Origin: an uncultured Isosphaeraceae bacterium | Lineage (GTDB): Bacteria; Planctomycetota; Planctomycetia; Isosphaerales; Isosphaeraceae | Assembly: GCA_945957605.1 (NCBI GenBank) | Contig: CAMFLR010000001.1 | Span: 744,001-808,000 of the forward strand | Length of the DNA stretch: 64,000 nt | Direction of reading: 5' to 3' | Shown here: positions 1-64,000 of the stretch, in pieces | How positions within the stretch are numbered: position 1 is the first letter of the stretch | Layout: every line of letters begins with the position of its first letter | The notes under the pieces: generated by a model | Told to the model about the DNA's origin: nothing | Seen by the model: the letters and a program-made list of their open reading frames with translations, nothing else | Database searches by the model: none | Program-made: the position numbers and the translations under genes

Positions 1-1971
1 AATCCAGCGATCGTCGATCGTCAGATCGCCGTGCGAAAGTTCGCCCGGCTCGTAGCCCTCCAGATTCATCAGCGCGAACCGCGCGGCGTTCCAGAACTTG
101 TTGGGGAACGTGCGACCCTGCTCGAAGCGTTCGGAAGTATTCACCTCGCGGCCGTCGGGCAGCTTAGCCTTGTCGACGGGCATGCGAAGGTCTTGTGTCT
201 CGGTCGCGGCGGAGGCGAGGGTGAATCGCAAAGCATCGGCGCCGTAGAGGTCGATGATGTCGACAGGATCAATGCCGTTGCCGGCGGATTTTGACATCCG
301 CTGCCCCTTGCCGTCCTGAATCACAGGATGAATGAACACATCCTTGAATGGGACGTCGTTCATGTTGAACTCGCCGAAGATCACCATGCGCGCGACCCAG
401 AGCGTGATGATGTCACGCGCGGTGGAAAGCACGCTGGTGGGATAAAACTTCGCGAGTTCCGCCGTCGGTTCGGGCCAGCCGAGCGTTGAGTGCGGCCAGA
501 GCGCCGAGCTGAACCAGGTGTCGAGGACGTCGGGATCCTGTGTCAGAACGTGCGGCGCACCGAGCACATCTTCAGCAAGGTCTGAAGTCGAGCAAATCAG
601 CCAGCCGCCTGATTCTGCGGCGCGCCAGGCCACGTCATCGCGTCCGGCGAAGGCACGCGAGATTTCGGATTCCGAGCAAGTTCCGCAGTGCCAAATGGGA
701 ATACGATGTCCCCACCAAAGCTGGCGGCTGATGCACCAATCGCGCTTCTCGCCCAGCCAATCGAGGTAGCTCTTGGCATAGCGCTCGGGGTGAATCTGCA
801 CGCGGCCGGACGTGACCGCATCCATCGCCACTTGAGCCAATCCCTGTTCGCCATTGGTTCCGTCGGTCATGCGGACAAACCACTGGTCGGAAAGGTACGG
901 CTCGATGGGAGTTTTGCTGCGGTCAGATAGGCCGACGCGATTGGCGTACGGCTCGACCTTGACGAGTAGGCCCTGCTCTTCGAGATCGGCCACCACGCGC
1001 TTGCGCACTTCGCGACGATCAATTCCGGCATACGCGCCAGCGTTTTCGTTGTAGGTGCCGTCGGGGTTGAGCAGGTTGATCTGCGGCAGGTTGTGACGGA
1101 GACCGGTTTGATAGTCGTTCGGGTCGTGCGCGGGAGTCACCTTCACGCAGCCGGTGCCGAACTTGGGATCGACGAGGATGCCGTCGGCAATGATCGGAAT
1201 CGGCCGATTCATGAGCGGCAGTGTGAGCGTTTTGCCGATCAGGTGCTTGAACCGCGGATCTTCAGGATGGACGGCCACGGCGGTGTCGCCAAGCATCGTT
1301 TCGGGGCGTGTCGTGGCGACGACCAGCGACTCGTCTGAGCCGGTCACGGGATAGCGAATCGACCACAAATGGCCGGCCTGCTCGATGTATTCGATCTCGT
1401 CGTCGGCGACGGCCGTGCGGAGGTGGGTGTCCCAGTTCACCAGGCGTTTGCCGCGGAAAATCTTGTCGGCCTGGAAGAGGCGGAAGAAGGTTTCGCGGAC
1501 GGCCCGCGCGCAAATGGGGTCGAGTGTGAAACGGGTGCGATCCCAGTCGCACGAGCAGCCCATCAGGCGAAGCTGGCTCAAAATGCGCTGTTCGTATTCG
1601 TCCTTCCAGGCCCAGATGCGCTCGACCAGACCTTCACGGCCAACGTCGTGCCGGGTCTTGTTTTCTTCCTTGCGCAAGCGAGTTTCGACCACCGCCTGAG
1701 TAGCGATGCCGGCGTGGTCGGTCCCGGGCATCCAGAGGGTTTCAAACCCCTGCATGCGCTTCCAGCGAATCAAAATATCTTGAATCGTATTGTTGAGCGC
1801 ATGTCCGAGGTGGAGCGCTCCAGTGACGTTTGGCGGCGGAATGACGATCGTGTAGGGCGGCTTGTCGCTTGCGGGATTGGCGTGAAAATAGCCTTTTTCG
1901 AGCCAGAAGGCGTACCAGCGCGACTGGGCGCTCTGCGGTTCGTAGGCCTTGGGGAGGTCGGCGAGTGACAT
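1..1971 (-). CDS. valS: Valyl-tRNA synthetase (C-terminal part lies outside the window)
   Basis: Class I aminoacyl-tRNA synthetase that charges tRNA-Val in the cytoplasm. The first 657 residues are visible and the frame is still open at base 1, so the anticodon-binding end is missing. The HIGH-type signature sits in PPPNVTGALHLGHAL (HLGH at residues 54-57) and the KMSKS-type signature reads RMSKS at residues 558-562, the expected spacing for ValS with its editing (CP1) insertion in between. The chosen ATG gives MSLADLPKAYEP, a typical ValS start. The family is certain from both motifs and the PPPNVTG context, which separates ValS from IleS and LeuS. Downstream neighbours lie beyond the edge; upstream is citramalate synthase on the same strand, about 90 bases away. 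Confidence 0.96.
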   Translation of the reverse strand, partial: MSLADLPKAYEPQSAQSRWYAFWLEKGYFHANPASDKPPYTIVIPPPNVTGALHLGHALNNTIQDILIRWKRMQGFETLWMPGTDHAGIATQAVVETRLRKEENKTRHDVGREGLVERIWAWKDEYEQRILSQLRLMGCSCDWDRTRFTLDPICARAVRETFFRLFQADKIFRGKRLVNWDTHLRTAVADDEIEYIEQAGHLWSIRYPVTGSDESLVVATTRPETMLGDTAVAVHPEDPRFKHLIGKTLTLPLMNRPIPIIADGILVDPKFGTGCVKVTPAHDPNDYQTGLRHNLPQINLLNPDGTYNENAGAYAGIDRREVRKRVVADLEEQGLLVKVEPYANRVGLSDRSKTPIEPYLSDQWFVRMTDGTNGEQGLAQVAMDAVTSGRVQIHPERYAKSYLDWLGEKRDWCISRQLWWGHRIPIWHCGTCSESEISRAFAGRDDVAWRAAESGGWLICSTSDLAEDVLGAPHVLTQDPDVLDTWFSSALWPHSTLGWPEPTAELAKFYPTSVLSTARDIITLWVARMVIFGEFNMNDVPFKDVFIHPVIQDGKGQRMSKSAGNGIDPVDIIDLYGADALRFTLASAATETQDLRMPVDKAKLPDGREVNTSERFEQGRTFPNKFWNAARFALMNLEGYEPGELSHGDLTIDDRWI

Positions 1972-2060
1972 GGCCGTGACAGTCTTTCCAGATCAATAGT
2001 GATGTATGGATAGGGAGCGAACGGGCGCAGCCGGATGGCACTCGCGACGACCGCGATCAA

Positions 2061-3659
2061 TTACGCCTGAGCGGCGGCGACGGGCCGCGGCTGGCGTGCC
2101 CGCTCATCCTTGGACAGCTTGTGTTCGAAAGCATCGACCAAAGCGAGCCAGCTCGCCTCGATCACGTTTTCCGAGACGCCGACGGTGCCCCAGACGGAGT
2201 CGTTGTCCTGGCTTTCGATCACCACGCGTACTCGAGCAGCGGTACCGTCGCGACCATTAATGACGCGTACTTTGTAGTCGACGAGGCGCATCTCGGCGAG
2301 TCGCGGAAAGTGAATGGAAAGCGCTTTGCGTAAAGCACCGTCGAGGGCGTTCACCGGGCCGTCGCCTTCGCTTACGGTGTGCTCGGTGCGGTCCTTGACC
2401 TTGAGTTTGACCGTCGCTTCGGTAACGGCTTCGCCATCGGCTCGACCGGCGACGCTTACTTGATAGCCCAGTCGCTCAAACCGCGGTTGATAGCGGCCTG
2501 CGAGCTTTTCGACGAGCAAGACGAACGACGCTTCCGCCGCTTCGAACTGATAGCCTTCGTTTTCGAGGTCCTGTACGCGGTCGAGTACCTTGGCGAGCAA
2601 TGCGGGGTTGCCCTCGAGTGCGTGTTCGCCGAGCTTTTCCGCAATGTTCGACTTGCCCGAAAGTTCGCTCACCAGCACGCGACGTTCGTTGCCGACGAGT
2701 GTCGGGTCGATGTGCTCATACGAGTGCGCGATTTTGCGAACGCCGTGAACATGCATGCCACCCTTGTGGGCGAAGGCGCTCGTGCCGACGAACGCCTGAC
2801 CCGGGCGGAAGTTCATGTTCGCGGTTTCGTAGACGTAACGCGAGACTTCGGCGAGCTTGGCGAGGCTTCCCGGCACTAGCAGGTCATATCCCTGATACTT
2901 GAGCGCGAGATTGGCGATCACCGAGCAAAGATCGACGTTGCCGCAACGCTCGCCGATGCCGTTGATCGTCCCTTGAACCTGCGTCGCCCCTTGGCGAATC
3001 GCCGCGAGCGTGTTGGCCACCGCTAGCTCGCCATCATTATGCGTGTGGATACCGACGGGCACGCTTAGCGTTTTGCGAACGACCGCGACGGTTTCGGCGA
3101 TTTCTTCTGGAAGCGTGCCACCGTTCGTGTCGCAAAGAACAATCCACTTCGCGCCAGCATCGGCCGCCGCCTGAATCGTTTTCAAGGCGTAGTCGCGGTT
3201 GCGTTTGTAGCCGTCGAAGAAGTGCTCGGCGTCGTAGAGGACTTCGGGAACGTTGGCGTTCAGGAAGCCCACCGAATCGCCGATCATCCTCAAGTTCTCT
3301 TCGAGCGAGACGGAGAGAACTTCGAGCACGTGCAGGTCCCACGACTTGCCAACCACTGTGACGGCCGGCGTTTTGGCGGCGACGAGCGCCTGCATCCCGG
3401 TGTCGTCTTCGGGGGCGCAGTCGCGACGCCTGGTCATACCAAAGGCGGTCACCTTCGCTTGCTTAAGCGGCAGGTCGAGCACCTCGCGAAAATAGGCGGC
3501 ATCTTTGGGGTTCGAAAGCGGGTAGCCACCTTCAATGTAGTCGACACCCAACTCGTCGAGGCGGCTTGTAATGAGTAACTTGTCCTGGAGAGAGAAGTTG
3601 ACCCCTTCACCCTGACTGCCGTCGCGCAAAGTCGTGTCGTAGATCGCTATCCGCGTCAT
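2061..3659 (-). CDS. cimA: (R)-citramalate synthase, CimA type
   Basis: Member of the 2-isopropylmalate/homocitrate/citramalate synthase family; condenses acetyl-CoA with pyruvate to give citramalate, a threonine-independent route to 2-oxobutyrate and isoleucine. The 532-residue protein starts YDTTLRDGSQGEGVNFS (catalytic Arg/Asp near residues 12-13), carries the metal-binding HTHND near residue 205, and ends with a LeuA-type regulatory domain (about residues 395-520, NALDGALRKAL). The GYPLSNPKD and FGMTRRRDCAPEDD stretches fit the CimA subgroup better than LeuA. The ATG at 3659 is preferred over an upstream in-frame start (48 bases further) because the TIM-barrel strand begins immediately, and AAAGGGTG lies about 10 bases upstream. 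Sits in tandem with valS. NifV/homocitrate synthase is the main alternative. Confidence 0.9.
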   Translation of the reverse strand: MTRIAIYDTTLRDGSQGEGVNFSLQDKLLITSRLDELGVDYIEGGYPLSNPKDAAYFREVLDLPLKQAKVTAFGMTRRRDCAPEDDTGMQALVAAKTPAVTVVGKSWDLHVLEVLSVSLEENLRMIGDSVGFLNANVPEVLYDAEHFFDGYKRNRDYALKTIQAAADAGAKWIVLCDTNGGTLPEEIAETVAVVRKTLSVPVGIHTHNDGELAVANTLAAIRQGATQVQGTINGIGERCGNVDLCSVIANLALKYQGYDLLVPGSLAKLAEVSRYVYETANMNFRPGQAFVGTSAFAHKGGMHVHGVRKIAHSYEHIDPTLVGNERRVLVSELSGKSNIAEKLGEHALEGNPALLAKVLDRVQDLENEGYQFEAAEASFVLLVEKLAGRYQPRFERLGYQVSVAGRADGEAVTEATVKLKVKDRTEHTVSEGDGPVNALDGALRKALSIHFPRLAEMRLVDYKVRVINGRDGTAARVRVVIESQDNDSVWGTVGVSENVIEASWLALVDAFEHKLSKDERARQPRPVAAAQA

Positions 3660-3815
3660 GAGCCGGTGCACCCTTTTCGTCAACCAATCACGCCTCGGAC
3701 GAGGCAAGACGTGCTATCGTAGCAAATTCTCCGCAATGGAACGACACGTGCCGTTCACGGATCGTTCGGACTGGCCGGATTGATTCGGCCGAATGTTCCC
3801 CGGGAAGTTGAGCCG

Positions 3816-4493
3816 ATGCGAACGATCGAGGCGCTGGTGGCGGCGGTACGCAAAGAAGCCGAGCGGGCCGAGTTTCCCGTCGACACGCCCGTTTACGAGC
3901 GAGAGAAACGCGATCCGCTTCAACCTGTGCTATTCGCGGGGAATTTGCAGGCGCCGGTCTGCGTTTTCGGCCGCGATCTGGGAAAGGACGAAGTCGCCGT
4001 GGGACAGCCGCTGGTTGGTGCGGGGGGGCGGTTGGTGCGGACGGGCGTCTATCAAGCCGCGTTTGGAGAGGAGCCGACAAAGTCGAATCGGCGGATCGAA
4101 GAGGCACTCGAACACGTTTTGCTGACCAACACGGTTCCGTACAAGCCCCCGGGAAACAAAGCGTATTCCGAGGCAGTGAAGGAGCGATTTCGCCCGTTCG
4201 TCGCGGAATTACTCGTCGGTCATTGGAAAGGAAATCGCGTGATTTCTCTTGGAAATGAGGCGTTCGAGTGGTTTGGGCGGTATGTCGATTCGCAGAAAAT
4301 CAAGGAGCTTTGGGCGGGGGAGGATCGCTATGAGCGTGACCTCGAGTGTGAACTTGAAGCCAAAATCGATGGAGAAACGGTTAAGAAACGGATTATCCTG
4401 TGTCCACTCCCTCATCCTTCGCCATTGAATGCACGATGGTATGGAAAGTTTCCCGAATTACTCGCGCGCCGATTGGCGGCGGTTTCCTCTTGA
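3816..4493 (+). CDS. Uracil-DNA glycosylase-like protein (family 4/5 type)
   Basis: A 225-residue protein with the layout of the uracil-DNA glycosylase superfamily, which removes uracil from DNA. Visible signatures: FGRDLGKDEVAVGQPLVGAGG in the place of the family-4 GEAPGxxED..GRPFVGxxG loop, LLTNTVPYKPPGNKAY matching the TNVVKCRPPGN region, and a C-terminal HPSPLNARWY matching the HPS leucine-loop motif. The acidic Glu of GEAPG is not obvious here, and the four cysteines of the family-4 iron-sulphur cluster are absent, so it may be a divergent cluster-free subfamily. The ATG at 3816 follows GGAAG; an in-frame TTG at 3780 would add 12 residues. It diverges from cimA with about 150 bases between them, where the promoters must lie. 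Confidence 0.7.
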   Translation: MRTIEALVAAVRKEAERAEFPVDTPVYEREKRDPLQPVLFAGNLQAPVCVFGRDLGKDEVAVGQPLVGAGGRLVRTGVYQAAFGEEPTKSNRRIEEALEHVLLTNTVPYKPPGNKAYSEAVKERFRPFVAELLVGHWKGNRVISLGNEAFEWFGRYVDSQKIKELWAGEDRYERDLECELEAKIDGETVKKRIILCPLPHPSPLNARWYGKFPELLARRLAAVSS

Positions 4494-4520
4494 TAGTTCC
4501 GATTGAGACGTCAGAATAGA

Positions 4521-4555
4521 GGGATAGTCCGAAAGTCTTCGGTCGGACGATTCCC
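4521..4555. promoter_or_regulatory. Inverted repeat upstream of the first BlaI-type repressor gene
   Basis: GTCCGA (4527-4532) and TCGGAC (4543-4548) form a perfect 6-bp dyad, extended outward by GGGA (4521-4524) and TCCC (4552-4555). The inner dyad spans 22 bp, the same length as the clearer dyads in front of the second BlaI-type gene. It could be the repressor's own operator, or a weak terminator of the upstream gene (no T-run follows). Operator function is inference. Confidence 0.4.
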
Positions 4556-4647
4556 TCCCACCTGTTCAGTCGCCGACGGATTGCCAATCTCCCGTGACGG
4601 CGTTACGTTAGGTCAACGAGGTTTGTCGTTTCAACGGGGGTACCACC

Positions 4648-5109
4648 GTGCGCAAAGTACAAATGGTCACGGATCGGGAACTCGAGATCCTCAAGGTTCT
4701 GTGGGCGCGCGGCAAAGCCAGCGTCCGCGAGGTTCAGGAAGACCTCAACAAAACGGCCGGCCCGGTCGCTTACAGCACGGTGCAAACCCTGCTGAATATC
4801 ATGGAAGAGAAGAAGGGCCTCGTACGGCATGTGGTTGAAGGGCGCACCTTCATCTACGTTCCCAAGAAGTCTTCGGATCGGACAATCAAGGAATTGACGA
4901 CGCGATTTGTCGACCGCGTGTTTGATGGCGCGATCGAGCGTATGATGGTCGCGTTGATCGACTCCAAAGCCCCGAGCGCCGAGGAATTCGATCGCCTGCG
5001 TGCGATGATCGACGAGGCTCAACGACAAAGCGAGCAGCCTGGCGATGCCGATGAGGCTGCAGCCGTTGTCGAGATCGCGGCCGACGAGCCGTCGGTTGAT
5101 TTTTCGTAA
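4648..5109 (+). CDS. BlaI/MecI/CopY family transcriptional repressor (pair 1)
   Basis: Winged-helix repressor of 153 residues, of the family that dimerises on an operator and is cleaved when a membrane M56 protease is activated. LTDRELEILKVLW-type opening (VTDRELEILKVLWARGKASVREVQ) and the AYSTVQTLLNIMEEKKGLV recognition-helix region are typical of BlaI. The C-terminal third (DRTIKELTTRFVDRVFDGAIERM) is the dimerisation domain. The start is a GTG; the ATG five codons in (4663) is an alternative. The next gene is an M56 protease 46 bases downstream, so the two form a BlaI/BlaR1-like unit. No beta-lactamase is nearby, so the regulated target is unlikely to be penicillin resistance; autoregulation is probable. 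Confidence 0.9.
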   Translation: MRKVQMVTDRELEILKVLWARGKASVREVQEDLNKTAGPVAYSTVQTLLNIMEEKKGLVRHVVEGRTFIYVPKKSSDRTIKELTTRFVDRVFDGAIERMMVALIDSKAPSAEEFDRLRAMIDEAQRQSEQPGDADEAAAVVEIAADEPSVDFS

Positions 5110-5155
5110 ATCGTTCTGATCGCTAAACTTCCACTCGTATCCCTGGACGCCGGCC

Positions 5156-6574
5156 ATGGGCGAGATCGTCTCGACCCTTGGCGGGCGAATCGTTGACTCT
5201 GGCCTGTCGGCGTGCTTGATCACGTTCGCCGTTGCCCTGGCCATGGTTGCGACTCGCCAGCCTTCCCGACGCCGGGCGCTGGCGCGCGCGGGCGTCCTCG
5301 GTGCGCTTCTGGCGATTCCGATCGTCTGCTTGCGCCCATTTGAGCCATTCCAGTTGCTCAACATGGGCTGGGCTGGCGTTCGGCCGGCGCTTATGTGGAT
5401 TGGTGACCGGCTCGGCACCGGCGATCCCACACGGTGGCTTCGCACCCTTGCGCCGGCGTCGCGCGGCATCGCCTATTTGCCAGCAATTCTGCTGGGCCTT
5501 TACCTCGCAGGCGTGCTATTTGGGCTGGCCCGGTTCGCCCTTGGCTGGTGGGGAGCGGGCTGGATTCAGATCAACAGCGCAGCCGCATCTTCTTTTGCGG
5601 TTGAGCTTTACAAGTCGTTGCCGTACACGGCGAATCGAACGCGTCCGCGGCTAAGAGTTTCGACACGTACGCGCCGGCCGGTGTTACTAGGTACGTTTAA
5701 CGAGACGATTCTGATCCCGCCCGACATGGATCGGCCTGAGGCGGCCACTGCGTTACGGTTGACGTTGCTGCACGAACTGGCGCATGCCGAAGCTTCAGAC
5801 CCATGGTTCGGCCTTGCGAGCGAACTCGCGTCAATTTTCTGGTTTCCTTTGCCGCCGCTCTGGTGGATTCAGCGGCAGATGAGGCTCGACCAGGAGTATC
5901 TGGCCGATCGCCAGGCCGCTGAAGGCTTTGGGGCGCCGAGCCGTTATGCCGCGTCGCTTGTTGACATCGCGGCGGGCACGAGTGCGAAGGGGGCGGGTGA
6001 AAACAGAGACTCCGGGAAAAGTCAGGCGACCTCAGCGTTATTCCCGCGCGTTCTGATGTTGATTCGCGCTCCATTCGTGCTCGAAGGGCAACCGCCAGCC
6101 TGGTGGCGACTGGCGCTCGCGGGCACAACCGTCGTTCTGCTAATCACCGCCACCGCCATCACACTCCGCTTCACTCGGGCCGCTCTCCCGCCCGCTCCGG
6201 AGCTACGCACGTTTTCAATGCCTTCTCTCATCATCGACGACTCACCGATGTCGGTGTCAGAAATTGTTTTGCCCGTGAAACTTCCGCCCGACTTCTCGTT
6301 GACGCTTTCGGTCCACGCGACTCATTCTGAACTCTCGCAACTTTCGATTCTAGGCGTTCCGCTCGCTCCCGCTTTGATTTTGGATACCAACCTGGTGCCT
6401 GAGGAACGCGTCTGGCAAAAGGTGAAGCTCGATCGCAAAGGCGGCCGTGTCACGCTCGCCGTCAATCAAGGAAAGCCCGCCGAGCACCCCGCCGACTGCC
6501 ACGCCAATGCATTGTCTGTACGGTCGAGTACAGGCCGGCGTATGACGTTTCGGACGATCCAATTGACCTGGTGA
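5156..6574 (+). CDS. M56 family (BlaR1-like) membrane zinc metallopeptidase with a C-terminal extracytoplasmic domain (pair 1)
   Basis: Integral-membrane protease of 472 residues, expected to relay an envelope signal by cleaving its partner repressor. Several hydrophobic segments lie in the first 140 residues, followed by the zinc motif HELAH (206-210) and the downstream Glu in LDQEYLADRQA (about 246). A further membrane span (about 318-337, ALAGTTVVLLITATAITL) is followed by roughly 130 residues outside the membrane. That tail (FSMPSLIIDDSP... to ...MTFRTIQLTW) is not a penicillin-binding sensor: no SxxK/SxN/KTG set is present. Its ending resembles the beta-sandwich of planctomycete DUF1080/LamG-like domains, which suggests sugar or wall binding, but this is tentative. 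Encoded just downstream of its BlaI-type partner. Confidence 0.85.
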   Translation: MGEIVSTLGGRIVDSGLSACLITFAVALAMVATRQPSRRRALARAGVLGALLAIPIVCLRPFEPFQLLNMGWAGVRPALMWIGDRLGTGDPTRWLRTLAPASRGIAYLPAILLGLYLAGVLFGLARFALGWWGAGWIQINSAAASSFAVELYKSLPYTANRTRPRLRVSTRTRRPVLLGTFNETILIPPDMDRPEAATALRLTLLHELAHAEASDPWFGLASELASIFWFPLPPLWWIQRQMRLDQEYLADRQAAEGFGAPSRYAASLVDIAAGTSAKGAGENRDSGKSQATSALFPRVLMLIRAPFVLEGQPPAWWRLALAGTTVVLLITATAITLRFTRAALPPAPELRTFSMPSLIIDDSPMSVSEIVLPVKLPPDFSLTLSVHATHSELSQLSILGVPLAPALILDTNLVPEERVWQKVKLDRKGGRVTLAVNQGKPAEHPADCHANALSVRSSTGRRMTFRTIQLTW

Positions 6575-6769
6575 TCCATCGCCGTCATTTTGGCAGACAG
6601 AGATTGTTCGCGGTTTGACGCAAAGGTGGATCGCTGCCATTTCGGCATAAAATCAGCGGTCGTTGAAACGATTTTGTATCGCCGATCTGTAAAATAGAAA
6701 CCGGTAAGTTGCTCAATCAAAAAGTGTTACGCCGATAATCTCCACTGCCAAATTGTGATTTCTTTCGAT

Positions 6770-6785
6770 TGGCACGGCTCGTGCA
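6770..6785 (+). promoter_or_regulatory. Sigma-54-type (-24/-12) promoter before the hsp20 pair
   Basis: The sequence TGGCACGGCTCGTGCA matches the RpoN consensus TGGCACG-N4-TTGCW at every fixed position except one T, with the GG and GC doublets exactly one helical turn apart (first G to G 12 bases). The predicted start near 6796 is about 40 bases upstream of the hsp20 ATG, an ideal distance. No enhancer-binding protein gene is in the window. Confidence 0.7.
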
Positions 6786-6836
6786 CTTAACACTGGCATG
6801 GTTCACAAAAGCGAGCCTCTCGAAAGGAGACCTTTG

Positions 6837-7283
6837 ATGAGTGGAGCGAATTGGCAGCGGCGCTGGGATCCGTTTCGTGATTTGCAGCGGGAAGTTGGTC
6901 GGTTGTTTGAGACGTTTGAACCTTTCACGCAGCCCTGGCGTCTGCCTCGGACGTTTCCGGCTGTGAATCTATATGACGCGGGTGAAGGATACGTGGTCAC
7001 CGCGCAGCTTCCGGGCGTTGGTCCGGACGAAGTCGACCTTTCGATCACTGGCGATACCCTCACGCTTCGTGGCGAAAGGAAGCGGTCGGAAGGACTGACT
7101 GACGAGCATTACCGACGACAAGAGCGGCAGCACGGTCGATGGTCGCGTTCGGTCACACTGCCCGATCGTATTGAGAGCCAGCAGGTTACGGCGTCATTTC
7201 TCAACGGAATCTTGACTGTCACGCTGCCGAAGTCGGCGTCCGCCAAGCCGCGTCAAATCAACGTCACAACTCAGACGGCCTGA
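6837..7283 (+). CDS. Hsp20/alpha-crystallin small heat-shock protein (first copy)
   Basis: ATP-independent holdase chaperone of 148 residues that keeps unfolding proteins soluble. The alpha-crystallin domain runs from about residue 40 (PAVNLYDAGEGYVVTAQLPGV) to 138, with the conserved NGILTVTLPK near its end. The short N-terminal arm begins WDPFRDLQREVGRLFE, usual for bacterial class A Hsp20. The ATG at 6837 is chosen because GAAAGGAGA lies directly in front; an ATG 39 bases upstream lacks one. A sigma-54-like promoter ends just upstream, and the second hsp20 gene follows 75 bases downstream, so the two are probably co-transcribed. Confidence 0.94.
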   Translation: MSGANWQRRWDPFRDLQREVGRLFETFEPFTQPWRLPRTFPAVNLYDAGEGYVVTAQLPGVGPDEVDLSITGDTLTLRGERKRSEGLTDEHYRRQERQHGRWSRSVTLPDRIESQQVTASFLNGILTVTLPKSASAKPRQINVTTQTA

Positions 7284-7358
7284 TTCCGCCAACTGAGCTG
7301 GCGTGTGAACACAACGAACACGAATGAGCGAAATCACGATATGAGGAGTTTTTTCACC

Positions 7359-7796
7359 ATGACCTCCGAACATCCGATTAGGGTGGCCGTTGGTCCCATG
7401 CCAGCGAATGGCACTTCTAACGTGGGACCTGCTCCGCAACAGCCGAGCGCGGCGAAACCCGTCCAACCGGCTCAAACGCCGTTTATCGATATTCACGAAG
7501 GCCCCGACGGACTGGTGCTCGAGGCTGATTTGCCGGGCGTGTCGCAAGATAATGTCAGCATTCATCTTGAGGACAATGTCCTGACACTTTCGGCCAAGGT
7601 CACTCATCCAGTGCCGCCCGAGGCCAAGCTGTTGCACGAGGAATATCGCCAGGGCGACTACCATCGGTCGTTCATCCTGAGCGATGAGGTCGATCGCGAG
7701 CGGATCTCTGCCGAGCTCAAGAACGGTGTCTTGCGGCTAAGCCTTCCCAAGGCGGAGCGTGCGAAGACGCGGAAGATCGAGATCAAGTCGTCGTAA
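7359..7796 (+). CDS. Hsp20/alpha-crystallin small heat-shock protein (second copy)
   Basis: A second small heat-shock chaperone, 145 residues, diverged from its neighbour. An N-terminal Pro/Gln/Ala-rich arm (about residues 10-40) replaces the helical arm of the first copy, then FIDIHEGPDGLVLEADLPGV opens the alpha-crystallin domain and KNGVLRLSLPK closes it. The start at 7359 follows GAGGAG with a 10-base spacer; longer in-frame starts at 7305 and 7341 lack one. With different N-terminal arms the two copies could form hetero-oligomers or serve different clients (inference). A strong terminator follows, closing the operon. Confidence 0.93.
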   Translation: MTSEHPIRVAVGPMPANGTSNVGPAPQQPSAAKPVQPAQTPFIDIHEGPDGLVLEADLPGVSQDNVSIHLEDNVLTLSAKVTHPVPPEAKLLHEEYRQGDYHRSFILSDEVDRERISAELKNGVLRLSLPKAERAKTRKIEIKSS

Positions 7797-7819
7797 GACC
7801 TTGGTGTCACGGAAGATAA

Positions 7820-7859
7820 CAACGGACCTCAGCCTGGCGCTGGGGTCCGTTGTGTTTTT
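7820..7859 (+). terminator. Rho-independent terminator after the hsp20 pair
   Basis: AACGGACCTCAGC and GCTGGGGTCCGTT pair around a 5-base loop (one G-T pair), followed by GTGTTTTTG. It lies 25 bases after the second hsp20 stop codon. Confidence 0.9.
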
Positions 7860-7976
7860 GCGGGAGGGCTGAGTTTAAACTCGGGCAAGTTTCGGCGGTA
7901 GCACCTGACTCATCGCGGGAAGTGTGGTAAACTTCACCTAATCCCTTCCCTCAGGACCGTTCGGAGCGATTGGCTC

Positions 7977-8159
7977 ATGGAGACCCAGAAGGTCCTCTGT
8001 TACGCGGCGATGGCCATTGCCGGCATTGTTCTGCTTGTGTTTCTCCTGGACGCAGGCCTGGGCATTCTGGGACGTAGCCTCGTGTTGGACATCATGTTCA
8101 TCCTGGGTGCAGCGTTCGTTCTCTGGCAAGGTATCGAAACTGCCCGAGAGCTCAGATAG
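7977..8159 (+). CDS. Small two-span membrane protein, unknown function
   Basis: Sixty residues, nearly all hydrophobic: one span at about residues 8-30 (YAAMAIAGIVLLVFLLDAGLG) and a second at 34-52 (LVLDIMFILGAAFVLW), with a charged tail (ETARELR). It is too short for a recognised domain. Reality is supported by a well-formed terminator 30 bases downstream and by a free-standing position between two terminators, so it is its own transcription unit. Similar short two-span proteins are common in planctomycete genomes, but I do not recognise a named family. Confidence 0.7.
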   Translation: METQKVLCYAAMAIAGIVLLVFLLDAGLGILGRSLVLDIMFILGAAFVLWQGIETARELR

Positions 8160-8189
8160 GCACACTTTCCATCGTCGATGCGACACTAG

Positions 8190-8215
8190 GCCGGGTTCGT
8201 CCCGGCTTTTTTTTT
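8190..8215 (+). terminator. Rho-independent terminator after the small membrane protein
   Basis: GCCGGG and CCCGGC pair around TTCGT and are followed directly by nine T residues, a textbook intrinsic terminator. Confidence 0.93.
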
Positions 8216-8300
8216 GCGCGTGATACTGCAAATAAATCAACTCGGTCGACGATTGTATTCCAGAATCTGACAATTGACCGACCATAGAGTGAGTGACGCC

Positions 8301-9236
8301 ATGACGACGGACGAATCGCCATCCTTAGTTCGCCCCAAGCGTCGAGCAGGTAAGGTCTTGCTGACGATTGGCCTCGTCGTCTTGATTGGTGCGGCCATCT
8401 ATGTTCGGAACATTACCAAGCCGAGAGCAACTCCGCCGCCTCCCCTGCCCGTTCCGAATGCTTACGACGCGTTTTTGAAATCGGCATCGGCGGTTCCCGA
8501 TCTCATGCCGAATCAGGGTAAGTTTGATGAGGCAAGCCTTGAAGCTCTAAAGGCTTACGTACAGGAACACTTGAAGACCATTGAAGAAGTTCGCGGCGGG
8601 CTTGGTAAGCCTGCGCGCGTGCCGCTGATTTACAACTCCGACCTGACCAAGGCTATGGATCGAGTGCAAAATCTCCGCAGGCTTTCCCGGCTAGTCCAGG
8701 CCAATGCGGTGCTCGCAGCAAGAGAGAATCGGCACGATGATGCCGCGCGTTTGTACGTGGACCTGGTACGGCTGGGCCCAATGATCGGCCAAGGCGGACT
8801 CTGGATCGATGTGCTTGTGGGCGTTGCGGTTGAGTCAATCGGTCAGGCGGGATTGCAGAAAGAAGTGCCGCATATTGGCAAGGAGCGATTGCGCGAATCG
8901 CTCGCAGCGCTTCGAGAGACTTCGAATGGTCGCGAGACGTTTGCCGAGGTGAAAAACACCGAAGCGTACTGGTCGGAACACACCATGCCGTTTCACATTT
9001 TGCTCATGCTGAGAATGAACGCCGGCTATGAGCGATTAGTTGAACCGACAAACCAAGCTGGGAACAAGGCAATTCTGCGAGCTTCGAGCGGTAATCAGCA
9101 ACTTCAACTCCGCATCGCGCGCCAACTGTACAAGTTGGATCAGGGCGATGAGCCGGAACAAGATTCCAGGCTCGTTCCTGATTACCTGCCAGAATTGCCG
9201 CCGAATCCCGTTACGAGCCCGGGCGCTCAGCCCTGA
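8301..9236 (+). CDS. Hypothetical membrane-anchored protein
   Basis: A 311-residue protein of no family I recognise. One membrane span lies near the N terminus (KVLLTIGLVVLIGAAIYV), followed by a proline-rich linker (RATPPPPLPVPNAYDAF) and a helical, soluble domain outside the membrane. The NAYDAFLKSAS opening and ANAVLAARENRHDDAARLYVDLVRLG stretch suggest a TPR-like helical repeat fold; planctomycetes carry many such anchored helical proteins. The ATG at 8301 is favoured over an in-frame TTG 27 bases upstream. The last 26 bases overlap the end of the convergent cobA-hemD gene. Confidence 0.75.
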   Translation: MTTDESPSLVRPKRRAGKVLLTIGLVVLIGAAIYVRNITKPRATPPPPLPVPNAYDAFLKSASAVPDLMPNQGKFDEASLEALKAYVQEHLKTIEEVRGGLGKPARVPLIYNSDLTKAMDRVQNLRRLSRLVQANAVLAARENRHDDAARLYVDLVRLGPMIGQGGLWIDVLVGVAVESIGQAGLQKEVPHIGKERLRESLAALRETSNGRETFAEVKNTEAYWSEHTMPFHILLMLRMNAGYERLVEPTNQAGNKAILRASSGNQQLQLRIARQLYKLDQGDEPEQDSRLVPDYLPELPPNPVTSPGAQP

Positions 9237-10764
9237 GAATCGCAGCGACAACGCCATCCCAGGTGAATTCAGTCGCTTCAGCGGCGACCGTCCAACCGAG
9301 ACGATTTGCGACTGATGTCGTGATGGGGCTGATGCTTGCGAGTTTCACCTCACGGCCGATCCGGCTCCGAGCTTCGAGCGTAAGCAATCCGTGCAGCCGT
9401 TCGGTTATGGCCGAACTGGTCAGGGTGATCCAGTCGATCGTTCCCGCTTCGATTCGCGCAACAATCTCGTCTGAAAGCTCGGCCGCATCAACATTGCGGT
9501 AAACGGCCACCTGTTCGACGTGCGCGACCTGTTCGAGCTCGTCCTTGAGAATTGTCCGTCCACGATCGGCCCTCGCGAGGAGGATTCGGGCTCCTCGAGC
9601 ATCGCGTGACAGCGCCTCGGCAAGGGCCTCGGATCGATACTCGGCCGGGACAAGGTCGGCCCGAAGTCGATATTTGCGCAAGGCTTCTGCCGTGGCCGGG
9701 CCAATGGCGGCCAGTTTGGCCTTCCCTAGTACGCGGAGGTCGAATCCGAGCGTATCGATACGATCGAGGAAGTGACTCACGCCATTCGACGAGGTAAAAA
9801 CAAGCCAGTCGAATTCATCAAGCCGGCGAATTACTCGGTCGACTTCGCTGAAATCGCTGAGCGGTTCAATTGTAACCGTCGGCGCCGTGAGCACTTCAGC
9901 GCCAAGTTCTTCGAGCGTCGCCGCCGAGCGAGCGGAGTCTTCGGCGGGGCGTGTGACAACAATCCTTCGGCCGAAAAGCGGACGTTCTTCGAACCAACGC
10001 AGTTGCGGACGATGAAGCACAACGTCGCCCATCACGAACAGGGCTGGCGGTCCAAGTCCAGCGGCCGCAACACGTTCTGGAAGGTCAGCGAGCGTGCCGG
10101 TGACGGTGCGCTGGCGGCTTAAAGTGCCTGATTGGATCATCGCTGCAGGAGTTTCAGCAGGCTTGCCTTCGCGGATGAGTGTCCGGCAAATCGCGGCGAG
10201 CCGGGTCACTCCCATATAAACGACAAGCGTCCCGGGGAATCGCGCCAGCGCGTTCCAATCGACGGGCGCTCGATCCTTCTGGCCAGGTGGTTGTTCGGGA
10301 TCGTCGTGACCCGTCACAAACGCCACCGCCGATGAAGCAGCGCGATGTGTTACCGGAATTCCCGCGTAGGCTGTCACCCCGACGCCTGCCGTCACGCCAG
10401 GAACCATCACGACCGGAATTCCAGCCGCATGGAGATGCTCGGCCTCTTCTGCTCCGCGACCAAAGACGTAAGGGTCGCCGCCTTTTAGTCTTACAACGCG
10501 TTTTCCGGCAAGCGCACGGTCTGCCAGGAGGCGATTCATCTCATCCTGGGGGAGGGTGAACTTGCCTTTGGTTTTACCTGCGTAGATCAGTTCGGCGCTT
10601 GCTGGCGCGATGCGGATGAGGCTTTCGTTCGCGAGTTGGTCGTAGACGACCACGTCGGCCTGAGAGAGAACGTCAAACCCGCGCCTGGTGAGCAGCCCCG
10701 GGTCGCCGGGGCCGGCACCCACCAGGTAGACGGTTCCAACAGAGGTGCGAGAGGGCTCAGGCAT
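9211..10764 (-). CDS. cobA-hemD: Fused uroporphyrinogen-III C-methyltransferase / uroporphyrinogen-III synthase
   Basis: Bifunctional tetrapyrrole enzyme of about 517 residues. Residues 10-250 are an SUMT domain (VYLVGAGPGDPGLLT SAM-binding start, VVRLKGGDPYVFGRG, PGVTAGVGVTAYAGIPVTHR), which methylates uroporphyrinogen III to precorrin-2 for siroheme/cobalamin. Residues about 268-515 are a HemD domain (GRRIVVTRPAEDSARS, FDWLVFTSSNGVSHF, WITLTSSAITERL), which closes hydroxymethylbilane to uroporphyrinogen III. Such fusions are known in several phyla. The ATG at 10764 overlaps the tatC stop by 8 bases, so translation is probably coupled; an in-frame ATG at 10788 would overlap more. It converges on an anchored hypothetical with a 26-base overlap. 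Confidence 0.95.
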   Translation of the reverse strand: MPEPSRTSVGTVYLVGAGPGDPGLLTRRGFDVLSQADVVVYDQLANESLIRIAPASAELIYAGKTKGKFTLPQDEMNRLLADRALAGKRVVRLKGGDPYVFGRGAEEAEHLHAAGIPVVMVPGVTAGVGVTAYAGIPVTHRAASSAVAFVTGHDDPEQPPGQKDRAPVDWNALARFPGTLVVYMGVTRLAAICRTLIREGKPAETPAAMIQSGTLSRQRTVTGTLADLPERVAAAGLGPPALFVMGDVVLHRPQLRWFEERPLFGRRIVVTRPAEDSARSAATLEELGAEVLTAPTVTIEPLSDFSEVDRVIRRLDEFDWLVFTSSNGVSHFLDRIDTLGFDLRVLGKAKLAAIGPATAEALRKYRLRADLVPAEYRSEALAEALSRDARGARILLARADRGRTILKDELEQVAHVEQVAVYRNVDAAELSDEIVARIEAGTIDWITLTSSAITERLHGLLTLEARSRIGREVKLASISPITTSVANRLGWTVAAEATEFTWDGVVAAILRAERPGS

Positions 10765-11773
10765 CGAAAATCCGCTTCGTCCGACCATTCTTGCCGATGA
10801 TCAGAATTCCCAGCTCGTAGAGCACAATCATCGGTATGGCGAGCATGCACTGGCTGAAGACGTCGGGGCCGGGGGTGAGAATCGCGGCGGCAGCGACGAT
10901 GATCAAAATCGCGAACTTGCGTTTCGAGCGGAAGTCGGCGGCGGTGAGAATGCCGACGCGCTCGAGGAAGAGCATGACCAGCGGCGTCTGGAAGCAAATC
11001 CCGAACACCAGGGGCAGGATGGTCGCGAAGCTCATCCACTCGGAAAGTCGAAGGCTAGGCTCGATGTTCAGCCAGACGTTGAGTTCGAGCAAGAACCCAA
11101 GCGTGACCGGCAAAACTCCGAAGAAGCACGTGAAAACGCCTATCAAGAAGAGGCCGAGCGAAAACGGCAGGAATTTCAGCACATAGTGCTGTTCGTGGCG
11201 ATAGAGGCCCGCCGCAACGAACGCCCAGATCTGATAGAAAACCCACGGACTCGTCAGAACGAGACCTGTGATGGTGCAAACCATGAACAGGATTGTGATG
11301 CCTTCCAGTGGCGCTAAACTGACGACCCCCGAAGGTACATAGGCCGTTTTGGTGCTCATACCAATCGCGTCATCGAGTCTGGCCGTTTGAACCAGCGCAA
11401 TTGTCTTGTCTTTGAGCGACTCCGGGTCGGGAAGCGATAAGTTCGGGGCGAGGCCGCGAAGTTGTTCGACGAATTCGGCAGCGGAGTACTCCACTCGAAT
11501 CGGTGGAGACTTGAGATTCTCAGCCTTCGCGATCTCTTGACGCCGTCTGGCATCATCCTCGTAGTGCTTCCTGAGCGCTTCTGCTGCCGGTTCCTGCATC
11601 TTGGCCAGTACCTTTGGGCCAAGATACAGGGGTGGGATGAACGTGATGATCAAACCAACCACGAGGCCAAAAATCGCCATGATCAGGCGATAGCGCAGGT
11701 CTTCGAGATGTTCACCAAAGCTCATGGTGACCATCTGCTGTTCTTCGGTGAATAAATCGCGTTCAGCGGGCAT
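10757..11773 (-). CDS. tatC: Sec-independent protein translocase TatC, long form
   Basis: Multispan subunit of the twin-arginine translocase that binds RR signal peptides of folded exported proteins. MSFGEHLEDLRYRL at residues 15-28 is the classic TatC N-terminal signature, with the essential Glu and Arg. The protein has 338 residues against about 250 for E. coli TatC; the extra length is a charged, helical stretch of roughly 100-130 residues (ALRKHYEDDARRRQEIAKAENL and following) between the first and second spans, on the periplasmic side. GAGGGAAG in front of the ATG at 11773 fixes the start. No tatA/tatB is nearby. Likely substrates in the window are the RR-signal proteins at 49.4 kb and 62 kb. 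Confidence 0.93.
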   Translation of the reverse strand: MPAERDLFTEEQQMVTMSFGEHLEDLRYRLIMAIFGLVVGLIITFIPPLYLGPKVLAKMQEPAAEALRKHYEDDARRRQEIAKAENLKSPPIRVEYSAAEFVEQLRGLAPNLSLPDPESLKDKTIALVQTARLDDAIGMSTKTAYVPSGVVSLAPLEGITILFMVCTITGLVLTSPWVFYQIWAFVAAGLYRHEQHYVLKFLPFSLGLFLIGVFTCFFGVLPVTLGFLLELNVWLNIEPSLRLSEWMSFATILPLVFGICFQTPLVMLFLERVGILTAADFRSKRKFAILIIVAAAAILTPGPDVFSQCMLAIPMIVLYELGILIIGKNGRTKRIFDA

Positions 11774-12083
11774 GTGCGCTTCCCTCCCAAGGGCTGGGGA
11801 GTGTCTCAGACGCGAGGGTTTGTTTGGAAACCCAACGGCGGTAGGAGTTTGGGGAAGGAGACGCGGGTCGCAACGGCCGGTCCCAAGGCCGAGGCCCATT
11901 GATCTGATCCACCGCCGGCCTCTCGGGGACGGCCTGCACGGCGGGAGCGTTCCTGAGCTATAGAGTCTAACAGGTCAACCTAGAAATTGACCAGGGCTTC
12001 GCGCCGTTTGCATCTCAGAGTACAACGATTGTGCTCAAAGTACTTCCGCGACTAAGAATCACAAACCAGGGAGGGTTTGCGGA
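11774..12083. other. Intergenic region between tatC and the phosphomannose isomerase gene
   Basis: No gene seen. It must hold both divergent promoters. Two short dyads stand out: GGTCAA/TTGACC with a 7-base gap near 11971-11990, and GAGTACAA/TTGTGCTC (imperfect) at 12018-12036. Either could be an operator; neither matches a motif I know. Confidence 0.4.
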
Positions 12084-13175
12084 ATGTCTACGCAATGGAA
12101 CGACGCGAAGACGCGTGCCGATCGTTTGCACCGGCTGGGGGTTACCTCGACGGGAGGTCCTCTGAAACGGACCGGCCCCCACTTCTTGGTAACCCCTGCA
12201 ATCATGCACCCCCTTCGCTTCGAGCCGATCATCAAGCGATTGATCTGGGGTGGTAACCGCCTGGGATCCGTCCTCCGCAAGCCGATTGGAGAAGGGTCGC
12301 AGTACGCCGAGAGCTGGGAGCTTTCCGACCACCGATCCGACGTCTCGGTCGTCGCCGAAGGACCGCTCGAGGGGCTGACGCTCCGCGAACTCGTTCACAC
12401 GCGCGCTCATGAGGTCCTTGGCCCCGCGCTGGGGAAGCTCGACCAGTTCCCGCTCCTGGTGAAGTACATCGATGCCGAGGAAGTGCTGTCGGTGCAGGTT
12501 CACCCGAACAACGAACTGGGACGCCGTCTCGCCGACGATAACGGCAAAACGGAAACCTGGGTCGTCATCGCCGCCGAGCCCGATAGCGTGATTTACGCCG
12601 GCCTCAAGGAAGGCGTTTCCCGCGACCAGTTTGCTGCGGCAATCGAGCGTGGCGAGGTCGAGGAACTGCTGCATAAGATTCCCGCACGCGTCGGTGATTG
12701 CATCCTCATTCCCGCAGGTATCGTGCACGCGATTGGCTCGGGCGTCATGATCGCCGAGATCCAGCAGATGTCGGACGCGACGTTCCGCGTGTTCGACTGG
12801 AACCGCGTGGGAACCGACGGCAAGCCGCGGCAGTTACACATCGCGCAGGCGCTCGAATCGACCGATTTCGACGCGGGGCCGGTCAATCCGATCGTCACCA
12901 CGCGGGAGCGAATCGAAGGCGGCGAGCGCGAACGGCTGTCACACACCGAGTTTTTCTCGCTGACGCGCTACCATCTCGACGGCGCCACGCACGTCGGCCG
13001 CGAAGATCGCTTCACGATCTTGATGGCAGTCGAGGGGGACGTCGAGGTAAGCACCGTCGACTATTCGCAAACGCTCCTGCTCGGCGAGACGATGCTGCTG
13101 CCCGCGGCGGTTGGTGTTTGCGAGGTGACGCCGATCAACGGTCCGGCGACGATTATCACCTGCGTGGTTCCTTGA
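12084..13175 (+). CDS. manA: Mannose-6-phosphate isomerase, class I
   Basis: Zinc-dependent cupin enzyme interconverting mannose-6-phosphate and fructose-6-phosphate, feeding GDP-mannose and glycan synthesis. LSVQVHPNNE and KTETWVVI contain the His/Glu metal ligands; IPAGIVHAIG carries the third cupin motif. Homology begins at MHPLRFEPIIKRLIWGG, whose Met is at 12204; the 40 codons before it are not part of the family. I report the ATG at 12084 because GGGAGGG lies 8 bases before it, while the 12204 ATG has no clear ribosome site. If 12204 is used the protein has 323 residues, the usual length. The region 12084-12203 could instead be a leader. Confidence 0.88.
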   Translation: MSTQWNDAKTRADRLHRLGVTSTGGPLKRTGPHFLVTPAIMHPLRFEPIIKRLIWGGNRLGSVLRKPIGEGSQYAESWELSDHRSDVSVVAEGPLEGLTLRELVHTRAHEVLGPALGKLDQFPLLVKYIDAEEVLSVQVHPNNELGRRLADDNGKTETWVVIAAEPDSVIYAGLKEGVSRDQFAAAIERGEVEELLHKIPARVGDCILIPAGIVHAIGSGVMIAEIQQMSDATFRVFDWNRVGTDGKPRQLHIAQALESTDFDAGPVNPIVTTRERIEGGERERLSHTEFFSLTRYHLDGATHVGREDRFTILMAVEGDVEVSTVDYSQTLLLGETMLLPAAVGVCEVTPINGPATIITCVVP

Positions 13176-13288
13176 CGCCCATTCGGCCTTGCCTGAACCG
13201 AGCTACCTAGCTATCTTGCCGCGACGCTCCGCACCGATGCCGATTGGTGCGAAGCGTCGATGAATGCGCGCGAGGAGAGACGCCGACG

Positions 13289-14413
13289 ATGTCCAACGCA
13301 CCCCTGCCCCCGCTCCCACGATCGACTTCGCCTTGGCCCTGGCTGGCCCGAGCGATTAGCGCGGCGTCCGATCCTCGCGCCCTGATTCTCGCAGCGATTG
13401 CGATGTTTTGCACCGCAAGGGTGAACGAATCGATCGCGACGGCGTTCGATTTTCCCGGCGCAAATGCGGCGCAGGAGTCGACATCGCTCACCGCGATTGC
13501 GATCGACGACCCGCGAATCTTCGCGGCCGTGCCGCACGCGCTCGTGACGACACTGCTCGCCCCAGCACAGTCGATTTTGCAGCCGCTGATTGGCCTCTTT
13601 ACGGCCGATATTCCCGCCAAAATGCGTCTTGGTTATTTGCTGTCGACGCTCTGGACGCTCGTCGTCTTCAGCATCTTCGGCACGGCGATTGCGCGCGTGG
13701 TCGTGGTTCGGCTGGGGAATGCCGAGCGCGTTGGGATTGTGCCCGCGCTGCGGTTCAGCGTGTCGCGACTGGGAACGCTTCTCAGCGCACCGCTTGTCGT
13801 CATCGGCGTGGCGACCGGCATTGCACTCTTCGGCGCGGTCGTGGGATTGCTCAATCGAGTTGCGCCTGGAATCGCCTCTGCACTCGCGTTCGTGCCACTC
13901 GTGGCTGGCTTGCTCAACGCAGTGATTCTGCTCGGGCTTGTTGCCGCATGGCCGCTGATGGTCGCAACGGTCGCGGTTGAGGGCGAAGATTTCTTCGACG
14001 TGATCAGCCGGTCGTATTCCTACGCGAGGCAGCGTGCAGCACAGTATCTCGTTTATTTGCTTGCATGTGCAATTCTCGGAATGGTTGGTCTCGTTCTCGT
14101 CGCAATCTTCGTAAAAGCAGCGCTTGGATTAGCGGATTGGAGCATCAGTCTAGGAGCGCCGGCAGAAGTTGGATTCCGATTCTCAGACGAACTTGGAACC
14201 GGCGGTCCGGCGACCATTGGCGCGTTCTGGAGCGGGATCGTCGTCGCGATCGCCAACGGCTGGTCGGCGAGTTACCTTTTCGCATGCACGTCGATCATTT
14301 ACCTCCTGCTGCGGCAGGATATCGACGGCAGCGAAATGCACGAGATCTACGCGCCCGCTCAGCCCGAAGCCGATCCGGAGCCCGAGGCTCAGGCGGCTGA
14401 AGCGAGCGAATAA
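13289..14413 (+). CDS. Multispan membrane protein, unknown function
   Basis: 374 residues with about six hydrophobic segments, the clearest at LSTLWTLVVFSIFGTAIARV, TLLSAPLVVIGVATGIALFG, LAGLLNAVILLGLVAAWPLMV-like, and YLVYLLACAILGMVGLVLVA. The C terminus is acidic and alanine-rich (QPEADPEPEAQAAEASE). Layout resembles the membrane-embedded DUF4013-like families with a long loop after the first span, but I cannot name one. GAGGAGAG in front of the ATG at 13289 fixes the start. It lies between manA and the second BlaI/M56 pair, in the same direction, and its stop is followed by the operator region of that pair. Confidence 0.8.
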   Translation: MSNAPLPPLPRSTSPWPWLARAISAASDPRALILAAIAMFCTARVNESIATAFDFPGANAAQESTSLTAIAIDDPRIFAAVPHALVTTLLAPAQSILQPLIGLFTADIPAKMRLGYLLSTLWTLVVFSIFGTAIARVVVVRLGNAERVGIVPALRFSVSRLGTLLSAPLVVIGVATGIALFGAVVGLLNRVAPGIASALAFVPLVAGLLNAVILLGLVAAWPLMVATVAVEGEDFFDVISRSYSYARQRAAQYLVYLLACAILGMVGLVLVAIFVKAALGLADWSISLGAPAEVGFRFSDELGTGGPATIGAFWSGIVVAIANGWSASYLFACTSIIYLLLRQDIDGSEMHEIYAPAQPEADPEPEAQAAEASE

Positions 14414-14452
14414 ATCGAGGTCGATCGCTTCGCCGGCTTTCCTCATGTCGCG

Positions 14453-14474
14453 ATCTACGGGTTTTCCCGTTGAC
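14453..14474. promoter_or_regulatory. Upstream, degenerate copy of the BlaI-type operator
   Basis: ATCTACGG, a 6-base spacer, then CCGTTGAC. The left half-site is identical to that of the next dyad; the right half-site matches it in the first four bases. It abuts the second dyad with no gap, giving two 22-bp sites in a row. Confidence 0.6.
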
Positions 14475-14497
14475 ATCTACGGCAAAACCCGTAGATT
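14470..14497 (+). promoter_or_regulatory. Sigma-70-type promoter overlapped by the operator
   Basis: TTGACA at 14470-14475 and TAGATT at 14492-14497 with a 16-base spacer, about 50 bases upstream of the BlaI-type start codon. Repressor bound to the 14475-14496 dyad would cover the spacer and most of the -10. Confidence 0.6.
14475..14496. promoter_or_regulatory. Perfect 22-bp dyad, likely operator of BlaI-type repressor 2
   Basis: ATCTACGG and CCGTAGAT are perfect reverse complements around the 6-base spacer CAAAAC. It lies 50 bases upstream of the repressor gene and inside its predicted promoter, as expected for an autoregulated BlaI/M56 unit. The half-site CTAC/GTAG is similar in kind to the TACA/TGTA core of known BlaI/MecI operators. 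Confidence 0.75.
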
Positions 14498-14548
14498 TTG
14501 TTTTGTTGTTAAGGACGACAGAACGGAATCGAGGAGATTGCCGAGACG

Positions 14549-15004
14549 ATGGGACGTCCTCGCGCGGAGCAGCCGACGCCCGCCGAGCTTGAGGTGCTGA
14601 AGATCCTTTGGGATCGCGGTACCCCTGCCACGGTGCGCGACGTGCTCGAACTGATCAACGCGCAACATGAATCACCGCGCGCTTACACGTCGGTGATGAG
14701 CCTCATGAACGTGATGGCGGAGAAGGGACTGCTCGACCGCACGCCGCAAGGACGCGCGTTCGTGTATGTGCCGGCGACGCCTCGCGACCAGACGTTACGC
14801 TCGCTTCTGGGCGAGACGTTGGAACGTGCTTACGAGGGGTCGGCGAGCCTGCTGGTTGCTCACCTGCTCGACCGCTCGAAACCAACCACCGATGAGCTCG
14901 AGCAAATCCGGGCGTTGCTCGACGCGTATGAAACGGGCCAAGCGGAGGAGTCGGACAAAAACCAAGGAGGAGCACCATGTCCCCCGAAACGTTCTCGCAA
15001 ATAA
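14549..15004 (+). CDS. BlaI/MecI/CopY family transcriptional repressor (pair 2)
   Basis: 151-residue winged-helix repressor. PTPAELEVLKILWDRGTPATVRDV is the diagnostic N-terminal helix pair, and RAYTSVMSLMNVMAEKGLLDR the recognition region. The C-terminal part (RSLLGETLERAYEGSASLLVAHLL) is the dimerisation domain with the usual cleavage zone. Its last 28 bases overlap the M56 gene, so synthesis of the two is coupled. Two abutting dyads cover its promoter, which implies autoregulation of the whole unit. The tail beyond residue 130 (GGAPCPPKRSRK) is encoded by the ribosome site of the next gene. Confidence 0.93.
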   Translation: MGRPRAEQPTPAELEVLKILWDRGTPATVRDVLELINAQHESPRAYTSVMSLMNVMAEKGLLDRTPQGRAFVYVPATPRDQTLRSLLGETLERAYEGSASLLVAHLLDRSKPTTDELEQIRALLDAYETGQAEESDKNQGGAPCPPKRSRK

Positions 15005-16896
15005 GTTCGGGGCTCTGGCTCGGACTGTTACATGCAGGATGGATCAGCCTGGCTGCGGCGGCTGGCGCGAGCTTGCTATTGCGGGCATGCCCCAACTTGT
15101 CGAGCACATGGCGACGTCAAATTCTTGTTTTTGCGATAGTTGCCGTGTTGCTTGGCCCGCCGGCACTTGTCGCGCTTCAACGAAGCGACTACTTCCGCAA
15201 TGACTCCGCGCAAACGAATCAGGTGTCTGTCGACAGCGACGTTCAAGATCGCGATTTGCCGGCCGAAATTGGGAAACCGGCGGACGCCGTGCATGTTGCT
15301 GTCGTACCCGCGTCGCCTGTGGCGTGGATGTCGCGCTTGCGAAACGGTGCGGTAGAAATCATCTGGCAATCCAAGCGACTCGGACTGATCGTCTGGCTGG
15401 GTTGCGTCTGTTTTGGAGCAGCGACACTTGCACTTGGACAGCTAGGCGTACAATGGTTGCTTCGAAATTCGATTCCCGCGAACGCGGAAATCGTCCATCG
15501 TGCGGACCTAATCGCAGGCTCGATGCGCTTGCGCAAGACACCGAAAATACGGCTCCACGCGACGGTCGAACAACCATGTCTTTGTGGTGTCTTTCAACCG
15601 TTTATCGTGCTGCCGGAAACATGGGCTGTGAGCGCGAGTGAAGAAACTCTGAACGCCGTTTTGGCACACGAACTCGCGCACGCGAAACGTCGAGACCTCG
15701 TTTGGAATCTTGCTGACCGGCTGGTGGTATCGCTCATTTACTTCCATCCGGCGCTTCGGCAAATCACTTCGAACCTGCGGCGCGAACGTGAGATCGCCGC
15801 TGACAGTCTCGCGGTTCATTCGACGGGTAACCGGCTCGCCCTGGCGCGAGCAATCGAGTCACTTGCACGGAATACGGTCCAACGCAGATTACTGGCACCG
15901 ATGACGATCGGCATGGCGTCGTCGGGAGATGATCCCGCACTCCTTTCTCGAATTCAGGAGATCCTTGGCATGAAGCCTTCTCGTCCTCGATTTCCGAAAT
16001 GGACAGTTGCAGCACTTAGCATTGCGGCGGTTATCGCGAATCTCACCGTGGCCGTCGGCTGGGCTCAAGACGATTCGCCCGCAGCCGCGCAACCGGCTTC
16101 GGAGCCGCCTCAAGGACTGAAGATCAATGCGGAAGGAGTAATGTCGTTAGTGAATTGGCTGACGGCCGACGGTCGCGACGTTCCCGATCCCAAAACGGGT
16201 TTGTCGTACGTCGGAGTCGGCTCGGTGAGGGTAAAGCAGCCAGAGCCGATCGCAGCGAGACCAGCGCCTCGGGTCGCAATTCGCACGTTTCCCGGCGAAG
16301 ACAAGCAAATCGCATTTGAAGTGCGGTTCGTGGAAATCGAGCCCGACACCTGGCGCGATGCCGCGAAAGGACATTTGAGGCCGCTCCCTTTCGAAGGAGG
16401 CGTAGGCCGCTGGATGATCGACAGTGAAGCATCCGTCAAAGAACTGATGAAGATGACGCAGGCACAGCCGACTTCGCTGGTCACGCAAGCTCCCAAGGTG
16501 ACGACCTTCCAGGCGCAGCAGGCGGTGATCTCTATCGGTGCGATGGAAGCCGACATGAAGACGCTCAAAAATGGCGCACGCCTTGAACTCGAGGGGACGT
16601 ACACCAAGAACGGAACGAAGTTGAACTTCGGCCTGCACGAGATTCTCGAAGCGGCGCCCGACGCTAACAACAAGCCGACCGAGCGCATCGAAACGCGTCT
16701 GACACAAATCATCGAACTGCCCGAAGGTTCGACCCTACTGCTGAGCTTGGGGCGGCGGACCGAAACGCTGAAGCGAGGACGTGTGACCCGCGAGCGCTTG
16801 GTCTTCGTAACGCCGCGACGCATCATTTTGGAAGATGAAGCACCGCCGAAGCTGCGACTGAATTTCGTGCCGATTCCCGCCACGGCTCAGCGCTGA
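14977..16896 (+). CDS. M56 family (BlaR1-like) metallopeptidase fused to a secretin-like C-terminal domain (pair 2)
   Basis: 639 residues. Four membrane spans in the first 160 residues (e.g. LIVWLGCVCFGAATLALGQL) surround a cytosolic zinc protease with HELAH at 231-235 and a downstream Glu in REREIAADSLAVHSTGN. After another span near 345-365 (WTVAALSIAAVIANLTVAVGWA) come about 270 extracytoplasmic residues. These end with the pattern of a secretin C-domain: IAFEVRFVEIEP near 445, APKVTTFQAQQAVISIG near 510, IIELPEGSTLLLSLGRR near 575 and RLVFVTPRRIILED near 605. No penicilloyl-serine sensor motifs are seen. AAGGAGGAG fixes the ATG at 14977. The tail may sense or bind an outer-membrane or wall component; that is inference. 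Confidence 0.85.
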   Translation: MSPETFSQISSGLWLGLLHAGWISLAAAAGASLLLRACPNLSSTWRRQILVFAIVAVLLGPPALVALQRSDYFRNDSAQTNQVSVDSDVQDRDLPAEIGKPADAVHVAVVPASPVAWMSRLRNGAVEIIWQSKRLGLIVWLGCVCFGAATLALGQLGVQWLLRNSIPANAEIVHRADLIAGSMRLRKTPKIRLHATVEQPCLCGVFQPFIVLPETWAVSASEETLNAVLAHELAHAKRRDLVWNLADRLVVSLIYFHPALRQITSNLRREREIAADSLAVHSTGNRLALARAIESLARNTVQRRLLAPMTIGMASSGDDPALLSRIQEILGMKPSRPRFPKWTVAALSIAAVIANLTVAVGWAQDDSPAAAQPASEPPQGLKINAEGVMSLVNWLTADGRDVPDPKTGLSYVGVGSVRVKQPEPIAARPAPRVAIRTFPGEDKQIAFEVRFVEIEPDTWRDAAKGHLRPLPFEGGVGRWMIDSEASVKELMKMTQAQPTSLVTQAPKVTTFQAQQAVISIGAMEADMKTLKNGARLELEGTYTKNGTKLNFGLHEILEAAPDANNKPTERIETRLTQIIELPEGSTLLLSLGRRTETLKRGRVTRERLVFVTPRRIILEDEAPPKLRLNFVPIPATAQR

Positions 16897-17123
16897 GACG
16901 GCTTGTTCAGTCGATTCATAATGAGTATGGGGCGAGGTGGGGAGGGTCTCCGTAACGATCCCGATCACGCCCCAATTTCAGTGGGTCAACTTCGGGCAAA
17001 TCCATCGTACAATGAACAGAGTCGTGTTGGGGAATTGCGAAGATTGCTTGACCGCGTCCAAGTATGGATCATTTTCGTCGGTCATTAACATCGGGCCAAT
17101 CCAACTCGATTCATTGGGAAGCA

Positions 17124-17582
17124 ATGATCCTACCCAAAGGAATTACCGGATTCTTCAAAGCCGGACGAGAGGCAGCGCGACCTGCGACTGATCCCAAGTT
17201 ATTCGCTCGTGCGTGCCACTTCGCAGCACGCGCTGAGTCTGGTAGCGTCGAAGTCTTTGATCCAGCAGGAATCGCGCGCAACTATCACCGCGCAATTGCT
17301 CGGATTGGCGACGACCTGATCGCAATACTCTGCAATGCTCATTTCCCGCTGATCGCCTTCGCGAACGTAAACGATGGTGGCATACTTCAGTTCAGAGAAG
17401 CTACCGCCCTAGGAGTCCGAGTCAAGGAATCGCTGTCCTCCTGTGAAGTCGTTAGTCTTCCGCTGCTTAATGCTCATCCAGATGCAGAAAACCTTGCGAA
17501 TCTCGGGGCCGCCGAACGCGAGCAAATTCAGTATTGGCGACCCGGGCGGCTCGGGGACATCATTTTTAACAGTTGGGACTGA
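17124..17582 (+). CDS. Hypothetical protein
   Basis: A soluble-looking 152-residue protein that I do not recognise. MILPKGITGFFKAGREAARPATD opens it; the middle is a mixed alpha/beta pattern (DDLIAILCNAHFPLIAFANV) and there are no membrane spans or signal peptide. The ATG at 17124 follows GGGAAG, whereas the longer frame from 17064 would add 20 residues without a ribosome site. It lies alone between the M56 gene and a convergent glycosyltransferase-like gene, 77 bases apart. The hydrophobic, ordered composition and reading-frame length support a real gene, but nothing links it to a function. Confidence 0.6.
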   Translation: MILPKGITGFFKAGREAARPATDPKLFARACHFAARAESGSVEVFDPAGIARNYHRAIARIGDDLIAILCNAHFPLIAFANVNDGGILQFREATALGVRVKESLSSCEVVSLPLLNAHPDAENLANLGAAEREQIQYWRPGRLGDIIFNSWD

Positions 17583-17659
17583 ATGAGGCGTCTGGGTTGA
17601 CGACATTGTTCCTTCGCCAAATACCCGGAGCGTCTCCCGCCTTTTGATCTCGGCGAAAT

Positions 17660-19111
17660 TTACGAAGCGCTTCCCACGGTCGACTCCGCATATCCCGGCG
17701 TCCCACTGCCAATACGCGGACGACGGAACGCAGGAATGAACGGCCGATTGGCTTCGCTCAGCAATCCGCTGCGGAGCACGACTCCCAGTGCGATCATGAG
17801 AACGAGGCCGCTGAAGTACACGTTCCCGTAAGCCTGGGCTGTGCGAAGAGCAGAGACCGAGAACGAAAGCAGCAAAATCGATCCGGCAATGGCTCCCCAA
17901 CTGATCAGCCGCAGTTTTGAATCCGACTTCGACGCGAAGCCAAGATGCAAAAGCACGGTCATCGGGAACATCAGCCAGACATATCCATAATTGAACGAAA
18001 GTGGCGTGAAAAAGAGCACGACGATACAACCCATCGCTTGCTCAACGGCATCGGCTGGAATCGGCAGCTTTGTGGCTCCCCACGTCGCGGCCATGTATCC
18101 CAACCCCAGCGCAGCGCTCACTCCAATCATCAGCAAGGTCGTTTGCTGGAACGAAAGGTCGAGCACATTCACTTTCCACTGGCGATCGGCCTCACCGTCG
18201 GCGAGCACAGATCGACCAAGGCGATGAACCGTCGCCTGCACCGATTGGTTCTTGTAACTGTAAGCACGGTCGGGACGCTGGCCGATCGATGATTCGTCGT
18301 ACTTGAACAGCATCCCGCGCGCCCAGAGAACGAAGTCGTCCTTCACTTGAGTCGGCGAGCGGAACGCCAGCGGTACGACGAACATCAACGCGCACAGCGT
18401 TACGCCCAGGCCAATAAGGGCCTTCCACTGTTTGCGATAAATGAGATAGCCGGCCGCTATGATCGGATACGCCTTGATCGCCGCCGCAATCGCGATAAGC
18501 GATCCTGCCGCGAACCTACGTTTATGTCGCAGCAAACAGAACGCGCCGAGCAATAGCGCAAGAAGCAACAACGCCGGTTGGCCGAGCAAGAACGTGTCAT
18601 GCACGAATGGGATGACCGCGAGCGACGGCCACAAATACAACGAGGGATGCTGCCGCCGAAATTTACCTGTCGCGAGATAAACGCAGCCGAACACGCAGGC
18701 GATCCACGCCGCAGCGTTGAGCACGAGTAGACTTGCGACGAAGAGTCCGCGCGGTAAAGGGCTGAGCGGGGCGAACATGATCGCGCATGCGGGCGGGTAC
18801 ATGAACGGGAACGGGCCGGGGCTGCGCGGGTAGATGTCGCCGCCGGCGAGAACGATCCTACCCGTCTCTTGCCAGAGGTCGTAATCCTTGTTGAATCGCT
18901 CGTGGCGGAGGACGTTGATGATCGGTGCGAGCGAGAATTCGATGATCAGAACGGCGAAGATGATGCGAACTGCGCGGGTGGCGAAATACGATGCAATCAG
19001 TCGCGACCATCGCGCGCGTAAGGACTGATCGAGCATGGGAGCGAGGTTGGTCTCGCCCGTGTCAAATCGCAGTTGTGCGCCAATCTCGGATGCCTGTCCT
19101 GCACGATCCAT
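17660..19111 (-). CDS. Polyprenyl-phosphate-sugar glycosyltransferase-like membrane protein (GT87/DUF2029 type)
   Basis: 483 residues with about ten membrane spans. DUF2029/GT87 proteins transfer mannose or another sugar from a polyprenyl phosphate donor on the outer face of the membrane. The first loop (KDYDLWQETGRIVLAGGDIYP, then PFPFMYPPACAIMFAPLS) carries the acidic Asp and the Y-x-PP motif usual for this family, and FLLGQPALLLLALLLGAF and AAIKAYPIIAAGYLIYRKQWKA match its central region. AGGAGGGG 9 bases before 19111 decides the start; a Met codon 42 bases upstream has no such site. Nearby genes do not form an obvious glycan cluster, although manA at 12 kb supplies mannose phosphates. Confidence 0.82.
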   Translation of the reverse strand: MDRAGQASEIGAQLRFDTGETNLAPMLDQSLRARWSRLIASYFATRAVRIIFAVLIIEFSLAPIINVLRHERFNKDYDLWQETGRIVLAGGDIYPRSPGPFPFMYPPACAIMFAPLSPLPRGLFVASLLVLNAAAWIACVFGCVYLATGKFRRQHPSLYLWPSLAVIPFVHDTFLLGQPALLLLALLLGAFCLLRHKRRFAAGSLIAIAAAIKAYPIIAAGYLIYRKQWKALIGLGVTLCALMFVVPLAFRSPTQVKDDFVLWARGMLFKYDESSIGQRPDRAYSYKNQSVQATVHRLGRSVLADGEADRQWKVNVLDLSFQQTTLLMIGVSAALGLGYMAATWGATKLPIPADAVEQAMGCIVVLFFTPLSFNYGYVWLMFPMTVLLHLGFASKSDSKLRLISWGAIAGSILLLSFSVSALRTAQAYGNVYFSGLVLMIALGVVLRSGLLSEANRPFIPAFRRPRIGSGTPGYAESTVGSAS

Positions 19112-19330
19112 CGTTTCGCTCCCCTCCTGGGCTCGCATCCTTCTGGCCATCATCGGTGGTCCGCGTCTCGATCACAATCGACCTGAACGAGACGGAAATC
19201 GCACATTTCGATCGCAAACCGCTGCGCAGGATGCTCCGAAGCGCGCGAACGCGCTGCATATCTTATACAATCGTTAAGTTGCGTCATCTCGCGACGTTGT
19301 GCTCGATTCGGCCTCTGGAGCCTCGCCGAA

Positions 19331-19771
19331 GTGCCTCAGTTCGTCATCCTCGAACATCGCTGGAACGGCGTTCACTTCGATTTCATGGTCGAATCACCAG
19401 GCGAAAACCGTCCGCTCCGCACTTGGGCCATCGATGTAGAATCGTTCGAGCAACTTCGCTCAGGGCTTACACTTCCGGCGCGAAGCCTTCCGGACCATCG
19501 GCGAGAATACCTCACCTATGAAGGGCCGATCTCGGGCGATCGTGGCCACGTAACTCGCTGCGACGAAGGTGTTTGCGAGGTGATTTGCTGGGAACACCAG
19601 GGCGTCTCGTTGCGAGTGCATGGTCGTCAGCTCGATGGTTTGGTCGAGCTGGCCGAATCGGCGTCGGACGGTTCGGGCACCGGCGGCAACGTGTCGGGGA
19701 TCGCTTCGGCCTCGATCGCCGGCGGCGGCTCGACCACTTGCTGGTTCTTTAGCTTCGGGAAGTTGCGTTGA
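19331..19771 (+). CDS. Stand-alone LigD-type 3'-phosphoesterase domain protein
   Basis: Residues 1-105 match the phosphoesterase module that trims 3' ends in bacterial non-homologous end joining: FVILEHRWNGVHFDFMVE carries the H...H.D metal-binding triad (H9, H16, D18), followed by LRTWAIDVE, LPDHRREYLTYEGPISGDRGHVTR and VSLRVHGRQLDG. In LigD this domain sits next to polymerase and ligase domains; here it is alone. The start is a GTG. Residues after about 105 are Gly/Ser-rich and unlike the family, and this part (19627-19771) lies antisense to the C terminus of the convergent gene. Ku and ligase are not in the window. Single-domain versions occur in planctomycetes, and their role is not settled. 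Confidence 0.72.
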   Translation: MPQFVILEHRWNGVHFDFMVESPGENRPLRTWAIDVESFEQLRSGLTLPARSLPDHRREYLTYEGPISGDRGHVTRCDEGVCEVICWEHQGVSLRVHGRQLDGLVELAESASDGSGTGGNVSGIASASIAGGGSTTCWFFSFGKLR

Positions 19772-20475
19772 AGGGCCTCGCCGCGCGGCAAGCTCGGAGC
19801 GGCGGCGGTGGCGCGATTGGTGCGTCCTGAGAGTCGGATCTGTCCGTGCCGGATGTTCACGCGTTCCAGCACCACATCATTACGCACGCGGCTGGCCTGA
19901 TAGCGGATCGTCACGACTGGTAGGCCCTCTTCCATTTTCCAGGAGACGTCGACGCCGTTCCGCTTGGCGTTGGCCGCGAGCGTGTTGATGATCTTTTCGG
20001 GCGGGACAGGAAGTGCGCCGGCGCGAATCTTCTCGAGCGTGAGCGCAATGACGTTGTCTTCCGGAATCCGCGGCCGCGCGACGACCCAGATGACCGATCG
20101 CACCGGCCCTTGATCGAGCCCGAACGCAAGTGTCACGCGGTCGGCCTCGAAAGCAATGCGGGGATCGTGGACCTCGGGCGGCAGCTGGTCGGCGAAGTGC
20201 TTCACAAGGTCTTCGGCGAGCCAGGCGTTCACTTCGCGATCGCTAAATATGGCTTCCCAGGTCGGTTCGTTGGCGATGTCGTTGCGCAGTTGCAGGCTCT
20301 GCGCGACGAACTGCTTCGCCTCGGCCTCGCGATCTTCCCCAACCCGTGCGTCGATCAGTTCTTCGTAGAACTTGGGCTTATGCGTCACCGAGACCCACAA
20401 AAGCAACGGCGTCGCAATGGCGACGAGCAGCGCAACCGCACAATAGCCGTAAATACGCTTGCTGGGCCATCTCAT
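19627..20475 (-). CDS. Hypothetical membrane-anchored protein
   Basis: 282 residues with one N-terminal span (YGYCAVALLVAIATPLLLWVSV) and a periplasmic domain of mixed alpha/beta character (EPTWEAIFSDREVNAWLAEDL, RVTLAFGLDQGPVRSVIWVVAR). The WLAEDL and AFE..RVTLAF stretches resemble the YpmS/LpxT-like membrane-anchored families that begin with a helix and continue with a small beta-sheet, but I cannot name a family. The C terminus is Pro/Glu/Ser-rich and disordered. The ATG at 20475 is chosen because the span starts at once; a longer frame to 20586 is not supported. It converges on the LigD-type gene with a 145-base overlap. Confidence 0.75.
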   Translation of the reverse strand: MRWPSKRIYGYCAVALLVAIATPLLLWVSVTHKPKFYEELIDARVGEDREAEAKQFVAQSLQLRNDIANEPTWEAIFSDREVNAWLAEDLVKHFADQLPPEVHDPRIAFEADRVTLAFGLDQGPVRSVIWVVARPRIPEDNVIALTLEKIRAGALPVPPEKIINTLAANAKRNGVDVSWKMEEGLPVVTIRYQASRVRNDVVLERVNIRHGQIRLSGRTNRATAAAPSLPRGEALQRNFPKLKNQQVVEPPPAIEAEAIPDTLPPVPEPSDADSASSTKPSS

Positions 20476-20787
20476 GGTCTGGACCTGCTTTCCAGGAGCT
20501 TGCGCGCCTCGTCGGTGTCGCGACCGTATCACCCTTGAAACAAACCTGTCGGCTGACGGGCGAACGTGGTTTTGACGTCCGCACAAGGGGTTGCGAAGGG
20601 GGGCGCCGCGTGTGACCGGGGAGATGTGACCAAAGGTGCGCGGCTGGCGATCGCGGGCATCCTATGAACGATGGTCGGATGCGTCAACCCCAGCGGCTCC
20701 CCTCAAGAAATCGCCCGGACGTCCCCTATGTTTGTCGGAGATCGGCCCGTATAGTGAAAGTGTCCGTTCACGTCGGAGCCATTTCCC
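20476..20787. other. Intergenic region between two divergent hypothetical genes
   Basis: About 310 bases with no supportable gene. TATAGT at 20752-20757, about 30 bases upstream of the plus-strand ATG, could be a -10 element, but no well-spaced -35 is present. I see no repeat or RNA structure. Confidence 0.4.
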
Positions 20788-21606
20788 ATGCCTTCACGTA
20801 TTGCATGCGTTGCCATATTGTTGCTCTGGGCGGTGGCGACGGTTGGCCTCGTCACCCGCGATATTCTGCCTGAGTTGCTCGTCGGCCCTCCGCCCGACAA
20901 TCGGTCGATCGCCGATAACCGCGACGCCGCACCAACCAAGTGGGCGATCATGGTGGCAGACGACCCTTCTCTTCAATCGCTACGCTCCGTCGGCCGTGCA
21001 GTGACGGAAACGAAGCGTCTGGAGGATGGCAAGCTTCGGCTCGAAAGCCAGGTTTGGTTCGACTCGGGCGATCTGCTCTTCGGCACACCGTTCGCCTCCA
21101 AGGATGCCACGCGTATTGATGTCGACAATTTCGTCGAGATCGACGTGTCAGGCAATCCGAGCAAATTCAAGGCCGTGGTTCGCACCGATGGTGCCGACTC
21201 GCCCCTGCTCACATTGGATGGCCTATTCCGGAACCGCGCGATCGAGATTCGCGCGACCGGACCGATCCCTCTCCTTAATTTTACGAAGCAATTCCCGTAC
21301 GAGCCCAAAACGCTCGTCCAAAATGCGCTCGGGCCGATCGATCGCATGCCGGGACTGACAGTCGGCCAGCGCTGGGAAGCGCGCGTTGTGAGCCCGCTGA
21401 CCGGCAAAGTTGACACCGTGAAGGCCGAAGTGACGAAAAAGGCCGAAATCTACTGGGACAAAAGCATGGTCACGACGTATGAAGTCGTGCAGAAAATTCC
21501 GCCGACGATTTCCGCCCGTACATGGGTGCGTCGGTCGGACGGCCTGGTACTCCGCCAGGAAGTTCCGTTTCCGCTTGTGAAATTGATCATCGAACGCCTT
21601 CCTTGA
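20788..21606 (+). CDS. Hypothetical secreted or anchored protein upstream of an ABC exporter
   Basis: 272 residues beginning with a hydrophobic span (IACVAILLLWAVATVGLVT) that is a signal anchor. The rest is beta-rich and acidic/basic balanced (RLESQVWFDSGDLLF, DNFVEIDVSGNPSKFKAVVR, GQRWEARVVSPLTGKVDTVKAEV), ending with WVRRSDGLVLRQEVPFP. This has the look of the DUF3108-like beta-barrel group of outer-envelope proteins (substrate-dependent readouts), but identity is not proven. The ABC ATPase gene follows 56 bases downstream on the same strand and the permease after it, so it may belong to one transcript and to the same transport function. Confidence 0.72.
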   Translation: MPSRIACVAILLLWAVATVGLVTRDILPELLVGPPPDNRSIADNRDAAPTKWAIMVADDPSLQSLRSVGRAVTETKRLEDGKLRLESQVWFDSGDLLFGTPFASKDATRIDVDNFVEIDVSGNPSKFKAVVRTDGADSPLLTLDGLFRNRAIEIRATGPIPLLNFTKQFPYEPKTLVQNALGPIDRMPGLTVGQRWEARVVSPLTGKVDTVKAEVTKKAEIYWDKSMVTTYEVVQKIPPTISARTWVRRSDGLVLRQEVPFPLVKLIIERLP

Positions 21607-21662
21607 GCCGCTGTTTCGCACGGCACTCAACCGAAAGATTCCTTATATTGCGCGGGGCCACG

Positions 21663-22424
21663 ATGATCGAGTTGAAAGGCGTGACGAAGGTATTCGGCTC
21701 CAAACGCGCGGTCGACCATCTCGACCTCCAGGTGAGCGCCGGCGAACTCTTCGGCTTCCTCGGCCCCAACGGCGCAGGCAAAACAACAACCATCAAAATG
21801 GTTTGCGGCCTGCTCAAACCATCGACCGGCACCGTCACGATCGGCGGCTACACCGCCGGCAGCCGCGAAGCGCGTCAACTTCTCGCATATGTCCCAGACC
21901 AGCCCTACCTCTACGAAAAGCTCACCGGCCGCGAGTTTCTTCGGTTCGTCGTCGATATGTACGGACTCGACACCAAGCGAGCCTCGCGGCGCATTGAAGA
22001 ACTGATCGACACTTTCGAAATGCGAGACTATGTCGACGATCTGTGCGAAGGCTACTCGCACGGCATGAAGCAACGCGTCGTCTTCGCGTCGGCGCTCGTG
22101 CACGATCCCAAGGTGCTGATCGTCGACGAACCGCTCGTTGGTCTCGATCCCCGAAGCGCACGAATCGTCAAGGATTTGTTCATTTCGCAAGCAAGATCCG
22201 GGGTGGCCGTTTTGATGTCGACCCACCTGCTCTCGATCGCCGAGGAACTCGCGGACACGATCGGCATCATCGACAAAGGTAAGATGCTCGTCCGCGGCAC
22301 CGTCGACGATCTACGAGAACACGCGCAGCTTCAAGGGCCGCTTGAAAGCCTGTTCCTCAAGCTCACCGGTGGCGACCGGCCGACGATCATGCCTGGGCTG
22401 GTCGGCAGCGGAGAGCCCAACTAA
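21663..22424 (+). CDS. ABC transporter ATP-binding protein
   Basis: 253-residue ATPase of the ABC-2 exporter type. Walker [10 protein letters not shown] (about 35-43), Q-loop region YVPDQPYLYEKLTG, signature YSHGMKQR in place of LSGGQ, Walker B VLIVDEPLVGLD, and H-loop STHLLS are all in place. The YSHGMKQ signature is usual in exporters of the CcmA/NatA group. ATG at 21663 begins MIELKGVTKVFG; longer frames upstream are not supported. The stop overlaps the permease start (TAATGA), so the two subunits are translated together. Substrate unknown. Confidence 0.93.
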   Translation: MIELKGVTKVFGSKRAVDHLDLQVSAGELFGFLGPNGAGKTTTIKMVCGLLKPSTGTVTIGGYTAGSREARQLLAYVPDQPYLYEKLTGREFLRFVVDMYGLDTKRASRRIEELIDTFEMRDYVDDLCEGYSHGMKQRVVFASALVHDPKVLIVDEPLVGLDPRSARIVKDLFISQARSGVAVLMSTHLLSIAEELADTIGIIDKGKMLVRGTVDDLREHAQLQGPLESLFLKLTGGDRPTIMPGLVGSGEPN

Positions 22425-24160
22425 TGAGCAGCCTTCCCCCGGTTTTGACGACGCCCGGCCAGGTTGCCCGAGCCTTCCGTCGCCTTCACGGCGATCTCGT
22501 TAGCAACATCACGCACGGCATGCTTTCCGGCTCGCGTTTGCGACTGGTCATGGTCGCATTTTGCACCGCGGTTTTCTGGGCCGCACTGTTCTTTCTGTTT
22601 TTTGGCGGATTTCAATTTCTCGGCATGTATGGGGCTTTAGCCGGCGATTTCGTTGAATATATTTTCAGTCTTTTCTTTCTTTCACTGCTTGTAATGCTCT
22701 TTTTCTCGACCGGCATCATCACATACACCGGCCTCTTCCAGCGCAGGGAAGCCGCGTTTCTGCTAACGACTCCCGCCTCCGCCGATCGTATTTTCGCGTA
22801 CAAATTCTTTGAAGCGACCGCAATTTCAAGCTGGGCGTTCATTTTGCTCGGTAGCCCCTTGATGGCAGGCTACGGAATCTCGGCCGATGTCCACTGGTCG
22901 TTCTACCTGCTCTTTCTCGCCTTTCTCATCGCCTTCGTGCTGATTCCCGGAAGCCTCGGGGCAGTAGCGGCAATCCTGGTCGCGCGGTTCTTTCCACGAC
23001 GTCAAAAAAGCATCCTCGCGAGCCTCGCCGCTTTAGTAATTCTCGCGGGAATCTGGCTGGTCGTTCAACTCTGGCCCGCCCCCGGCGACGCGTTCACGCC
23101 TGACTGGCTCGACTCGCTATTAGGCCGCCTCTCATTCTGCCAGCAACCGCTGTTGCCCAGCCGGTGGATGTCGAAAGGCTTGGTCGAAGCGGCGAAAGGA
23201 AACTGGAGCGACGGGCTGTTTTATTTGATGGTCATCTTCGGCTATGCGGGAGTTGCTTACCTCCTCGCAGCCGTAGTCGCCCGCGACCTATACCGCGACG
23301 CATATAGCCGCGTGCAAGGAGAACGTTCGACCAAGCGCAAGGTCGGTGGCTACGAGGTCGACGAACTCTTCCACCGCGTCTTCTTTTTTCTGCCGCACCC
23401 GATCCGCCTACTCATCCTCAAAGACCTTCGCACATTCCGCCGCGACCCTGCGCAATGGTCGCAATTCCTCATCTTTTTTGGTTTGCTCGCCCTCTATTTC
23501 CTGTCGATTCGACGCATTGGCTACGACACCCAACGGCCGTACTGGCGAAACTTGATTAGCTTCCTCAACCTCGGCGTCACCTCTCTGATTCTCTCGACAT
23601 TCACAAGCCGGTTTATTTTTCCGCTGCTCTCGCTCGAAGGTCGAAACTTCTGGATTCTTGGCCTGTTACCGCTTTCACGCTCGTCGATCCTCTGGGGCAA
23701 GTTCGCGTTTTCGACGGGTATCTCGCTGCTTTCCACAGAATTGCTGATCGTTCTCGGCGATCTGATGCTTCGAATGCCACCGCTGATGATCGCCTTGCAC
23801 ATGGGGATGGTGCTGGTGCTCTGTCTTGGGCTTTCGGGGATCTCGGTCGGGCTCGGCGCGCGACTACCGAACCTCAAGGAAGAAGACCCTTCGCGGATTG
23901 CGGCGGGATTTGGCGGGACTTTGAATCTACTCGTCAGCCTTGTTTTTATTTTCACGATTGTGAGCTCACTCGCGCTCCCCTGTCATCTCTTCTTCATCGG
24001 CCAGGATGAATTCGGCGCGGCTGGCGGGCGCGTACTTACTGAGAACCAGTTTCATTTCTGGCTCGGCGTGGCGGTCGCGGGCAGTTTGGTTGTCGGTGCT
24101 CTGGCGACGATCATCCCGCTAAGAATTGGCATCAAAGCATTTCGGCGGATGGAGTTCTAA
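22424..24160 (+). CDS. ABC-2 type permease, large (putative exporter)
   Basis: 578-residue membrane subunit for the preceding ATPase, with about a dozen hydrophobic segments (AFCTAVFWAALFFLFFGGFQFLG, FLGMYGALAG, AFLIAFVLIPGSLGAVAAILVARF, LGLSGISVGLGARLP, FIFTIVSSLAL). It looks like the putative exporter class with 12 or more spans (ABC_tran_2-like), rather than the six-span ABC-2 form. Its first codon overlaps the ATPase stop. Convergent with the TAXI-type gene, with a long inverted repeat in the 138-base gap. Substrate unknown. Confidence 0.85.
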   Translation: MSSLPPVLTTPGQVARAFRRLHGDLVSNITHGMLSGSRLRLVMVAFCTAVFWAALFFLFFGGFQFLGMYGALAGDFVEYIFSLFFLSLLVMLFFSTGIITYTGLFQRREAAFLLTTPASADRIFAYKFFEATAISSWAFILLGSPLMAGYGISADVHWSFYLLFLAFLIAFVLIPGSLGAVAAILVARFFPRRQKSILASLAALVILAGIWLVVQLWPAPGDAFTPDWLDSLLGRLSFCQQPLLPSRWMSKGLVEAAKGNWSDGLFYLMVIFGYAGVAYLLAAVVARDLYRDAYSRVQGERSTKRKVGGYEVDELFHRVFFFLPHPIRLLILKDLRTFRRDPAQWSQFLIFFGLLALYFLSIRRIGYDTQRPYWRNLISFLNLGVTSLILSTFTSRFIFPLLSLEGRNFWILGLLPLSRSSILWGKFAFSTGISLLSTELLIVLGDLMLRMPPLMIALHMGMVLVLCLGLSGISVGLGARLPNLKEEDPSRIAAGFGGTLNLLVSLVFIFTIVSSLALPCHLFFIGQDEFGAAGGRVLTENQFHFWLGVAVAGSLVVGALATIIPLRIGIKAFRRMEF

Positions 24161-24198
24161 CCCGTCGCGCCGAGCCTTTCGATTTCCCCACACTCGGA

Positions 24199-24267
24199 TG
24201 CCACTGGCTATGCCAGTGCGCTTATCTTTGCTGATGAAAATGAAGAGCACTGGCATAGCCAGTGGCA
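24199..24267. repeat. Perfect 21-bp inverted repeat with self-palindromic arms, between convergent genes
   Basis: The left arm (24199-24219) and right arm (24247-24267) are exact reverse complements separated by 27 bases. Each arm is itself built around CACTGGC...GCCAGTG, so each can also fold alone. It lies in the gap between the ends of two convergent genes and has no T-run, so it may be a bidirectional terminator or a REP-like dispersed element; only a genome-wide search can tell. Confidence 0.85.
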
Positions 24268-24298
24268 CCCAATCCTGAGGATTCTTAGCGAAGCCACA

Positions 24299-25771
24299 TT
24301 AGCTGATTGCGCCGAATCCTTCGATCGCCTCACGCCACAATTCAGGCGACTCCCGCCCCTGCACTCGCGCTTTCTTTTCGAGATATTCCCGCTCGTGGAG
24401 AATCATCCGAGTGAGGTAATCGCGCGTGTTATCCACATGCGTGAGAAATCCGGACATCAGCGTTTCGCCCGTCAGTTCTCCTTCGGCGAATTTTTTCAGC
24501 GCTTCTCCCTTGAGTCGATTGAGCTCTTCTTGAAGTTCGAGCAGCGGGCCGAGTTCGAGCGTTGCTTCGCGTTCGAGTGCGATCGCCTTGCGCTCGATTT
24601 CGTGCACCGGCATGATGTAGGCCTGGAAGCCCAGGTCTTGCCGCTTGAGGTAGCGCCTGCGAATCCACTGCCCAAGGAAGAACAGCACGCCGATGAGCGC
24701 GCCAAGAATGCTCACTTCCTTTTCGATCATGTCGATCACATCGCCAGCGATCACCGGCGCATTGCGACGCTGGTACGAGACCGTTCCGTCGTGCCAAGTG
24801 AGTTCAGGCGAGTTGTCGAGCAACTTGGTATCGATCGGCGGCTGGACCGACTGGGCAAACGGCGACGCGTAAATCAGGTCAAGCAACCGCATCACCGCGG
24901 CTCGACTCACGTCTTTGCGTGCCACCACCAGCAGTCGCGTGCCGAGCGTTTCCATCGTGTTCGGTGGTACGCCGGGTTCGACTTCGTAAGCGAATGCGGG
25001 AATCTGGGCCCGATAAACGTGGCGGCGATCGATGCGAATCGTTTTGTCGTTCGCGAGCGGTGTCTTTGACTCCCGTTCGCGATCGATCGCGCCCAGGGTG
25101 AATGCCTCATAGTAGGGCAGCGGCACAAGGCGGTAGTTGTGCAAAGCGACGAGCGAGCGAACGAGCGATGATGGGAGCGAGGAGACAAGGAATACAGCGT
25201 CGGGCAGCTTGGAGCGATCAGTCACTTCCACGAGTGCAGGTGTGTTATCGACGCTTTCCTTGTAATCGCCCGGGCGCAATCCCGCAAAGTTCAGCAACTC
25301 GCGCGACAACGCATACGTTCCGCTGCCCGGGTCTCCAAGGGCAACCGTCTTGCCCCGAAGTGCCAGCAGGTGGGTTGATACGGCCGAGTGCCATTCTTCC
25401 TTGACGAGTAAGTGCAGCGGCTCGACGTGAAGCATCGCCACCTGGCAGAGATTCGGGTGATTGCCGAGGTCGAATCCGCCTTGAACCAGCGCGACGTCGA
25501 GCTTTCTCTCGTCGAGCGCTGTAATCGCCGCGGCCGAGCCGGGCGTACCGACGAGGTCGAGATAGAGCGAGCGGCCGACACCTTCACGCTTCAGGCCTTC
25601 CGCGATGCGATGACGTTCGCCGGTCGTTCGGCCGGCCGTCATTTTCAAGTGAATGTTCGACTCACCCGGGACGCGCCAACCAATGTAAAGCGCGACCACG
25701 ATCGCCAGAATTCCCAGGAGTGCGAAACCACCATCACGCAAACTGCGACGAAGCCAGGTCCCGCGCGTCAT
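24299..25771 (-). CDS. Membrane-tethered TAXI-family (TRAP-type) solute receptor with coiled-coil C terminus
   Basis: 490 residues. The N-terminal span (FALLGILAIVVALYIGW) is followed by a TAXI-type binding domain (about 40-330): MTAGRTTGERHRIAEGL, DVALVQGGF, LRGKTVALGDPGSGTYALSRELL, all typical of TRAP-associated extracellular receptors, which bind glutamate-like acids or other organic acids. A second span at about 360-378 (VSILGALIGVLFFLGQWI) is followed by a charged, helical cytosolic tail with Lys/Glu/Arg heptad-like spacing (IERKAIALEREATLELGPLLELQEEL), a likely coiled coil. No TRAP permease is nearby. It ends the block mqnA-mqnC-natA-natB; the gap to natB is 71 bases. Confidence 0.8.
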   Translation of the reverse strand: MTRGTWLRRSLRDGGFALLGILAIVVALYIGWRVPGESNIHLKMTAGRTTGERHRIAEGLKREGVGRSLYLDLVGTPGSAAAITALDERKLDVALVQGGFDLGNHPNLCQVAMLHVEPLHLLVKEEWHSAVSTHLLALRGKTVALGDPGSGTYALSRELLNFAGLRPGDYKESVDNTPALVEVTDRSKLPDAVFLVSSLPSSLVRSLVALHNYRLVPLPYYEAFTLGAIDRERESKTPLANDKTIRIDRRHVYRAQIPAFAYEVEPGVPPNTMETLGTRLLVVARKDVSRAAVMRLLDLIYASPFAQSVQPPIDTKLLDNSPELTWHDGTVSYQRRNAPVIAGDVIDMIEKEVSILGALIGVLFFLGQWIRRRYLKRQDLGFQAYIMPVHEIERKAIALEREATLELGPLLELQEELNRLKGEALKKFAEGELTGETLMSGFLTHVDNTRDYLTRMILHEREYLEKKARVQGRESPELWREAIEGFGAIS

Positions 25772-25842
25772 ATCCTCGCGATATCCATGAACAGGTTGAT
25801 GACCATCTCCTGCACAAGTCTATCGCACGCTCGAGCCGTTCA

Positions 25843-27996
25843 TTAGGGCGAAACCAGTTCTTCATCCAATCTTCTTGCTTCTTTCGATTCGGCGCCGGGT
25901 GATCTCAACAAGTAAATCAACCAAGCAGCGATGCCCAGGCCAGCAATCACGACGGGGATTTGAAACAACCCATGTTCGGAATCGCGGAAAAGCCAGGGTA
26001 AGCGTACGAACATTGGCGCGGCGGCGATCATGATCACGCCTAGGCTGTTGTTGATGAGATGAAACAACACGCCTGGGAACAAACTTCGAGAACGCAGGGC
26101 GACGAGACCGAGCACCAACCCGAGAATCATTCCGGGAAAGAGTTGATTGAATAGACTCAGCAAAACGTGCAAATAGCCGAATAGAAAGGCCGAGATCGCA
26201 ATTGCCGTGACAGGTTTGAAGCCGCGCAGCAGCCCAGAGAGGATGAAACCGCGGAAAGCGAGTTCCTCTGTGATCGAAGGAATCACCGCGAACACGAGCA
26301 ATCCGAGTATGAGATTATGTGGAATGATCGCCATCAATTCCGCCACCGACTCCGCGACAATTTTCGGCACAGGAAAAAGGCGATCGACCCAGACACCCAG
26401 TTCGCGAATCGCCGGATTGAGCGAGAGCGCGAGTCCCGCAGCAATCGCAAAATAGCGCCGATTTGCCGGTCCGAGTCGCAGAGTAACCGCGGGCTTGCGG
26501 GTGAGAAACAGTGCCATCGCGACTGGCGGCAAGAAGATGAAGATCAAGTGGCCAATCGCCATCCCCCAGAGCGGCGAAACGACGTCACCAAGTGCCTGCA
26601 TCGCGAACCAGGCAAGCACGATCATGAGCGTGAAGCATGCGAAGGCCTGCGCAGGTGTCGGCGTATCACCGCGCGTCTGGCGGACGAATTTCAACCAGGC
26701 GAGCGGGTCAAACCGTTCCGATTCCCGAAATAGCACGTCTTCACGATTGAATAGCTCGATCGCCCAGCGCAATGCGACAGAGCCGTAAATCACCATCGGT
26801 ACCAGTACCCACAGGAAATACTGGCGGGCCACGGCGTAGTCACTTTGCAATAGCGCCTTGAGCAGCAATCCCACACCGGTGATCGGCACAAGGCTGTAAA
26901 ACGGCGTGAGTTCGATTCCTGGCGCAAGCGTGAGCAAAATCAGCGGCAAGCTGACCATGTAAAGGGGCGTCATGTAGTATTGCCCCTCCTTCATGCTCTT
27001 GGCCATCACGGCGAGCGCCACGCAAATCGCGCCGAAGAACACGGATAGCGGTACGAGCAGCACGGCCATCCAAAACGCAGCGGTGAGCGTCGGCGGAGCA
27101 ATCATACCTGCCGACCCCGCGGCAACACCGGCCATCGAGCCGATCTTGTGCGCGAGCTGCAGGCCGGTTAATCCCATGCTCAGCAGGTTCAATAGCGCGG
27201 TGAGCATGCTCGCGAGCACGACCGTGAGGAACTTGCCCACAACGATTTCCGAGCGCGTTGCCGGGCTGATGAGCAGTGTTTCCATCGTGCCGCGTTCTTT
27301 CTCGCCGGCACAAATGTCGACCGCTGGATAGAACGCGCCGGTCAGCGCCATGATCACGAGCAGGAACGGAAATAGCCTCGCCCAGATGTTGCCGCCTGCC
27401 TCTGCGCGAGTTGCGAGATCGGTGCCCGCGGTTCGCACCGGTTCGACGTATTCGATCGGCTTGTTGTCCTTCTGCAGCCGAGCCTGAACGATCTGTTCAT
27501 TCCATCGCGCCAGAATTTCACGCACGCGGAAATAGGTGAGCTGGCTCCCCTCGTCGGTGCTCAAGTAATCGACGGGAATATCCGCCGATCGTTCCTTCTC
27601 AAGCTGTGATTTCACATCGGCTGGAATGATGACGACGGCGTCAATTTCACCGCCGCGAATGCTCGCTTTCCGCACCTCGGGCTTCTCGAACGCGCTGCCC
27701 GGCCGGGCGACGTTGACGTGCAACTTCTCGGCTTCGGATGGTTTGTCAAAAAGTCCGCTGTGGAATGCCGCCCCTGTTGCGTCGAGCAGCGGCGGCTTCG
27801 CAGGAAGATGTTCAGCGCCGACGATGACGATCTCGCGCGGCTTTTGCTCGAGCGCAACCGTGAACTGCAAAATCCCCATTCCCAAGAGTGGGTAAAGGAG
27901 AATCGGCAGCAGAAAGACCATGAACAGCGTGCGACGATCGCGGGCCTGGTCGCGCACCTCGCGTTTGAGGATCGTGCCCACGACGGACCATCGCAT
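25843..27996 (-). CDS. ABC-2 permease (NatB-like) fused to a CPBP intramembrane metalloprotease
   Basis: 717 residues. The N-terminal half is a NatB-type exporter permease: RDRRTLFMVFLLPILLYPLLGM, a long periplasmic domain, then GTMETLLISPATRSEIVVGKFL. The C-terminal quarter is a CPBP (type II CAAX-like) protease with EELAFRG near residue 577 and GYLHVLLSLFNQ near 613, so its catalytic Glu and His residues are present. This fusion is seen repeatedly in planctomycetes. The ATG at 27996 (MRWSVVG) is preferred over 28005 because GAAGGG stands 9 bases before it. It follows the ATPase by 23 bases. Function likely sodium or lipid/drug export linked to proteolysis; the substrate is unknown. Confidence 0.9.
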   Translation of the reverse strand: MRWSVVGTILKREVRDQARDRRTLFMVFLLPILLYPLLGMGILQFTVALEQKPREIVIVGAEHLPAKPPLLDATGAAFHSGLFDKPSEAEKLHVNVARPGSAFEKPEVRKASIRGGEIDAVVIIPADVKSQLEKERSADIPVDYLSTDEGSQLTYFRVREILARWNEQIVQARLQKDNKPIEYVEPVRTAGTDLATRAEAGGNIWARLFPFLLVIMALTGAFYPAVDICAGEKERGTMETLLISPATRSEIVVGKFLTVVLASMLTALLNLLSMGLTGLQLAHKIGSMAGVAAGSAGMIAPPTLTAAFWMAVLLVPLSVFFGAICVALAVMAKSMKEGQYYMTPLYMVSLPLILLTLAPGIELTPFYSLVPITGVGLLLKALLQSDYAVARQYFLWVLVPMVIYGSVALRWAIELFNREDVLFRESERFDPLAWLKFVRQTRGDTPTPAQAFACFTLMIVLAWFAMQALGDVVSPLWGMAIGHLIFIFLPPVAMALFLTRKPAVTLRLGPANRRYFAIAAGLALSLNPAIRELGVWVDRLFPVPKIVAESVAELMAIIPHNLILGLLVFAVIPSITEELAFRGFILSGLLRGFKPVTAIAISAFLFGYLHVLLSLFNQLFPGMILGLVLGLVALRSRSLFPGVLFHLINNSLGVIMIAAAPMFVRLPWLFRDSEHGLFQIPVVIAGLGIAAWLIYLLRSPGAESKEARRLDEELVSP

Positions 27997-28019
27997 ACCG
28001 CTCATCCCTTCGTCGCAGG

Positions 28020-28808
28020 TTATTCGGCTGAGAGTGGCGCAGCGTTCGCCGACTCAACTTCAGGAGGTTTTTGTTCGGCCCGCTCGACCAGATAGAAAAA
28101 CAACTCTTCGAGATCAGGCTGGCTGAATTCTTCGAGCAGCGCCGCCGGCTCGCCCTGTGCCTGCACGCACCCCTTATGAATGATCGCCACGCGCGAGCAA
28201 AGTTTGGTCACTTCCTGCATCGAGTGCGTCGAGAAGATGATCGTCTTCCCCTGATCGCGCAACTCGAGAATCTTGCGCAACAGGGCGCGGGCTACAAGCA
28301 CGTCGAGACCTGATGTCGGCTCGTCGAAGATGAGCACGGGCGGGTCGTGAACCACCGTGCGAGCGATCGACACTTTTTGCTTCATGCCGGTCGACATCTT
28401 GCCGCCGGGCACGTCGCGAAAGTCGTTCATCTGGAGCCAGTCGAAGATCGACTCCATGCGCGACTTCAGCGTTTCGCCGGGAATCTGGTAGAGCTTGCCA
28501 AAATATTCGACAAGCTCCCATGCCGTCATCCGGTCGTAAATGCCAGTGTTCGCCGACATGAAGCCGATCGACTCGCGCACTCTCTGGGGATCGAGCAAAA
28601 CGTCGTGACCGGCCACCAAGGCGCGGCCCGACGTCGGTTTGATGACGGTGCTCAAGATGCGCAGCGTCGTAGTTTTGCCTGCCCCGTTTGGCCCCAGAAG
28701 ACCGAAAATCTCACCGGGGCGGCAGGTGAACGAAACGTTGGCCACCGCCGTGACCCAGCCGCGTCTGTAGTCAAGAAACGACTTGCTCAGTTGCTCGACC
28801 TGGATCAA
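28020..28808 (-). CDS. ABC transporter ATP-binding protein, NatA type
   Basis: 262-residue ATPase partner of the NatB-CPBP fusion. Walker [13 protein letters not shown] (about 38-49), signature [13 protein letters not shown], Walker [13 protein letters not shown] and H-loop STHSMQEV are complete. An unusual feature is the long C-terminal tail after [29 protein letters not shown], common in NatA-like proteins. It starts 33 bases after the mqnC stop, within the same minus-strand block. Confidence 0.93.
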
Positions 28809-28841
28809 GAGATGTGACTCAACGTAGAGGTGTCGACTGAA

Positions 28842-29942
28842 TCAAACGTTGACGAGTTCGCCTTCCGGCTCGGCGTCGATGTACTCGTAACGCACGTTGC
28901 GCTGGCGAGGAATATAGCCCGCCTCCTTGATCGCCCGGCGAATTTCCTTGAGCGTGAGATGATGCACCGTTCCGGCCGAGGAAACGACGTTTTCCTCGAT
29001 CATCAGGCTGCCCATGTCATTCGCGCCGAAATGAAGGGCCAGGTGGCCGATCTTCGCCCCCTGAGTCACCCACGAGGACTGAATGTTCGGCACGTTATCG
29101 AGATAAAGCCGAGAGATCGCCTGCGTTTTGAGATATTCAAACGCACCGCTCGGTGGAACGTCGGCCATCTCGGTATTTTCGGGCTGGAACGTCCATGAGA
29201 TGAACGCGGTCAAACCGCCGGTTTCATCCTGAAGCGATCGAACGCGCTCGAAGTGCTCGACTCGTTCTTCGAGCGTTTCAATATGCCCGAACATCATCGT
29301 CGCAGTCGAAACGCCGCCGAGCTTGTGCCAGACGCGATGCACGTCGATCCAATCGTCGGACAGCACCTTGCCCTTGGTCATCGCTTTGCGGACGCGGTCG
29401 ACCAGAATCTCACCGCCGCCGCCGGGAAGGCTGCCCAGGCCCGCGTCGCGCAAACGGGTGAGAACCTGTTCGAGCGACATTTTGAACTTCTTGGCGAAGA
29501 AGTAAATCTCAGGCGGCGAGAAGGCGTGGATGTTGATCTGCGGATATTTTGCGCGGATGTCGCGGAGCAAATCCTCGTACCACTCGAGCGGCAGGTCGGG
29601 ATGCAGACCGCCTTGCATCAGGATCTGGTCGCCGCCGAGTTCGAGCGTTTCGCGAACTTTGTCGAGCAAAACGTCGCGTGTGAGAACATACGCGTCGGTC
29701 TCACCGACTTTGCGATAGAAGGCGCAGAAGTCGCAAACGGCGGCGCAGACGTTTGAATAATTGATGTTCCGATCGATGTTATAAGTGCGATACGGCTCGG
29801 GGTGCAGCCGTTTACAGACTTCATCAGCAGCGCGGCCGATGGCGAGGAGTTCGTGCGAGTGGAAGAGGGTGACGCCGTCTTCGAACGTCAGCCGCTCTCC
29901 ATCAACTGCGCGCTGCAAGATCGCGGCGACGGTGGAAGACAA
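28842..29942 (-). CDS. mqnC: Cyclic dehypoxanthine futalosine synthase
   Basis: Radical SAM enzyme of the futalosine menaquinone route that cyclises dehypoxanthine futalosine. NYSNVCAAVCDFCAFYRKVGE carries the CxxxCxxC cluster ligands, followed by LMQGGLHPDLPLEWYEDLL, GSLPGGGGEILVDRVR and ATMMFGHIETLEERVEHFERVRSLQDETGG, which distinguishes MqnC from MqnE (aminofutalosine synthase). Length about 366 residues. The frame extends to 29969, but both possible starts there are TTG; the TTG at 29942 is preceded by AGAGGGAG with a 6-base spacer, so it is chosen. Either way it overlaps the mqnA stop by about 40-70 bases, which suggests coupled translation. Confidence 0.92.
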   Translation of the reverse strand: MSSTVAAILQRAVDGERLTFEDGVTLFHSHELLAIGRAADEVCKRLHPEPYRTYNIDRNINYSNVCAAVCDFCAFYRKVGETDAYVLTRDVLLDKVRETLELGGDQILMQGGLHPDLPLEWYEDLLRDIRAKYPQINIHAFSPPEIYFFAKKFKMSLEQVLTRLRDAGLGSLPGGGGEILVDRVRKAMTKGKVLSDDWIDVHRVWHKLGGVSTATMMFGHIETLEERVEHFERVRSLQDETGGLTAFISWTFQPENTEMADVPPSGAFEYLKTQAISRLYLDNVPNIQSSWVTQGAKIGHLALHFGANDMGSLMIEENVVSSAGTVHHLTLKEIRRAIKEAGYIPRQRNVRYEYIDAEPEGELVNV

Positions 29943-30729
29943 GATCAACTCCCTCTGGAACCAGGCCAAGATTCGCAGCCATCGCGGCGAACCGCTTCAG
30001 GCCAGCAACCTCGGCTTCGCCCAGGTCGTAAGACAGAACACGAGTGAGGTAATCATAACAAACCGAAGCGTCCAGGCCGAGCATTGGCGCGGCCTGATTC
30101 GCAATGTCGATCGCCTCGGCCAATCCAGCCACCCTGCTCTGTTCCAGCGCGTCCGGCAATATGCCGAGATCGACGCCAGGGCGAACGACCCAGAGCGCGA
30201 ACACAAACGGCAGGCCGGTCAGTTCGTTCCAGGCCTGCGCCAGGTCGACGGTCGCGACGAATTCGTCTTCAGGCACCAGCATGGCGCGATCGCCGATTAC
30301 CAGAACGGCGTCGGCCGAACTTTCGAGCGCAGGAACGCCGAGGGGCAGGTTTTCGATTTGCTCCGGTCGAATGCCGTGCTTGGCGTCGAGCCAGACACGC
30401 ACCAAGGCCTGGCTTGTGCGCGATCCGTCGTCGAGCGCGAGACGGCGAACTTCTGCGATCGGCACGCGGGAAAACAGTTTGACCGATCGCACCGGCCCGC
30501 GCGCAGCGATCGCGAAACCGGGAAGGATTTCATACCCGCTGCTCGCGCCTCGAAGGTATTCCACCGAAGGAATGAGCGCGATATCGAGTTCGCCGCGCGA
30601 CAGACGCTCGGCAAGCCGACTGGGGTAATCCATTTCGAGGCTGACGCCGGGCGCGAACTGCTCCAGCCGGTGATAAAGCGGCTTGGCGTTCAAATAACTG
30701 ACAGCTCCCACACGAATTGGAGCGGCCAT
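29902..30729 (-). CDS. mqnA: Chorismate dehydratase
   Basis: First committed enzyme of the futalosine route; dehydrates chorismate to 3-enolpyruvylbenzoate. It has the two-lobe periplasmic-binding-protein-like fold. RVGAVSYLNAKPLYHRLE, the PSRLAERLSRGELDIALIPSVEYLR stretch and the LDDGSRTSQALVRVWL segment are diagnostic for MqnA; VVRPGVD completes the hinge. 275 residues, normal length. Start at 30729 (MAAPIRVGAV) follows GAGGGTG; the longer frame to 30900 is an antisense extension. It heads the minus-strand block and diverges from an amidohydrolase that may be the pathway deaminase. Confidence 0.93.
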   Translation of the reverse strand: MAAPIRVGAVSYLNAKPLYHRLEQFAPGVSLEMDYPSRLAERLSRGELDIALIPSVEYLRGASSGYEILPGFAIAARGPVRSVKLFSRVPIAEVRRLALDDGSRTSQALVRVWLDAKHGIRPEQIENLPLGVPALESSADAVLVIGDRAMLVPEDEFVATVDLAQAWNELTGLPFVFALWVVRPGVDLGILPDALEQSRVAGLAEAIDIANQAAPMLGLDASVCYDYLTRVLSYDLGEAEVAGLKRFAAMAANLGLVPEGVDLVFHRRRDLAARS

Positions 30730-31125
30730 CGGCCCGGCACCCTCAGAATTCCAGTTTCCAGTTCTGTCAGACACCTTTGAAAGTAAGTATAGGGACGAGG
30801 CGTGATTTCGCAAGGTGTGTCGCGCCTTTGGCGGCGATTTGTGTGACGGCGATATCTTGAGTTGGCGCGTCGTAACGCTACGATGGTTCGATCCTTGCAT
30901 ATCATTTCCATGCTCGATGGCCTCAGCGTCTTACCGTTATGGTTTTTCGGCCTAAGCTATGAGTATGCTGGGGCTTAACAAGTTGGCCGATCGGCCTGGT
31001 TAGCGAATCTGAAGCGCCAAAGATTGAGAAATATCGTGGCTCGGCGAACGAATACCGCCGCCAATTGGGCGAAAACGAGATAGTTCGTCGTTGCTGCGAA
31101 GGTTGTGGGTTTCAAGAAAGGCCCA
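30730..31125. other. Intergenic region between mqnA and the divergent amidohydrolase
   Basis: About 395 bases without a supportable gene. It must hold both divergent promoters. TTGAGT (30857-30862) and TACGAT (30879-30884) with a 16-base gap could be a plus-strand promoter, and GGCCGATCGGCC near 30984 is a 12-bp palindrome. No riboswitch-like or T-rich hairpin structure was seen. Confidence 0.4.
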
Positions 31126-32400
31126 ATGCGTTCCGACTCGCTCACGCTCACAGCCCGCTACGTGTTTCCGGTTGAGGGGGATCCGATCCCAAACGGCTGG
31201 ATTTCGGTCATCGACGGCGCGGTCTCGCGCGTCGGGCGATCGAATGGCGTCCGGCCCGACTTTGATTTGGGCAACGTCGCGATCGTTCCTGGATTTGTGA
31301 ACGCGCATACCCACCTCGACCTCACGCCGATCGAACCCGTCGCCGACCGGGCCGACGGTACCGAGGACGAGATTGCCTGGCTCAAGCGAGTCGTAAGCAT
31401 GCGACGCGCGACAATGCCCGATCAATCGCGCGCGGCCGTAATTCGGAACATCTCCTCAAGCCTTTCTTACGGCACGACTTCGATCGCCGACATCACGCCT
31501 GGCGGTTTAAGCTGGAATGACGTCGCCGACTCGCCGCTTCGTGGGATTGTTTTCGCGGAAATCCTCGGCCTGCGACGAATGCGCGGGCTCGAAACCACGC
31601 AACACGCCTGGGATTGGATTGCATCGCTGGGACTGAACGAGGGCGATCCGCCATTGCGGCTCCGACCTGGGCTGAGCCCGCACGCGCCTTACAGCACTGC
31701 ACCGTGGCTGTTCGAACGGAGTGGCGCGGGCAAGTTGCCTCTATCGACCCACTTCGCCGAAATGCCTGAGGAACGCCAACTCCTTCAAAACCGATCGGGG
31801 CCGCTCAGGGAGTTTCTCGAAGAGATTGGTGCGTGGGATCCCGAATGGGAACCGGCCGGGCCGAGTCCCGTCGATTATCTCCGCCTCAGCGCGCTTCGCG
31901 ATTCCGATTGGCTCATCGCGCATGGAACCTATTTCCATCCCGATGAGTTCTGGAGCCTGCGCCCGTCTGCTTCGGGGTCCGAAAGTGACCGCCGGATCGC
32001 CGTCGCATACTGCCCGCGAACGCACGCGAGATTCGGCCAGGCTCCTCATCCTTATCGCGCTCTGCTCGAGCGTGGAGTGATCGTTTGCCTGGGGACTGAT
32101 GGTCTGGCCTCATCGCCAACTTTGAGCATTCTCGACGAGGCGCGGTTCTTACATCGCCGCGACCGCTCGCTGAGCGGCAAGTTGCTCCTGACGATGGCGA
32201 CGCTATTTGGCGCCTGGGCCATGCGGATCGATGACATCGTCGGCAGCATTGCTCCGCGAAAGCGAGCCGATTTCGCGATTGTCGCGCTGCCGAACGAAGA
32301 AAACGCTGATCCGTATTCACTGCTTTTCGATCACGAAGGGCCAGTTGTGGGAACGATGTCCGACGGTCAGTTTGTAAGCGGACCGTGGCGGAACTCATAG
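31126..32400 (+). CDS. Amidohydrolase superfamily protein, possible aminofutalosine deaminase
   Basis: 424-residue metal-dependent hydrolase of the cytosine/adenosine deaminase-like group. VPGFVNAHTHLDLTPI holds the metal-binding HxH, LSPHAPYSTAPWLF the substrate-site His, LPLSTHFAEMPEE the next metal His, and CLGTDGLASSPTLSILDE the catalytic Asp. The layout matches S-adenosylhomocysteine/aminofutalosine deaminases and chlorohydrolases. Futalosine-pathway organisms that use MqnE make 6-amino-6-deoxyfutalosine, which needs deamination; the position directly divergent from mqnA-mqnC suggests that role (inference). The ATG at 31126 follows GAAAGG; a GTG at 31105 is an in-frame alternative. Confidence 0.85.
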   Translation: MRSDSLTLTARYVFPVEGDPIPNGWISVIDGAVSRVGRSNGVRPDFDLGNVAIVPGFVNAHTHLDLTPIEPVADRADGTEDEIAWLKRVVSMRRATMPDQSRAAVIRNISSSLSYGTTSIADITPGGLSWNDVADSPLRGIVFAEILGLRRMRGLETTQHAWDWIASLGLNEGDPPLRLRPGLSPHAPYSTAPWLFERSGAGKLPLSTHFAEMPEERQLLQNRSGPLREFLEEIGAWDPEWEPAGPSPVDYLRLSALRDSDWLIAHGTYFHPDEFWSLRPSASGSESDRRIAVAYCPRTHARFGQAPHPYRALLERGVIVCLGTDGLASSPTLSILDEARFLHRRDRSLSGKLLLTMATLFGAWAMRIDDIVGSIAPRKRADFAIVALPNEENADPYSLLFDHEGPVVGTMSDGQFVSGPWRNS

Positions 32401-32409
32401 TTTGCCAGA

Positions 32410-33192
32410 TTACTTCGTCATAATTTCATAAGAAACAGAAACGATCGCGCCTGGGGTTTGCTCACCAACGGCAATGCTGGTTCCCCCGTCACTCCGAATA
32501 CTTCGCGCCTGGAAGGCATACTGCTTCGGACCAAGAACTTCGGCGAGGCCGAGATCGAGCTCGCTAACGTAGCGAATCGAGACCGGAAACCCGAGTCGCA
32601 TGCCGGCTTCATCGGCGGCTTCTCGAGCCTGAGCCTTTGCATCAGCGAGCGCCCGCTTGCGAAGGTCACGCATGATTTCTTCGGTTCGCGTAATTTCAAA
32701 TTCAACGCCGTCGATATGCCCAGCGCCGGCCTTGACGGCATTATCCAGAATCTCGCCCAGTCGCTTGATCTCACGAACCTTCACGGAGAGATTGTGGCTG
32801 ACTTCGTAAGCAATGATTTTGCGTCGTTCAATTTCTGTCCGCGATCTTTCGTTGTCACCTGGCAGAGATTCGCGAACTGGCGAAAGCGAGATGCCGGCCG
32901 TTGAGATATCGTTTTTGGCGATGCCTTTCGCATAAAGGGCGTCGAGTACAATCGCCATTTCCTTGCTATTGGTAGCCAACGCCTCAACGCTGGTTTGACT
33001 CCGCGACTGAATTCGGATGGTTGCCACCGCCAGATCCGGCATGACCTCAGCCTTAGCGACACCGGTGACCTTTACAATCCGGACGTTGTTCGTCCGCACT
33101 GCGACGTCGTCGAGCAACTGTCCGTGGGCATCGCGGTTTGCGAATAAGAGACTGATAGAAAGCACGCACGTCGAAAGCCAGTAGTGCCGCAT
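32410..33192 (-). CDS. SIMPL (DUF541) domain protein, secreted
   Basis: 260 residues with a cleavable signal peptide (HYWLSTCVLSISLLFANRDAHGQ) followed by the SIMPL domain, found in periplasmic and outer-envelope proteins including a mammalian kinase-binding homologue. KVTGVAKAEVMPDLAVATIRIQ, NDISTAGISLSPVRE, YEVSHNLSVKVREIKRLGEIL and ALADAKAQAREAADEAGMRLG are the usual SIMPL repeats of strand-helix units. CTGGAG before the ATG at 33192 decides the start over 33228. It converges with the amidohydrolase gene, with only 9 bases between the stops. Function in bacteria is uncertain; stress tolerance has been proposed for the family. Confidence 0.9.
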   Translation of the reverse strand: MRHYWLSTCVLSISLLFANRDAHGQLLDDVAVRTNNVRIVKVTGVAKAEVMPDLAVATIRIQSRSQTSVEALATNSKEMAIVLDALYAKGIAKNDISTAGISLSPVRESLPGDNERSRTEIERRKIIAYEVSHNLSVKVREIKRLGEILDNAVKAGAGHIDGVEFEITRTEEIMRDLRKRALADAKAQAREAADEAGMRLGFPVSIRYVSELDLGLAEVLGPKQYAFQARSIRSDGGTSIAVGEQTPGAIVSVSYEIMTK

Positions 33193-33398
33193 GACTTTGC
33201 TCCAGAAATCTCGCGCGCATCGAATCACGTGAGTGAACTCGAATTGGTTTACATCCTGGCGAAACTCGAGTCAACAAAAGTCTCGAATACCAAAACAGCG
33301 GCGGTTGCCCATAGCGATAGGATGTTGCCTCGTGATAAGACTGCGACTCAAAGTCACGTCTTTAGAGGGAATCCTCTCTCACTCCAGGATTCGTTACG

Positions 33399-35096
33399 AT
33401 GCAGAAGTTACTAACCATCCTTGCAGTACTACTACTTTGCGTCCGTTCTGATGCCGCCGACGCTCAACGTCCCAACATCGTCATCATCCTGACCGACGAC
33501 ATGGGCTTTTCCGACCTCGGCTGTTACGGCGGCGAAATTCAGACTCCGAACCTCGATTCACTCGCCGCGAACGGTGTTCGCTTCACGCAGTTTTACAACA
33601 CTGCGCGTTGCTGTCCGACCCGTGCCAGCTTGCTCACCGGCCTTTATCCGCATCAGGCCGGTATGGGGCATATGACGGTTGATAAAGGCGAGAATTTCCC
33701 CGGATATCGCGGCGATTTGAACAAGGAATGTCGGACGATCGCCGAAGTGCTCAAGCCGGCCGGATATCGCAATTACGCGATTGGCAAGTGGCACGTCACG
33801 CGGTTTTTGGCGCCCAACGCGAACAAGTCGAACTGGCCACTTCAGCGCGGGTTCGATCGCTACTATGGAATCATTTCCGGCGCTGCCAGCTTCTTCGACC
33901 CATTCACTCTTACACGAGATAACACGCGAATCACCGCGTTCGCCGATCCCGAATACAAGTCCAACAACTACTATCTCACTGACGCTCTGAGCGACAACGC
34001 CGTCAGATTCGTTGCCGATCACGTCCGCGATCACGCGAAAGATCCGTTCTTCATGTATGTGGCATTCACAGCCGCACACTGGCCGATGCATGCCTTGCCC
34101 GAAGATATCGCCAAGTACAAGGGAAAGTACGACCAGGGCTACGAGCCGATTCGTGCTGCACGTTTGCAAAAGTCACGTCAGCTTGGAGTGGTCGATCCGG
34201 GTCAGCCGATGGCGCCACAGGCGCTCGACTGGTCGAACGTCCGGAATCGCGAACGTGAAATCGCTTGCATGGAAGTTTATGCGGCAATGATCGACCGGAT
34301 GGATCAGGGAGTCGGCAAGATCGTCAGCGAATTGAAACGCACGGGCCAGTTCGACAACACACTCATCTTTTTCTTGCAAGACAATGGCGGCTGCGCAGAG
34401 GTGATCGGTCGGGCCGAAACGAAAGACCGGCGCGATGGTCCGCGTCCCGATGCCCCGACTTCTCCGCCGATGAAACCCACCGACCTGCAAACGAACCAGA
34501 CGCCGCCGCAAACGCGCGATGGCTATCCTGTGCGACAGGGACCGAACGTCTTCCCCGGTCCGGGCGACTCGTACATTGCCTACGGTCGCGGCTGGGCGAA
34601 CACGAGCAACACACCGTTCCGCGAATACAAGCACTGGGTTCACGAAGGCGGCATTTCGACACCGCTGATCGCTCACTGGCCCAAGGGAATTGCGGCGAAA
34701 GGCGAGCTACGCAAACAACCCGGACATCTCATCGACCTGATGGCGACGTGTGTCGACGTTGCAGGTGCGAAGTATCCCGCCGGCGCCACTCCGCTTGAAG
34801 GAAAGAGCCTGACGACCGCGTTCGCGAACAAGCCAATCGAACGCGAGGCGATTTACTGGGAACACGAGGGCAACCGCGCCGTTCGGATGGGCGACTGGAA
34901 AGCGGTCGCGAAGGCTCCAGGCGGTATGTGGGAGCTTTACAATATCGCCAACGATCGCGTCGAGTCGCACGACCTCGCCCGCGAAGAGCCAAAACGGCTC
35001 GATGAAATGGTCGCGAAATGGGAAGCCTATGCCCGTCGCGCAAAGGTGTTCCCCTGGATCTGGGAACCGCCGTACCAGAGCGAGGCGGGCCGGTAG
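33399..35096 (+). CDS. Secreted sulfatase (arylsulfatase type)
   Basis: 565-residue sulfatase exported by an N-terminal signal peptide (LLTILAVLLLCVRSDAADA). RPNIVIILTDDMGFSDLGCYG supplies the metal-binding Asp pair; ARCCPTRASLLTG contains the CxPxR modification motif, with Cys71 the residue converted to formylglycine. AIGKWHV and FFLQDNGGCAEV match later conserved sites. Sulfated polysaccharides are the usual planctomycete substrate, and dozens of such genes per genome are common. Neither formylglycine-generating enzyme nor glycoside hydrolases lie next to it, so it is not in a clear polysaccharide-use locus. Confidence 0.95.
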   Translation: MQKLLTILAVLLLCVRSDAADAQRPNIVIILTDDMGFSDLGCYGGEIQTPNLDSLAANGVRFTQFYNTARCCPTRASLLTGLYPHQAGMGHMTVDKGENFPGYRGDLNKECRTIAEVLKPAGYRNYAIGKWHVTRFLAPNANKSNWPLQRGFDRYYGIISGAASFFDPFTLTRDNTRITAFADPEYKSNNYYLTDALSDNAVRFVADHVRDHAKDPFFMYVAFTAAHWPMHALPEDIAKYKGKYDQGYEPIRAARLQKSRQLGVVDPGQPMAPQALDWSNVRNREREIACMEVYAAMIDRMDQGVGKIVSELKRTGQFDNTLIFFLQDNGGCAEVIGRAETKDRRDGPRPDAPTSPPMKPTDLQTNQTPPQTRDGYPVRQGPNVFPGPGDSYIAYGRGWANTSNTPFREYKHWVHEGGISTPLIAHWPKGIAAKGELRKQPGHLIDLMATCVDVAGAKYPAGATPLEGKSLTTAFANKPIEREAIYWEHEGNRAVRMGDWKAVAKAPGGMWELYNIANDRVESHDLAREEPKRLDEMVAKWEAYARRAKVFPWIWEPPYQSEAGR

Positions 35097-35186
35097 TTGG
35101 TTTTGAGGAACTGATTGCCTGTCCCAGCGGCCGAGCGAGTGGTTATCCTGGAGCGGTGAGTTTGACTCACCGCTTTTGGAGGCGAC

Positions 35187-35786
35187 ATGCGACCTCGCAA
35201 CTCGATCTGCCAACTCCTCATCGTCGTCGCGTTCTTCGCTATTGGCTTTGCTGCACTCGGCAACCCAACCGAGTTCTGGGCGTGGTGTTCATTTGCCATC
35301 GCACTTGCGATTGTGGGCTTCGCATGTCTGGAAGTCTTGCTGTCGCGCGGTTCGGACCGCCGTCGCTTCGTCGCAATGGCAGTCTGTGGTGGGGGCTATC
35401 TTATGCTGACCTTTAACCCATGGTTCAGCACCGAGGTTAGTCCCTACCTGGCCACGACCTGGATTATCGACCATCTGCCACAGCCAAATCCGGGTATTCT
35501 CGAATGTCCCGACGATAACACGAGCGTTCCCGGCGCTGGCCTGCAAACTTACTCGGTGAGTGGCTTTCAACGATGGAACTATGTCGCTACCGTCGTGCCA
35601 GCGACTGACACTCGCCAGCAGATCGGACATTCGATTTTTGCGATCGTTTTTGCTTGCCTGGGTGGACTTGCGGCGCGGTTGATTACCGTCGCTCGTTCTG
35701 AACCACGAATCCAAACGGATCATCAAATTTATACATTTGACCAAATCGAAAAACTCGTCGGCCAGCAAGCCTCAAATGACGGTTGA
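35187..35786 (+). CDS. Hypothetical membrane protein
   Basis: 199 residues with three to four spans: LLIVVAFFAIGFAALG, FAIALAIVGFACLEVLL, FVAMAVCGGGYLMLTF and FAIVFACLGGLAARLIT. A long loop between spans three and four (TTWIIDHLPQPNPGILECPDDNTSVPG...) holds one cysteine. TGGAGG sits seven bases before the ATG. No domain recognised. It converges with the anchored hypothetical at 35772, overlapping by 15 bases. Confidence 0.78.
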   Translation: MRPRNSICQLLIVVAFFAIGFAALGNPTEFWAWCSFAIALAIVGFACLEVLLSRGSDRRRFVAMAVCGGGYLMLTFNPWFSTEVSPYLATTWIIDHLPQPNPGILECPDDNTSVPGAGLQTYSVSGFQRWNYVATVVPATDTRQQIGHSIFAIVFACLGGLAARLITVARSEPRIQTDHQIYTFDQIEKLVGQQASNDG

Positions 35787-37286
35787 TGCGCGGCGTCTCT
35801 TCTGGAAATCGTCGATCCATACGAAGATCAAGCTCATGATAAGTGCTGCGGCCCCCGCACCAAGAACTGCTGTGCCTCGAAGATTCTCCCTGGCATAATC
35901 GGCCATCCGCGCATTCGGAACGCGGCTGAACCATTCTTCACTACCACTCATCGACGCAGTCTTCTCGTTACGGCGTGGGAAGTCGTCGAAAAAATGCAAG
36001 TCGTCGATCGGCGTTCCCGCTTTGATCTTGCCCGACTCATAGGCCTGATAGTCGGCCTGAAATCCCTCGCCATACGCGAGCTCTTTCTCGAAATTCAACC
36101 GAAGCTGAGCGGGCAGGATTTTCGGGTTTGTCTTGGCGACGTCTTGCTCGATGTCGGCCTGTCGACGCTTGCAATGGTCGCGGAGAAATTGCTGGAGTGC
36201 GGGATCGCTCGAGAAACGATCGGCTAGTCGAGATGCACGCTCATATGCGGACCACGCGATGAACCGCTGACCCACGCGCAACATTGTTTCGCCAATCGCC
36301 AGAGCGAAGTGAGGATTTGCCCCGCCGCCTTGCCGCCACATGCCAATAATGCCGAGCATCGGCTCGTCAAATGCCGCCGGTGTTCGGTTCGATGTTGCGA
36401 CAAATGAGGTCGCGCCAACCTTTGTGATCTGCGCGCGGATTGGCTCGAGCTGAGGCCAGAGTGCGGGATCCTCGGCATCCACGCCGGGACCGAAAAACGC
36501 CGGTACTTCAGCGTCAATCTCTCCACGAGCAAATGTTGGGGTGTATGGGCGACCAAACCCAGTGTTTACCCAGTCCATGTCGCGATTGAGCATGTACTCA
36601 CTCGACAGTTCAAGCGAGTTTCCCAGACAGTCGGAGGTTTTGAAAAGTTGAGGATTACGACTGGCAGCAAGCAAGAACTCAGCGATCGCCGCCTGCCACT
36701 GCTCTCGCCCAAAGTGAGCTTCCGGATAGACCTCAACCGACTTCCGCACGAGGCCAACGCCTTCTTGCAATCGCTCGGTCGCTGCCGAATCTCCCGACGC
36801 TGCAGCCTTGAAGTTGCCATGGATCAGAAACGTGCCCAAGTTTGCATAAGTTGTGTAGAGATCGCGACCCGCAAGTCCCTGCGCCTGTTGTCGTGCGAGC
36901 TTGGCGCGCATCACTTCGATGGCTTCATTCGAGCGTCCAAGCCGATCGAGACCGACACCGAGGTCGTCTTCGAGCGGGAACCTTGCAGGATCATTGGGGC
37001 TCAGGCTGTTCAGCCGGATGCGAGTAAGCCGGTCGCGTTCGCGATAATGGTCCGGGCCATGCTTCGCGAATCGTTCGTGCAAAACGTCGTGCACCATTGC
37101 GAAGCGCAGCGATACACCTCCCGAATACTTCGGAACGTGATGCGGCATTGGCACCAGTTCGGCGAGTGCGGGGTAATCGTGCTGAAAGGCTCGGGCCATG
37201 TCGCGCAAGGTGGCGAAGACCGATCCGACCCCTGCCCCAATGAACGCGACAAAGACAACCCAGCAGAGCCGTCTCGCGAGTTTCAT
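35772..37286 (-). CDS. Hypothetical membrane protein with a large helical external domain
   Basis: 504 residues bounded by two spans: an N-terminal one (LCWVVFVAFIGAGVGSVFATL) and a C-terminal one (GTAVLGAGAAALIMSLIFVWI) with a basic tail. Between them are about 430 residues of alpha-helical sequence with TPR-like pacing (RLGRSNEAIEVMRAKLARQQAQ, TYANLGTFLIHGNF, EGVGLVRKSVEVYPEAHFG). No enzyme motif is visible. The ATG at 37286 (MKLARRLCW) overlaps the stop of the upstream small gene in ATGA, so the two are coupled. Longer frames upstream are antisense extensions. Confidence 0.75.
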   Translation of the reverse strand: MKLARRLCWVVFVAFIGAGVGSVFATLRDMARAFQHDYPALAELVPMPHHVPKYSGGVSLRFAMVHDVLHERFAKHGPDHYRERDRLTRIRLNSLSPNDPARFPLEDDLGVGLDRLGRSNEAIEVMRAKLARQQAQGLAGRDLYTTYANLGTFLIHGNFKAAASGDSAATERLQEGVGLVRKSVEVYPEAHFGREQWQAAIAEFLLAASRNPQLFKTSDCLGNSLELSSEYMLNRDMDWVNTGFGRPYTPTFARGEIDAEVPAFFGPGVDAEDPALWPQLEPIRAQITKVGATSFVATSNRTPAAFDEPMLGIIGMWRQGGGANPHFALAIGETMLRVGQRFIAWSAYERASRLADRFSSDPALQQFLRDHCKRRQADIEQDVAKTNPKILPAQLRLNFEKELAYGEGFQADYQAYESGKIKAGTPIDDLHFFDDFPRRNEKTASMSGSEEWFSRVPNARMADYARENLRGTAVLGAGAAALIMSLIFVWIDDFQKRRRASTVI

Positions 37287-37552
37287 GCAGACGGTCCCGA
37301 CCCGCGACCGTGGCGAACCAGCAGAAACAGCGCACCGCCCGCCATGCAAACGCCCGCACCCGCGAGCAAGCCGGGTGACACTTCGCGACTCGGCGCGCGC
37401 AACGGTTGCACCGCATAATTGCCACGCTCGTACGACGAACGGAACTCGCGCTCGTGCGTCGGCGATTCATTATCATTCAAACACGCATACGCCGAGCCCG
37501 CGTACACAGAGCCAACGGCCATCGCCATCGTCAGAAGTCGTGCCAGTTTCAT
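37283..37552 (-). CDS. Small secreted protein with C-terminal membrane span
   Basis: 89 residues: signal peptide (LLTMAMAVGSVYAGSAYAC), a short polar stretch with a Ser/Arg/Glu-rich middle, and a C-terminal span (GLLAGAGVCMAGGALFLLV) followed by RHGRGSG. The Cys after the signal peptide (AYAC) is not a good lipobox. It overlaps the next gene by 4 bases, so it is co-translated with the large helical protein; both proteins begin MKLAR. Possibly a small subunit of the same envelope complex (inference). Confidence 0.65.
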   Translation of the reverse strand: MKLARLLTMAMAVGSVYAGSAYACLNDNESPTHEREFRSSYERGNYAVQPLRAPSREVSPGLLAGAGVCMAGGALFLLVRHGRGSGPSA

Positions 37553-37624
37553 GGGATTACCTCGCGCAGTTCATCGACAATCCATCGCAGCCTCCAGTCT
37601 CTCACAAATGTAAAAGGCGTGCAA

Positions 37625-37648
37625 CAAAAAAAGCCGCTACGGAGAGCG
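37625..37648 (-). terminator. Intrinsic terminator overlapping the PEP-CTERM gene stop codon
   Basis: On the minus strand GCCGCT and AGCGGC pair around a 6-base loop and are followed by seven T residues. The TAG stop codon of the PEP-CTERM gene lies inside the hairpin (37637-37639). Confidence 0.85.
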
Positions 37649-38383
37649 GCGGCGATTCAAGCGCCGGACACCAAGGAACGCGCCAGCGGCGATTGCGGCC
37701 GAAATGAACGTGCTCGGCTCGCTTGTGGGAGCGGGAACCTGGGCGCTGAAAGTTCCGCTACTGTTCGCCACGAAGCCGGCAATGGTGTTGCCGTCAATTG
37801 CAGCAGCCGGCGAAATGTTGTTGATACTGAGCGAGATATCTTCATTCCCCGAAAGGAACGACATCACGTCCGACGTGAACGAGACAAACGCATGTCCCGG
37901 GGCGGGAGCAGCGGCGGCGGTTCGGTACGTGGATGACGCCTGTACGTTGGCCGTCGATCCGCCGTCCACCGCGGTGAACACCGCTTGATTGAATGTGACC
38001 GTGAGAAAGTTCGTCCCCGTGCCGTCAGCGTTCGAAGTGAAGCTGATCTTGCCTTCAAACGATTGCACGTCGAGAGAGGCTACGCTGAACGTCCCGCCAA
38101 CTGACGCGAAATTCGAGAAATTCATATATGCGTTAACATTCGTAATATTCATCGTCGGCAAATTGAGGCTCACGGCAATGGCCGGAGTCGTAGGCGGGCC
38201 GGCCTGATTGTTCAGGAACGTCGTGGTGCCCCCGCTGTTAGTGACGACGAGCGGCTGCACGTTAGGCGCGTAGCCGCGCTCGAAATATTGCAGCACGAGC
38301 GCTGCCTGCGAATTGCTCGCAGCGAAGAACGCAAAAAGTGTTGCTAAATAAAAGAGCGAAGCAAATCGGCGGTACTGGCTCAT
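37637..38383 (-). CDS. PEP-CTERM sorting domain protein
   Basis: 248 residues with an N-terminal signal peptide (FASLFYLATLFAFFAASNSQA), a beta-rich, Thr/Ser/Asn-rich secreted body, and a C-terminal PEP-CTERM module: SEPSTFISAAIAAGAFLGVRR followed by basic residues. This module is recognised by an exosortase and anchors or exports the protein; it usually accompanies extracellular polysaccharide or biofilm material. The motif reads EPS rather than PEP. No exosortase gene is in the window. Start at 38383 (MSQYRRFA); an upstream frame to 38449 is not needed. Confidence 0.9.
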   Translation of the reverse strand: MSQYRRFASLFYLATLFAFFAASNSQAALVLQYFERGYAPNVQPLVVTNSGGTTTFLNNQAGPPTTPAIAVSLNLPTMNITNVNAYMNFSNFASVGGTFSVASLDVQSFEGKISFTSNADGTGTNFLTVTFNQAVFTAVDGGSTANVQASSTYRTAAAAPAPGHAFVSFTSDVMSFLSGNEDISLSINNISPAAAIDGNTIAGFVANSSGTFSAQVPAPTSEPSTFISAAIAAGAFLGVRRLNRRRSP

Positions 38384-38761
38384 CGTCGTGATCTCTCTAT
38401 TTAGGAAGACCAGAGAAGGCAGAGAAACGAGGCAGGCTTTCGTCTCCAAACGGTGGCCGAAACTCTAACGATCAAATGAGCACATCAACTTGTTTGCAGC
38501 GAGGCGCCCCAACCACCTTTGAGTGGATGCTACATCGACGTTTTCCGTTCCGTCAATAAAAATCCGGGAGTCATGAGCCGAATTTGCTGCTTTTTTGCAA
38601 CAAGTTACAAGCTCGATTCTCGCCAACGCACGCACATGGTTACCACCGTTGTCGGACTTCGGCAACCCGGAATCGGCGAATCACGTGGCCGGCCCCGCGG
38701 CCGATGCGGGGCACCGGTTATCAGGAAATCGGTCTAAATCCGCATGCAGGTTGCCATTAAA
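38384..38761. other. Intergenic region between the PEP-CTERM gene and the exporter operon
   Basis: About 380 bases without a convincing gene; the short open frames here lack ribosome sites and domain content. GCCCCGC (38692-38698) and GCGGGGC (38706-38712) form a 7-bp stem. It could end the minus-strand exporter operon but has no T-run, so I do not call it a terminator. Confidence 0.45.
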
Positions 38762-39841
38762 TCATTCGCTAATCTGGCTTTCCGTGCTCGCGTCTAGATA
38801 AACGTCCATTTGCTGTCCCACGTGAACTCCGCCTCGTATATCTTCAAATTCATAAATGACCTGAAGCACGCGCGTATCGACTCGCTCCGTCGTCTCGCCA
38901 GCGAGCGACCGCTTGGGGACGACATAAGGCTCGACGCGCACGAATCGCAGGCTGCGCGTTTGCGACGCATCTCCTCGCGAGCAAGCGCGGGCTGCGCGAT
39001 TGGCGCGGAAACGCGGGATATCTTCCTCGTCAATCTCGACGCGAATCCGCAACTGCTTGAGATCGCCCAACATCACGAGCGCCTTGCCGGGAGCGGTCGA
39101 AACCGCCTCGCCGGGCCGAACGTCAACCTTGAGGAGATCACCATCGACCGGTGCGCGGACAATCGCGCGATCGATCTCGACAAGATCCTGGTCGACCACC
39201 GACTGCGCCTGTGCAACGTTCGCCCGCGCCACTTCGATATCAGCGTTCCACGCCCCTGCCCTGAGCAACGCCAACTCCGCTCGCGCCTGTTCGAGACGAT
39301 GAAGCGCACCGTCGCGTGAAGTCGTCCGCTGGACAACGTTTTCTTCTGTGTTGACCTGCCGGTTGCGGAGTGACAGCTCGCGTTTGAGGGCGTCGGACGT
39401 GAGCACGAGATCTGATTCCGCCGCCCTGACCTTCGCCTCGATAGGCGGTACTTCCTCGCGCCTGGGCATGGCTTCGAGCTTGGCGAGTTGCGCCTGCTGG
39501 GCGCGAAGCGTCGCCCTGTGCGCGGCGAGTTGCGCTTTCAAATGACGGTCGTCGACGCGGAAGAGCGGCATACCGGCCGCCACGCGCGAACCAACGCGGT
39601 CGGAGCTGACATACACCTCGGCGACAATACCCGGCAGTGCGGAACCGATCGCAATATTTTCGGATCGCGCCTCGACGATACCCGTCGCGGCAACGCTCAA
39701 ACCAAAGGGCGCACGTGGAGGTGTCGCGGGTGGCGGCGGCTCGGTCTCGACGCGCGACTCGCTGGCGACGTGATTGACCGCGAAGCCGAGCATCATCACG
39801 GCGACGGTCGGCAAGACAATTCGTGTGACAGGGATACTCAT
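38762..39841 (-). CDS. HlyD-type periplasmic adaptor of a DevBCA/MacAB-like exporter
   Basis: 359-residue membrane-fusion protein. An N-terminal span (IVLPTVAVMMLGFAVNHV) is followed by the lipoyl/barrel-sandwich half (GLSVAATGIVEARSENIAIGSALPGIVAEVYV), a helical hairpin rich in Ala/Leu/Arg (ATLRAQQAQLAKLEAM, DGALHRLEQARAELALLRAG), the returning lipoyl half (IVRAPVDGDLLKVDVRPGEAVS) and a beta-barrel segment. The pattern and gene order (permease, ATPase, adaptor) fit the DevBCA family, whose cyanobacterial member exports heterocyst glycolipids. AAAGGGG before the ATG supports the start. Closes the operon on the minus strand. Confidence 0.9.
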   Translation of the reverse strand: MSIPVTRIVLPTVAVMMLGFAVNHVASESRVETEPPPPATPPRAPFGLSVAATGIVEARSENIAIGSALPGIVAEVYVSSDRVGSRVAAGMPLFRVDDRHLKAQLAAHRATLRAQQAQLAKLEAMPRREEVPPIEAKVRAAESDLVLTSDALKRELSLRNRQVNTEENVVQRTTSRDGALHRLEQARAELALLRAGAWNADIEVARANVAQAQSVVDQDLVEIDRAIVRAPVDGDLLKVDVRPGEAVSTAPGKALVMLGDLKQLRIRVEIDEEDIPRFRANRAARACSRGDASQTRSLRFVRVEPYVVPKRSLAGETTERVDTRVLQVIYEFEDIRGGVHVGQQMDVYLDASTESQISE

Positions 39842-39853
39842 AGCAATTCCCCT

Positions 39854-40594
39854 TTACGCGTTGCCGCGTTCCACCTCGACAACCCGGCCGTCGCTCATGT
39901 GTACGATGGTTTGACCGTAGTCGAAAATGCGGTTGTCGTGTGTAACAACGATCACCGCACGCCCCGGCTGAACCGCGACCTTGCGAAGCAGTTCCATCGC
40001 AACGCGTCCGCTTTCGGCATCGAGCGCGGCGGTTGGTTCGTCGCAAACGAGCAGCTTGGGTTCATGCCCGAGCGCACGAGCAATTGCCACGCGCTGCTGC
40101 TGTCCGCCCGAAAGTTGAGACGGCATCGCCTTGAGTTTCGAGCCCAGGCCAACGGCGTTAAGCAATTCGCCAGCACGTTCGATTGCCTCGCGCCGCTTGA
40201 TGCCGAGAGCAATCAGCGGAATCGCCGCGTTTTCCACGGCCGAAAGCGCGGGAAGCAGGTTGTACTGCTGGAACACGAAGCCCAGATTCGCGCCGCGAAA
40301 ATCGACGAGCTTGTGCCCTTTCAGCACGCGAAGATCCTGGCCGAGAACGTGAATTTCGCCTTCGGTTGGGTCGAGCAATCCCGCAACGATCGAGATCAGC
40401 GTCGTCTTGCCGCAGCCAGACGGTCCGACGAGCAACGTCATCTCGCCGGCTGCGACGTCGAGATCGACGCCTCGCAATGCGATCGATTTGCCATCGCCGC
40501 GACCAAATTCCTTGGTCACGCCGCAGCAAATAACGGCCGTGGCATTTGAGTCCAGCGTCTCGTACGACGCGGCTTCTTGTGCAAATGTCAACAT
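39854..40594 (-). CDS. ABC transporter ATP-binding protein (DevA/LolD/MacB-type)
   Basis: 246 residues. Walker A GPSGCGKTTL, Q-loop FVFQQYNLLPALSAVENAAIPLI, signature LSGGQQQRVAIARAL, Walker B LLVCDEPTAALD, and H-loop VVTHDNRIF are complete. The FxFQxxNLLPxLxxxENV-type motif is typical of the LolCDE/MacB group that works with FtsX-type permeases. Start at 40594 (MLTFAQEAAS) follows a 13-base gap after the permease stop; upstream frames are antisense. It powers the neighbouring permease. Confidence 0.94.
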   Translation of the reverse strand: MLTFAQEAASYETLDSNATAVICCGVTKEFGRGDGKSIALRGVDLDVAAGEMTLLVGPSGCGKTTLISIVAGLLDPTEGEIHVLGQDLRVLKGHKLVDFRGANLGFVFQQYNLLPALSAVENAAIPLIALGIKRREAIERAGELLNAVGLGSKLKAMPSQLSGGQQQRVAIARALGHEPKLLVCDEPTAALDAESGRVAMELLRKVAVQPGRAVIVVTHDNRIFDYGQTIVHMSDGRVVEVERGNA

Positions 40595-40607
40595 AATTAG
40601 CCTCGGT

Positions 40608-41765
40608 TCAACCTCGGAACACGATAGCGGGCTCGAGAACGAGCAGGCGCCGGACGCTGACGAACGTGGCGAATAGAATGATGGCTGCGACTGCCCCCGC
40701 AACTCCCACCATCGCCTCGCCACGGAGATAAAGGCCGGCGAGATGCGTCATCGTGTTGGTCATCGTGAAGAAGCCGGCCGACAATCCAACACCTATGCAA
40801 TAGCCGGCGAAGCCAACGACCAGCCCTTGCAGCAGCACCATCCCCACGATTTTGGAGTCGCGCACACCCATCGCCTTGAGCGAGCCGAACTGCTTCAAAT
40901 TTTCAACGACGAAGAGATAAAAGGTCTGGCCCGCGATCGCCACGCCAACGAGAAAGCCCAACGCGATCGTGATGCCGAAGTTCACCGGAATGCCGGTCGA
41001 CGCCAGGAAGTAATGAATTGTTTTCCAGAAGAATTGTTCACGCGTCAGCGCGAGTCGACCTGTCGCCTCCTGAATCCGGCGGCAAACTTCTTGCTCGTTT
41101 TCACCAGGCTTCGCCCGCGCCAGCACGAAGTTCATCGCGTTACGCTCGGGCGTGTACCGGCTCGACTGGCTGAAACGCGTGTAGAGTAGCGGCAGCGTGA
41201 CGAACGGCGACGAGGCCCGGCAGACTCCCACCACAATCGCGCGACGGTCGTTGATCTCGAACGTCCGATTGAGCCGGTAGCCTTCGCGGGCGAGCGATTT
41301 CGCTTCGCTCGGCCACATGTATTCGTATCCGGCCTTATCGATGATCACCGCGTCGGGCTTGTGCAGGTCGGCGAGTTCGCCCGCGAGCATTTCGACAGGC
41401 GCACCGACGAGCGTTGCGTCATCGAGGCCCATTACAACGACCGATCGCGACTCGCCGTTGGCGAGCTTGGCAAGGCCTTGGCCCTTGTGGAACGGCACGG
41501 CCCAGTCGACTCCGGGCACGCTTCGCACCCGCGTGAGATCGGTGGCGGGGAGGCCGGGGACCTCGTCGAGATGGCGGATGCGCGAGTCCATCACCCAGAT
41601 GGGAGCGTCGCGCACGTCGACAATCTGGCTCGCGCTTCGGCGCACGATGCCGATGAAGACCGACACCTGCTGCGACATCATAAAAGCCGCAAAGCTAACG
41701 CCGAAGATCAGCCCGAAGAACTTCGTGCGGTCGCCCGCCAGCATCTTGATAGCCACCCAGCCCAC
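40608..41765 (-). CDS. FtsX/MacB-type ABC transporter permease
   Basis: 385 residues: N-terminal span (FFGLIFGVSFAAFMMSQQ), a long periplasmic domain (about 40-245), then three C-terminal spans (FGITIALGFLVGVAIAGQTFYL, VGMVLLQGLVVGFAGYCIGVGLSAGF, VGVAGAVAAIILFATFVSVRR), the standard FtsX/MacB/DevC layout. KQFGSLKAMGVRDSKIV is the conserved coupling helix before the second core span. GAGGAGGAG in front of 41765 is an excellent ribosome site. It follows the TetR gene by 45 bases in the same direction and is probably controlled by it. Confidence 0.93.
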   Translation of the reverse strand: MGWVAIKMLAGDRTKFFGLIFGVSFAAFMMSQQVSVFIGIVRRSASQIVDVRDAPIWVMDSRIRHLDEVPGLPATDLTRVRSVPGVDWAVPFHKGQGLAKLANGESRSVVVMGLDDATLVGAPVEMLAGELADLHKPDAVIIDKAGYEYMWPSEAKSLAREGYRLNRTFEINDRRAIVVGVCRASSPFVTLPLLYTRFSQSSRYTPERNAMNFVLARAKPGENEQEVCRRIQEATGRLALTREQFFWKTIHYFLASTGIPVNFGITIALGFLVGVAIAGQTFYLFVVENLKQFGSLKAMGVRDSKIVGMVLLQGLVVGFAGYCIGVGLSAGFFTMTNTMTHLAGLYLRGEAMVGVAGAVAAIILFATFVSVRRLLVLEPAIVFRG

Positions 41766-41810
41766 GGCTCCTCCTCGCGCCCTCCGCGGCTGGAGCCGTT
41801 ACGGGCCTTG

Positions 41811-42449
41811 CTAACAATCCGCCGGTTTGCGTAACACCCCTCGCAAGATCGACTCCGCAATGGCATGAGCCGTCTCGCGCAGGGGACGAAGCTCGAGCCA
41901 CGGGTCGGTCGCCTTGATCAAGTGAATCGTCACGATCCCGTGTACCCCCGCCCAGATCATCTGAGCCAGGAAGTCAGGGTCGGTGAAATCCTCGCGGAAC
42001 CGCCCGTCTGCAATACCCGCCGTCACTGTCGTAAGCAAAAACGCATAAGCGTCCTCGTCTGGATTGCCATGCTCGATCGCCGACTCGGCCGGGTCGCGCG
42101 GAGGATGCTGCATCAAGAACATAAACTTGTAAGCACTCGTGTGCGAAATCGCGAACGTGATGTACACGTCGGTCAACGCTCGAAGCCGTTCGATCGGGTC
42201 GGTTACGGCCGCCACCGTGTCGAACGAGCGCCGGAGTGTTTGAAAGTCGCTGTCCATGATCGACCGGACGAGTTCCTCCTTGTCCTTGAAGTGGTTGTAC
42301 AGCGTCGTCGCGGTGTACGAGATACCCTTCGCCACGCGCCTCATGGTGACCGCTTCATACCCCTCATTCACCATCAGATCACGCGCGGTCTCGATGATCT
42401 TCGACCGCATCTCTAACCGCTCACGCTCACGCCGCTCCCGGGGCTCCAT
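41811..42449 (-). CDS. TetR family transcriptional regulator of the adjacent exporter operon
   Basis: 212 residues. N-terminal HTH: RSKIIETARDLMVNEGYEAVTMRRVAKGISYTATTLYNHFKDKEELV, a textbook TetR DNA-binding domain; the rest (HTSAYKFMFLM..., FLAQMIWAGVHGIVTIHLIKATDP) is the ligand domain, resembling WHG/AcrR-like C-terminal types. It is the first gene of the exporter operon, so it likely represses that operon and itself. A dyad just upstream (42460-42477) is the likely binding site. AAGGA precedes its ATG. Confidence 0.93.
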   Translation of the reverse strand: MEPRERRERERLEMRSKIIETARDLMVNEGYEAVTMRRVAKGISYTATTLYNHFKDKEELVRSIMDSDFQTLRRSFDTVAAVTDPIERLRALTDVYITFAISHTSAYKFMFLMQHPPRDPAESAIEHGNPDEDAYAFLLTTVTAGIADGRFREDFTDPDFLAQMIWAGVHGIVTIHLIKATDPWLELRPLRETAHAIAESILRGVLRKPADC

Positions 42450-42757
42450 AACACCGTCCTTACAGTTAACACTGTTATCTTAGTGATCGACGTTCTTTTG
42501 GCAAGTGGATCAGAAAAAATGCGGACCGCACGACGTGGTGTGTGTTGACGGTTGGCTAGCTTACCGGAACGGTCAGGCAAGATGGTGAATCAAATTCAAG
42601 AACGGCGAGGGTTTTCGAGTTGGGTGCGTGGGTGTGGGACTGGTCGAAGGGGGCGGCTTGGGGTACATTCGTCAGTCCTCCATTCAGTGTCGAGCGTGCG
42701 TGCGGCTGGGCCAGGTCGGTCGCGCGACGCGGTCTCGGGAAAGGAACGGGTCAAGGC
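42450..42757. other. Intergenic region between tetR and glnA
   Basis: About 308 bases. Next to tetR lies an 18-bp dyad (listed separately). The glnA frame is open back to 42620, but the codons before 42758 do not look like glutamine synthetase, so this part is probably untranslated leader. I see no -24/-12 promoter or clear riboswitch in it. Confidence 0.5.
42460..42477. promoter_or_regulatory. Dyad upstream of tetR, probable TetR operator
   Basis: TTACAGTTAACACTGTTA: ACAGT and ACTGT are reverse complements around the four bases TAAC, with a flanking T...A pair outside. It lies 10-28 bases upstream of the tetR start codon, over the likely promoter. Confidence 0.65.
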
Positions 42758-44170
42758 GTGACACCGAAAGAGGTTCTGGCGAGAATCCGGCAGAGCGAGG
42801 CCACGACGGTCGACCTCAGGTTCATGGACTTCCCGGGCGTCTGGCAGCACTTCGCCATTCCGGCCGATGCGCTGACCGAAGAGACGTTTGAAGACGGCAT
42901 TGGCTTTGATGGGTCGAGCGTCGTCGGTTGGCGTGCGATCAACGAAGCCGACTTGCTCGTTGTTCCTCAACCTGAGACCGCGCTGATCGACCCGTTCACG
43001 TCAAGTCCCACCTTGACGATGATCTGCAATATCCAGGATCCGATCACCCAGCAGGATTACACGCGCGACCCGCGGAACATCGCCCGCAAAGCCGTCTCCT
43101 ATATGAAGAGCACGGGCTTGGCGGATAGTTGTCGGCTGGCTCCCGAGCTGGAATTCTTCGTATTCGACGACGTGCGCTTCGACCAGCGCGGGAATGAAGC
43201 GTTCTATCGCGTCGATTCGGTCGAAGGGGCCTGGAATCGCGGCCGGGTTGAAAATCCGAACCTGGGATACAAACCTGGATCGGGCCTGGGCTACTTCCCC
43301 TGCCCTCCGACCGACGGCCTGGCCGACCTGCGCACCGATATGGTCAAGCGCATGGGGGATTGCGGCCTGCATCCGATCGCCCATTTTCACGAAGCCGCGA
43401 CCGGCGGGCAGTGCGAGATCGATCTTGATCTTCAATCGCTCGTCGAAGCAGCCGACGGTGTGATGCTCGCGCGATACATCATCAGGAACGTCGCGAGGCT
43501 CGCACGTAAAACCGCAACTTTCATGCCCAAGCCGCTTTATGGCGATAACGGCTCTGGCTTGCACACCCACTTCACCTTGTGGAAAGGCGAGCAGAACCTG
43601 CTCGCTGGAAATGGCTACGCCGGACTCAGCGACCTGGGCATGTACGCAATCGGCGGGTTGCTCAAGCACGCGCCCGCGTTATGTGCATTTGCGAATCCCA
43701 CCACGAACAGCTACAAACGGCTCGTTCCCGGCTACGAGGCCCCGACGAAGCTCTCATACAGCCGGCGCAATCGCGCTGCTGTGATTCGTCTGCCAGTTTA
43801 TAGCCCAAGCCCGACGAGCCGGCGGATTGAGTTCCGCTGCCCTGACGCGGCGGCGAACCCGTACTTGCTGTTCTCCGCAATGTTGATGGCGGCGCTCGAC
43901 GGTATTCAGACGAAGGCGCGTCCCGGCGATCCGCTCGACAAGGACGTTTACGACCTTCAGCCCGACGAGTTGGAAAACGTGCCGGCTACTCCGCGTACGC
44001 TCGACGAATCGCTCGCCGCGCTTCGCGCCGATCATGAATTCCTCTTGCGTGGAGACGTTTTCACGCCGGACATTATTGATACGTGGATCTGGTACAAGAA
44101 GACCCACGAGGTCGAAGCAATTCGGACGCGGCCGCATCCTTACGAATTCCAGCTTTACTACGATATCTAA
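42758..44170 (+). CDS. glnA: Glutamine synthetase type I
   Basis: 470-residue GSI enzyme joining ammonia to glutamate. LRFMDFPGVWQHFAIP, FDGSSVVGWRAINEADL and LAPELEFFVFD are the GSI start and metal-site regions; NGSGLHTHFTLW and NRAAVIRLPVYS complete the active site. Tyr398 in LDKDVYDLQPDELENVP is at the conserved adenylylation position, so this is the adenylylatable GSI-beta type. The GTG at 42758 gives MTPKEVLARIRQ; the frame continues upstream to 42620 but those 46 codons are not GS-like. AAGGA and AAGG lie upstream of the GTG. It precedes the zinc-ribbon/pseudokinase gene by 60 bases. Confidence 0.96.
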   Translation: MTPKEVLARIRQSEATTVDLRFMDFPGVWQHFAIPADALTEETFEDGIGFDGSSVVGWRAINEADLLVVPQPETALIDPFTSSPTLTMICNIQDPITQQDYTRDPRNIARKAVSYMKSTGLADSCRLAPELEFFVFDDVRFDQRGNEAFYRVDSVEGAWNRGRVENPNLGYKPGSGLGYFPCPPTDGLADLRTDMVKRMGDCGLHPIAHFHEAATGGQCEIDLDLQSLVEAADGVMLARYIIRNVARLARKTATFMPKPLYGDNGSGLHTHFTLWKGEQNLLAGNGYAGLSDLGMYAIGGLLKHAPALCAFANPTTNSYKRLVPGYEAPTKLSYSRRNRAAVIRLPVYSPSPTSRRIEFRCPDAAANPYLLFSAMLMAALDGIQTKARPGDPLDKDVYDLQPDELENVPATPRTLDESLAALRADHEFLLRGDVFTPDIIDTWIWYKKTHEVEAIRTRPHPYEFQLYYDI

Positions 44171-44230
44171 GCCGCTATAACCGCTGCGCTTAGGGCTCTC
44201 GGGGCAATTCATAACGCAGGAGCTGCCGAC

Positions 44231-46684
44231 GTGTCGCTGGCGTGTCCGTTTTGCGGCCAGGAGATCGTGGTCCACGCTCCCAAGCCGGGCCGGTTCCGCA
44301 TGAACTGTCCCGCTTGCCGCGAGCCATTCGCGCTCAAGGTAGGCGAAGGCCCCGAGTTCGCGATGTCGGCCGGCCCGCTTCCGGCGGCGAAAGCGGCTGA
44401 GCCAGTCGCGGTTGAGTCGGCGACAGAAACTGTGGCGTCGCAAGCTGGCTTTGACGTTTTGCTTGCGAGATTTCGTCAGGCGGTTGCCGAGCGCTGGCGG
44501 TGGTTTGTTCTCGCGCTAACGCATCGTAAGTCGGTGGTTGGTGGAGCGCTGATTCTCACCGAGTTCGGGCGTACGTCGCGCGGAACGGTTTCGCGAGGCC
44601 GGTTGCTGATGCTCGGGCGCGACGCAACCGTTCGTCTGATGCCGGCCGACTGGGGCGGCACCGATGTCAATTCAATGGCGCAATCGGAACGCATCGCGTA
44701 CGTCTCGACCGCGATTTCCCATCCTAACTTGCTTCGACGCCTCGACTTCAGCCACGACGCCAAGCGCCGTTTCGCGATCGAAGAGGCTGTCGAAGGCCCC
44801 ACGCTCGCGGCCTACGCCGAACGGCCAGAATTCCCCGGCGGCGACACCGCGCTGCCGCTGATTCTCCAGGCAGCGCGCGGCTTAAATGCCGCTCACGCGC
44901 AGGGATTGCCACACGGCGATCCAACAGGCGAAAACCTCTGGCTCGATCGCGGAGTTGTGAAGCTCGCCGGTCTTGGCCTGGCGGGAACCGAACTCGCGGG
45001 GATGGAATCCGCCGATGCGTCGGGCCGCTACGTCCAGCAAGACATTCAGAAGCTAGGCCAGACGCTCAGCCTGCTTGCTAGACGCGGCAAGGGCGACGTA
45101 AGCCTGCCCTCTGGTCTTGCCGGAGCTGTCGCCTCGAAGCTTCAGGCCGGTGGTACGCCCGACGGTTATCGCGATCTCAATGAAGCAATTCGCGCGATCG
45201 AAACGATCTTGGGTTTGATGCCAGGCGGCGGATTCGTCGCTAGCCAGGCCGAGACTGATCGTATCGCAGAGGCTGCCGACGCCTACCAGCAGACGCCGCT
45301 TGGCGGCTTGCGTGTCAAACTCGCTGCCGGATTCGTGGCGATCTGCGTGCTCTTTGCACTGATTTTCGCCAAGGCTGGTGCGATTGCGATGATGTCCGCC
45401 GTGCTGGGACTGTTGCTCGCGACGTCGAGCTACTATTCGCTCATTCGCGCCGGTCTTGAGTCTCGGTCCGGTCTGTTCGGCAAGGTGCGCGAATTGATGC
45501 TCAATGGCCGTCGCGCGGATTGGCTCTTCTTGATCGCCGCAAAAGTGATTGCGATCTTCGCGCTCTATTTTCTTGGCTGGCTGATCGACGCGATCGTGCT
45601 GGCAATCATCGCGCTGGGATTCGCGATTGGCTTCATCATCGCGTTCGACTTGCCAATCACCTCCTACCGCGAAGTACCGCTCAACGACGCCCGGCGTTTG
45701 CTCGACCAGCTTCGCGCACGTGGCGTCTCTGAGTACGCAATTCGCGACTTCGTTCGCGAACACGCGGGCTCGTACTGGGAAGACTTGTACGAAGCCCTTT
45801 TCGGCCTTAACGACACCCGCCTCGCTCGTGAATTCGCGAGCGGTACCCAGCGCACGCGGTTCCGATTCGACGCCTGGCGTTTCCCGATTATTGACTGGAT
45901 CGATCGCCGGCTTCAAATGCGTCGCGAAGGGCTCGCACGCGACCGCTTCGCGCGCGTCGAGGAAGTCGCTGGCGTCGCGCGCAAGATCAACGATATGACG
46001 GCCCGACGACGGAGCAAACGAATCGCGGACGCTTTGCTCGTCGTGGCTCGCGAAGTGCGGAACGTGTCATTGGCCGCACATCGACCGGCCGGTGACGCAA
46101 TCCACGTCACGCCTCGCCCCATTCCTAGCTTGATCAAGGAAGCGGTCGACACACCCGAAAAGCTTCTCACCGACGCTGAGGCCGATACGCCCGAAGCGCG
46201 CCAAAATCCCATCGTGCCGATCTTGCTCGCATGCGTCGGCTCGCGCGTCCGTTTCTTGCTGGGAACCGCGCTGATTGCCGGCTTCTTGCTCTGGGCCGAT
46301 CAGGTGCAGGTGATCTCGGCGGAGCAGATCAAAAACCAGGCGACGACCGCGATTCAGGATCAAAGCACCGACGCGCTCAAGAATATCAATATCGACACGA
46401 GTCGCGTGCACGATACATCGGAGCCGCTGAAATTGCCGGGAGTTCCGCCAAGTTGGACGGCTCTCATCGCCGGGTATGGAGTCGGCGTCGCGGGATTGAT
46501 CATGATCCTGTCGTCGTTCTCGGCAAGTGCGAAGATCATTCCGTTCGCCTTCGTAGGCGCTGCGATTGCGTGGTTCGCGCCGCGGTTAGGTTTGCCGGCA
46601 ATCGGTCCACTCGGACCCGCGGCGCTCGCGTCGGCCGTTGGCGGGGCGATTTTCGTTGTAGGATTGTTTGTCGCCAGACGTTGA
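44231..46684 (+). CDS. Zinc-ribbon, pseudokinase, multispan membrane protein
   Basis: 817 residues. C5-x2-C8 and C26-x2-C29 form an N-terminal zinc ribbon. Residues about 105-320 follow a Ser/Thr kinase fold: LTEFGRTSRGTVSRGRLLMLGRD (glycine-loop zone), TVRLMPADW (where VAIK should be, with Arg for Lys), HPNLLRRLDF, the PLILQAARGLNAAHAQGLPHGDPTGEN catalytic-loop counterpart (H228-N235), then VKLAGLGLAG in place of DFG. Loss of the Lys and of DFG argues against catalysis. Four spans follow at about 360-480, a long cytosolic helical section, and three or four more spans to the end. AGGAG 8 bases before the GTG supports the start. I do not recognise a named family. Confidence 0.75.
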   Translation: MSLACPFCGQEIVVHAPKPGRFRMNCPACREPFALKVGEGPEFAMSAGPLPAAKAAEPVAVESATETVASQAGFDVLLARFRQAVAERWRWFVLALTHRKSVVGGALILTEFGRTSRGTVSRGRLLMLGRDATVRLMPADWGGTDVNSMAQSERIAYVSTAISHPNLLRRLDFSHDAKRRFAIEEAVEGPTLAAYAERPEFPGGDTALPLILQAARGLNAAHAQGLPHGDPTGENLWLDRGVVKLAGLGLAGTELAGMESADASGRYVQQDIQKLGQTLSLLARRGKGDVSLPSGLAGAVASKLQAGGTPDGYRDLNEAIRAIETILGLMPGGGFVASQAETDRIAEAADAYQQTPLGGLRVKLAAGFVAICVLFALIFAKAGAIAMMSAVLGLLLATSSYYSLIRAGLESRSGLFGKVRELMLNGRRADWLFLIAAKVIAIFALYFLGWLIDAIVLAIIALGFAIGFIIAFDLPITSYREVPLNDARRLLDQLRARGVSEYAIRDFVREHAGSYWEDLYEALFGLNDTRLAREFASGTQRTRFRFDAWRFPIIDWIDRRLQMRREGLARDRFARVEEVAGVARKINDMTARRRSKRIADALLVVAREVRNVSLAAHRPAGDAIHVTPRPIPSLIKEAVDTPEKLLTDAEADTPEARQNPIVPILLACVGSRVRFLLGTALIAGFLLWADQVQVISAEQIKNQATTAIQDQSTDALKNINIDTSRVHDTSEPLKLPGVPPSWTALIAGYGVGVAGLIMILSSFSASAKIIPFAFVGAAIAWFAPRLGLPAIGPLGPAALASAVGGAIFVVGLFVARR

Positions 46685-46745
46685 CGAATACTCGACGAAT
46701 TTGGACTTACCAGATTGGGACGACGTCATTGATAGGATCGGGTGG

Positions 46746-46851
46746 CCTGGACAACTTGGTTGTCCAGGTGGCGCGGCCACAAGAGGTTATTGCGGAAGAG
46801 ATTGCGACCTCCTCCTGTCGCTTCGCGACCGGGACAACCAAGTTGGCCCGG
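46746..46851. repeat. Pair of related palindromes flanking about 60 bases, possible small mobile or REP-like element
   Basis: CCTGGACAAC and GTTGTCCAGG (46746-46768) form a perfect 10-bp hairpin with loop TTG. A second palindrome (46829-46851, CCGGGACAACC and its partner GGCCCGG) resembles the reverse complement of the first, with CAACTTGG/CCAAGTTG cores. They sit in the 218-base gap between convergent genes. Confidence 0.6.
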
Positions 46852-46902
46852 CCCCCCCAATCCTCGTCGTGCCAACTCTATGTGAACAAATCCTAATGTT
46901 GT

Positions 46903-49086
46903 TCACTTCTGCGGCTTGCTCTTGATCCATTCATGGATCAATTTGACGGCCTTCTCGTCCACAACAGATGTGGCGAGTGGCGGCATTTTGCCCTGTCCAC
47001 GCGTCGAAACGCGATGCAGCAAAACCGAGCTCTCAGGCTTTCCTGGGGCAACGAGCTTCGGGTTGGGCAGGCCGAAGTCGTGGTGCTGCGGCGGATGATC
47101 GATCAGGTTCAAGTCTTTGTCGGTCAGGTGGAACGAAAGCTGAAAACGGGCATTGCCCCCACCCGCTTCGACGTGGCAGATCGAACAATTCGTGTGCAAA
47201 TAAGAGCGGGCACGCGCTTCGATGGGATGATCGTCGTCGTGCGGGTCGGGCAACCGAGGATATGCCTCAGGAGCCTTGTCGAGCTTCTTCTCGAACAGGC
47301 CAATGTGGTCGTACGCACGCAACTGGTTGTCGATCGTGCCGCCGTAGTCGTAGTTGCGATTGAGTTGACCGGTTTTCATTCCGAGCGCAAAGCCCGCGGC
47401 ACGCGAGTGGCAAACCATGCACTCGGCGCGGCTGGGAAAATGCCACGTCTGCGACCGCATAGTCTTCTGCGTCAAGGGATCGACACACGCGTACGTCTTA
47501 TCCATCCCGTTCTTGTCGACGAGCATCGCATCCGATTGATCGTCGTTCCAAACGTACGAATACCCCTCCCACTCCTTATCGCGCAGCACGAGCAGACGCG
47601 TCTCGACGCGAGTCTCGCACTGCGATCGGCCGCCAGCGGGAAGGCAGAACGTCTTGAGCAGAATCGCCCCTTCGGGCATCCCCCACGTCGCATCGAGGTT
47701 GGGGCTGAATTCGATCTTCGAATTCCCTGGCAAGGCGAAAGCCCGCTCCTTGCGAGCACCATCAGACCAGAGCGGCGAGTTCACGGCGAAGGGAATGACA
47801 CCAGGTGCAAATTCATGATCGCGCACCGAGGCGTATAGTCCCGTCTCGCTCAGACGCCGCGGGAATTTATGGGTTGCCACGGCCGATTTCGACTGCGGTT
47901 CGAGCCGATAGAGTGCACCTGTCGCGTAGTCGAGCGTCCATACATCGCCACTTGCGTCGTTGCAAAGGCCCAGCATCGCCACTGACGAATCGGCGATCTC
48001 GTGATGATCGGTCACTGCGTTGTTTTCGTACCGCAACGACCACATGCGGCCAGTCGCGTAATCTCCGTAGATATATGCTCCGCGCAGTTCCGGGAAGCGA
48101 TCGCCAACATAGACGAAGCCGCCGGTAATTGACCGCGCCTCGACGTGTTGGTGCGAAACGATCGGCGGTTTGATCGGCGTCGGCCCGCGCTTGGGACGTT
48201 TGGGGAGGAAGTCGGCGGGACCTTCCTTCACGCTCCAGCCGTGATTCGACCCGCGCTCGACGATCTCGATCATCTCCCAGAGATCCTGGCCAATATCACC
48301 CATCCAGAGCCGGCCGTTGGAAGCGTCGAAGCAGAATCGCCAGGGATTGCGGAAGCCATAGGCCCAAATTTCAGGGCGAGCGCCTGCGAGGTTGATGAAT
48401 GGATTGTCGGGCGGAATCGCATACATCTTCCCGGGCGCGGGGTGATCGACGTCGATGCGGATCATCGCCGAGCAGAGGTCGGAAAGATCCTGGCCGGTTT
48501 CCTTGGGGTCGGAATCGGTCGTGCTATCGCCGGCCGAGATGTAGAGCATGCCGTCCTTGGGACCGAAGGCAAGCTCGCCGCCATCGTGACCGGCCGATTC
48601 CCAGGAGATGATTTCAACTTCCGACTTCGGCTCACACTTGCGTGGCGACTCATTCCCGACATGAAAACGCGAGATGATGTTTTTGGGCTTCGCATCATTC
48701 GACGTATGCCCAAAAACGTAGACGAGGCCGTTTTCCGCAAATCGCGGATGGAAGGTCAGGCCATAAGCGTCGCGGGGGAGTTCAAGGAATAGGTCGGGCT
48801 TGCGCTTCAAATCGTTGGGGTAAATTGCCCAGATTTTGCCGTGATATTCGATGACGAGCAGTCGCTGGCCACCCGGTTCGGCAATCACGTGCACTGGATA
48901 TGAGAACGACTTCTCGGGCAAAACCTGCACAAGCCTGAACGGTGGAGGAGGAGTGGGCGCACCGATGACCTTGTTCGTGGTGAACGGGACGCGGGTTTCC
49001 AGGCCAAAGGGCTGTGAATCGGCGGCGCAGGCAATGCTCGAACCGAGCGAGAGGATAACCAGGATGATGAGGCGTACGCCTATCAT
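46903..49086 (-). CDS. Beta-propeller sugar dehydrogenase-like protein fused to diheme cytochrome c
   Basis: 727 residues with a signal peptide (LIILVILSLGSSIACA). Residues about 50-430 form a PQQ-type glucose/sorbosone dehydrogenase propeller (LTFHPRFAENGLVYVFG, GGELAFGPKDGMLYISAGD, EIWAYGFRNPWRFCFD, GDIGQDLWEMIEIVERGSNHGW). The C-terminal part has two heme-binding CxxCH sites, CMVCH and CSICH, with a distal Met candidate in KMPPLATS. It would oxidise a sugar or alcohol in the periplasm and pass electrons to its own hemes. The start at 49086 is chosen for the signal peptide; the frame is open further up. It faces away from the Tat hydrolase gene. Confidence 0.9.
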   Translation of the reverse strand: MIGVRLIILVILSLGSSIACAADSQPFGLETRVPFTTNKVIGAPTPPPPFRLVQVLPEKSFSYPVHVIAEPGGQRLLVIEYHGKIWAIYPNDLKRKPDLFLELPRDAYGLTFHPRFAENGLVYVFGHTSNDAKPKNIISRFHVGNESPRKCEPKSEVEIISWESAGHDGGELAFGPKDGMLYISAGDSTTDSDPKETGQDLSDLCSAMIRIDVDHPAPGKMYAIPPDNPFINLAGARPEIWAYGFRNPWRFCFDASNGRLWMGDIGQDLWEMIEIVERGSNHGWSVKEGPADFLPKRPKRGPTPIKPPIVSHQHVEARSITGGFVYVGDRFPELRGAYIYGDYATGRMWSLRYENNAVTDHHEIADSSVAMLGLCNDASGDVWTLDYATGALYRLEPQSKSAVATHKFPRRLSETGLYASVRDHEFAPGVIPFAVNSPLWSDGARKERAFALPGNSKIEFSPNLDATWGMPEGAILLKTFCLPAGGRSQCETRVETRLLVLRDKEWEGYSYVWNDDQSDAMLVDKNGMDKTYACVDPLTQKTMRSQTWHFPSRAECMVCHSRAAGFALGMKTGQLNRNYDYGGTIDNQLRAYDHIGLFEKKLDKAPEAYPRLPDPHDDDHPIEARARSYLHTNCSICHVEAGGGNARFQLSFHLTDKDLNLIDHPPQHHDFGLPNPKLVAPGKPESSVLLHRVSTRGQGKMPPLATSVVDEKAVKLIHEWIKSKPQK

Positions 49087-49349
49087 GGCGAAACCCCGAG
49101 GGGGGAGAATAGGTGGGAACCGGCGTCGCTCGTTCGAGGCGTCTGGCTGTAATTCCATTGTTGTCGGACAACCATCGAATTCGCAAGAGTTTGCGGCTGT
49201 GATTCGCCAGGAGATCGGCATTCTGAGCAAGACGGTTGAGGGCAATCGATCCGAAAAATGGGGTCGAGGATTCTTTTCCTTTTAGCTGCGCGTTCGTTTA
49301 TATTACCGCGTCCCCGAGTGACCGAGACTTCTGTCCAGGGAGAAGCACC

Positions 49350-50219
49350 ATGAGTTCGCACGAAAATATGACCAGCGAGCCATCGAAGGTTGACCTGTCG
49401 CGCCGAGGGTTCGTGGCGACGGGCCTTGCCGCCGGTTTCGCACTCGCCGTGCAGCCGGTTTCGGCCCAGACGATCACCACCGACACCAGCGGGCTCGAAG
49501 CGGGCGAAGTGAAAATCCCCGTCGCCGATGGCACGATTCCCGCCTACCGGGCCATGCCCAAGGGCGACGGCCCCTTCCCCGTCGTGCTGGTCGTTCAGGA
49601 AATCTTTGGCGTTCACGAACACATCAAGGATATCTGCCGCCGATTCGCCAAGCTCGGCTATCTGGCCGTTGCGCCCGAGATGTATGTCCGCCAGGGTGAA
49701 GTGGCGAACATCAAGGAAATCCCCGAAATCATCAGCAAGGTTGTCTCGAAGGTTCCTGACAAGCAAGTCATGTCGGACCTCGATTCAGCCGTCGCCTGGG
49801 CGAAGTCGACCGGCAAGGGTGATACCGCCAAGCTCGGCGTCACCGGCTTCTGCTGGGGCGGGCGTGTTGTGTGGCTTTACGCCGCGCATAACCCGAACCT
49901 CAAGGCAGGCGTCGCTTGGTACGGTCGTCTCACTGGTCCGGTCAACGAAATGAACCCCAAGCACGCACTCGACCTTGTTGATTCGCTCAAGGCTCCGGTG
50001 CTTGGTCTTTATGGCGGTGCCGATACCGGCATTCCGGTCGAGAGCGTCGAGAAAATGAACGCTGCGCTCAAGGCTGCGGGCAAGCCGTCGGAGATTATCC
50101 TCTATCCCGAGACCCCGCACGGCTTCCACGCCGATTACCGCCCAAGCTATCGCAAGGAGAACGCGGAAGACGGCTGGAAGCGCCTGATCGAATGGTTCAA
50201 GAAGAACGGCGTTGCTTGA
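49350..50219 (+). CDS. Tat-exported dienelactone hydrolase family protein
   Basis: 289-residue alpha/beta hydrolase. The N terminus carries a twin-arginine signal: [19 protein letters not shown], with RR at residues 18-19, followed by QPVSAQ. Catalytic set: Cys in GFCWGGRVV (nucleophile elbow GxCxG), Asp in [10 protein letters not shown], His in PHGFHADY. The Cys nucleophile marks the dienelactone hydrolase family, which opens lactone rings in aromatic-compound breakdown; related secreted members also act on other esters. AGGGAGAAG before the ATG at 49350 supports the start. Divergent from the propeller cytochrome gene. Confidence 0.93.
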
Positions 50220-50374
50220 TTGGCAATCTCGCGGGCAAACGGTGGCGATTGCGGTAACGCATCGCCATCGTTAACCTTGAGATCATACAAGGTTGACGCC
50301 ATTTGCCCGCCCGAGTTGAACACGGCGACGCCCCCTCCGCGTCGCGTGTCACGCCGTTTGATGGACCTCCATTG

Positions 50375-53300
50375 ATGCGCACACGCCTGCTTTGCCTTAC
50401 CCTTCTGCCCCTCTGCCTCGCCGCGACCCGCCCCATCGCCGCCCAGGATAAGTCTTACCTTCCCACAGTCGCCGCCGCCTCGAACGAGCCCGATCGCGCC
50501 CGGCAGTTGATCCGGCGTCCCAACGATGTCGACGTCACACTCTTCGCCGCCGAGCCACAACTCGCGAACCCGGTCGCGTTTGGCACCGACGAAAAAGGGC
50601 GGTTCTATGTGGTCGAGACCTTCCGGCTCAAAGCGGGCGTGACCGATAATCGCAGTCACATGTACTGGCTCGACGACGATATGGCTGCCAAGACCGTGGC
50701 CGATCGCATCGCCATGACGAAGAAGTGGCTCAAAACAGAGGCCGCGACTTATGCCGTTGAGCACGACCGAATTCGGCTCATAGAAGATCGCGACGGCGAT
50801 GGTAAGGCCGATGCCGATACCGTTTTTGCGAGCGGCTTCAACCAGATCGAGTCGGGCCTGGCCTCGGGCGTTCTGGCGCGCAAGGGTGATGTCTACTTCG
50901 CCTGCATTCCCGACCTTTGGCTACTTCGCGACACCAACGGCGACGGCAAGGCCGACACCCGCACCGTGCTTTCGAGCGGCTATGGCGTGCACGTCGCGTT
51001 TCTGGGGCACGACTTGCATGGCCTGATCGTCGGTCCCGATGGCCGGCTCTATTTCTCGATCGGCGACCGCGGCCTGCATGTTGTGACTAAAGACGGCAAG
51101 GTCGTCTCGAACCCCGATAGCGGCGCTGTGCTGCGATGCAACCTCGACGGGTCGAACCTCGAAGTTTTTGCGACCGGTCTGCGCAACCCGCAGGAACTCG
51201 CGTTCGATAACTACGGCAACTTGTTCACGGTCGACAACAACTCCGACTCGGGCGACCGGGCGCGGGTTGTCTATCTCATCGAGGGCGGTGATAGCGGCTG
51301 GCGGATGGGTTACCAGTATCTCGAAAAGCCCAATTCGCGCGGTCCCTGGAACGCGGAAAAGCTCTGGTATCCCCGTCCCGAAAACACCGGTGCTTATCTG
51401 AATGCTCCGCTGATGAATCTTTCGGACGGCCCCAGCGGCCTGACGTTCGATCCTGGCGTGACTTTGCTTCCCGCACGTTACAAGGATCACTTCTTCCTGG
51501 CCGATTTCCGCGGCGGATTTGCCCAGAGCGGCATTCGTTCCTTCGCGCTCGAAGCCAACGGCGCTTCGTTCAAGGTTATCGATTCGACTGAGCCGTTCTG
51601 GTCACTGCTCGCGACAGACGTCGACTTCGGTCCTGACGGAGCACTCTACGTTTCCGACTGGGTCGACGGTTGGGACAAAACCGGCAAAGGCCGGCTCTGG
51701 CGGTTTGCCGATCCGTCGCGCAAGGGCGACCCTGCCGTGCTCGAGGTAAAGAAACTGCTTGCCGAAGGAATGGCCGGTCGCAAGCCGGAAGAACTTCGCA
51801 CCCTTCTAGGGCATGCGGATCGTCGCGTGCGCACCGCTGCTGGGCAGGAAATGGCCGATCAAACGATCAAAACGCTGGTCGAGCTTCAGTCGAAAGCCGG
51901 CGAAAAGGTCCTCGACCCCAGCCCCGACTTGCTTGGTCCTTACTTTATCCTACGAGACGTCTCAGCAACGGATGAACGCGTGCTGGCGCGATTGCATGCC
52001 GTTTGGGCTCTGGCACAGATATCACGCAAGTTCCCGTCGTACGGCAGCGACCTTCTTGCGGTAAAGGGTGATGCGAGCCCAGAGGTACGAGCCCAGGTCG
52101 CCGTCGCACTCGGTGAGGCGCCGCATCTCGGCACGGCCGAAGAGGCTCGCAAGTGGTTGACGTCGTCGCTAAAAGATGCCAGCCCGCGCGTACGGTTCCT
52201 GGCGGCGCAGGCGCTCGGAAAGATTGGCACCAAGGCCGATATCGCCGCTCTTGTTGAACTCCTCAAGTCGAACGCCGATCACGACCCGAATGTGCGATTC
52301 GGAGCGGTCTTCGCGCTCGCTCGAATCGGTGACGCTCAAGCATTGGTCGCGCTGGCCAAGGACGCTTCATCGTCGGTTCGTCTCGGCGCGGTGCTGGCCT
52401 TGCGGCGATTTGCCGTCGACGATTTGGCACCATTTCTCGCCGACACTGACGCCCGCATTCGGCTCGAAGCCGCGCGGGCGATTTATGATGATCAGCCCGT
52501 CGTGAACGACACGATGAAAGCGCTCGCCAGTCTGGCCAACGTGAAGGGGCTCGACGCCTCCACGCTCCGCAGGGTGATTAACGCGAATGCTCGCGTGGGA
52601 ACGGCGGAAGCGGCCTCGCGACTCGTGGCGCTTGCTCGACGAAGCGATGTGCCGACGAGTATCCGCGTCGAGGCCCTCGAACTTCTGGGCGACTGGGCGA
52701 AGCCATCAGGCCGCGACCGGATTAGTGGTCTCTGGAAGCCATTTGCCGCGCGGTCGCGCGAGGTGGCTGCCGATGCATTCGCACCGGCGTTCGACGAACT
52801 GGCGGCTCCCACTAGCGACACGGCCGTTCGTCGCGCCGCGATTGCGGCCGTGGGTGGACTTGATATTGATTCGCTCGCGGGCAAATTGCTTGCTCTCGTA
52901 AGCGACAACAAGCTTGGCGGGCTGACGCGAGTGGAAGCCTTGCGTTCGCTCGAAAAACTCGACGATCCCACGTTGGCCGACGCGGTGACATCCGCGCTTT
53001 CGTCAACCGAAACCGCGCTCAAGGCCGAAGCTCTGAAGCTCGTTCCCAAGACCGATCCTGGGCGAGCGATTCCGATTCTCTCGCGTGTCCTCAAGAGCGG
53101 TTCGACAAGCGAAAAGCAAAGCATTCTTGGCGTGTTGGCGGCGATGGCCAAACCCGAAGCCGATGCCTTGCTGTTGAGCCATCTCAAAGCCAATGACTTG
53201 CCGCCCGAAGCCGAGCTCGACTTGTTGAATGCCGCTGAATCACGTCGAAGCGACAAGGCCCTTGCCGCCGCGCTTAACGCGCGATTGGACAAGGCAAAGA

Positions 53301-53761
53301 GCGCGGGAGGTCCGCTCGCCGCGACTCCTGGCCTCCTGTTGGGCGGCAATGCCGAGAACGGCAAGGCGATATTTGAGTCGAACGCGGCGGTTTATTGCAT
53401 TCGCTGCCACAAGATCGGCGGTCAGGGCGGCGAGGTTGGCCCCGATCTCACCGGTGTCGGTGCACGAAAGACGCGGGATTACCTCGCCACGGCAATCGTC
53501 GCACCAAATCATGAAATCGCCCAAGGATTCGAAACCGTCGTCGTCGCCTTGGCTGACGGAAAAGTAATTTCTGGCGTGCTCAAGTCAGAAAATGAGAAAA
53601 CTCTCAACCTGATGAGCGTTGAAAACAAGCCAATCGTGATCCCCAAGTCGGAAATCGAAGAACGGAAACGCGGGCCGTCGGCGATGCCGGAGGATGTCGC
53701 GAAGAAGCTCAAGAACACCGAAATTCGCGACCTCGTCGAGTTTCTCGCAACGCGAAAGTGA
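50375..53761 (+). CDS. PVC-type propeller/HEAT/cytochrome c protein (membrane-bound dehydrogenase-like)
   Basis: 1128 residues, secreted (TRLLCLTLLPLCLAATRPIAAQ). Residues about 35-460 are a PVC-type beta-propeller (VDVTLFAAEPQLANPVAFGTDEKGRFYVVETFR, LRNPQELAFDNYGNLFTVDNN, ALYVSDWVDGWDKTGKGRLW); about 460-960 are HEAT-like alpha repeats with Asp-Ala-Arg rhythm (DPSPEVRAQVAVALGE, SPRVRFLAAQALGKIG, SSVRLGAVLALRRF); residues about 1000-1120 hold a heme c site, CIRCHKIGGQGGEVGPDLTGVG (first Cys 1008), with the usual PVC DLxxVG context. The Met at 50375 starts a proper signal peptide. This architecture is a planctomycete signature; likely carbohydrate oxidation in the periplasm. Confidence 0.95.
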   Translation: MRTRLLCLTLLPLCLAATRPIAAQDKSYLPTVAAASNEPDRARQLIRRPNDVDVTLFAAEPQLANPVAFGTDEKGRFYVVETFRLKAGVTDNRSHMYWLDDDMAAKTVADRIAMTKKWLKTEAATYAVEHDRIRLIEDRDGDGKADADTVFASGFNQIESGLASGVLARKGDVYFACIPDLWLLRDTNGDGKADTRTVLSSGYGVHVAFLGHDLHGLIVGPDGRLYFSIGDRGLHVVTKDGKVVSNPDSGAVLRCNLDGSNLEVFATGLRNPQELAFDNYGNLFTVDNNSDSGDRARVVYLIEGGDSGWRMGYQYLEKPNSRGPWNAEKLWYPRPENTGAYLNAPLMNLSDGPSGLTFDPGVTLLPARYKDHFFLADFRGGFAQSGIRSFALEANGASFKVIDSTEPFWSLLATDVDFGPDGALYVSDWVDGWDKTGKGRLWRFADPSRKGDPAVLEVKKLLAEGMAGRKPEELRTLLGHADRRVRTAAGQEMADQTIKTLVELQSKAGEKVLDPSPDLLGPYFILRDVSATDERVLARLHAVWALAQISRKFPSYGSDLLAVKGDASPEVRAQVAVALGEAPHLGTAEEARKWLTSSLKDASPRVRFLAAQALGKIGTKADIAALVELLKSNADHDPNVRFGAVFALARIGDAQALVALAKDASSSVRLGAVLALRRFAVDDLAPFLADTDARIRLEAARAIYDDQPVVNDTMKALASLANVKGLDASTLRRVINANARVGTAEAASRLVALARRSDVPTSIRVEALELLGDWAKPSGRDRISGLWKPFAARSREVAADAFAPAFDELAAPTSDTAVRRAAIAAVGGLDIDSLAGKLLALVSDNKLGGLTRVEALRSLEKLDDPTLADAVTSALSSTETALKAEALKLVPKTDPGRAIPILSRVLKSGSTSEKQSILGVLAAMAKPEADALLLSHLKANDLPPEAELDLLNAAESRRSDKALAAALNARLDKAKSAGGPLAATPGLLLGGNAENGKAIFESNAAVYCIRCHKIGGQGGEVGPDLTGVGARKTRDYLATAIVAPNHEIAQGFETVVVALADGKVISGVLKSENEKTLNLMSVENKPIVIPKSEIEERKRGPSAMPEDVAKKLKNTEIRDLVEFLATRK

Positions 53762-53794
53762 TCGGCGACATCAAACTTGTAGGAGACGTCACGA

Positions 53795-54829
53795 GTGATT
53801 CGACGGGTTGTTGCTTGCCTGCTTCTCGGCTCACTCGTGGCGTTTGCCGAAACTCCAAAACCGCGATCCTATGTCTGCTATCGCGCAAACGGCGCAGTGA
53901 CGATCGAAGGTTCGATCGAAGACGCGGCTTGGTCAAATATTCCCTGGACCGAGTCGTTCGTCGACATCGAGGGAGATATTCGCCCGCGTCCACGGTTCGC
54001 CACACGCGTGAAGATGATGTGGGATGATCAATTCTTTTACATCGCCGCCGAGTTGAATGAACCGCATCTCTGGGCGACGATCACCAAGCACGACGCCGTC
54101 ATCTTTCATGACAACGATTTCGAGGTCTTCATCGACCCCGACGGCGATAACCACAACTACGGCGAAATCGAAATCAATGCGCTCAATACCGTCTGGGATT
54201 TGAGACTGCCCAAGCCCTATCGCGATAGTGGCAAGGCCGAGGATGCCTGGGAAGTCGAAGGGCTCAAAACGGCGGTCAAACTCAAAGGGACGCTCAACAA
54301 TCCGCGCGATATCGACACTGGCTGGACTGTCGAAATGGCGCTTCCTTGGAAAGCGTTCGCGAAGCTGACGAATCAATCGCTGCCGCCGCGTGACGGTGAC
54401 CAGTGGCGCGTCAATTTCTCACGCGTCGAATGGCAACATGAAATCAAATTAGACAGATACGTAAAGGTACCCAAAACGCGCGAGGACAACTGGGTCTGGT
54501 CGCCGCAGGGCGTGATCGACATGCATCGCCCCGAGCGCTGGGGGTATGTGCAATTCTCGCGCGGAGAAATTGGAAAAGTCGAGGCGAAGAGCGATCCGCT
54601 TTTGCCGGCTCGAGATCAACTAATGGTGGTCTATCTCAGCCAGAAAGCCTTCTTCGCGACTCATAAGCGCTGGGCCGCCACGCTCGACGAGTTGAAGATC
54701 GCGCCAGCGCTTCCTGTCCAACTGAAGCCAACGGCCGACGGCTACGTGGCGAGCGCGACCGTGACGATCGATGGTCAGCGACGAACCGTCTCGGTTCAGG
54801 CTGATTCGCGGATTTCGGTTACGCCGTAA
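53795..54829 (+). CDS. CBM9-like carbohydrate-binding domain protein
   Basis: 344 residues, secreted (VVACLLLGSLVAFAE). The first two thirds match the family-9-like sugar-binding fold found in planctomycetes and Bacteroidetes: IEGSIEDAAWSNIPWTESFVDIEGD, RPRFATRVKMMWDDQFFYIAAELNEPHLWA, NDFEVFIDPDGDNHNYGEIEINALNTVWDL, with WRVNFSRVEW later. Asp and aromatic residues expected for glycan contact are present. The C-terminal third is a separate domain. The GTG at 53795 has AGGAG nine bases upstream. It follows the PVC cytochrome gene by 33 bases, so the two may share a transcript and a sugar substrate. Confidence 0.88.
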   Translation: MIRRVVACLLLGSLVAFAETPKPRSYVCYRANGAVTIEGSIEDAAWSNIPWTESFVDIEGDIRPRPRFATRVKMMWDDQFFYIAAELNEPHLWATITKHDAVIFHDNDFEVFIDPDGDNHNYGEIEINALNTVWDLRLPKPYRDSGKAEDAWEVEGLKTAVKLKGTLNNPRDIDTGWTVEMALPWKAFAKLTNQSLPPRDGDQWRVNFSRVEWQHEIKLDRYVKVPKTREDNWVWSPQGVIDMHRPERWGYVQFSRGEIGKVEAKSDPLLPARDQLMVVYLSQKAFFATHKRWAATLDELKIAPALPVQLKPTADGYVASATVTIDGQRRTVSVQADSRISVTP

Positions 54830-54842
54830 ACGCGGCGTAAAA

Positions 54843-55403
54843 TCAGGAAACGGGCGCCGCTTCTTCGCTGATCGCGGGTGTTGATTCAGGCGTTGCCACC
54901 GCTTCGGGCTTGAGCGCGATGAACATCAACATCAGAGCGCCCAGCACAAGCATGTTGTCGGCGAAGTTAAAGATCGCGCATTCGAACTTAATCTTGTCGA
55001 CATGAAAATAGACGAAATCACGTACGCGTCCATACATGAGACGGTCGTAACAGTTGCCGATCGCACCAGCCATGATGAGCGCGAGCGCGATTGTCAGTCG
55101 ACGATCCTTCGCTGCACGGAAGAAAAATAGCCAGACGACAATGCCGACGCTCGCCACCACCGAAAGAACCGCGAACATCGTGGCGGCCCAGGGGACGGTG
55201 CGCATGAATCCCCAAAGCGCACCGGTGTTGTAACTCGTTCGCAGTTCGAGGATATCGGGGACGATCGATCGCGAGGGCGACCCCGGCTCGCCAACCGACG
55301 CGAAGATCGCCGATTTGGTCCAGAGGTCGAAAAGTGCACCTCCAAGCGCGATCGCGACGAAAAGAAGCACGCGTCCTAGCGGCACTTCGCCCGTCTTCTT
55401 CAT
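54843..55403 (-). CDS. lspA: Lipoprotein signal peptidase (signal peptidase II)
   Basis: 186-residue aspartyl protease with four spans that cleaves lipoprotein signal peptides after lipidation. SYNTGALWGFM, GAIGNCYDRLMYGRVRDFVYFHV and AIFNFADNMLVLGALML hold the conserved Asn/Gly and the two catalytic Asp residues (in NCYDR and FADN). The ATG at 55403 overlaps the dksA stop in ATGA, so the pair is translationally coupled; an in-frame Met codon at 55430 would overlap dksA more. The C terminus (EAVATPESTPAISEEAAPVS) is an acidic, disordered extension. Convergent with the CBM9-like gene, 13 bases apart. Confidence 0.94.
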   Translation of the reverse strand: MKKTGEVPLGRVLLFVAIALGGALFDLWTKSAIFASVGEPGSPSRSIVPDILELRTSYNTGALWGFMRTVPWAATMFAVLSVVASVGIVVWLFFFRAAKDRRLTIALALIMAGAIGNCYDRLMYGRVRDFVYFHVDKIKFECAIFNFADNMLVLGALMLMFIALKPEAVATPESTPAISEEAAPVS

Positions 55404-55786
55404 CCTCGCTTCTCCATCTCTCTTGCGCATTCAATGCAATATTTGGCGTAAGGAATCGCCTGCAACCGCGGCTTGGCGATTGGCTCGCCGCATTCGTCGC
55501 AGATGCCGAACGACCCGGAGTCGACGCGAACGAGCGCGTCGTTGATCTGTTCGAGCACGACCTGTTCGTTTTCGATCAGGCTCAGGGTGAATTCCTGGTC
55601 ATAATTCTCGGTACCGACGTCGGCCATGTGCAGCGGGACGTTCGAGAGGTTGCCCGACGAATCCGGCTGGTCGCGTCGGAGTGCCTCGTCCGTCATCTGG
55701 TCGAGGTCGCCGCGCAGCCGGGCTCGGAGTTTCAGGAGCACCTCGCGATACGACTCTAACTCCGCTGGCTTGAGAGCGCTGGCCAT
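55400..55786 (-). CDS. DksA/TraR family C4 zinc-finger protein
   Basis: 128 residues. Zinc finger CDECGEPI...YCIEC at the C terminus and a long N-terminal coiled coil (ESYREVLLKLRARLRGDLDQM, FTLSLIENEQVVLEQINDAL). Proteins of this family enter the RNA polymerase secondary channel and alter transcription in the stringent response; the LQAIPYAKYCIECA ending is the standard form. Distal tip acidic residues typical for DksA catalysis are not clear, so it could be a TraR/YbiI-like relative. Start at 55786 (MASALKPAELES) follows GGGGTGGGA; the upstream frame to 56014 is not family sequence. Coupled to lspA. Confidence 0.9.
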   Translation of the reverse strand: MASALKPAELESYREVLLKLRARLRGDLDQMTDEALRRDQPDSSGNLSNVPLHMADVGTENYDQEFTLSLIENEQVVLEQINDALVRVDSGSFGICDECGEPIAKPRLQAIPYAKYCIECAREMEKRG

Positions 55787-56118
55787 GTCTATCCCACCCC
55801 GTTTCAATTCGGTCGGTAATCTCGACGGCTTCGCTTGGGAAAGGCGCATTCCCGAGGCGGGGACCTCGCAACGGGGGGATCCCATTGTTCCTCGATCACT
55901 CGCCAGCCGCGTCGCCGTTGGGCAAAGCGGACGGTGCGAAAGCTCAAGGCTTTGCCACACTTCCAGCCTAACCGCGATAGCCCCGCCGTACCACCCCGAA
56001 TCGTCACAATCCATTCATTCGGAACGGCTGGCAAGCGAGAACGATTTGAACGGAGGATCAGCCGACGGTAACCTTGGAAACCAGCAGAGTTTCCCTAATC
56101 CCGAGAGATGCCCCGGCG

Positions 56119-57120
56119 ATGAGCGAGCGACCCCCAAAGACGATCTTTCTGACCGGCGGTTCTGGACTCGTGGGCAGCCACGTCGCCGAAGAGGCAATCA
56201 AACGCGGCCACAAGGTGAAGGCGCTCGTTCGCCCGTCCAGCGATACCAAGTTCCTCGACAGCCTCGGGGTCGAGAAGGTGATCGGCGACCTGGCCGACGC
56301 CGACGCACTCCGCCGCGGCGTTGAAGGGGCCGACTGGGTGGTCAACTCGGCCGCCAAAGTTGGCGATTGGGGTTCGCTCGAAGAGTTTCGCCGCATCAAC
56401 GTAGAGGCGTTCCGCCTGTTGCTCGATGCCGCTTGCGACGCGCAAATCGAACGTTTCGTGCATGTTAGCTCGCTCGGCGTCTACGAAGGCCGCGATCATT
56501 TTGGGTCGGACGAAACCGTCCCCACCGCCGCGCAAGCCCTCGACGGCTACACGCGATCCAAGGTCGAAGCCGAAGCTTTGGCGCTCGAATACGTCAAGAA
56601 TCGCGGCCTGAAATTGACCGCCGTGCGACCCGGTTTCATCTACGGCGAGCGCGACCGCACTGTACTCCCAAAACTCCTCAACTCTTTACGTTCGGGCGTG
56701 TTCCGCTATTTCGGCTCGGGCGATCAGGCGCTCAATTGCATTTACGTCCGCAACCTCGTTCAGGCGATCTTCCTGGCGGCGGAATCGCCCACCGCTGTTG
56801 GCGAGGTCTTTAACATCACCGACGGCAAGCGAGTGTCTAAGAAGGAGTTTGTGGGCACTGTCGCCAAGTTCGCCGGTTTAAAGGAGCCGAAGCGGCATAT
56901 CCCACTCTGGCTGGCGCGACTGTTGGCGAACTTGTTGGAGCGGCGAGCGATTCGCAAAGGGGCCACCACTCCTCCGCTCGTGAACAAGGCCCGCTACAAG
57001 TTCCTGGGGCTGAACCTCGACTTCTCGGTCGAAAAGGCACGCCGAGTGCTCGGTTACGATCCGCAATTCACGACCGAACAGGGCCTGAAGGCGGCCATCG
57101 CCGACCTGACTCAGGCCTGA
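56119..57120 (+). CDS. NAD-dependent epimerase/dehydratase family protein (extended SDR)
   Basis: 333 residues. IFLTGGSGLVGSHVAEEAI is the NAD(P)-binding TGxxGxxG motif, VNSAAKVGDWG the adenine-ring NAAxxG-type contact, VSSLGVYEG the Ser of the active triad and YTRSKVEAE the YxxxK catalytic motif. RPGFIYGERD and the later region resemble 3-beta-hydroxysteroid dehydrogenase-like and UDP-glucose 4-epimerase-like SDRs. Substrate unknown; sugar-nucleotide or sterol/hopanoid-like. The ATG at 56119 is chosen over a TTG at 56074 because the Rossmann fold follows directly. Same strand as the DJ-1-like gene, 48 bases upstream of it. Confidence 0.9.
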   Translation: MSERPPKTIFLTGGSGLVGSHVAEEAIKRGHKVKALVRPSSDTKFLDSLGVEKVIGDLADADALRRGVEGADWVVNSAAKVGDWGSLEEFRRINVEAFRLLLDAACDAQIERFVHVSSLGVYEGRDHFGSDETVPTAAQALDGYTRSKVEAEALALEYVKNRGLKLTAVRPGFIYGERDRTVLPKLLNSLRSGVFRYFGSGDQALNCIYVRNLVQAIFLAAESPTAVGEVFNITDGKRVSKKEFVGTVAKFAGLKEPKRHIPLWLARLLANLLERRAIRKGATTPPLVNKARYKFLGLNLDFSVEKARRVLGYDPQFTTEQGLKAAIADLTQA

Positions 57121-57168
57121 TAGGATGGTCGCGGGCGGAACTTCTCCCGAGACAAGAGGATGCAGACG

Positions 57169-57696
57169 ATGGACTGGGTAAAGAACAAGCGCGTGGCGGT
57201 GCTTGTCGAAAAGCTCTACGAAGATCTCGAACTCTGGTACCCCGTTTTGCGGCTGCGCGAGGCGGGGTGCAAGGTGCAAATCGTTGGCCCCAAAGCGGGT
57301 GAAACCTACGCCTCGAAGCACGGCTATCCCGCCAAGTCCGAGGTTTCAGCCGCCGACGTGAAGGCCGCCGATTTTGATGCGATCATCATCCCCGGCGGCT
57401 ATTCGCCCGACCATTTGCGGCGACACCAATCGATTCTCACCCTCCTGCGCGACGCCGCCGAGCAAGGCAAAGTACTCGCGGCGATCTGCCACGGCCCCTG
57501 GATGCTCTGCTCCACTCGTTGCATCAAGGGCAAGCGCGTGACCGGCTTCTTCGCGATTCGCGACGATGTCGAAAATGCTGGCGGCATCTGGGAAGATCAG
57601 GCGTGCGTGGTCGACGGCAACATCGTCACCAGCCGCACTCCCGACGACCTTCCCGCCTTCATGGAAGGGATTTTCTCGGCAATGGCTGGCGCCTGA
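57169..57696 (+). CDS. DJ-1/PfpI family protein (type 1 glutamine-amidotransferase-like)
   Basis: 175 residues. FDAIIIPGGYSPDHLRRH is the usual loop with conserved Gly-Gly, and AAICHGPWMLCS carries the nucleophile-elbow Cys with the following His, the PfpI/YraA arrangement. RVAVLVEKLYEDLELWYPVLRLREAG carries the Glu of the active site. Members act as deglycases, chaperones or proteases; the exact role cannot be read from sequence. AAGAGG with nine-base spacing points to the ATG at 57169, not the ATG at 57160. Confidence 0.92.
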   Translation: MDWVKNKRVAVLVEKLYEDLELWYPVLRLREAGCKVQIVGPKAGETYASKHGYPAKSEVSAADVKAADFDAIIIPGGYSPDHLRRHQSILTLLRDAAEQGKVLAAICHGPWMLCSTRCIKGKRVTGFFAIRDDVENAGGIWEDQACVVDGNIVTSRTPDDLPAFMEGIFSAMAGA

Positions 57697-57712
57697 GAAA
57701 AGCTTTGCAGGA

Positions 57713-58852
57713 TCAGCGTTTGCGACCCAGATCGACCGCGAACGTGGGATTGTTCGCGGTCGCCATAACGGGTCGCAAATTGCTGCTGCGCCGACGATCC
57801 GTCAGGCTAATTGGATGGTAGACGACGCCAAGAAATGCGTCGACCGTACCGTTCGAGGGCGGCGTGATGAAATTCGCCTGGCCGAAGAGCGCAAAGTGCT
57901 CGTTCAGCGGCACATCGACCTGCGCACCGAATAAAAACGGATGTGCGAGGTGTCCTGAATCACCGATGGCAGCATTGCCGGCATTATGGCCGTCGGCGAG
58001 GCCGACCCAGACCGTGCCGGATGCTCCGTAATTGAACGTATGGCGATAGAAGAGATTTGCCATATTGATGGAATTGAGCATCACCGGCGTTTTGCCGAAG
58101 TTACCCGTTGAGCCGTAACTCCTGAGCATGAAGTTGGTTCCAACCTCATCACGCCGGGTTAGCTCATATCCAAACATTCCACGCCATTGACCGAGGTGGA
58201 ACTGATCGTAGTACTGTTCGTAGAGAAAGTCGTAGCCAATTCCCCAGTTCACGCCGAAATTGGTCCGCTGATAAACCCCAAGCGTGGTAAAGCTTTGCAG
58301 CCGCTGCTTCGTTCCTTCGATGCGATTGAAGACCTGAACCGCGTTATCGTCGAAGTTCAGGCCGCTACCGATATGAAGACCGAGCCCGCGCTCCTTGATC
58401 AAGGGAATGCCCCAGTCAAAGTGCAAGCGTGCGCCGAAGAGGGCGTTAACGCCGAAGTCCTGCGGTTGCTTCGAGCCATCAATCCCCGCGAAAACGCTGA
58501 GATTGTCGAAAATCGTTGAGAACCGCGGACTTGCGTCTGTCACCGTCGAGAGATTGGGAATTGCGGCGCTCGGCGGAAAAACAGCAGTAGCCAGGGTTTC
58601 CGGCAACACGGTTTCGATCGGGGCGGCTACGGGCTGAGTGTCTCCGTTGCCAAGCCTCTGCGACAGATCGGCGATGATCCGGTCTTTCTCAGCAAGCTGG
58701 GCCTTCAGCTTCGCGATCTCAGTCGCGTCATCGGCAGGTGCGCTGTGAGCAAACATGCCAAACGCCAGTCCAGCCGAGATCGTTAAACACTTGAGCCATT
58801 GGCTCTTGTGATTCGCGTGGACCCGTTTACATGGATGCCCGAAAAACGCCAA
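57713..58852 (-). CDS. Outer-membrane-like beta-rich protein with coiled-coil N terminus (DUF6666-type)
   Basis: 379 residues. A signal peptide (CLTISAGLAFGMFAHSAPA) is followed by a coiled coil (DDATEIAKLKAQLAEKDRIIADLSQRL), a Pro-rich linker, and about 270 residues of alternating amphipathic strands rich in aromatic and Gly/Asn residues (VNALFGARLHFDWGI, NFGVNWGIGYDFLYEQYYDQFH, FLFGAQVDVPLNEHFALFGQANF). This fits the planctomycete outer-membrane protein group now grouped as DUF6666, which occurs with a peptidoglycan-binding-like coiled coil. A porin or surface anchor role is likely. Convergent with the DJ-1-like gene, 16 bases apart. Confidence 0.78.
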   Translation of the reverse strand: MAFFGHPCKRVHANHKSQWLKCLTISAGLAFGMFAHSAPADDATEIAKLKAQLAEKDRIIADLSQRLGNGDTQPVAAPIETVLPETLATAVFPPSAAIPNLSTVTDASPRFSTIFDNLSVFAGIDGSKQPQDFGVNALFGARLHFDWGIPLIKERGLGLHIGSGLNFDDNAVQVFNRIEGTKQRLQSFTTLGVYQRTNFGVNWGIGYDFLYEQYYDQFHLGQWRGMFGYELTRRDEVGTNFMLRSYGSTGNFGKTPVMLNSINMANLFYRHTFNYGASGTVWVGLADGHNAGNAAIGDSGHLAHPFLFGAQVDVPLNEHFALFGQANFITPPSNGTVDAFLGVVYHPISLTDRRRSSNLRPVMATANNPTFAVDLGRKR

Positions 58853-59064
58853 CAGACCGCCTCATGCGCGGAAACAGCCGTACCGAAACGTGTCACGGTT
58901 GTATCGACATGACGCCGTTTTCGGGTTGAAACGATTTGCCTCGAAAACCGTTACATCCATGGTGGCGAGGTCTTGTGTGCGACTCCGGCGTGTCATTAGA
59001 ATGCTTGCTTCTCCTCGAATTTCGAGGGAGGTTCGCTCTCCCGTTGCGCGTTTAGGACGAATCG

Positions 59065-60378
59065 ATGTCGGAATACTTCTCGGGCATTGGCAAGATTCAA
59101 TTTGGCGGACCTAACTCCAAGAATCCCCTCGAGTTCAAGCACTACAACCCCGATGAAGTTGTCGGCGGCAAGACGATGCGCGACCACCTGCGCTTCTCTG
59201 TCGTCTACTGGCACACGTTTTCAAACCCGCTGACCGACCCCTTCGGCGCAGGCACTGCCGTTCGCCCGTGGGACGACGGCTCGAACTCTGTCGAAAACGC
59301 CCAGCGTAAAGCTCGTGCGGCCTTTGAATTCTTCGAAAAGATCCAGGCCCCCTTCTACGCCTTCCACGATCGCGACGTTGCCCCTGAAGGTGCCACACTC
59401 AAGGAAAGCCACGCGAATCTCGACGCCGTGGTGAAAATCTTCAAAGAAGAACAGCAGCGTACCGGCGTCAAGCTCCTCTGGGGCACCGCGAACCTGTTCT
59501 CGAACCGCCGCTACATGCACGGCGCCGCGACCAGCCCGAATCTCGACGCCTTCGCCTACGCCGGAGCTCAGGTCAAAAAAGCCCTTGAAGTCACCCACGA
59601 ACTCGGCGGCCTGGGCTACACCTTCTGGGGGGGCCGCGAAGGATACTCGACACTCCTCAACACCGACATGAAGCGTGAGATCGATCACCTCGCGCGATTC
59701 CTGCACATGGCGGTCGACTACAAGAAGCAAATCGGCTTCAACGGCCCGTTCTACATCGAGCCCAAGCCCAAGGAGCCGACGAAGCACCAGTACGACTCCG
59801 ACGCCGCTGCGTGCCTCAACTTCCTGCGCACTTATGACTTGATGCCGTACTTCAAACTCAATCTCGAAACCAACCACGCCACGCTGGCAGGTCACGAGAT
59901 GATGCACGAGCTTCAAGTGGCGATCGACTCCGGCGCGCTCGGCTCGATCGACGCGAACACGGGCGACCCCCTGCTCGGCTGGGACACCGACCAGTTCCCC
60001 ACGAGCATTTACCTCACCGCTCAGTGCATGTTCTGCATCCTGAACATGGGCGGCTTCACGACCGGCGGTGTGAACTTCGACGCCAAGGTTCGTCGCGAGA
60101 GCTACGAGCCGATCGACCTCTTCCACGCCCACATCGGTGGCATGGACGCGTTCGCCCGCGGTCTCAAGATCGCCCACGCGATCATCAGTGATGGCCGGTT
60201 GTCCGCCTTCGTCAAGGAGCGCTACAAGAGCTGGGACAGCGAACTCGGCCGCCGCGTCGAGTCGGGCTCGGCGAGCTTTGCCGACCTTGAGAGCTACATC
60301 CTGCCCAAGGGTGACGTCACGACGAACACCAGTGGCCGTCAGGAAATGCTCGAAAACTTGATCAATGAGTTCATTTAA
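59065..60378 (+). CDS. xylA: Xylose isomerase
   Basis: 437-residue TIM-barrel enzyme interconverting D-xylose and D-xylulose (and glucose/fructose). [34 protein letters not shown] (catalytic His with its Asp), [32 protein letters not shown] (metal Glu and Lys), [12 protein letters not shown] and [14 protein letters not shown] are all conserved metal and substrate sites; this is the long (class II) form. AGGA seven bases before the ATG supports the start. It stands alone: no xylulokinase, transporter or regulator is adjacent, and a strong terminator follows. Confidence 0.97.
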
Positions 60379-60750
60379 TCGGCTTGATTTGAGATCAAAT
60401 GATTGGCCGTGGATGATGGTTAATTGAACCATCATCCACGGCCGTTTTGTTTTTGCCGACCTTCAAGCGAAATCTTAGCCCGACGTCACAGTACTAGCCT
60501 CGCTCCCATGCTCCTTCGTGGGGGCATTTCCGCGACCGCTCCGCGGTCATGATTTTCGTCCGCCATCGCCTGATCGCAAATGGCCGCAGGAGCGGCCGAA
60601 GATTCGTGACGACGCGGAGCATCGTCACGAGGGCTGTGCGTTTGCGACCAGAAAAACAAACCTTGGATTCCTGATGCGCGAGGCGGCGAAGCGAATCAGC
60701 CGCCGTCCTGAAGCCCGAATTGAGTCATTGCTGCGACTCAACCAGTCGGA
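60379..60750. other. Intergenic region with several short perfect hairpins
   Basis: After the xylA terminator no supportable gene is present. Besides that terminator there are GACCGC/GCGGTC (60534-60548), GGCCGC/GCGGCC (60582-60597) and TCGTGACGA/TCGTCACGA (60604-60630). An 89-residue open frame here (60518-60787) is Arg/Pro-rich and unlikely to be real. Confidence 0.6.
60405..60455 (+). terminator. Strong intrinsic terminator after xylA
   Basis: GGCCGTGGATGATGGTT (60405-60421) pairs perfectly with 60427-60443 around a 5-base loop, followed by GTTTTGTTTTT. It starts 27 bases after the xylA stop. The 17-bp stem is unusually long. Confidence 0.95.
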
Positions 60751-62070
60751 TCAAGTAAGCTTGTCCAACGGCCCCGACTGGCAGTAGTCCGGATTGCCGA
60801 AGCTCTTGATCGAATGTCCCATCCCAGCCGAGATTGACAGCAACAGCCGGTTGTGCGCGACTTGGGAATACTTGAGCGAACGGCCCATCTTCCAATCCAT
60901 CCCGTTGCCGACGACCACCCAGGGAATGTCGTTGAGCGTGTGCGAGTTCCCCTTACCCAGCTCGTTTGTCCAGATAATGGTCGTGTTGTCGAGCAAGCTG
61001 CCCCCGCCGCCCGGCTCAGGGGTTTCCGCAAGTCGCTTCGCCATGTAGGCGAGTTGCTCGCAATACCATGTGTTGATCTTGGTGAGCTTGGTTTGCGATG
61101 CCTCGTCGCTATCGGGGTTATGGGAAAGCTCGTGGTGGCCTTCGTTCACGCCGATCCAGCGGAACCGCGCACCGCCAACGGAGTTCGTGTACTGCATCGT
61201 AGCGATGCGAGCAAAGTCGGCCGCGAAGCTGTTGACCATCAGGTCGATCTGCATCTTGCTGATGCGCGGGATGTTGTCGTTCTCTTCCTTCACGCCCGGT
61301 TCGGGCTCGGGAACGGCGTGTGAAAGCGTTTCCTTGCCCGCTTCCTTCAGTTCTAGCTCCATCTCACGCACAAACGTGGCGTGCTCCTGAAGCAACTGAC
61401 GATCCTCAGCGCTGATCTTCGAGCCGACTTTCTTGAGGTCGTCTTGAACGTCATCGAGCACGCTCTTGAGAACTTCGCGATCCTTCACGCGGCCGTAGAG
61501 ACGATTGAACATCTGATACGGGTCATCAATCGGCGCGAGCGGCTTGTTCGGCCCGGCATAGACCATACGCGTCCAGGTGTCGGCCCGGTCGGGCACCATC
61601 ACGCCCATTTCGAGCGAACCGAATCGCGTGCGGGTTTCCGACTTGCTCTGCAGGTGATTCTTGATTTCCTGGTCGATCGACATCCCGCTCGCCCAGCCGG
61701 CTGGCGTATCCGAACCACCCTGGATATTTCCCGGAAATAGCTCGGTGCCCGTCAGCAAGCAACCAATGCCGCGCATGTGGTTATCGCCGTCGCCGCGAAT
61801 CTTGTCGCACACGCCCTTGAGCATGAGCGTGCGATTCTTGAACGGTTCGAGCGGCTTCAAGCTTTCCTTGAAAGTGAATTTGTCACCTTCTTCAGTCGGC
61901 CAAAACGTCTTGGGAACAATACCGTTCGGGCTGAACATCACAACCAGCCGCTTCTTGCGCGCGGTTTGATTCGCGAAGCAAAGGCTCGGGAGGTTGAGCA
62001 AAAATGGTACGGTGGCGGCACCAATCCCCAGGTCGCGAAAAAACTCGCGTCGCGTGCGAATCTGAGACAT
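60751..62070 (-). CDS. DUF1552 domain protein, Tat-exported
   Basis: 439 residues. A twin-arginine signal [21 protein letters not shown] (RR at 7-8) fits Tat export of a folded protein. The rest follows the planctomycete DUF1552 pattern: [92 protein letters not shown]-type ending. Structural similarity to alkaline-phosphatase/sulfatase-like folds has been suggested for the family; function unknown. It is translated just after the DUF1592 gene, with one base between stop and start, as is normal for this pair. Confidence 0.94.
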
Positions 62071-62071
62071 A

Positions 62072-64000
62072 TCAGTTCCCCTTGGGTTGGCTGGCAGACT
62101 GGGAATGTGCGGGCGTGGCGTGGACGACAGTCGCTGGCTTGTTCTGGGGCGAGAGTGCGGTCGACGAGACGATTTCCACCATCAGTTTACGGATATTGAA
62201 TCCATTCGCAACGAATGAGTCGCGAAGGCTCGTCGACTCACTCAAACCATACGCCCGAATCGGCTGTTTCACGACATAGTGGAAAAGCTGCTCAACGAAC
62301 GCTTCGTGGCTTTCCGAGCTCTTGGAAACGAGCGTGGCAAGCTCGCGGGCGTTCTTGTAGTTGTACGACTTACCCGAAGGATCGTCGTAAACGCCGCTCG
62401 CGTCGATTGCCTTCCCCTTCTCATCCTTGCGGAATCGACCAATCGCGTCGAAGTTCTCCATCGAAAACCCGAGCGGGTTGATCATCTGATGGCAACTCGC
62501 GCAGAACGAAGGCTTGGTTTGCAGGCCGACGCGTTCGCGGGTTGTGAGATTCGGATGCAGGTCTGCGATCAAGGGTGCGACTGCGGCCGGAGGCGCCGGC
62601 AGTGATCGCCCCAGCACGCTTCGGGCCACGAACACGCCACGGTGAATCGGCGAGCTTGTCGCCGTGTATGCAAATGTAGACATCAAGTAAGGATGTGAAA
62701 ACACACCGGCGCGGACGTCGGAGTCAACTTTCACCTTCGTAAACGATGCTTCTTTCGGCAGCTTCGCGCCGTAAACCGCCGCAAGCCGGCCGTTCAGGTA
62801 GAGCGAATCACTCAGAAGCAGTTGACGGAAGTCAGATGATTCCGACCAGACCACCTCATCCAGGAACAGGTCGAGCGATACCCGGAGGTCGGAAAGCACC
62901 TGCTTGTCGAACGCCGCGTAGAGCTTTTCATCCTTGGAAATGTCGGGTGGCGTTTCGACCTTGAGCCACTGATGCAAAAACTCACGCATCTTGACGCGAG
63001 CGCGAACGTCGCTGACCATCCGCTCCGCTTGTCGGCTAATTTCCTCGCGAGTGCTAAGTTTGCCAGCTTTCGCAGCGTCGAAGAGAGTCTGGTCGGGCAT
63101 CGAATCCCAGAGGCCAAACGATAACCGGCAGGCCACATCGTACGCATCAGGCTTTTCGTTCACGAACTCGCTGTAGAGGAAGCGTGGTGAATTGAGGACG
63201 AGCAAAATCACTCGCTTGACCGACTCTTCAGGCGCCCGGCCGTCGACGAATTGGTGTTCAACATACCGCTGCTTCGTTTCATCATCGAGCGGCCGACGGA
63301 ACGCACGCTCGGCGAACTTCATGCAGAATACTTTGAGCTTGTTCTTGCGATCGCCCTCGGTGTCGAACACGCCGGTAACGTCGCGCATGTGCGCCAGCAC
63401 ATAATCAGCAACTTCAAACGCCGCGTTCGTCTTCGCCTGGTCCCATGCCTTCGAGATCGTCGTTCCCCGCTCGTAGCCGACGCTGCGATCATCGGGCGGG
63501 AACGCGGTTTCGAGCACGAACGACTCGGGCGCGTTGACGGGCGAGAGATAGCGATCGGCGATCACCTCAACCGGTCGCATCGGCGGCTTCCATTCGAGCG
63601 AGATCGAACCAGGCTCGATTTCCAGCTTCGCCTTCTTCTCCTTCGAGTCTTCGACGCCCGACTTTCCCTTCTGGTATTCGAGGCGAATCGAATACGGGCG
63701 GCCGGCGAGGAAATACATCGGCGCCTTGTATTCAGTGTCCTTGCCCGATTTCACCGTCGCATCGATCGCGGGCTTGCGCTGGTCGTTCACCCAGAGTTTG
63801 AAGCTATTCTCAGTTCGGATGATGATTTCATATTCACCCGACTCGGGCGGAATGATCGACCCTCGCCAGACGATGCCGAACTCCTTGGGCTCGATCTTGG
63901 GATCGGGGCTCTCTTTCTTGAAATCAAAACGCACCTGGGGATCGACTCGGGTGAGCACCGGTTCGCCTTGACGGCGCTTCGTCTTGAAATACTGCCCTTT
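62072..64000 (-). CDS. PA14/DUF1592/DUF1588/DUF1585 cytochrome protein (N terminus outside the window)
   Basis: At least 642 residues are visible, in frame to the window edge (the sequence continues through [16 protein letters not shown]), so the start is missing. Domain order seen: PA14-like ([21 protein letters not shown]), a linker, then the DUF1592 ([23 protein letters not shown]), DUF1588 ([21 protein letters not shown] and [19 protein letters not shown], a CxxCH) and DUF1585 (REGLAT-like C terminus) modules. The missing part should hold the planctomycete cytochrome C and DUF1587 domains. Usually paired with DUF1552, as here. Believed to act in periplasmic oxidation of complex carbohydrates. 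Confidence 0.93.

Follow-up and report, generated by a model that had tools for sequence, protein, structure and literature searches.

Work on BlaR1-type proteases has centred on antibiotic sensing, and work on secretins on their role as pores. BlaR1 and MecR1 act with BlaI and MecI as a beta-lactam sensor-protease and its repressor, for which structures 8exp and 8exs are available, and the roles of the catalytic residues of BlaR1 (H201EXXH, D210, and E242XXXD) have been described (PMC9834060). In solved secretins, a gate loop of approximately 30 residues between pivot glycines forms the central gate (PMC8563730, PMC10550240), and a conserved membrane-contacting helical loop (AHL) has also been described (PMC6532946). 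Secretins that are mislocalised are met by the Psp response, with PspB and PspC (PMC5596341).

Here we examined a 64,000-nucleotide stretch of DNA from an uncultured Isosphaeraceae bacterium (the window), in which a first-pass annotation had described a BlaR1-like M56 protease whose external part is a secretin-like domain, in an ORF with the same coordinates as found here (Table 1). The start of this M56 gene overlaps the 3' end of a blaI-type gene by 28 bases. Residues 138-282 of the encoded protein were matched by Pfam Peptidase_M56 (E 3.9e-21; 75.9 bits versus a curated cut-off of 31), and Staphylococcus aureus BlaR1 in the PDB matched residues 135-284 without a gap (E 2.6e-7), with H231, E232, H235, D240, E272, and D276 aligned to BlaR1 H201, E202, H205, D210, E242, and D246, respectively. 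Hydropathy revealed four hydrophobic segments, near residues 17-35, 49-67, 135-153, and 343-361, and the HEXXH...EXXXD zinc site is found in the loop before the last helix. Since the protease loop lies between the third and fourth segments, the tail would be located across the membrane from it, as in BlaR1, and it takes the slot of the BlaR1 sensor. No penicillin-binding (transpeptidase-like) sensor domain was matched by Pfam in the tail up to E 10, and the NCBIfam blaR1_generic model gave 54 bits, below its cut-off of 400.

Table 1. Features of the blaI-M56 locus, in window coordinates.
Feature	Coordinates	Strand	Basis
Candidate double-palindrome operator CTACGGGTTTTCCCGTTGACATCTACGGCAAAACCCGTAG	14455..14494	+	Exact match to shared pattern
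Promoter-like TTGACA (14470-14475), 16-base spacer, TAGATT (14492-14497)	14470..14497	+	Read from sequence
blaI-type repressor gene, 151 aa	14549..15004	+	Pfam Penicillinase_R, E 1.4e-26
M56 sensor-protease with secretin-derived tail, 639 aa	14977..16896	+	ORF; Peptidase_M56; BlaR1 PDB match
Zinc site HELAH (231-235), D240, E272, D276	15667..15804	+	Gap-free BlaR1 alignment
Last membrane helix (~residues 343-361), then VGWA/QDD (putative cut at the slash)	16003..16065	+	Hydropathy; signal-peptidase-site-like
Trimmed secretin homology domain, residues 444-620	16306..16836	+	PDB profile; AlphaFold2, Foldseek, VIA-align; own-secretin profile
Shortened gate position, 11 residues between G521 and G533	16537..16575	+	Alignment with the genome's own long secretin

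All four motifs on which the first-pass annotation had based its secretin assignment were present in the tail, in the order known from secretins: EVRFVEI starting at residue 448, QAPKVTTF at 504-511, LPEGSTLLLSLG at 581-592, and LVFVTPRRII at 608-617. Searched alone, the tail matched no Pfam family, and relatives were therefore gathered for a profile, which was built from the tails of 17 relatives with no secretin included. The top 15 matches of this profile in the PDB were all secretin chains, 14 of them at E below 0.01, and included BfpB (6.9e-8, the best), GspD (6.3e-5), PilQ (0.0044), and MxiD (0.0057). Over the phylum, the same profile found ordinary secretins, including a long secretin of the window's own genome (G000:C19; E 1.7e-16). 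Of the true secretins, this protein of 1,510 residues (L168:4165-8697, minus strand) is the nearest to the tail. Among the 17 tails, four matched Pfam Secretin singly (best 8.3e-8), and a single protein, the orthologue L088, scored above the Pfam cut-off for M56 as well as that for Secretin.

Structure prediction gave the same answer. An AlphaFold2 model of the tail had a mean pLDDT of 71.8, with most core blocks at 75-92, and each of its ten Foldseek matches at E <= 1e-3 was a secretin. Secretins likewise filled the top 27 rows from VIA-align, where Z ranged from 9.5 to 6.8 and rmsd was 3.8-9.6 across 123-146 residues; they ranked above a designed beta protein (Z 6.4) and small barrels (Z 4.5 or lower). 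The full-length model, in which the strand order of the tail is repeated, was of low confidence (mean pLDDT 56) and was not used as evidence. Profile and predicted fold thus confirm residues ~444-620 as a real but trimmed secretin homology domain, whose relationship to secretins is well beyond chance. No unrelated domain appeared in either the profile or the fold searches, and the earlier call of a secretin C-domain external to a BlaR1-like protease was borne out. We are nearly certain of the overall architecture, that is, blaI followed by an M56 protease with a secretin-derived tail.

A survey of other planctomycetes for the same fusion had also been proposed in the first-pass annotation. A single-protein scan of the genome collection gave no match; a search of the collection with a narrow tail alignment gave five loci. 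Fusions were found in Singulisphaera acidiphila DSM 18658, Singulisphaera sp. GP187 (two copies), and two Planctomycetales MAGs. Over the 198 related genomes searched, we found 13 M56-tail fusions, one of them cut by a contig end, in 12 genomes. Twelve blaI-protease-secretin operons were complete, and no conserved third gene accompanied the operons. All of the fusions, as well as the stand-alone tail proteins described below, were in one family, which, judging from Singulisphaera, we take to be the Isosphaeraceae. Twelve fusions formed a single clade in the M56 tree (100/99). Leu was found in all 12 at the position that we match to BlaR1 Tyr261, a residue near-strictly conserved in BlaR1, with Tyr in the other M56 proteins compared (L107 being ambiguous). 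The protease of the fusions may thus be altered.

The region upstream of blaI contains CTACGGGTTTTCCCGTTGACATCTACGGCAAAACCCGTAG, two tandem palindromes overlying a predicted TTGACA-16-TAGATT promoter, and this promoter-in-operator layout was likewise found in the orthologues. A search pattern derived from six operons was present upstream of blaI in six further inspectable complete fusion operons with 0 to 3 mismatches, bringing the total to 12 of 12 in a single planctomycete family; the window's own copy is an exact match, for which shuffles gave an expectation of 0. When up to three mismatches were allowed across 43 genomes, the pattern was found at nine fusion operons and one other place, and the reversed control gave 0 matches. 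The tenth place, in a genome of another family (G048), was again upstream of a blaI-M56 pair, such that across the 43 genomes the operator was found only before blaI-M56 operons. Within the window's own genome, no second operator was found, and a half-operator search at one mismatch gave, beyond the two halves here, only scattered chance-like sites. From the sequence, BlaI presumably binds the double palindrome, and autoregulation of the operon by BlaI and this operator is likely. The window has a second blaI-M56 pair (4648-6574, plus strand), which has a short tail matching no known family and is without the double-palindrome operator.

The M56 protein of the G048 operon (L187:1517-3382) was placed as the sister of the fusion clade (99/98), and it has the Tyr. 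Its tail consists of a coil and then REGDRPRPEGA repeats, and its operator is as in the fusion operons. As the sister operon keeps the operator but has another tail, the secretin piece probably took the place of a different tail in a switch that was already there. The blaI-operator-M56 unit therefore probably predates the secretin tail, the core having been acquired within the Isosphaeraceae line. Other M56 proteins of the window's genome have carboxypeptidase-regulatory, thioredoxin-like, or DUF1559 tails, or unassigned ones; free exchange of M56 tails is seen both here and in the sister operon.

A second M56-secretin fusion, L132, was above both Pfam cut-offs, had a weak Secretin_N match, and recurs in other genomes of a different planctomycete family. 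It is placed elsewhere in the M56 tree than the clade of 12 fusions, indicating that M56 proteins recruited a secretin at least twice. The L132 protein (L132:2382-5741, minus strand) has ~1,100 residues, with one Pfam Secretin match and a second secretin-like stretch near the C-terminus, and is encoded behind a blaI gene; fusions of this type were also seen in L136, L175, and L176, and in part in L181 and L184.

The trimmed core also exists as a stand-alone protein, apparently secreted and specific to the fusion family (L008, L011, L012, L014, L015, L017-L020, L022, L023, L026-L028, L030, and L031), with one in the window's genome (G000:C1:389752-390327; L167). Most of these proteins start with a signal-peptide-like stretch. 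In the tail tree, fused and stand-alone tails grouped against all secretins (100/99), in a topology compatible with either form having come first. Stand-alone forms adjoin thymidylate synthase-like genes in three genomes, and in two of these also dihydrofolate reductase-like genes; nothing in the surroundings of the stand-alone genes hinted at a function.

Our best reading, to which we give about an even chance, is that of a two-gene BlaI/M56 switch that regulates itself and uses a domesticated secretin core as its external receptor. BlaI dimers would bind the palindromes and hold the operon off, until a periplasmic event, most simply a protein contact through beta edges, is felt by the secretin core and relayed through the last helix to the zinc site in the cytosol. 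By analogy with BlaR1 (PMC9834060), this site would then cut BlaI and release the operon. With no second operator found in the genome, the immediate output would be more repressor and sensor, and further output would need other substrates or weaker operator sites. Against such a switch, self-only control gives no obvious benefit, and the Leu at the Tyr261 position also counts against it. Because no other external part is folded, the secretin core is the best candidate for the receptor, and we lean toward the tail acting as one. Since the beta edges pair subunits in secretins, a protein partner would be the simplest ligand. That the ligand is itself a secretin or its subunits is doubtful. More doubtful still is a scheme in which the core would bind periplasmic subunits of the long G000:C19 secretin, either unassembled or misplaced, and so bring about proteolysis of the repressor; if true, this would be a planctomycete counterpart of the Psp secretin response on a BlaR1 chassis.

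Among the alternatives to the switch, the one that survives best, though we think it unlikely, is that the core serves as an anchor rather than a sensor, docking the protease on a true secretin ring or assembling with itself, so that proteolysis would be placed at a secretion site with no signal carried. The core does retain the strands that pair between subunits in secretins, and there are three true secretins in this genome. However, none of the operons is linked to a secretin or secretion gene, and the strict linkage of blaI and operator points to signalling. The nearest true secretin, the long one found by the tail profile, sits among sulfate-assimilation genes, not secretion genes. With that location, and with no conserved neighbour besides blaI, we also dropped the idea of the tail as part of a secretion gene cluster.

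The tail changes faster than the protease, with dN/dS in close pairs of about 0.5-0.8 versus 0.2-0.4. Such change suits a receptor under changing demands, but it also fits partial decay, and the core could be a passenger, the decaying remnant of a fusion with no role of its own. The trimmed loops and the loss of a Pfam match by the window's tail are in keeping with decay. This explanation is nonetheless improbable, in that the core is in frame in all fusions of the 12-genome clade with a net dN/dS below 1, and W-R, QAP, TPR, and other positions are conserved. Moreover, a stand-alone secreted form is also maintained, and the same recruitment arose twice.

A G-x-A-[QKDE] sequence similar to that of the window protein follows the fourth membrane helix (TM4) in nearly all orthologues, and from its sequence the site may be cut by signal peptidase. 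Such a cut after the last helix could release the core as a soluble periplasmic protein like the stand-alone relatives, whose existence as a secreted family favors the idea, and BlaR1 is shed at the equivalent place (PMC9834060). Shedding of BlaR1 is, however, turnover and not its main function, and in this genome most M56 proteins, regardless of their tail, have a signal-peptidase-like site after TM4; release as the purpose of the domain is thus quite improbable. These sites, of the type A-x-A or G-x-A, were seen right after the last helix in L100-L108, L110, and the window protein (~16060), and shedding of the external domain may be general.

In an alignment with the long G000:C19 secretin, the tail retains the strands around QAPKVTTF, LPEGSTLLLSLG, and VTPRRIILE, the last followed by acidic residues. 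The N-terminal half of the window protein is M56, and no Pfam match to the N-terminal ring domains (N0/N1/N3, STN, or Secretin_N) was obtained in the protein up to E 10. The alignment also revealed no counterpart in the tail of the GVPLLSKTPWINRLF stretch of the own secretin, nor any motif of the VPLL...LF or VPxL...LF type. We take GVPLLSKTPWINRLF, which is VPLL...LF-type, to be the AHL of that secretin. A working outer-membrane channel, which the same predicted fold over residues 444-620 might suggest, has next to no chance of being correct and was rejected on these missing parts, as a chain without N-domains, most of the gate loop, or the membrane-contact motif is very unlikely to form a pore and is here tethered to the inner membrane by TM4.

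We found no open-access paper that brings together BlaR1, secretins, and M56, and the co-mentions of BlaR1 and secretin were incidental by title and counts; wider queries of this literature brought up nothing closer. As the first-pass annotation had supposed, we found no earlier description of an M56-secretin fusion in the open-access literature searched. On at least two independent occasions, the sensor slot of an M56 protease has received a secretin core, and in one of the lineages all complete operons examined have an operator of their own. The cut-down core in place of the penicillin sensor suggests that the secretin fold was reused as the receptor of a self-regulated gene switch. It can now be tested what M56 proteases sense beyond antibiotics and whether a secretin fold can be a receptor, and the conserved operator is a ready reporter for finding the signal.

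The locus resembles the BlaR1/BlaI system in its M56 gluzincin, whose catalytic residues agree in identity and spacing, in its four membrane helices, of which the third and fourth flank the protease loop and the fourth precedes the sensor position, and in the adjoining BlaI-type repressor gene with palindromic sites at the promoter. It differs in having a secretin-derived tail instead of the penicillin-binding sensor, Leu where BlaR1 has Tyr261, an operon without a resistance gene, and an operator sequence that differs from the TACANNTGTA type known from the related CopY. With the secretins of PF00263 (GspD, PilQ, InvG, pIV, and the genome's own G000:C19), the tail shares a homologous domain, motif order, and predicted fold, and with G000:C19 in particular QAPKVTTF and the IILE-acidic end. 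Unlike these secretins, the tail is without N-domains and VPLL...LF, has a gate loop of 11 versus about 30 residues, and is fused to a protease and held by an inner-membrane helix. The Psp system is an earlier example of an inner-membrane regulator for which physical contact with secretin subunits serves as a stress signal (PMC5596341). It has no domains in common with the present locus, in which the secretin fold is part of the regulator, whose action would be proteolysis of a repressor.

Follow-up and report, generated by a model that had tools for sequence, protein, structure and literature searches.

The window, a stretch of 64,000 nucleotides from an uncultured Isosphaeraceae bacterium, carries at 44231-46684 on the plus strand a gene for an 817-residue membrane pseudokinase (locus L057). 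Reading of the frame and its orthologues divides the protein into an N-terminal zinc ribbon, a pseudokinase domain and a membrane half. The start codon is GTG, with an AGGAG-like ribosome-binding sequence just 5' of it, and the frame is not a chance one, because orthologues are present in many genomes. Upstream on the same strand lies glnA, encoding glutamine synthetase (42758-44170), whose likely start is the GTG aligning with the 470-residue frame of the congeneric genome (G001). As an earlier note made from the letters of the window had stated, the pseudokinase gene begins 60 bases after the end of glnA at 44170. We found no terminator-like site on the plus strand of this gap, and co-transcription of the two genes is possible. 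The downstream neighbour on the minus strand (46903-49245) reads as a glucose/sorbosone-type dehydrogenase with a cytochrome c part; it adjoins the gene in G001 as well, so synteny is conserved within the genus. The source genome (G000; 8.8 Mb in 33 contigs) gave 116 Pkinase matches, a count of matches and not of proteins or genes, as some proteins match in two pieces.

Domain architecture of the 817-residue protein

The N-terminal C4 zinc ribbon read by the earlier note is formed by Cys 5, 8, 26 and 29 in a C-x2-C...C-x2-C pattern within residues 1-50 (44243-44317, plus strand, as are all features of the gene given below). It was typed as MJ0042/Zn_ribbon_4 via the relative L060, which both models match below cut-off. 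Sequence matches in Pfam, NCBIfam and the PDB, together with the structural model, place the pseudokinase domain at about residues 103-328 (44537-45214). Pfam Pkinase (PF00069) matched it with an E-value of 4.6e-6 and 26.7 bits, below the gathering cut-off of 31.7 bits, and the PknB-type model of NCBIfam with 1.9e-8, far below that model's cut-off. The best PDB matches by sequence were Staphylococcus aureus PknB/Stk1 (2.9e-6) and StkP.

Structure prediction, which the earlier note had proposed as a check, returned a kinase fold. The full-length AlphaFold2 model, built on a 59-row alignment, had a mean pLDDT of 87.4 and a pTM of 0.80. Its kinase part aligned in VIA-align to BRAF with a Z-score of 19.5 (214 residues, rmsd 3.6) and to PknB with 19.1 (220 residues, rmsd 3.5); scores to BRAF, PknB, PknA, PknI and others lay between 18 and 19.5, in a model that is pulled towards the kinase fold because its alignment consists mostly of intact kinases. 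The predicted fold agrees with the proposed descent of this membrane pseudokinase from a Ser/Thr kinase.

The residues for catalysis are largely replaced, and the absence of the VAIK lysine and of the DFG motif had been recognized correctly. Arg135 (44633-44635) occupies the site of the beta3 (VAIK) Lys, at which all 65 non-pseudokinase rows with that column have Lys, and Ile155 the alphaC Glu site. The degenerate catalytic loop HGDPTGEN (residues 228-235; 44912-44935) stands where intact relatives have HRD[IV]KP[DEAG]N; as the earlier note quoted it, it keeps the catalytic-loop Asp and Asn. In the alignment of 74 loci, GLG replaces DFG/DLG, the DFG Asp site being Gly, and a shortened activation segment follows (44969-45040). 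The distance from the DFG Asp site to the alphaF Asp is 24 residues in L057, 40-43 in L059 and L060, and 24-43 in all eight pseudokinases described below, as opposed to 54-82 in the other rows. Taking loss of the beta3 Lys, the HRD Asp or the DFG Asp as the mark of a pseudokinase, the protein bears two such changes, Lys to Arg and DFG Asp to Gly; the HRD Asp is kept in L057 and is Glu in G001 (HGEPTPEH). Kinase activity has presumably been lost.

The membrane half probably comprises eight spans, with the N-terminus, the C-terminus and the central section in the cytosol, in line with the seven or eight spans and long cytosolic helical section read earlier. Spans 1-4 (residues 356-473; 45296-45649) are placed from the model and hydropathy, with membrane-type helices at 356-381, 385-409, 428-447 and the start of 451-496. 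Spans 5-8 (residues 671-816; 46241-46678) are placed from the model and loop charges, with helices at 671-691, 750-761, 769-786 and 796-816; the loop joining spans 5 and 6, about 58 residues long, is predicted to be exported. A plain hydropathy scan had five strong peaks only. The Lys/Arg counts of the loops (0, 5, 0, 35, 4, 1, 0 and 2) fit eight spans with both ends inside. Between the two sets of spans, the cytosolic section of the model reaches to about residue 660 and holds a conserved core (residues 495-616; 45713-46078) with the pattern R..G..E....G..W.......FG...AR.

This core is where conservation concentrates. Among 61 membrane halves, 17 positions are conserved in at least 90%; 13 of them fall within residues 495-591 and none within spans 1-4, a distribution that speaks against the channel suggested earlier. 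The output of the protein most likely resides in this core. Modelled alone on 61 rows, the membrane half reached a pLDDT of 90.6 and a pTM of 0.74. Pfam holds no family for it, giving only scattered weak matches in one or two of the 61 members, and its sequence profile found nothing above noise in the PDB (best E-value 0.22). A Foldseek search of the PDB gave no match at E ≤0.001 (best 0.79), with TM-scores up to 0.16 by query length for MATE, MurJ and V-ATPase rows, and in VIA-align a designed helical protein scored best, with a Z-score of 6.7. The tool itself rates such values as noise for helical bundles, and they neither assign nor exclude a fold.

The family in 74 loci

We searched 59 genomes, the source genome and related ones, with the whole protein and collected long matches over the membrane half. 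A profile was then made from 18 membrane halves, L057's own among them; L057 matches it with an E-value of 8.4e-164 as one of its 18 rows. Within the order, 23 of 45 genomes matched and 22 did not; in the class, 66 of 248 drawn genomes matched. A shallow search of the phylum matched six of 392 genomes, a figure not usable as a prevalence because only four candidates were scored per genome. The 74 loci analysed are the listed matches minus short or weak ones, namely second pieces of the same gene, G011, G090, one G470 piece and, in G446, G455 and G562, fragments roughly 80-120 residues long. The membrane half is present at every one of the 74 loci; contig ends truncate some, and G001 has it in two frames. 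The N-terminal C4 pattern occurs in 62 of the 74 rows, and the 12 misses include some truncated rows.

The catalytic set, consisting of the beta3 Lys, alphaC Glu, catalytic Asp and Asn, and the DFG-site Asp as DLG, is complete in 64 of 74 loci; the family is therefore not defined by being inactive. The other ten rows are eight pseudokinases, L065 with NLG, and L105, which is cut by a contig end. Orthologues with an intact Lys/DFG set, named beforehand as a finding that would count against the pseudokinase reading, are thus the rule in the family, but not in the pseudokinase subclade. On this sequence evidence, the 817-residue protein belongs to an inactivated branch of an otherwise active-looking kinase family. 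In the intact members (62 rows), kinase and membrane identities correlate over pairs (r 0.88), which fits one inherited unit, although shared ancestry alone would give the same.

All eight pseudokinases (L057, L058, L059, L060, L069, L070, L071 and L076) belong to Isosphaeraceae. Their genomes have one family copy each, that of G001 in two pieces, and seven of the eight genes are open over their full length. The Lys, Glu, catalytic Asp and Asn are present in all 65 non-pseudokinase rows with those columns. In the pseudokinases the Lys is gone from all eight (Arg in two, Ala in two, Trp in four), while the Glu is kept in three, the Asp in four, the Asn in one and the DFG Asp in two. Conservation of the Arg, Asp and Asn, put forward as a check, therefore fails for the group: the Arg is shared with the congener and goes no further. 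Since the congener has HGEPTPEH, the Asp and Asn of HGDPTGEN appear no longer to be held by selection, and because both residues drift among the eight, the proposed gating by nucleotide is unsupported. By contrast, all eight retain residues that hold the fold together, namely the HRD His, the DFG Gly and the Asp and Gly of alphaF, which are constant in the other rows too. The four members with Trp at the Lys site (L069, L070, L071 and L076) come from one other genus and match no C4 ribbon pattern.

A scan of contigs of GTDB species with a six-row alignment gave 55 loci, several of them on the same contigs as the 74-locus set; they include Singulisphaera, Limnoglobus, Zavarzinella, Gemmata, Phycisphaerales, Sumerlaeota and two Myxococcota. 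The full catalytic set is present in 50 of 56 frames (L170 is in two pieces), among them an apparently intact member in Singulisphaera acidiphila DSM 18658. The six remaining frames are L133 and L135 (the contigs of L059 and L060), L159, which is cut by a contig end, the second piece of L170, L151 and L185. In L151 (Phycisphaerales; 5557-7440) the zinc ribbon is followed by the membrane half with no kinase domain, and no kinase was found elsewhere in that locus. In L185 (4186-7317), Arg replaces the Lys, Ser the Asn and SFA the DFG motif; its isolate, RI_26, has an intact member, L169, on another contig. The Myxococcota members L182 and L184 stop just past the core without spans 5-8, which suggests that a kinase, spans 1-4 and the core make up the minimal unit.

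Origins of the catalytic loss and selection

In a 73-row tree the pseudokinases need two changes. The best tree of a more careful 30-row analysis also needs two, 4% of 200 bootstrap trees need one, and the deep Isosphaeraceae forks are open. A single Isosphaeraceae origin was not rejected (AU p 0.459, with 0.81 log-likelihood units between the trees). When L185 was added, one clade of all pseudokinases was rejected (p 0.025), in a quick tree with long branches. Catalysis was thus lost one to three times in Isosphaeraceae and probably once more elsewhere.

We compared Nei-Gojobori dN/dS of the ribbon-plus-kinase half with that of the membrane half. The values were 0.14 and 0.21 for L069-L071, 0.27 and 0.41 for L069-L070, 0.35 and 0.45 for L069-L076, and 0.49 and 0.41 for L059-L060; seven intact pairs gave 0.04-0.29 and 0.06-0.25. 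Between L057 and G001, dN/dS was 0.28 in the pseudokinase, 0.46 in spans 1-4 and 0.22 in the rest, and 0.118 in the cytosolic core (100 codons). All these figures are rough because pairs are few and several dS values lie near or above 1. The ratio of kinase to membrane similarity towards four intact Isosphaeraceae members was 0.85-1.14 in the eight pseudokinases and 1.40-2.01 in nine non-pseudokinase rows. Taken together, the substitution data indicate that the pseudokinase domain is under purifying selection, less strictly than in intact kinases, relaxed and not free, and that the cytosolic core is the most constrained part of the protein.

The copy in G001 (L058/L002) is split by an insert of about 226 bases (L058:3440-3665), with both halves staying open. 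No second copy of the insert was found in G001 or G000; a recent insertion and an assembly fault could both account for it. With its copy split, the gene may be dispensable in G001.

Comparison with known pseudokinases

By sequence, PknB/Stk1-type kinases (PF00069) are closest to the kinase part, and they are also among the closest by fold. Kinases of this type have one span with PASTA repeats, whereas the 817-residue protein has about eight spans and has lost catalytic residues and the activation segment. MviN carries a MurJ-type flippase; Pfam matched no such domain in the whole 817-residue protein up to an E-value of 1, and Foldseek reached MurJ with an E-value of 3.1 and TM-scores of 0.15-0.16, so that no flippase was recognized.

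Membrane pseudokinases with activation-loop deletions and scaffold roles are covered in a 2025 review of bacterial pseudokinases (PMC12599244), and several of its classes invite comparison. MviN and the ActPs3 group are likewise membrane proteins with degraded motifs and an activation-loop deletion, and the 817-residue protein combines these traits with a C-terminal membrane region, as ActPs3 proteins do. Among the residues under family-specific constraint in ActPs3 are bulky aromatics in the ATP pocket and a dimer interface; four relatives of L057 have Trp at the Lys site, but L057 itself does not. ActPs3 proteins are described there mainly from actinobacteria; a difference is that the sisters of the present protein keep the full catalytic set. 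GLW pseudokinases, as presented in the same text, are membrane-associated and have Leu or Trp in place of the ATP-binding Lys, like the Trp of L069, L070, L071 and L076, but in them GLW replaces HRD, whereas the present proteins keep the HRD His, and the Lys site of L057 is Arg. EssB/YukC of type VII secretion is likewise a membrane pseudokinase with a shortened activation loop and a scaffold role, though monotopic and tied to a secretion system by that account, whereas our protein has about eight spans; by reading only, no type VII component was seen among the surrounding frames. No word in the text of the review begins with 'Planctomyc'.

Planctomycetota have very many membrane kinases, some predicted with up to 18 spans, according to a study of kinases judged functional (PMC11032199), in whose main text the words 'pseudokinase', 'inactive' and 'zinc' are absent. 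Many insoluble Ser/Thr kinases are reported in the Tuwongella proteome (PMC8567305). A search by title and start of abstract, mostly outside subscription literature, yielded no paper on the ribbon-kinase-eight-span architecture; we do not claim its absence from print.

Probable function of the pseudokinase and its core

Starting from the observed anatomy, residue losses, purifying selection and relatives with complete catalytic sets, we consider that the 817-residue protein probably descends from an active polytopic Ser/Thr kinase of receptor type, is catalytically dead and now serves as a non-catalytic scaffold or regulator of the core. The family plan appears to be a zinc ribbon and a PknB-like kinase followed by two sets of four spans, with the conserved cytosolic helical core between them. 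The lineage of L057 has lost the beta3 Lys, the alphaC Glu, the DFG Asp and the activation segment, with the core of the fold and the cytosolic core retained. Most likely the pseudokinase fold works without catalysis, as a module for docking or allostery next to the cytosolic core, to which it would pass on a membrane state or the binding of a partner. Of the functions put forward earlier, a binding scaffold is the best class, although the scaffold role, and any signal conveyed, are what we infer.

Although pseudokinases of bacterial membranes are known, they have been little studied, and active-looking close sisters of the same architecture are rare. In this family, related genomes hold, mostly in single copy, versions of one receptor-type kinase that are intact, half-degraded or dead, a natural before-and-after of catalytic loss in which a switch from enzyme to scaffold is testable by domain swaps. 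The strongly conserved cytosolic core, which has no Pfam family, is the thing these kinases may control. We tentatively entertain a bolder reading, in which the eight-span half with its core is the real business of the family, the kinase fold a replaceable controller and the core a new kind of membrane effector. It is founded on catalysis having been lost at least twice (in Isosphaeraceae and in L185) and on the absence of the kinase from one Phycisphaerales lineage, with the core persisting; if it holds, the core could work under a live or a dead kinase, or without any.

The scaffold explanation has a narrower version, in which the pseudokinase half would be the substrate and docking tail of one of the many active Ser/Thr kinases of the organism, its phosphorylation recruiting a partner to the membrane. 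The Mycobacterium tuberculosis MviN pseudokinase offers a precedent, as it does not bind ATP, serves PknB as a substrate and recruits FhaA (PMC12599244), and the many Pkinase matches of the source genome are in keeping with such a target; we regard this version as rather unlikely. Alternatively, the kinase half could be a relic on its way out, with only the membrane half and core mattering. The interrupted gene of G001, the kinase-less L151 and the lost relative conservation of the kinase half favour decay. Against it, kinase-half dN/dS lies below that of the membrane half (for L057, below that of spans 1-4) in four of five pseudokinase pairs, L059-L060 being the exception, and seven of the eight genes are open throughout; in the L057-G001 pair the 0.28 is lower than the 0.46 of spans 1-4, but the core and the rest are lower still. 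Such decay seems to us improbable.

Very little likelihood attaches to unconventional catalysis or nucleotide sensing, by which Arg135, Asp230 and Asn235 would bind ATP and gate the membrane part. The kinase-like SelO and SidJ, which lack standard residues, do transfer AMP or glutamate (PMC12599244), and the congener, too, has Arg at the Lys site. However, in the congener Glu and His stand where L057 has Asp and Asn, both proteins have Gly for the DFG Asp, the four pseudokinases of the other genus have Trp at the Lys site, and none of the 17 conserved positions lies in spans 1-4. A defence role, considered because of the PADLOC hits PD-T4-6 and mad6, was rejected, as these are general kinase-profile matches and far stronger in an intact relative.

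Gene neighbourhood

Conservation of the glnA linkage, suggested earlier as a check, did not extend beyond the genus: glnA lies directly upstream on the same strand in two of 74 loci, those of G000 and G001. Counting any glnA neighbour raises this to three, the third being divergent and in another bacterial family (L107). That locus, from G538, taken as Limnoglobus roseus, has a glnA homologue (63% identical) starting divergently about 400 bases away. It is therefore hardly credible that the protein is a regulator of nitrogen status working with glutamine synthetase, despite the same-strand glnA directly upstream in both genomes of the genus and the terminator-free gap of L057, since elsewhere in the family the neighbour is trpS or a Gfo/Idh-type dehydrogenase, or none is shared.

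The gene trpS is upstream in 18 of 74 loci, all from one family (taken as Gemmataceae), a Gfo/Idh-type dehydrogenase lies at or just before the gene in eight, and argD is near it in 14. Product names other than glnA come from reading the sequences, and the counts rest on named genes searched for again, as the automatic clusters also held antisense frames; absences are weak at some loci because contigs are short (e.g. L059, L060, L104 and L105). A conserved operon was rejected, the clusters being lineage-specific, with no shared operon to point to a pathway. The 1281-residue frame of L077, considered as a fusion with the Gfo/Idh-type gene, contains no such Pfam match and was set aside. Finally, murB occurs within about 5 kb in 11 of 74 loci (L061, L063, L064, L068, L072-L075, L091, L101 and L112), in three arrangements and two bacterial families, reflecting either chance or an old gene cluster.
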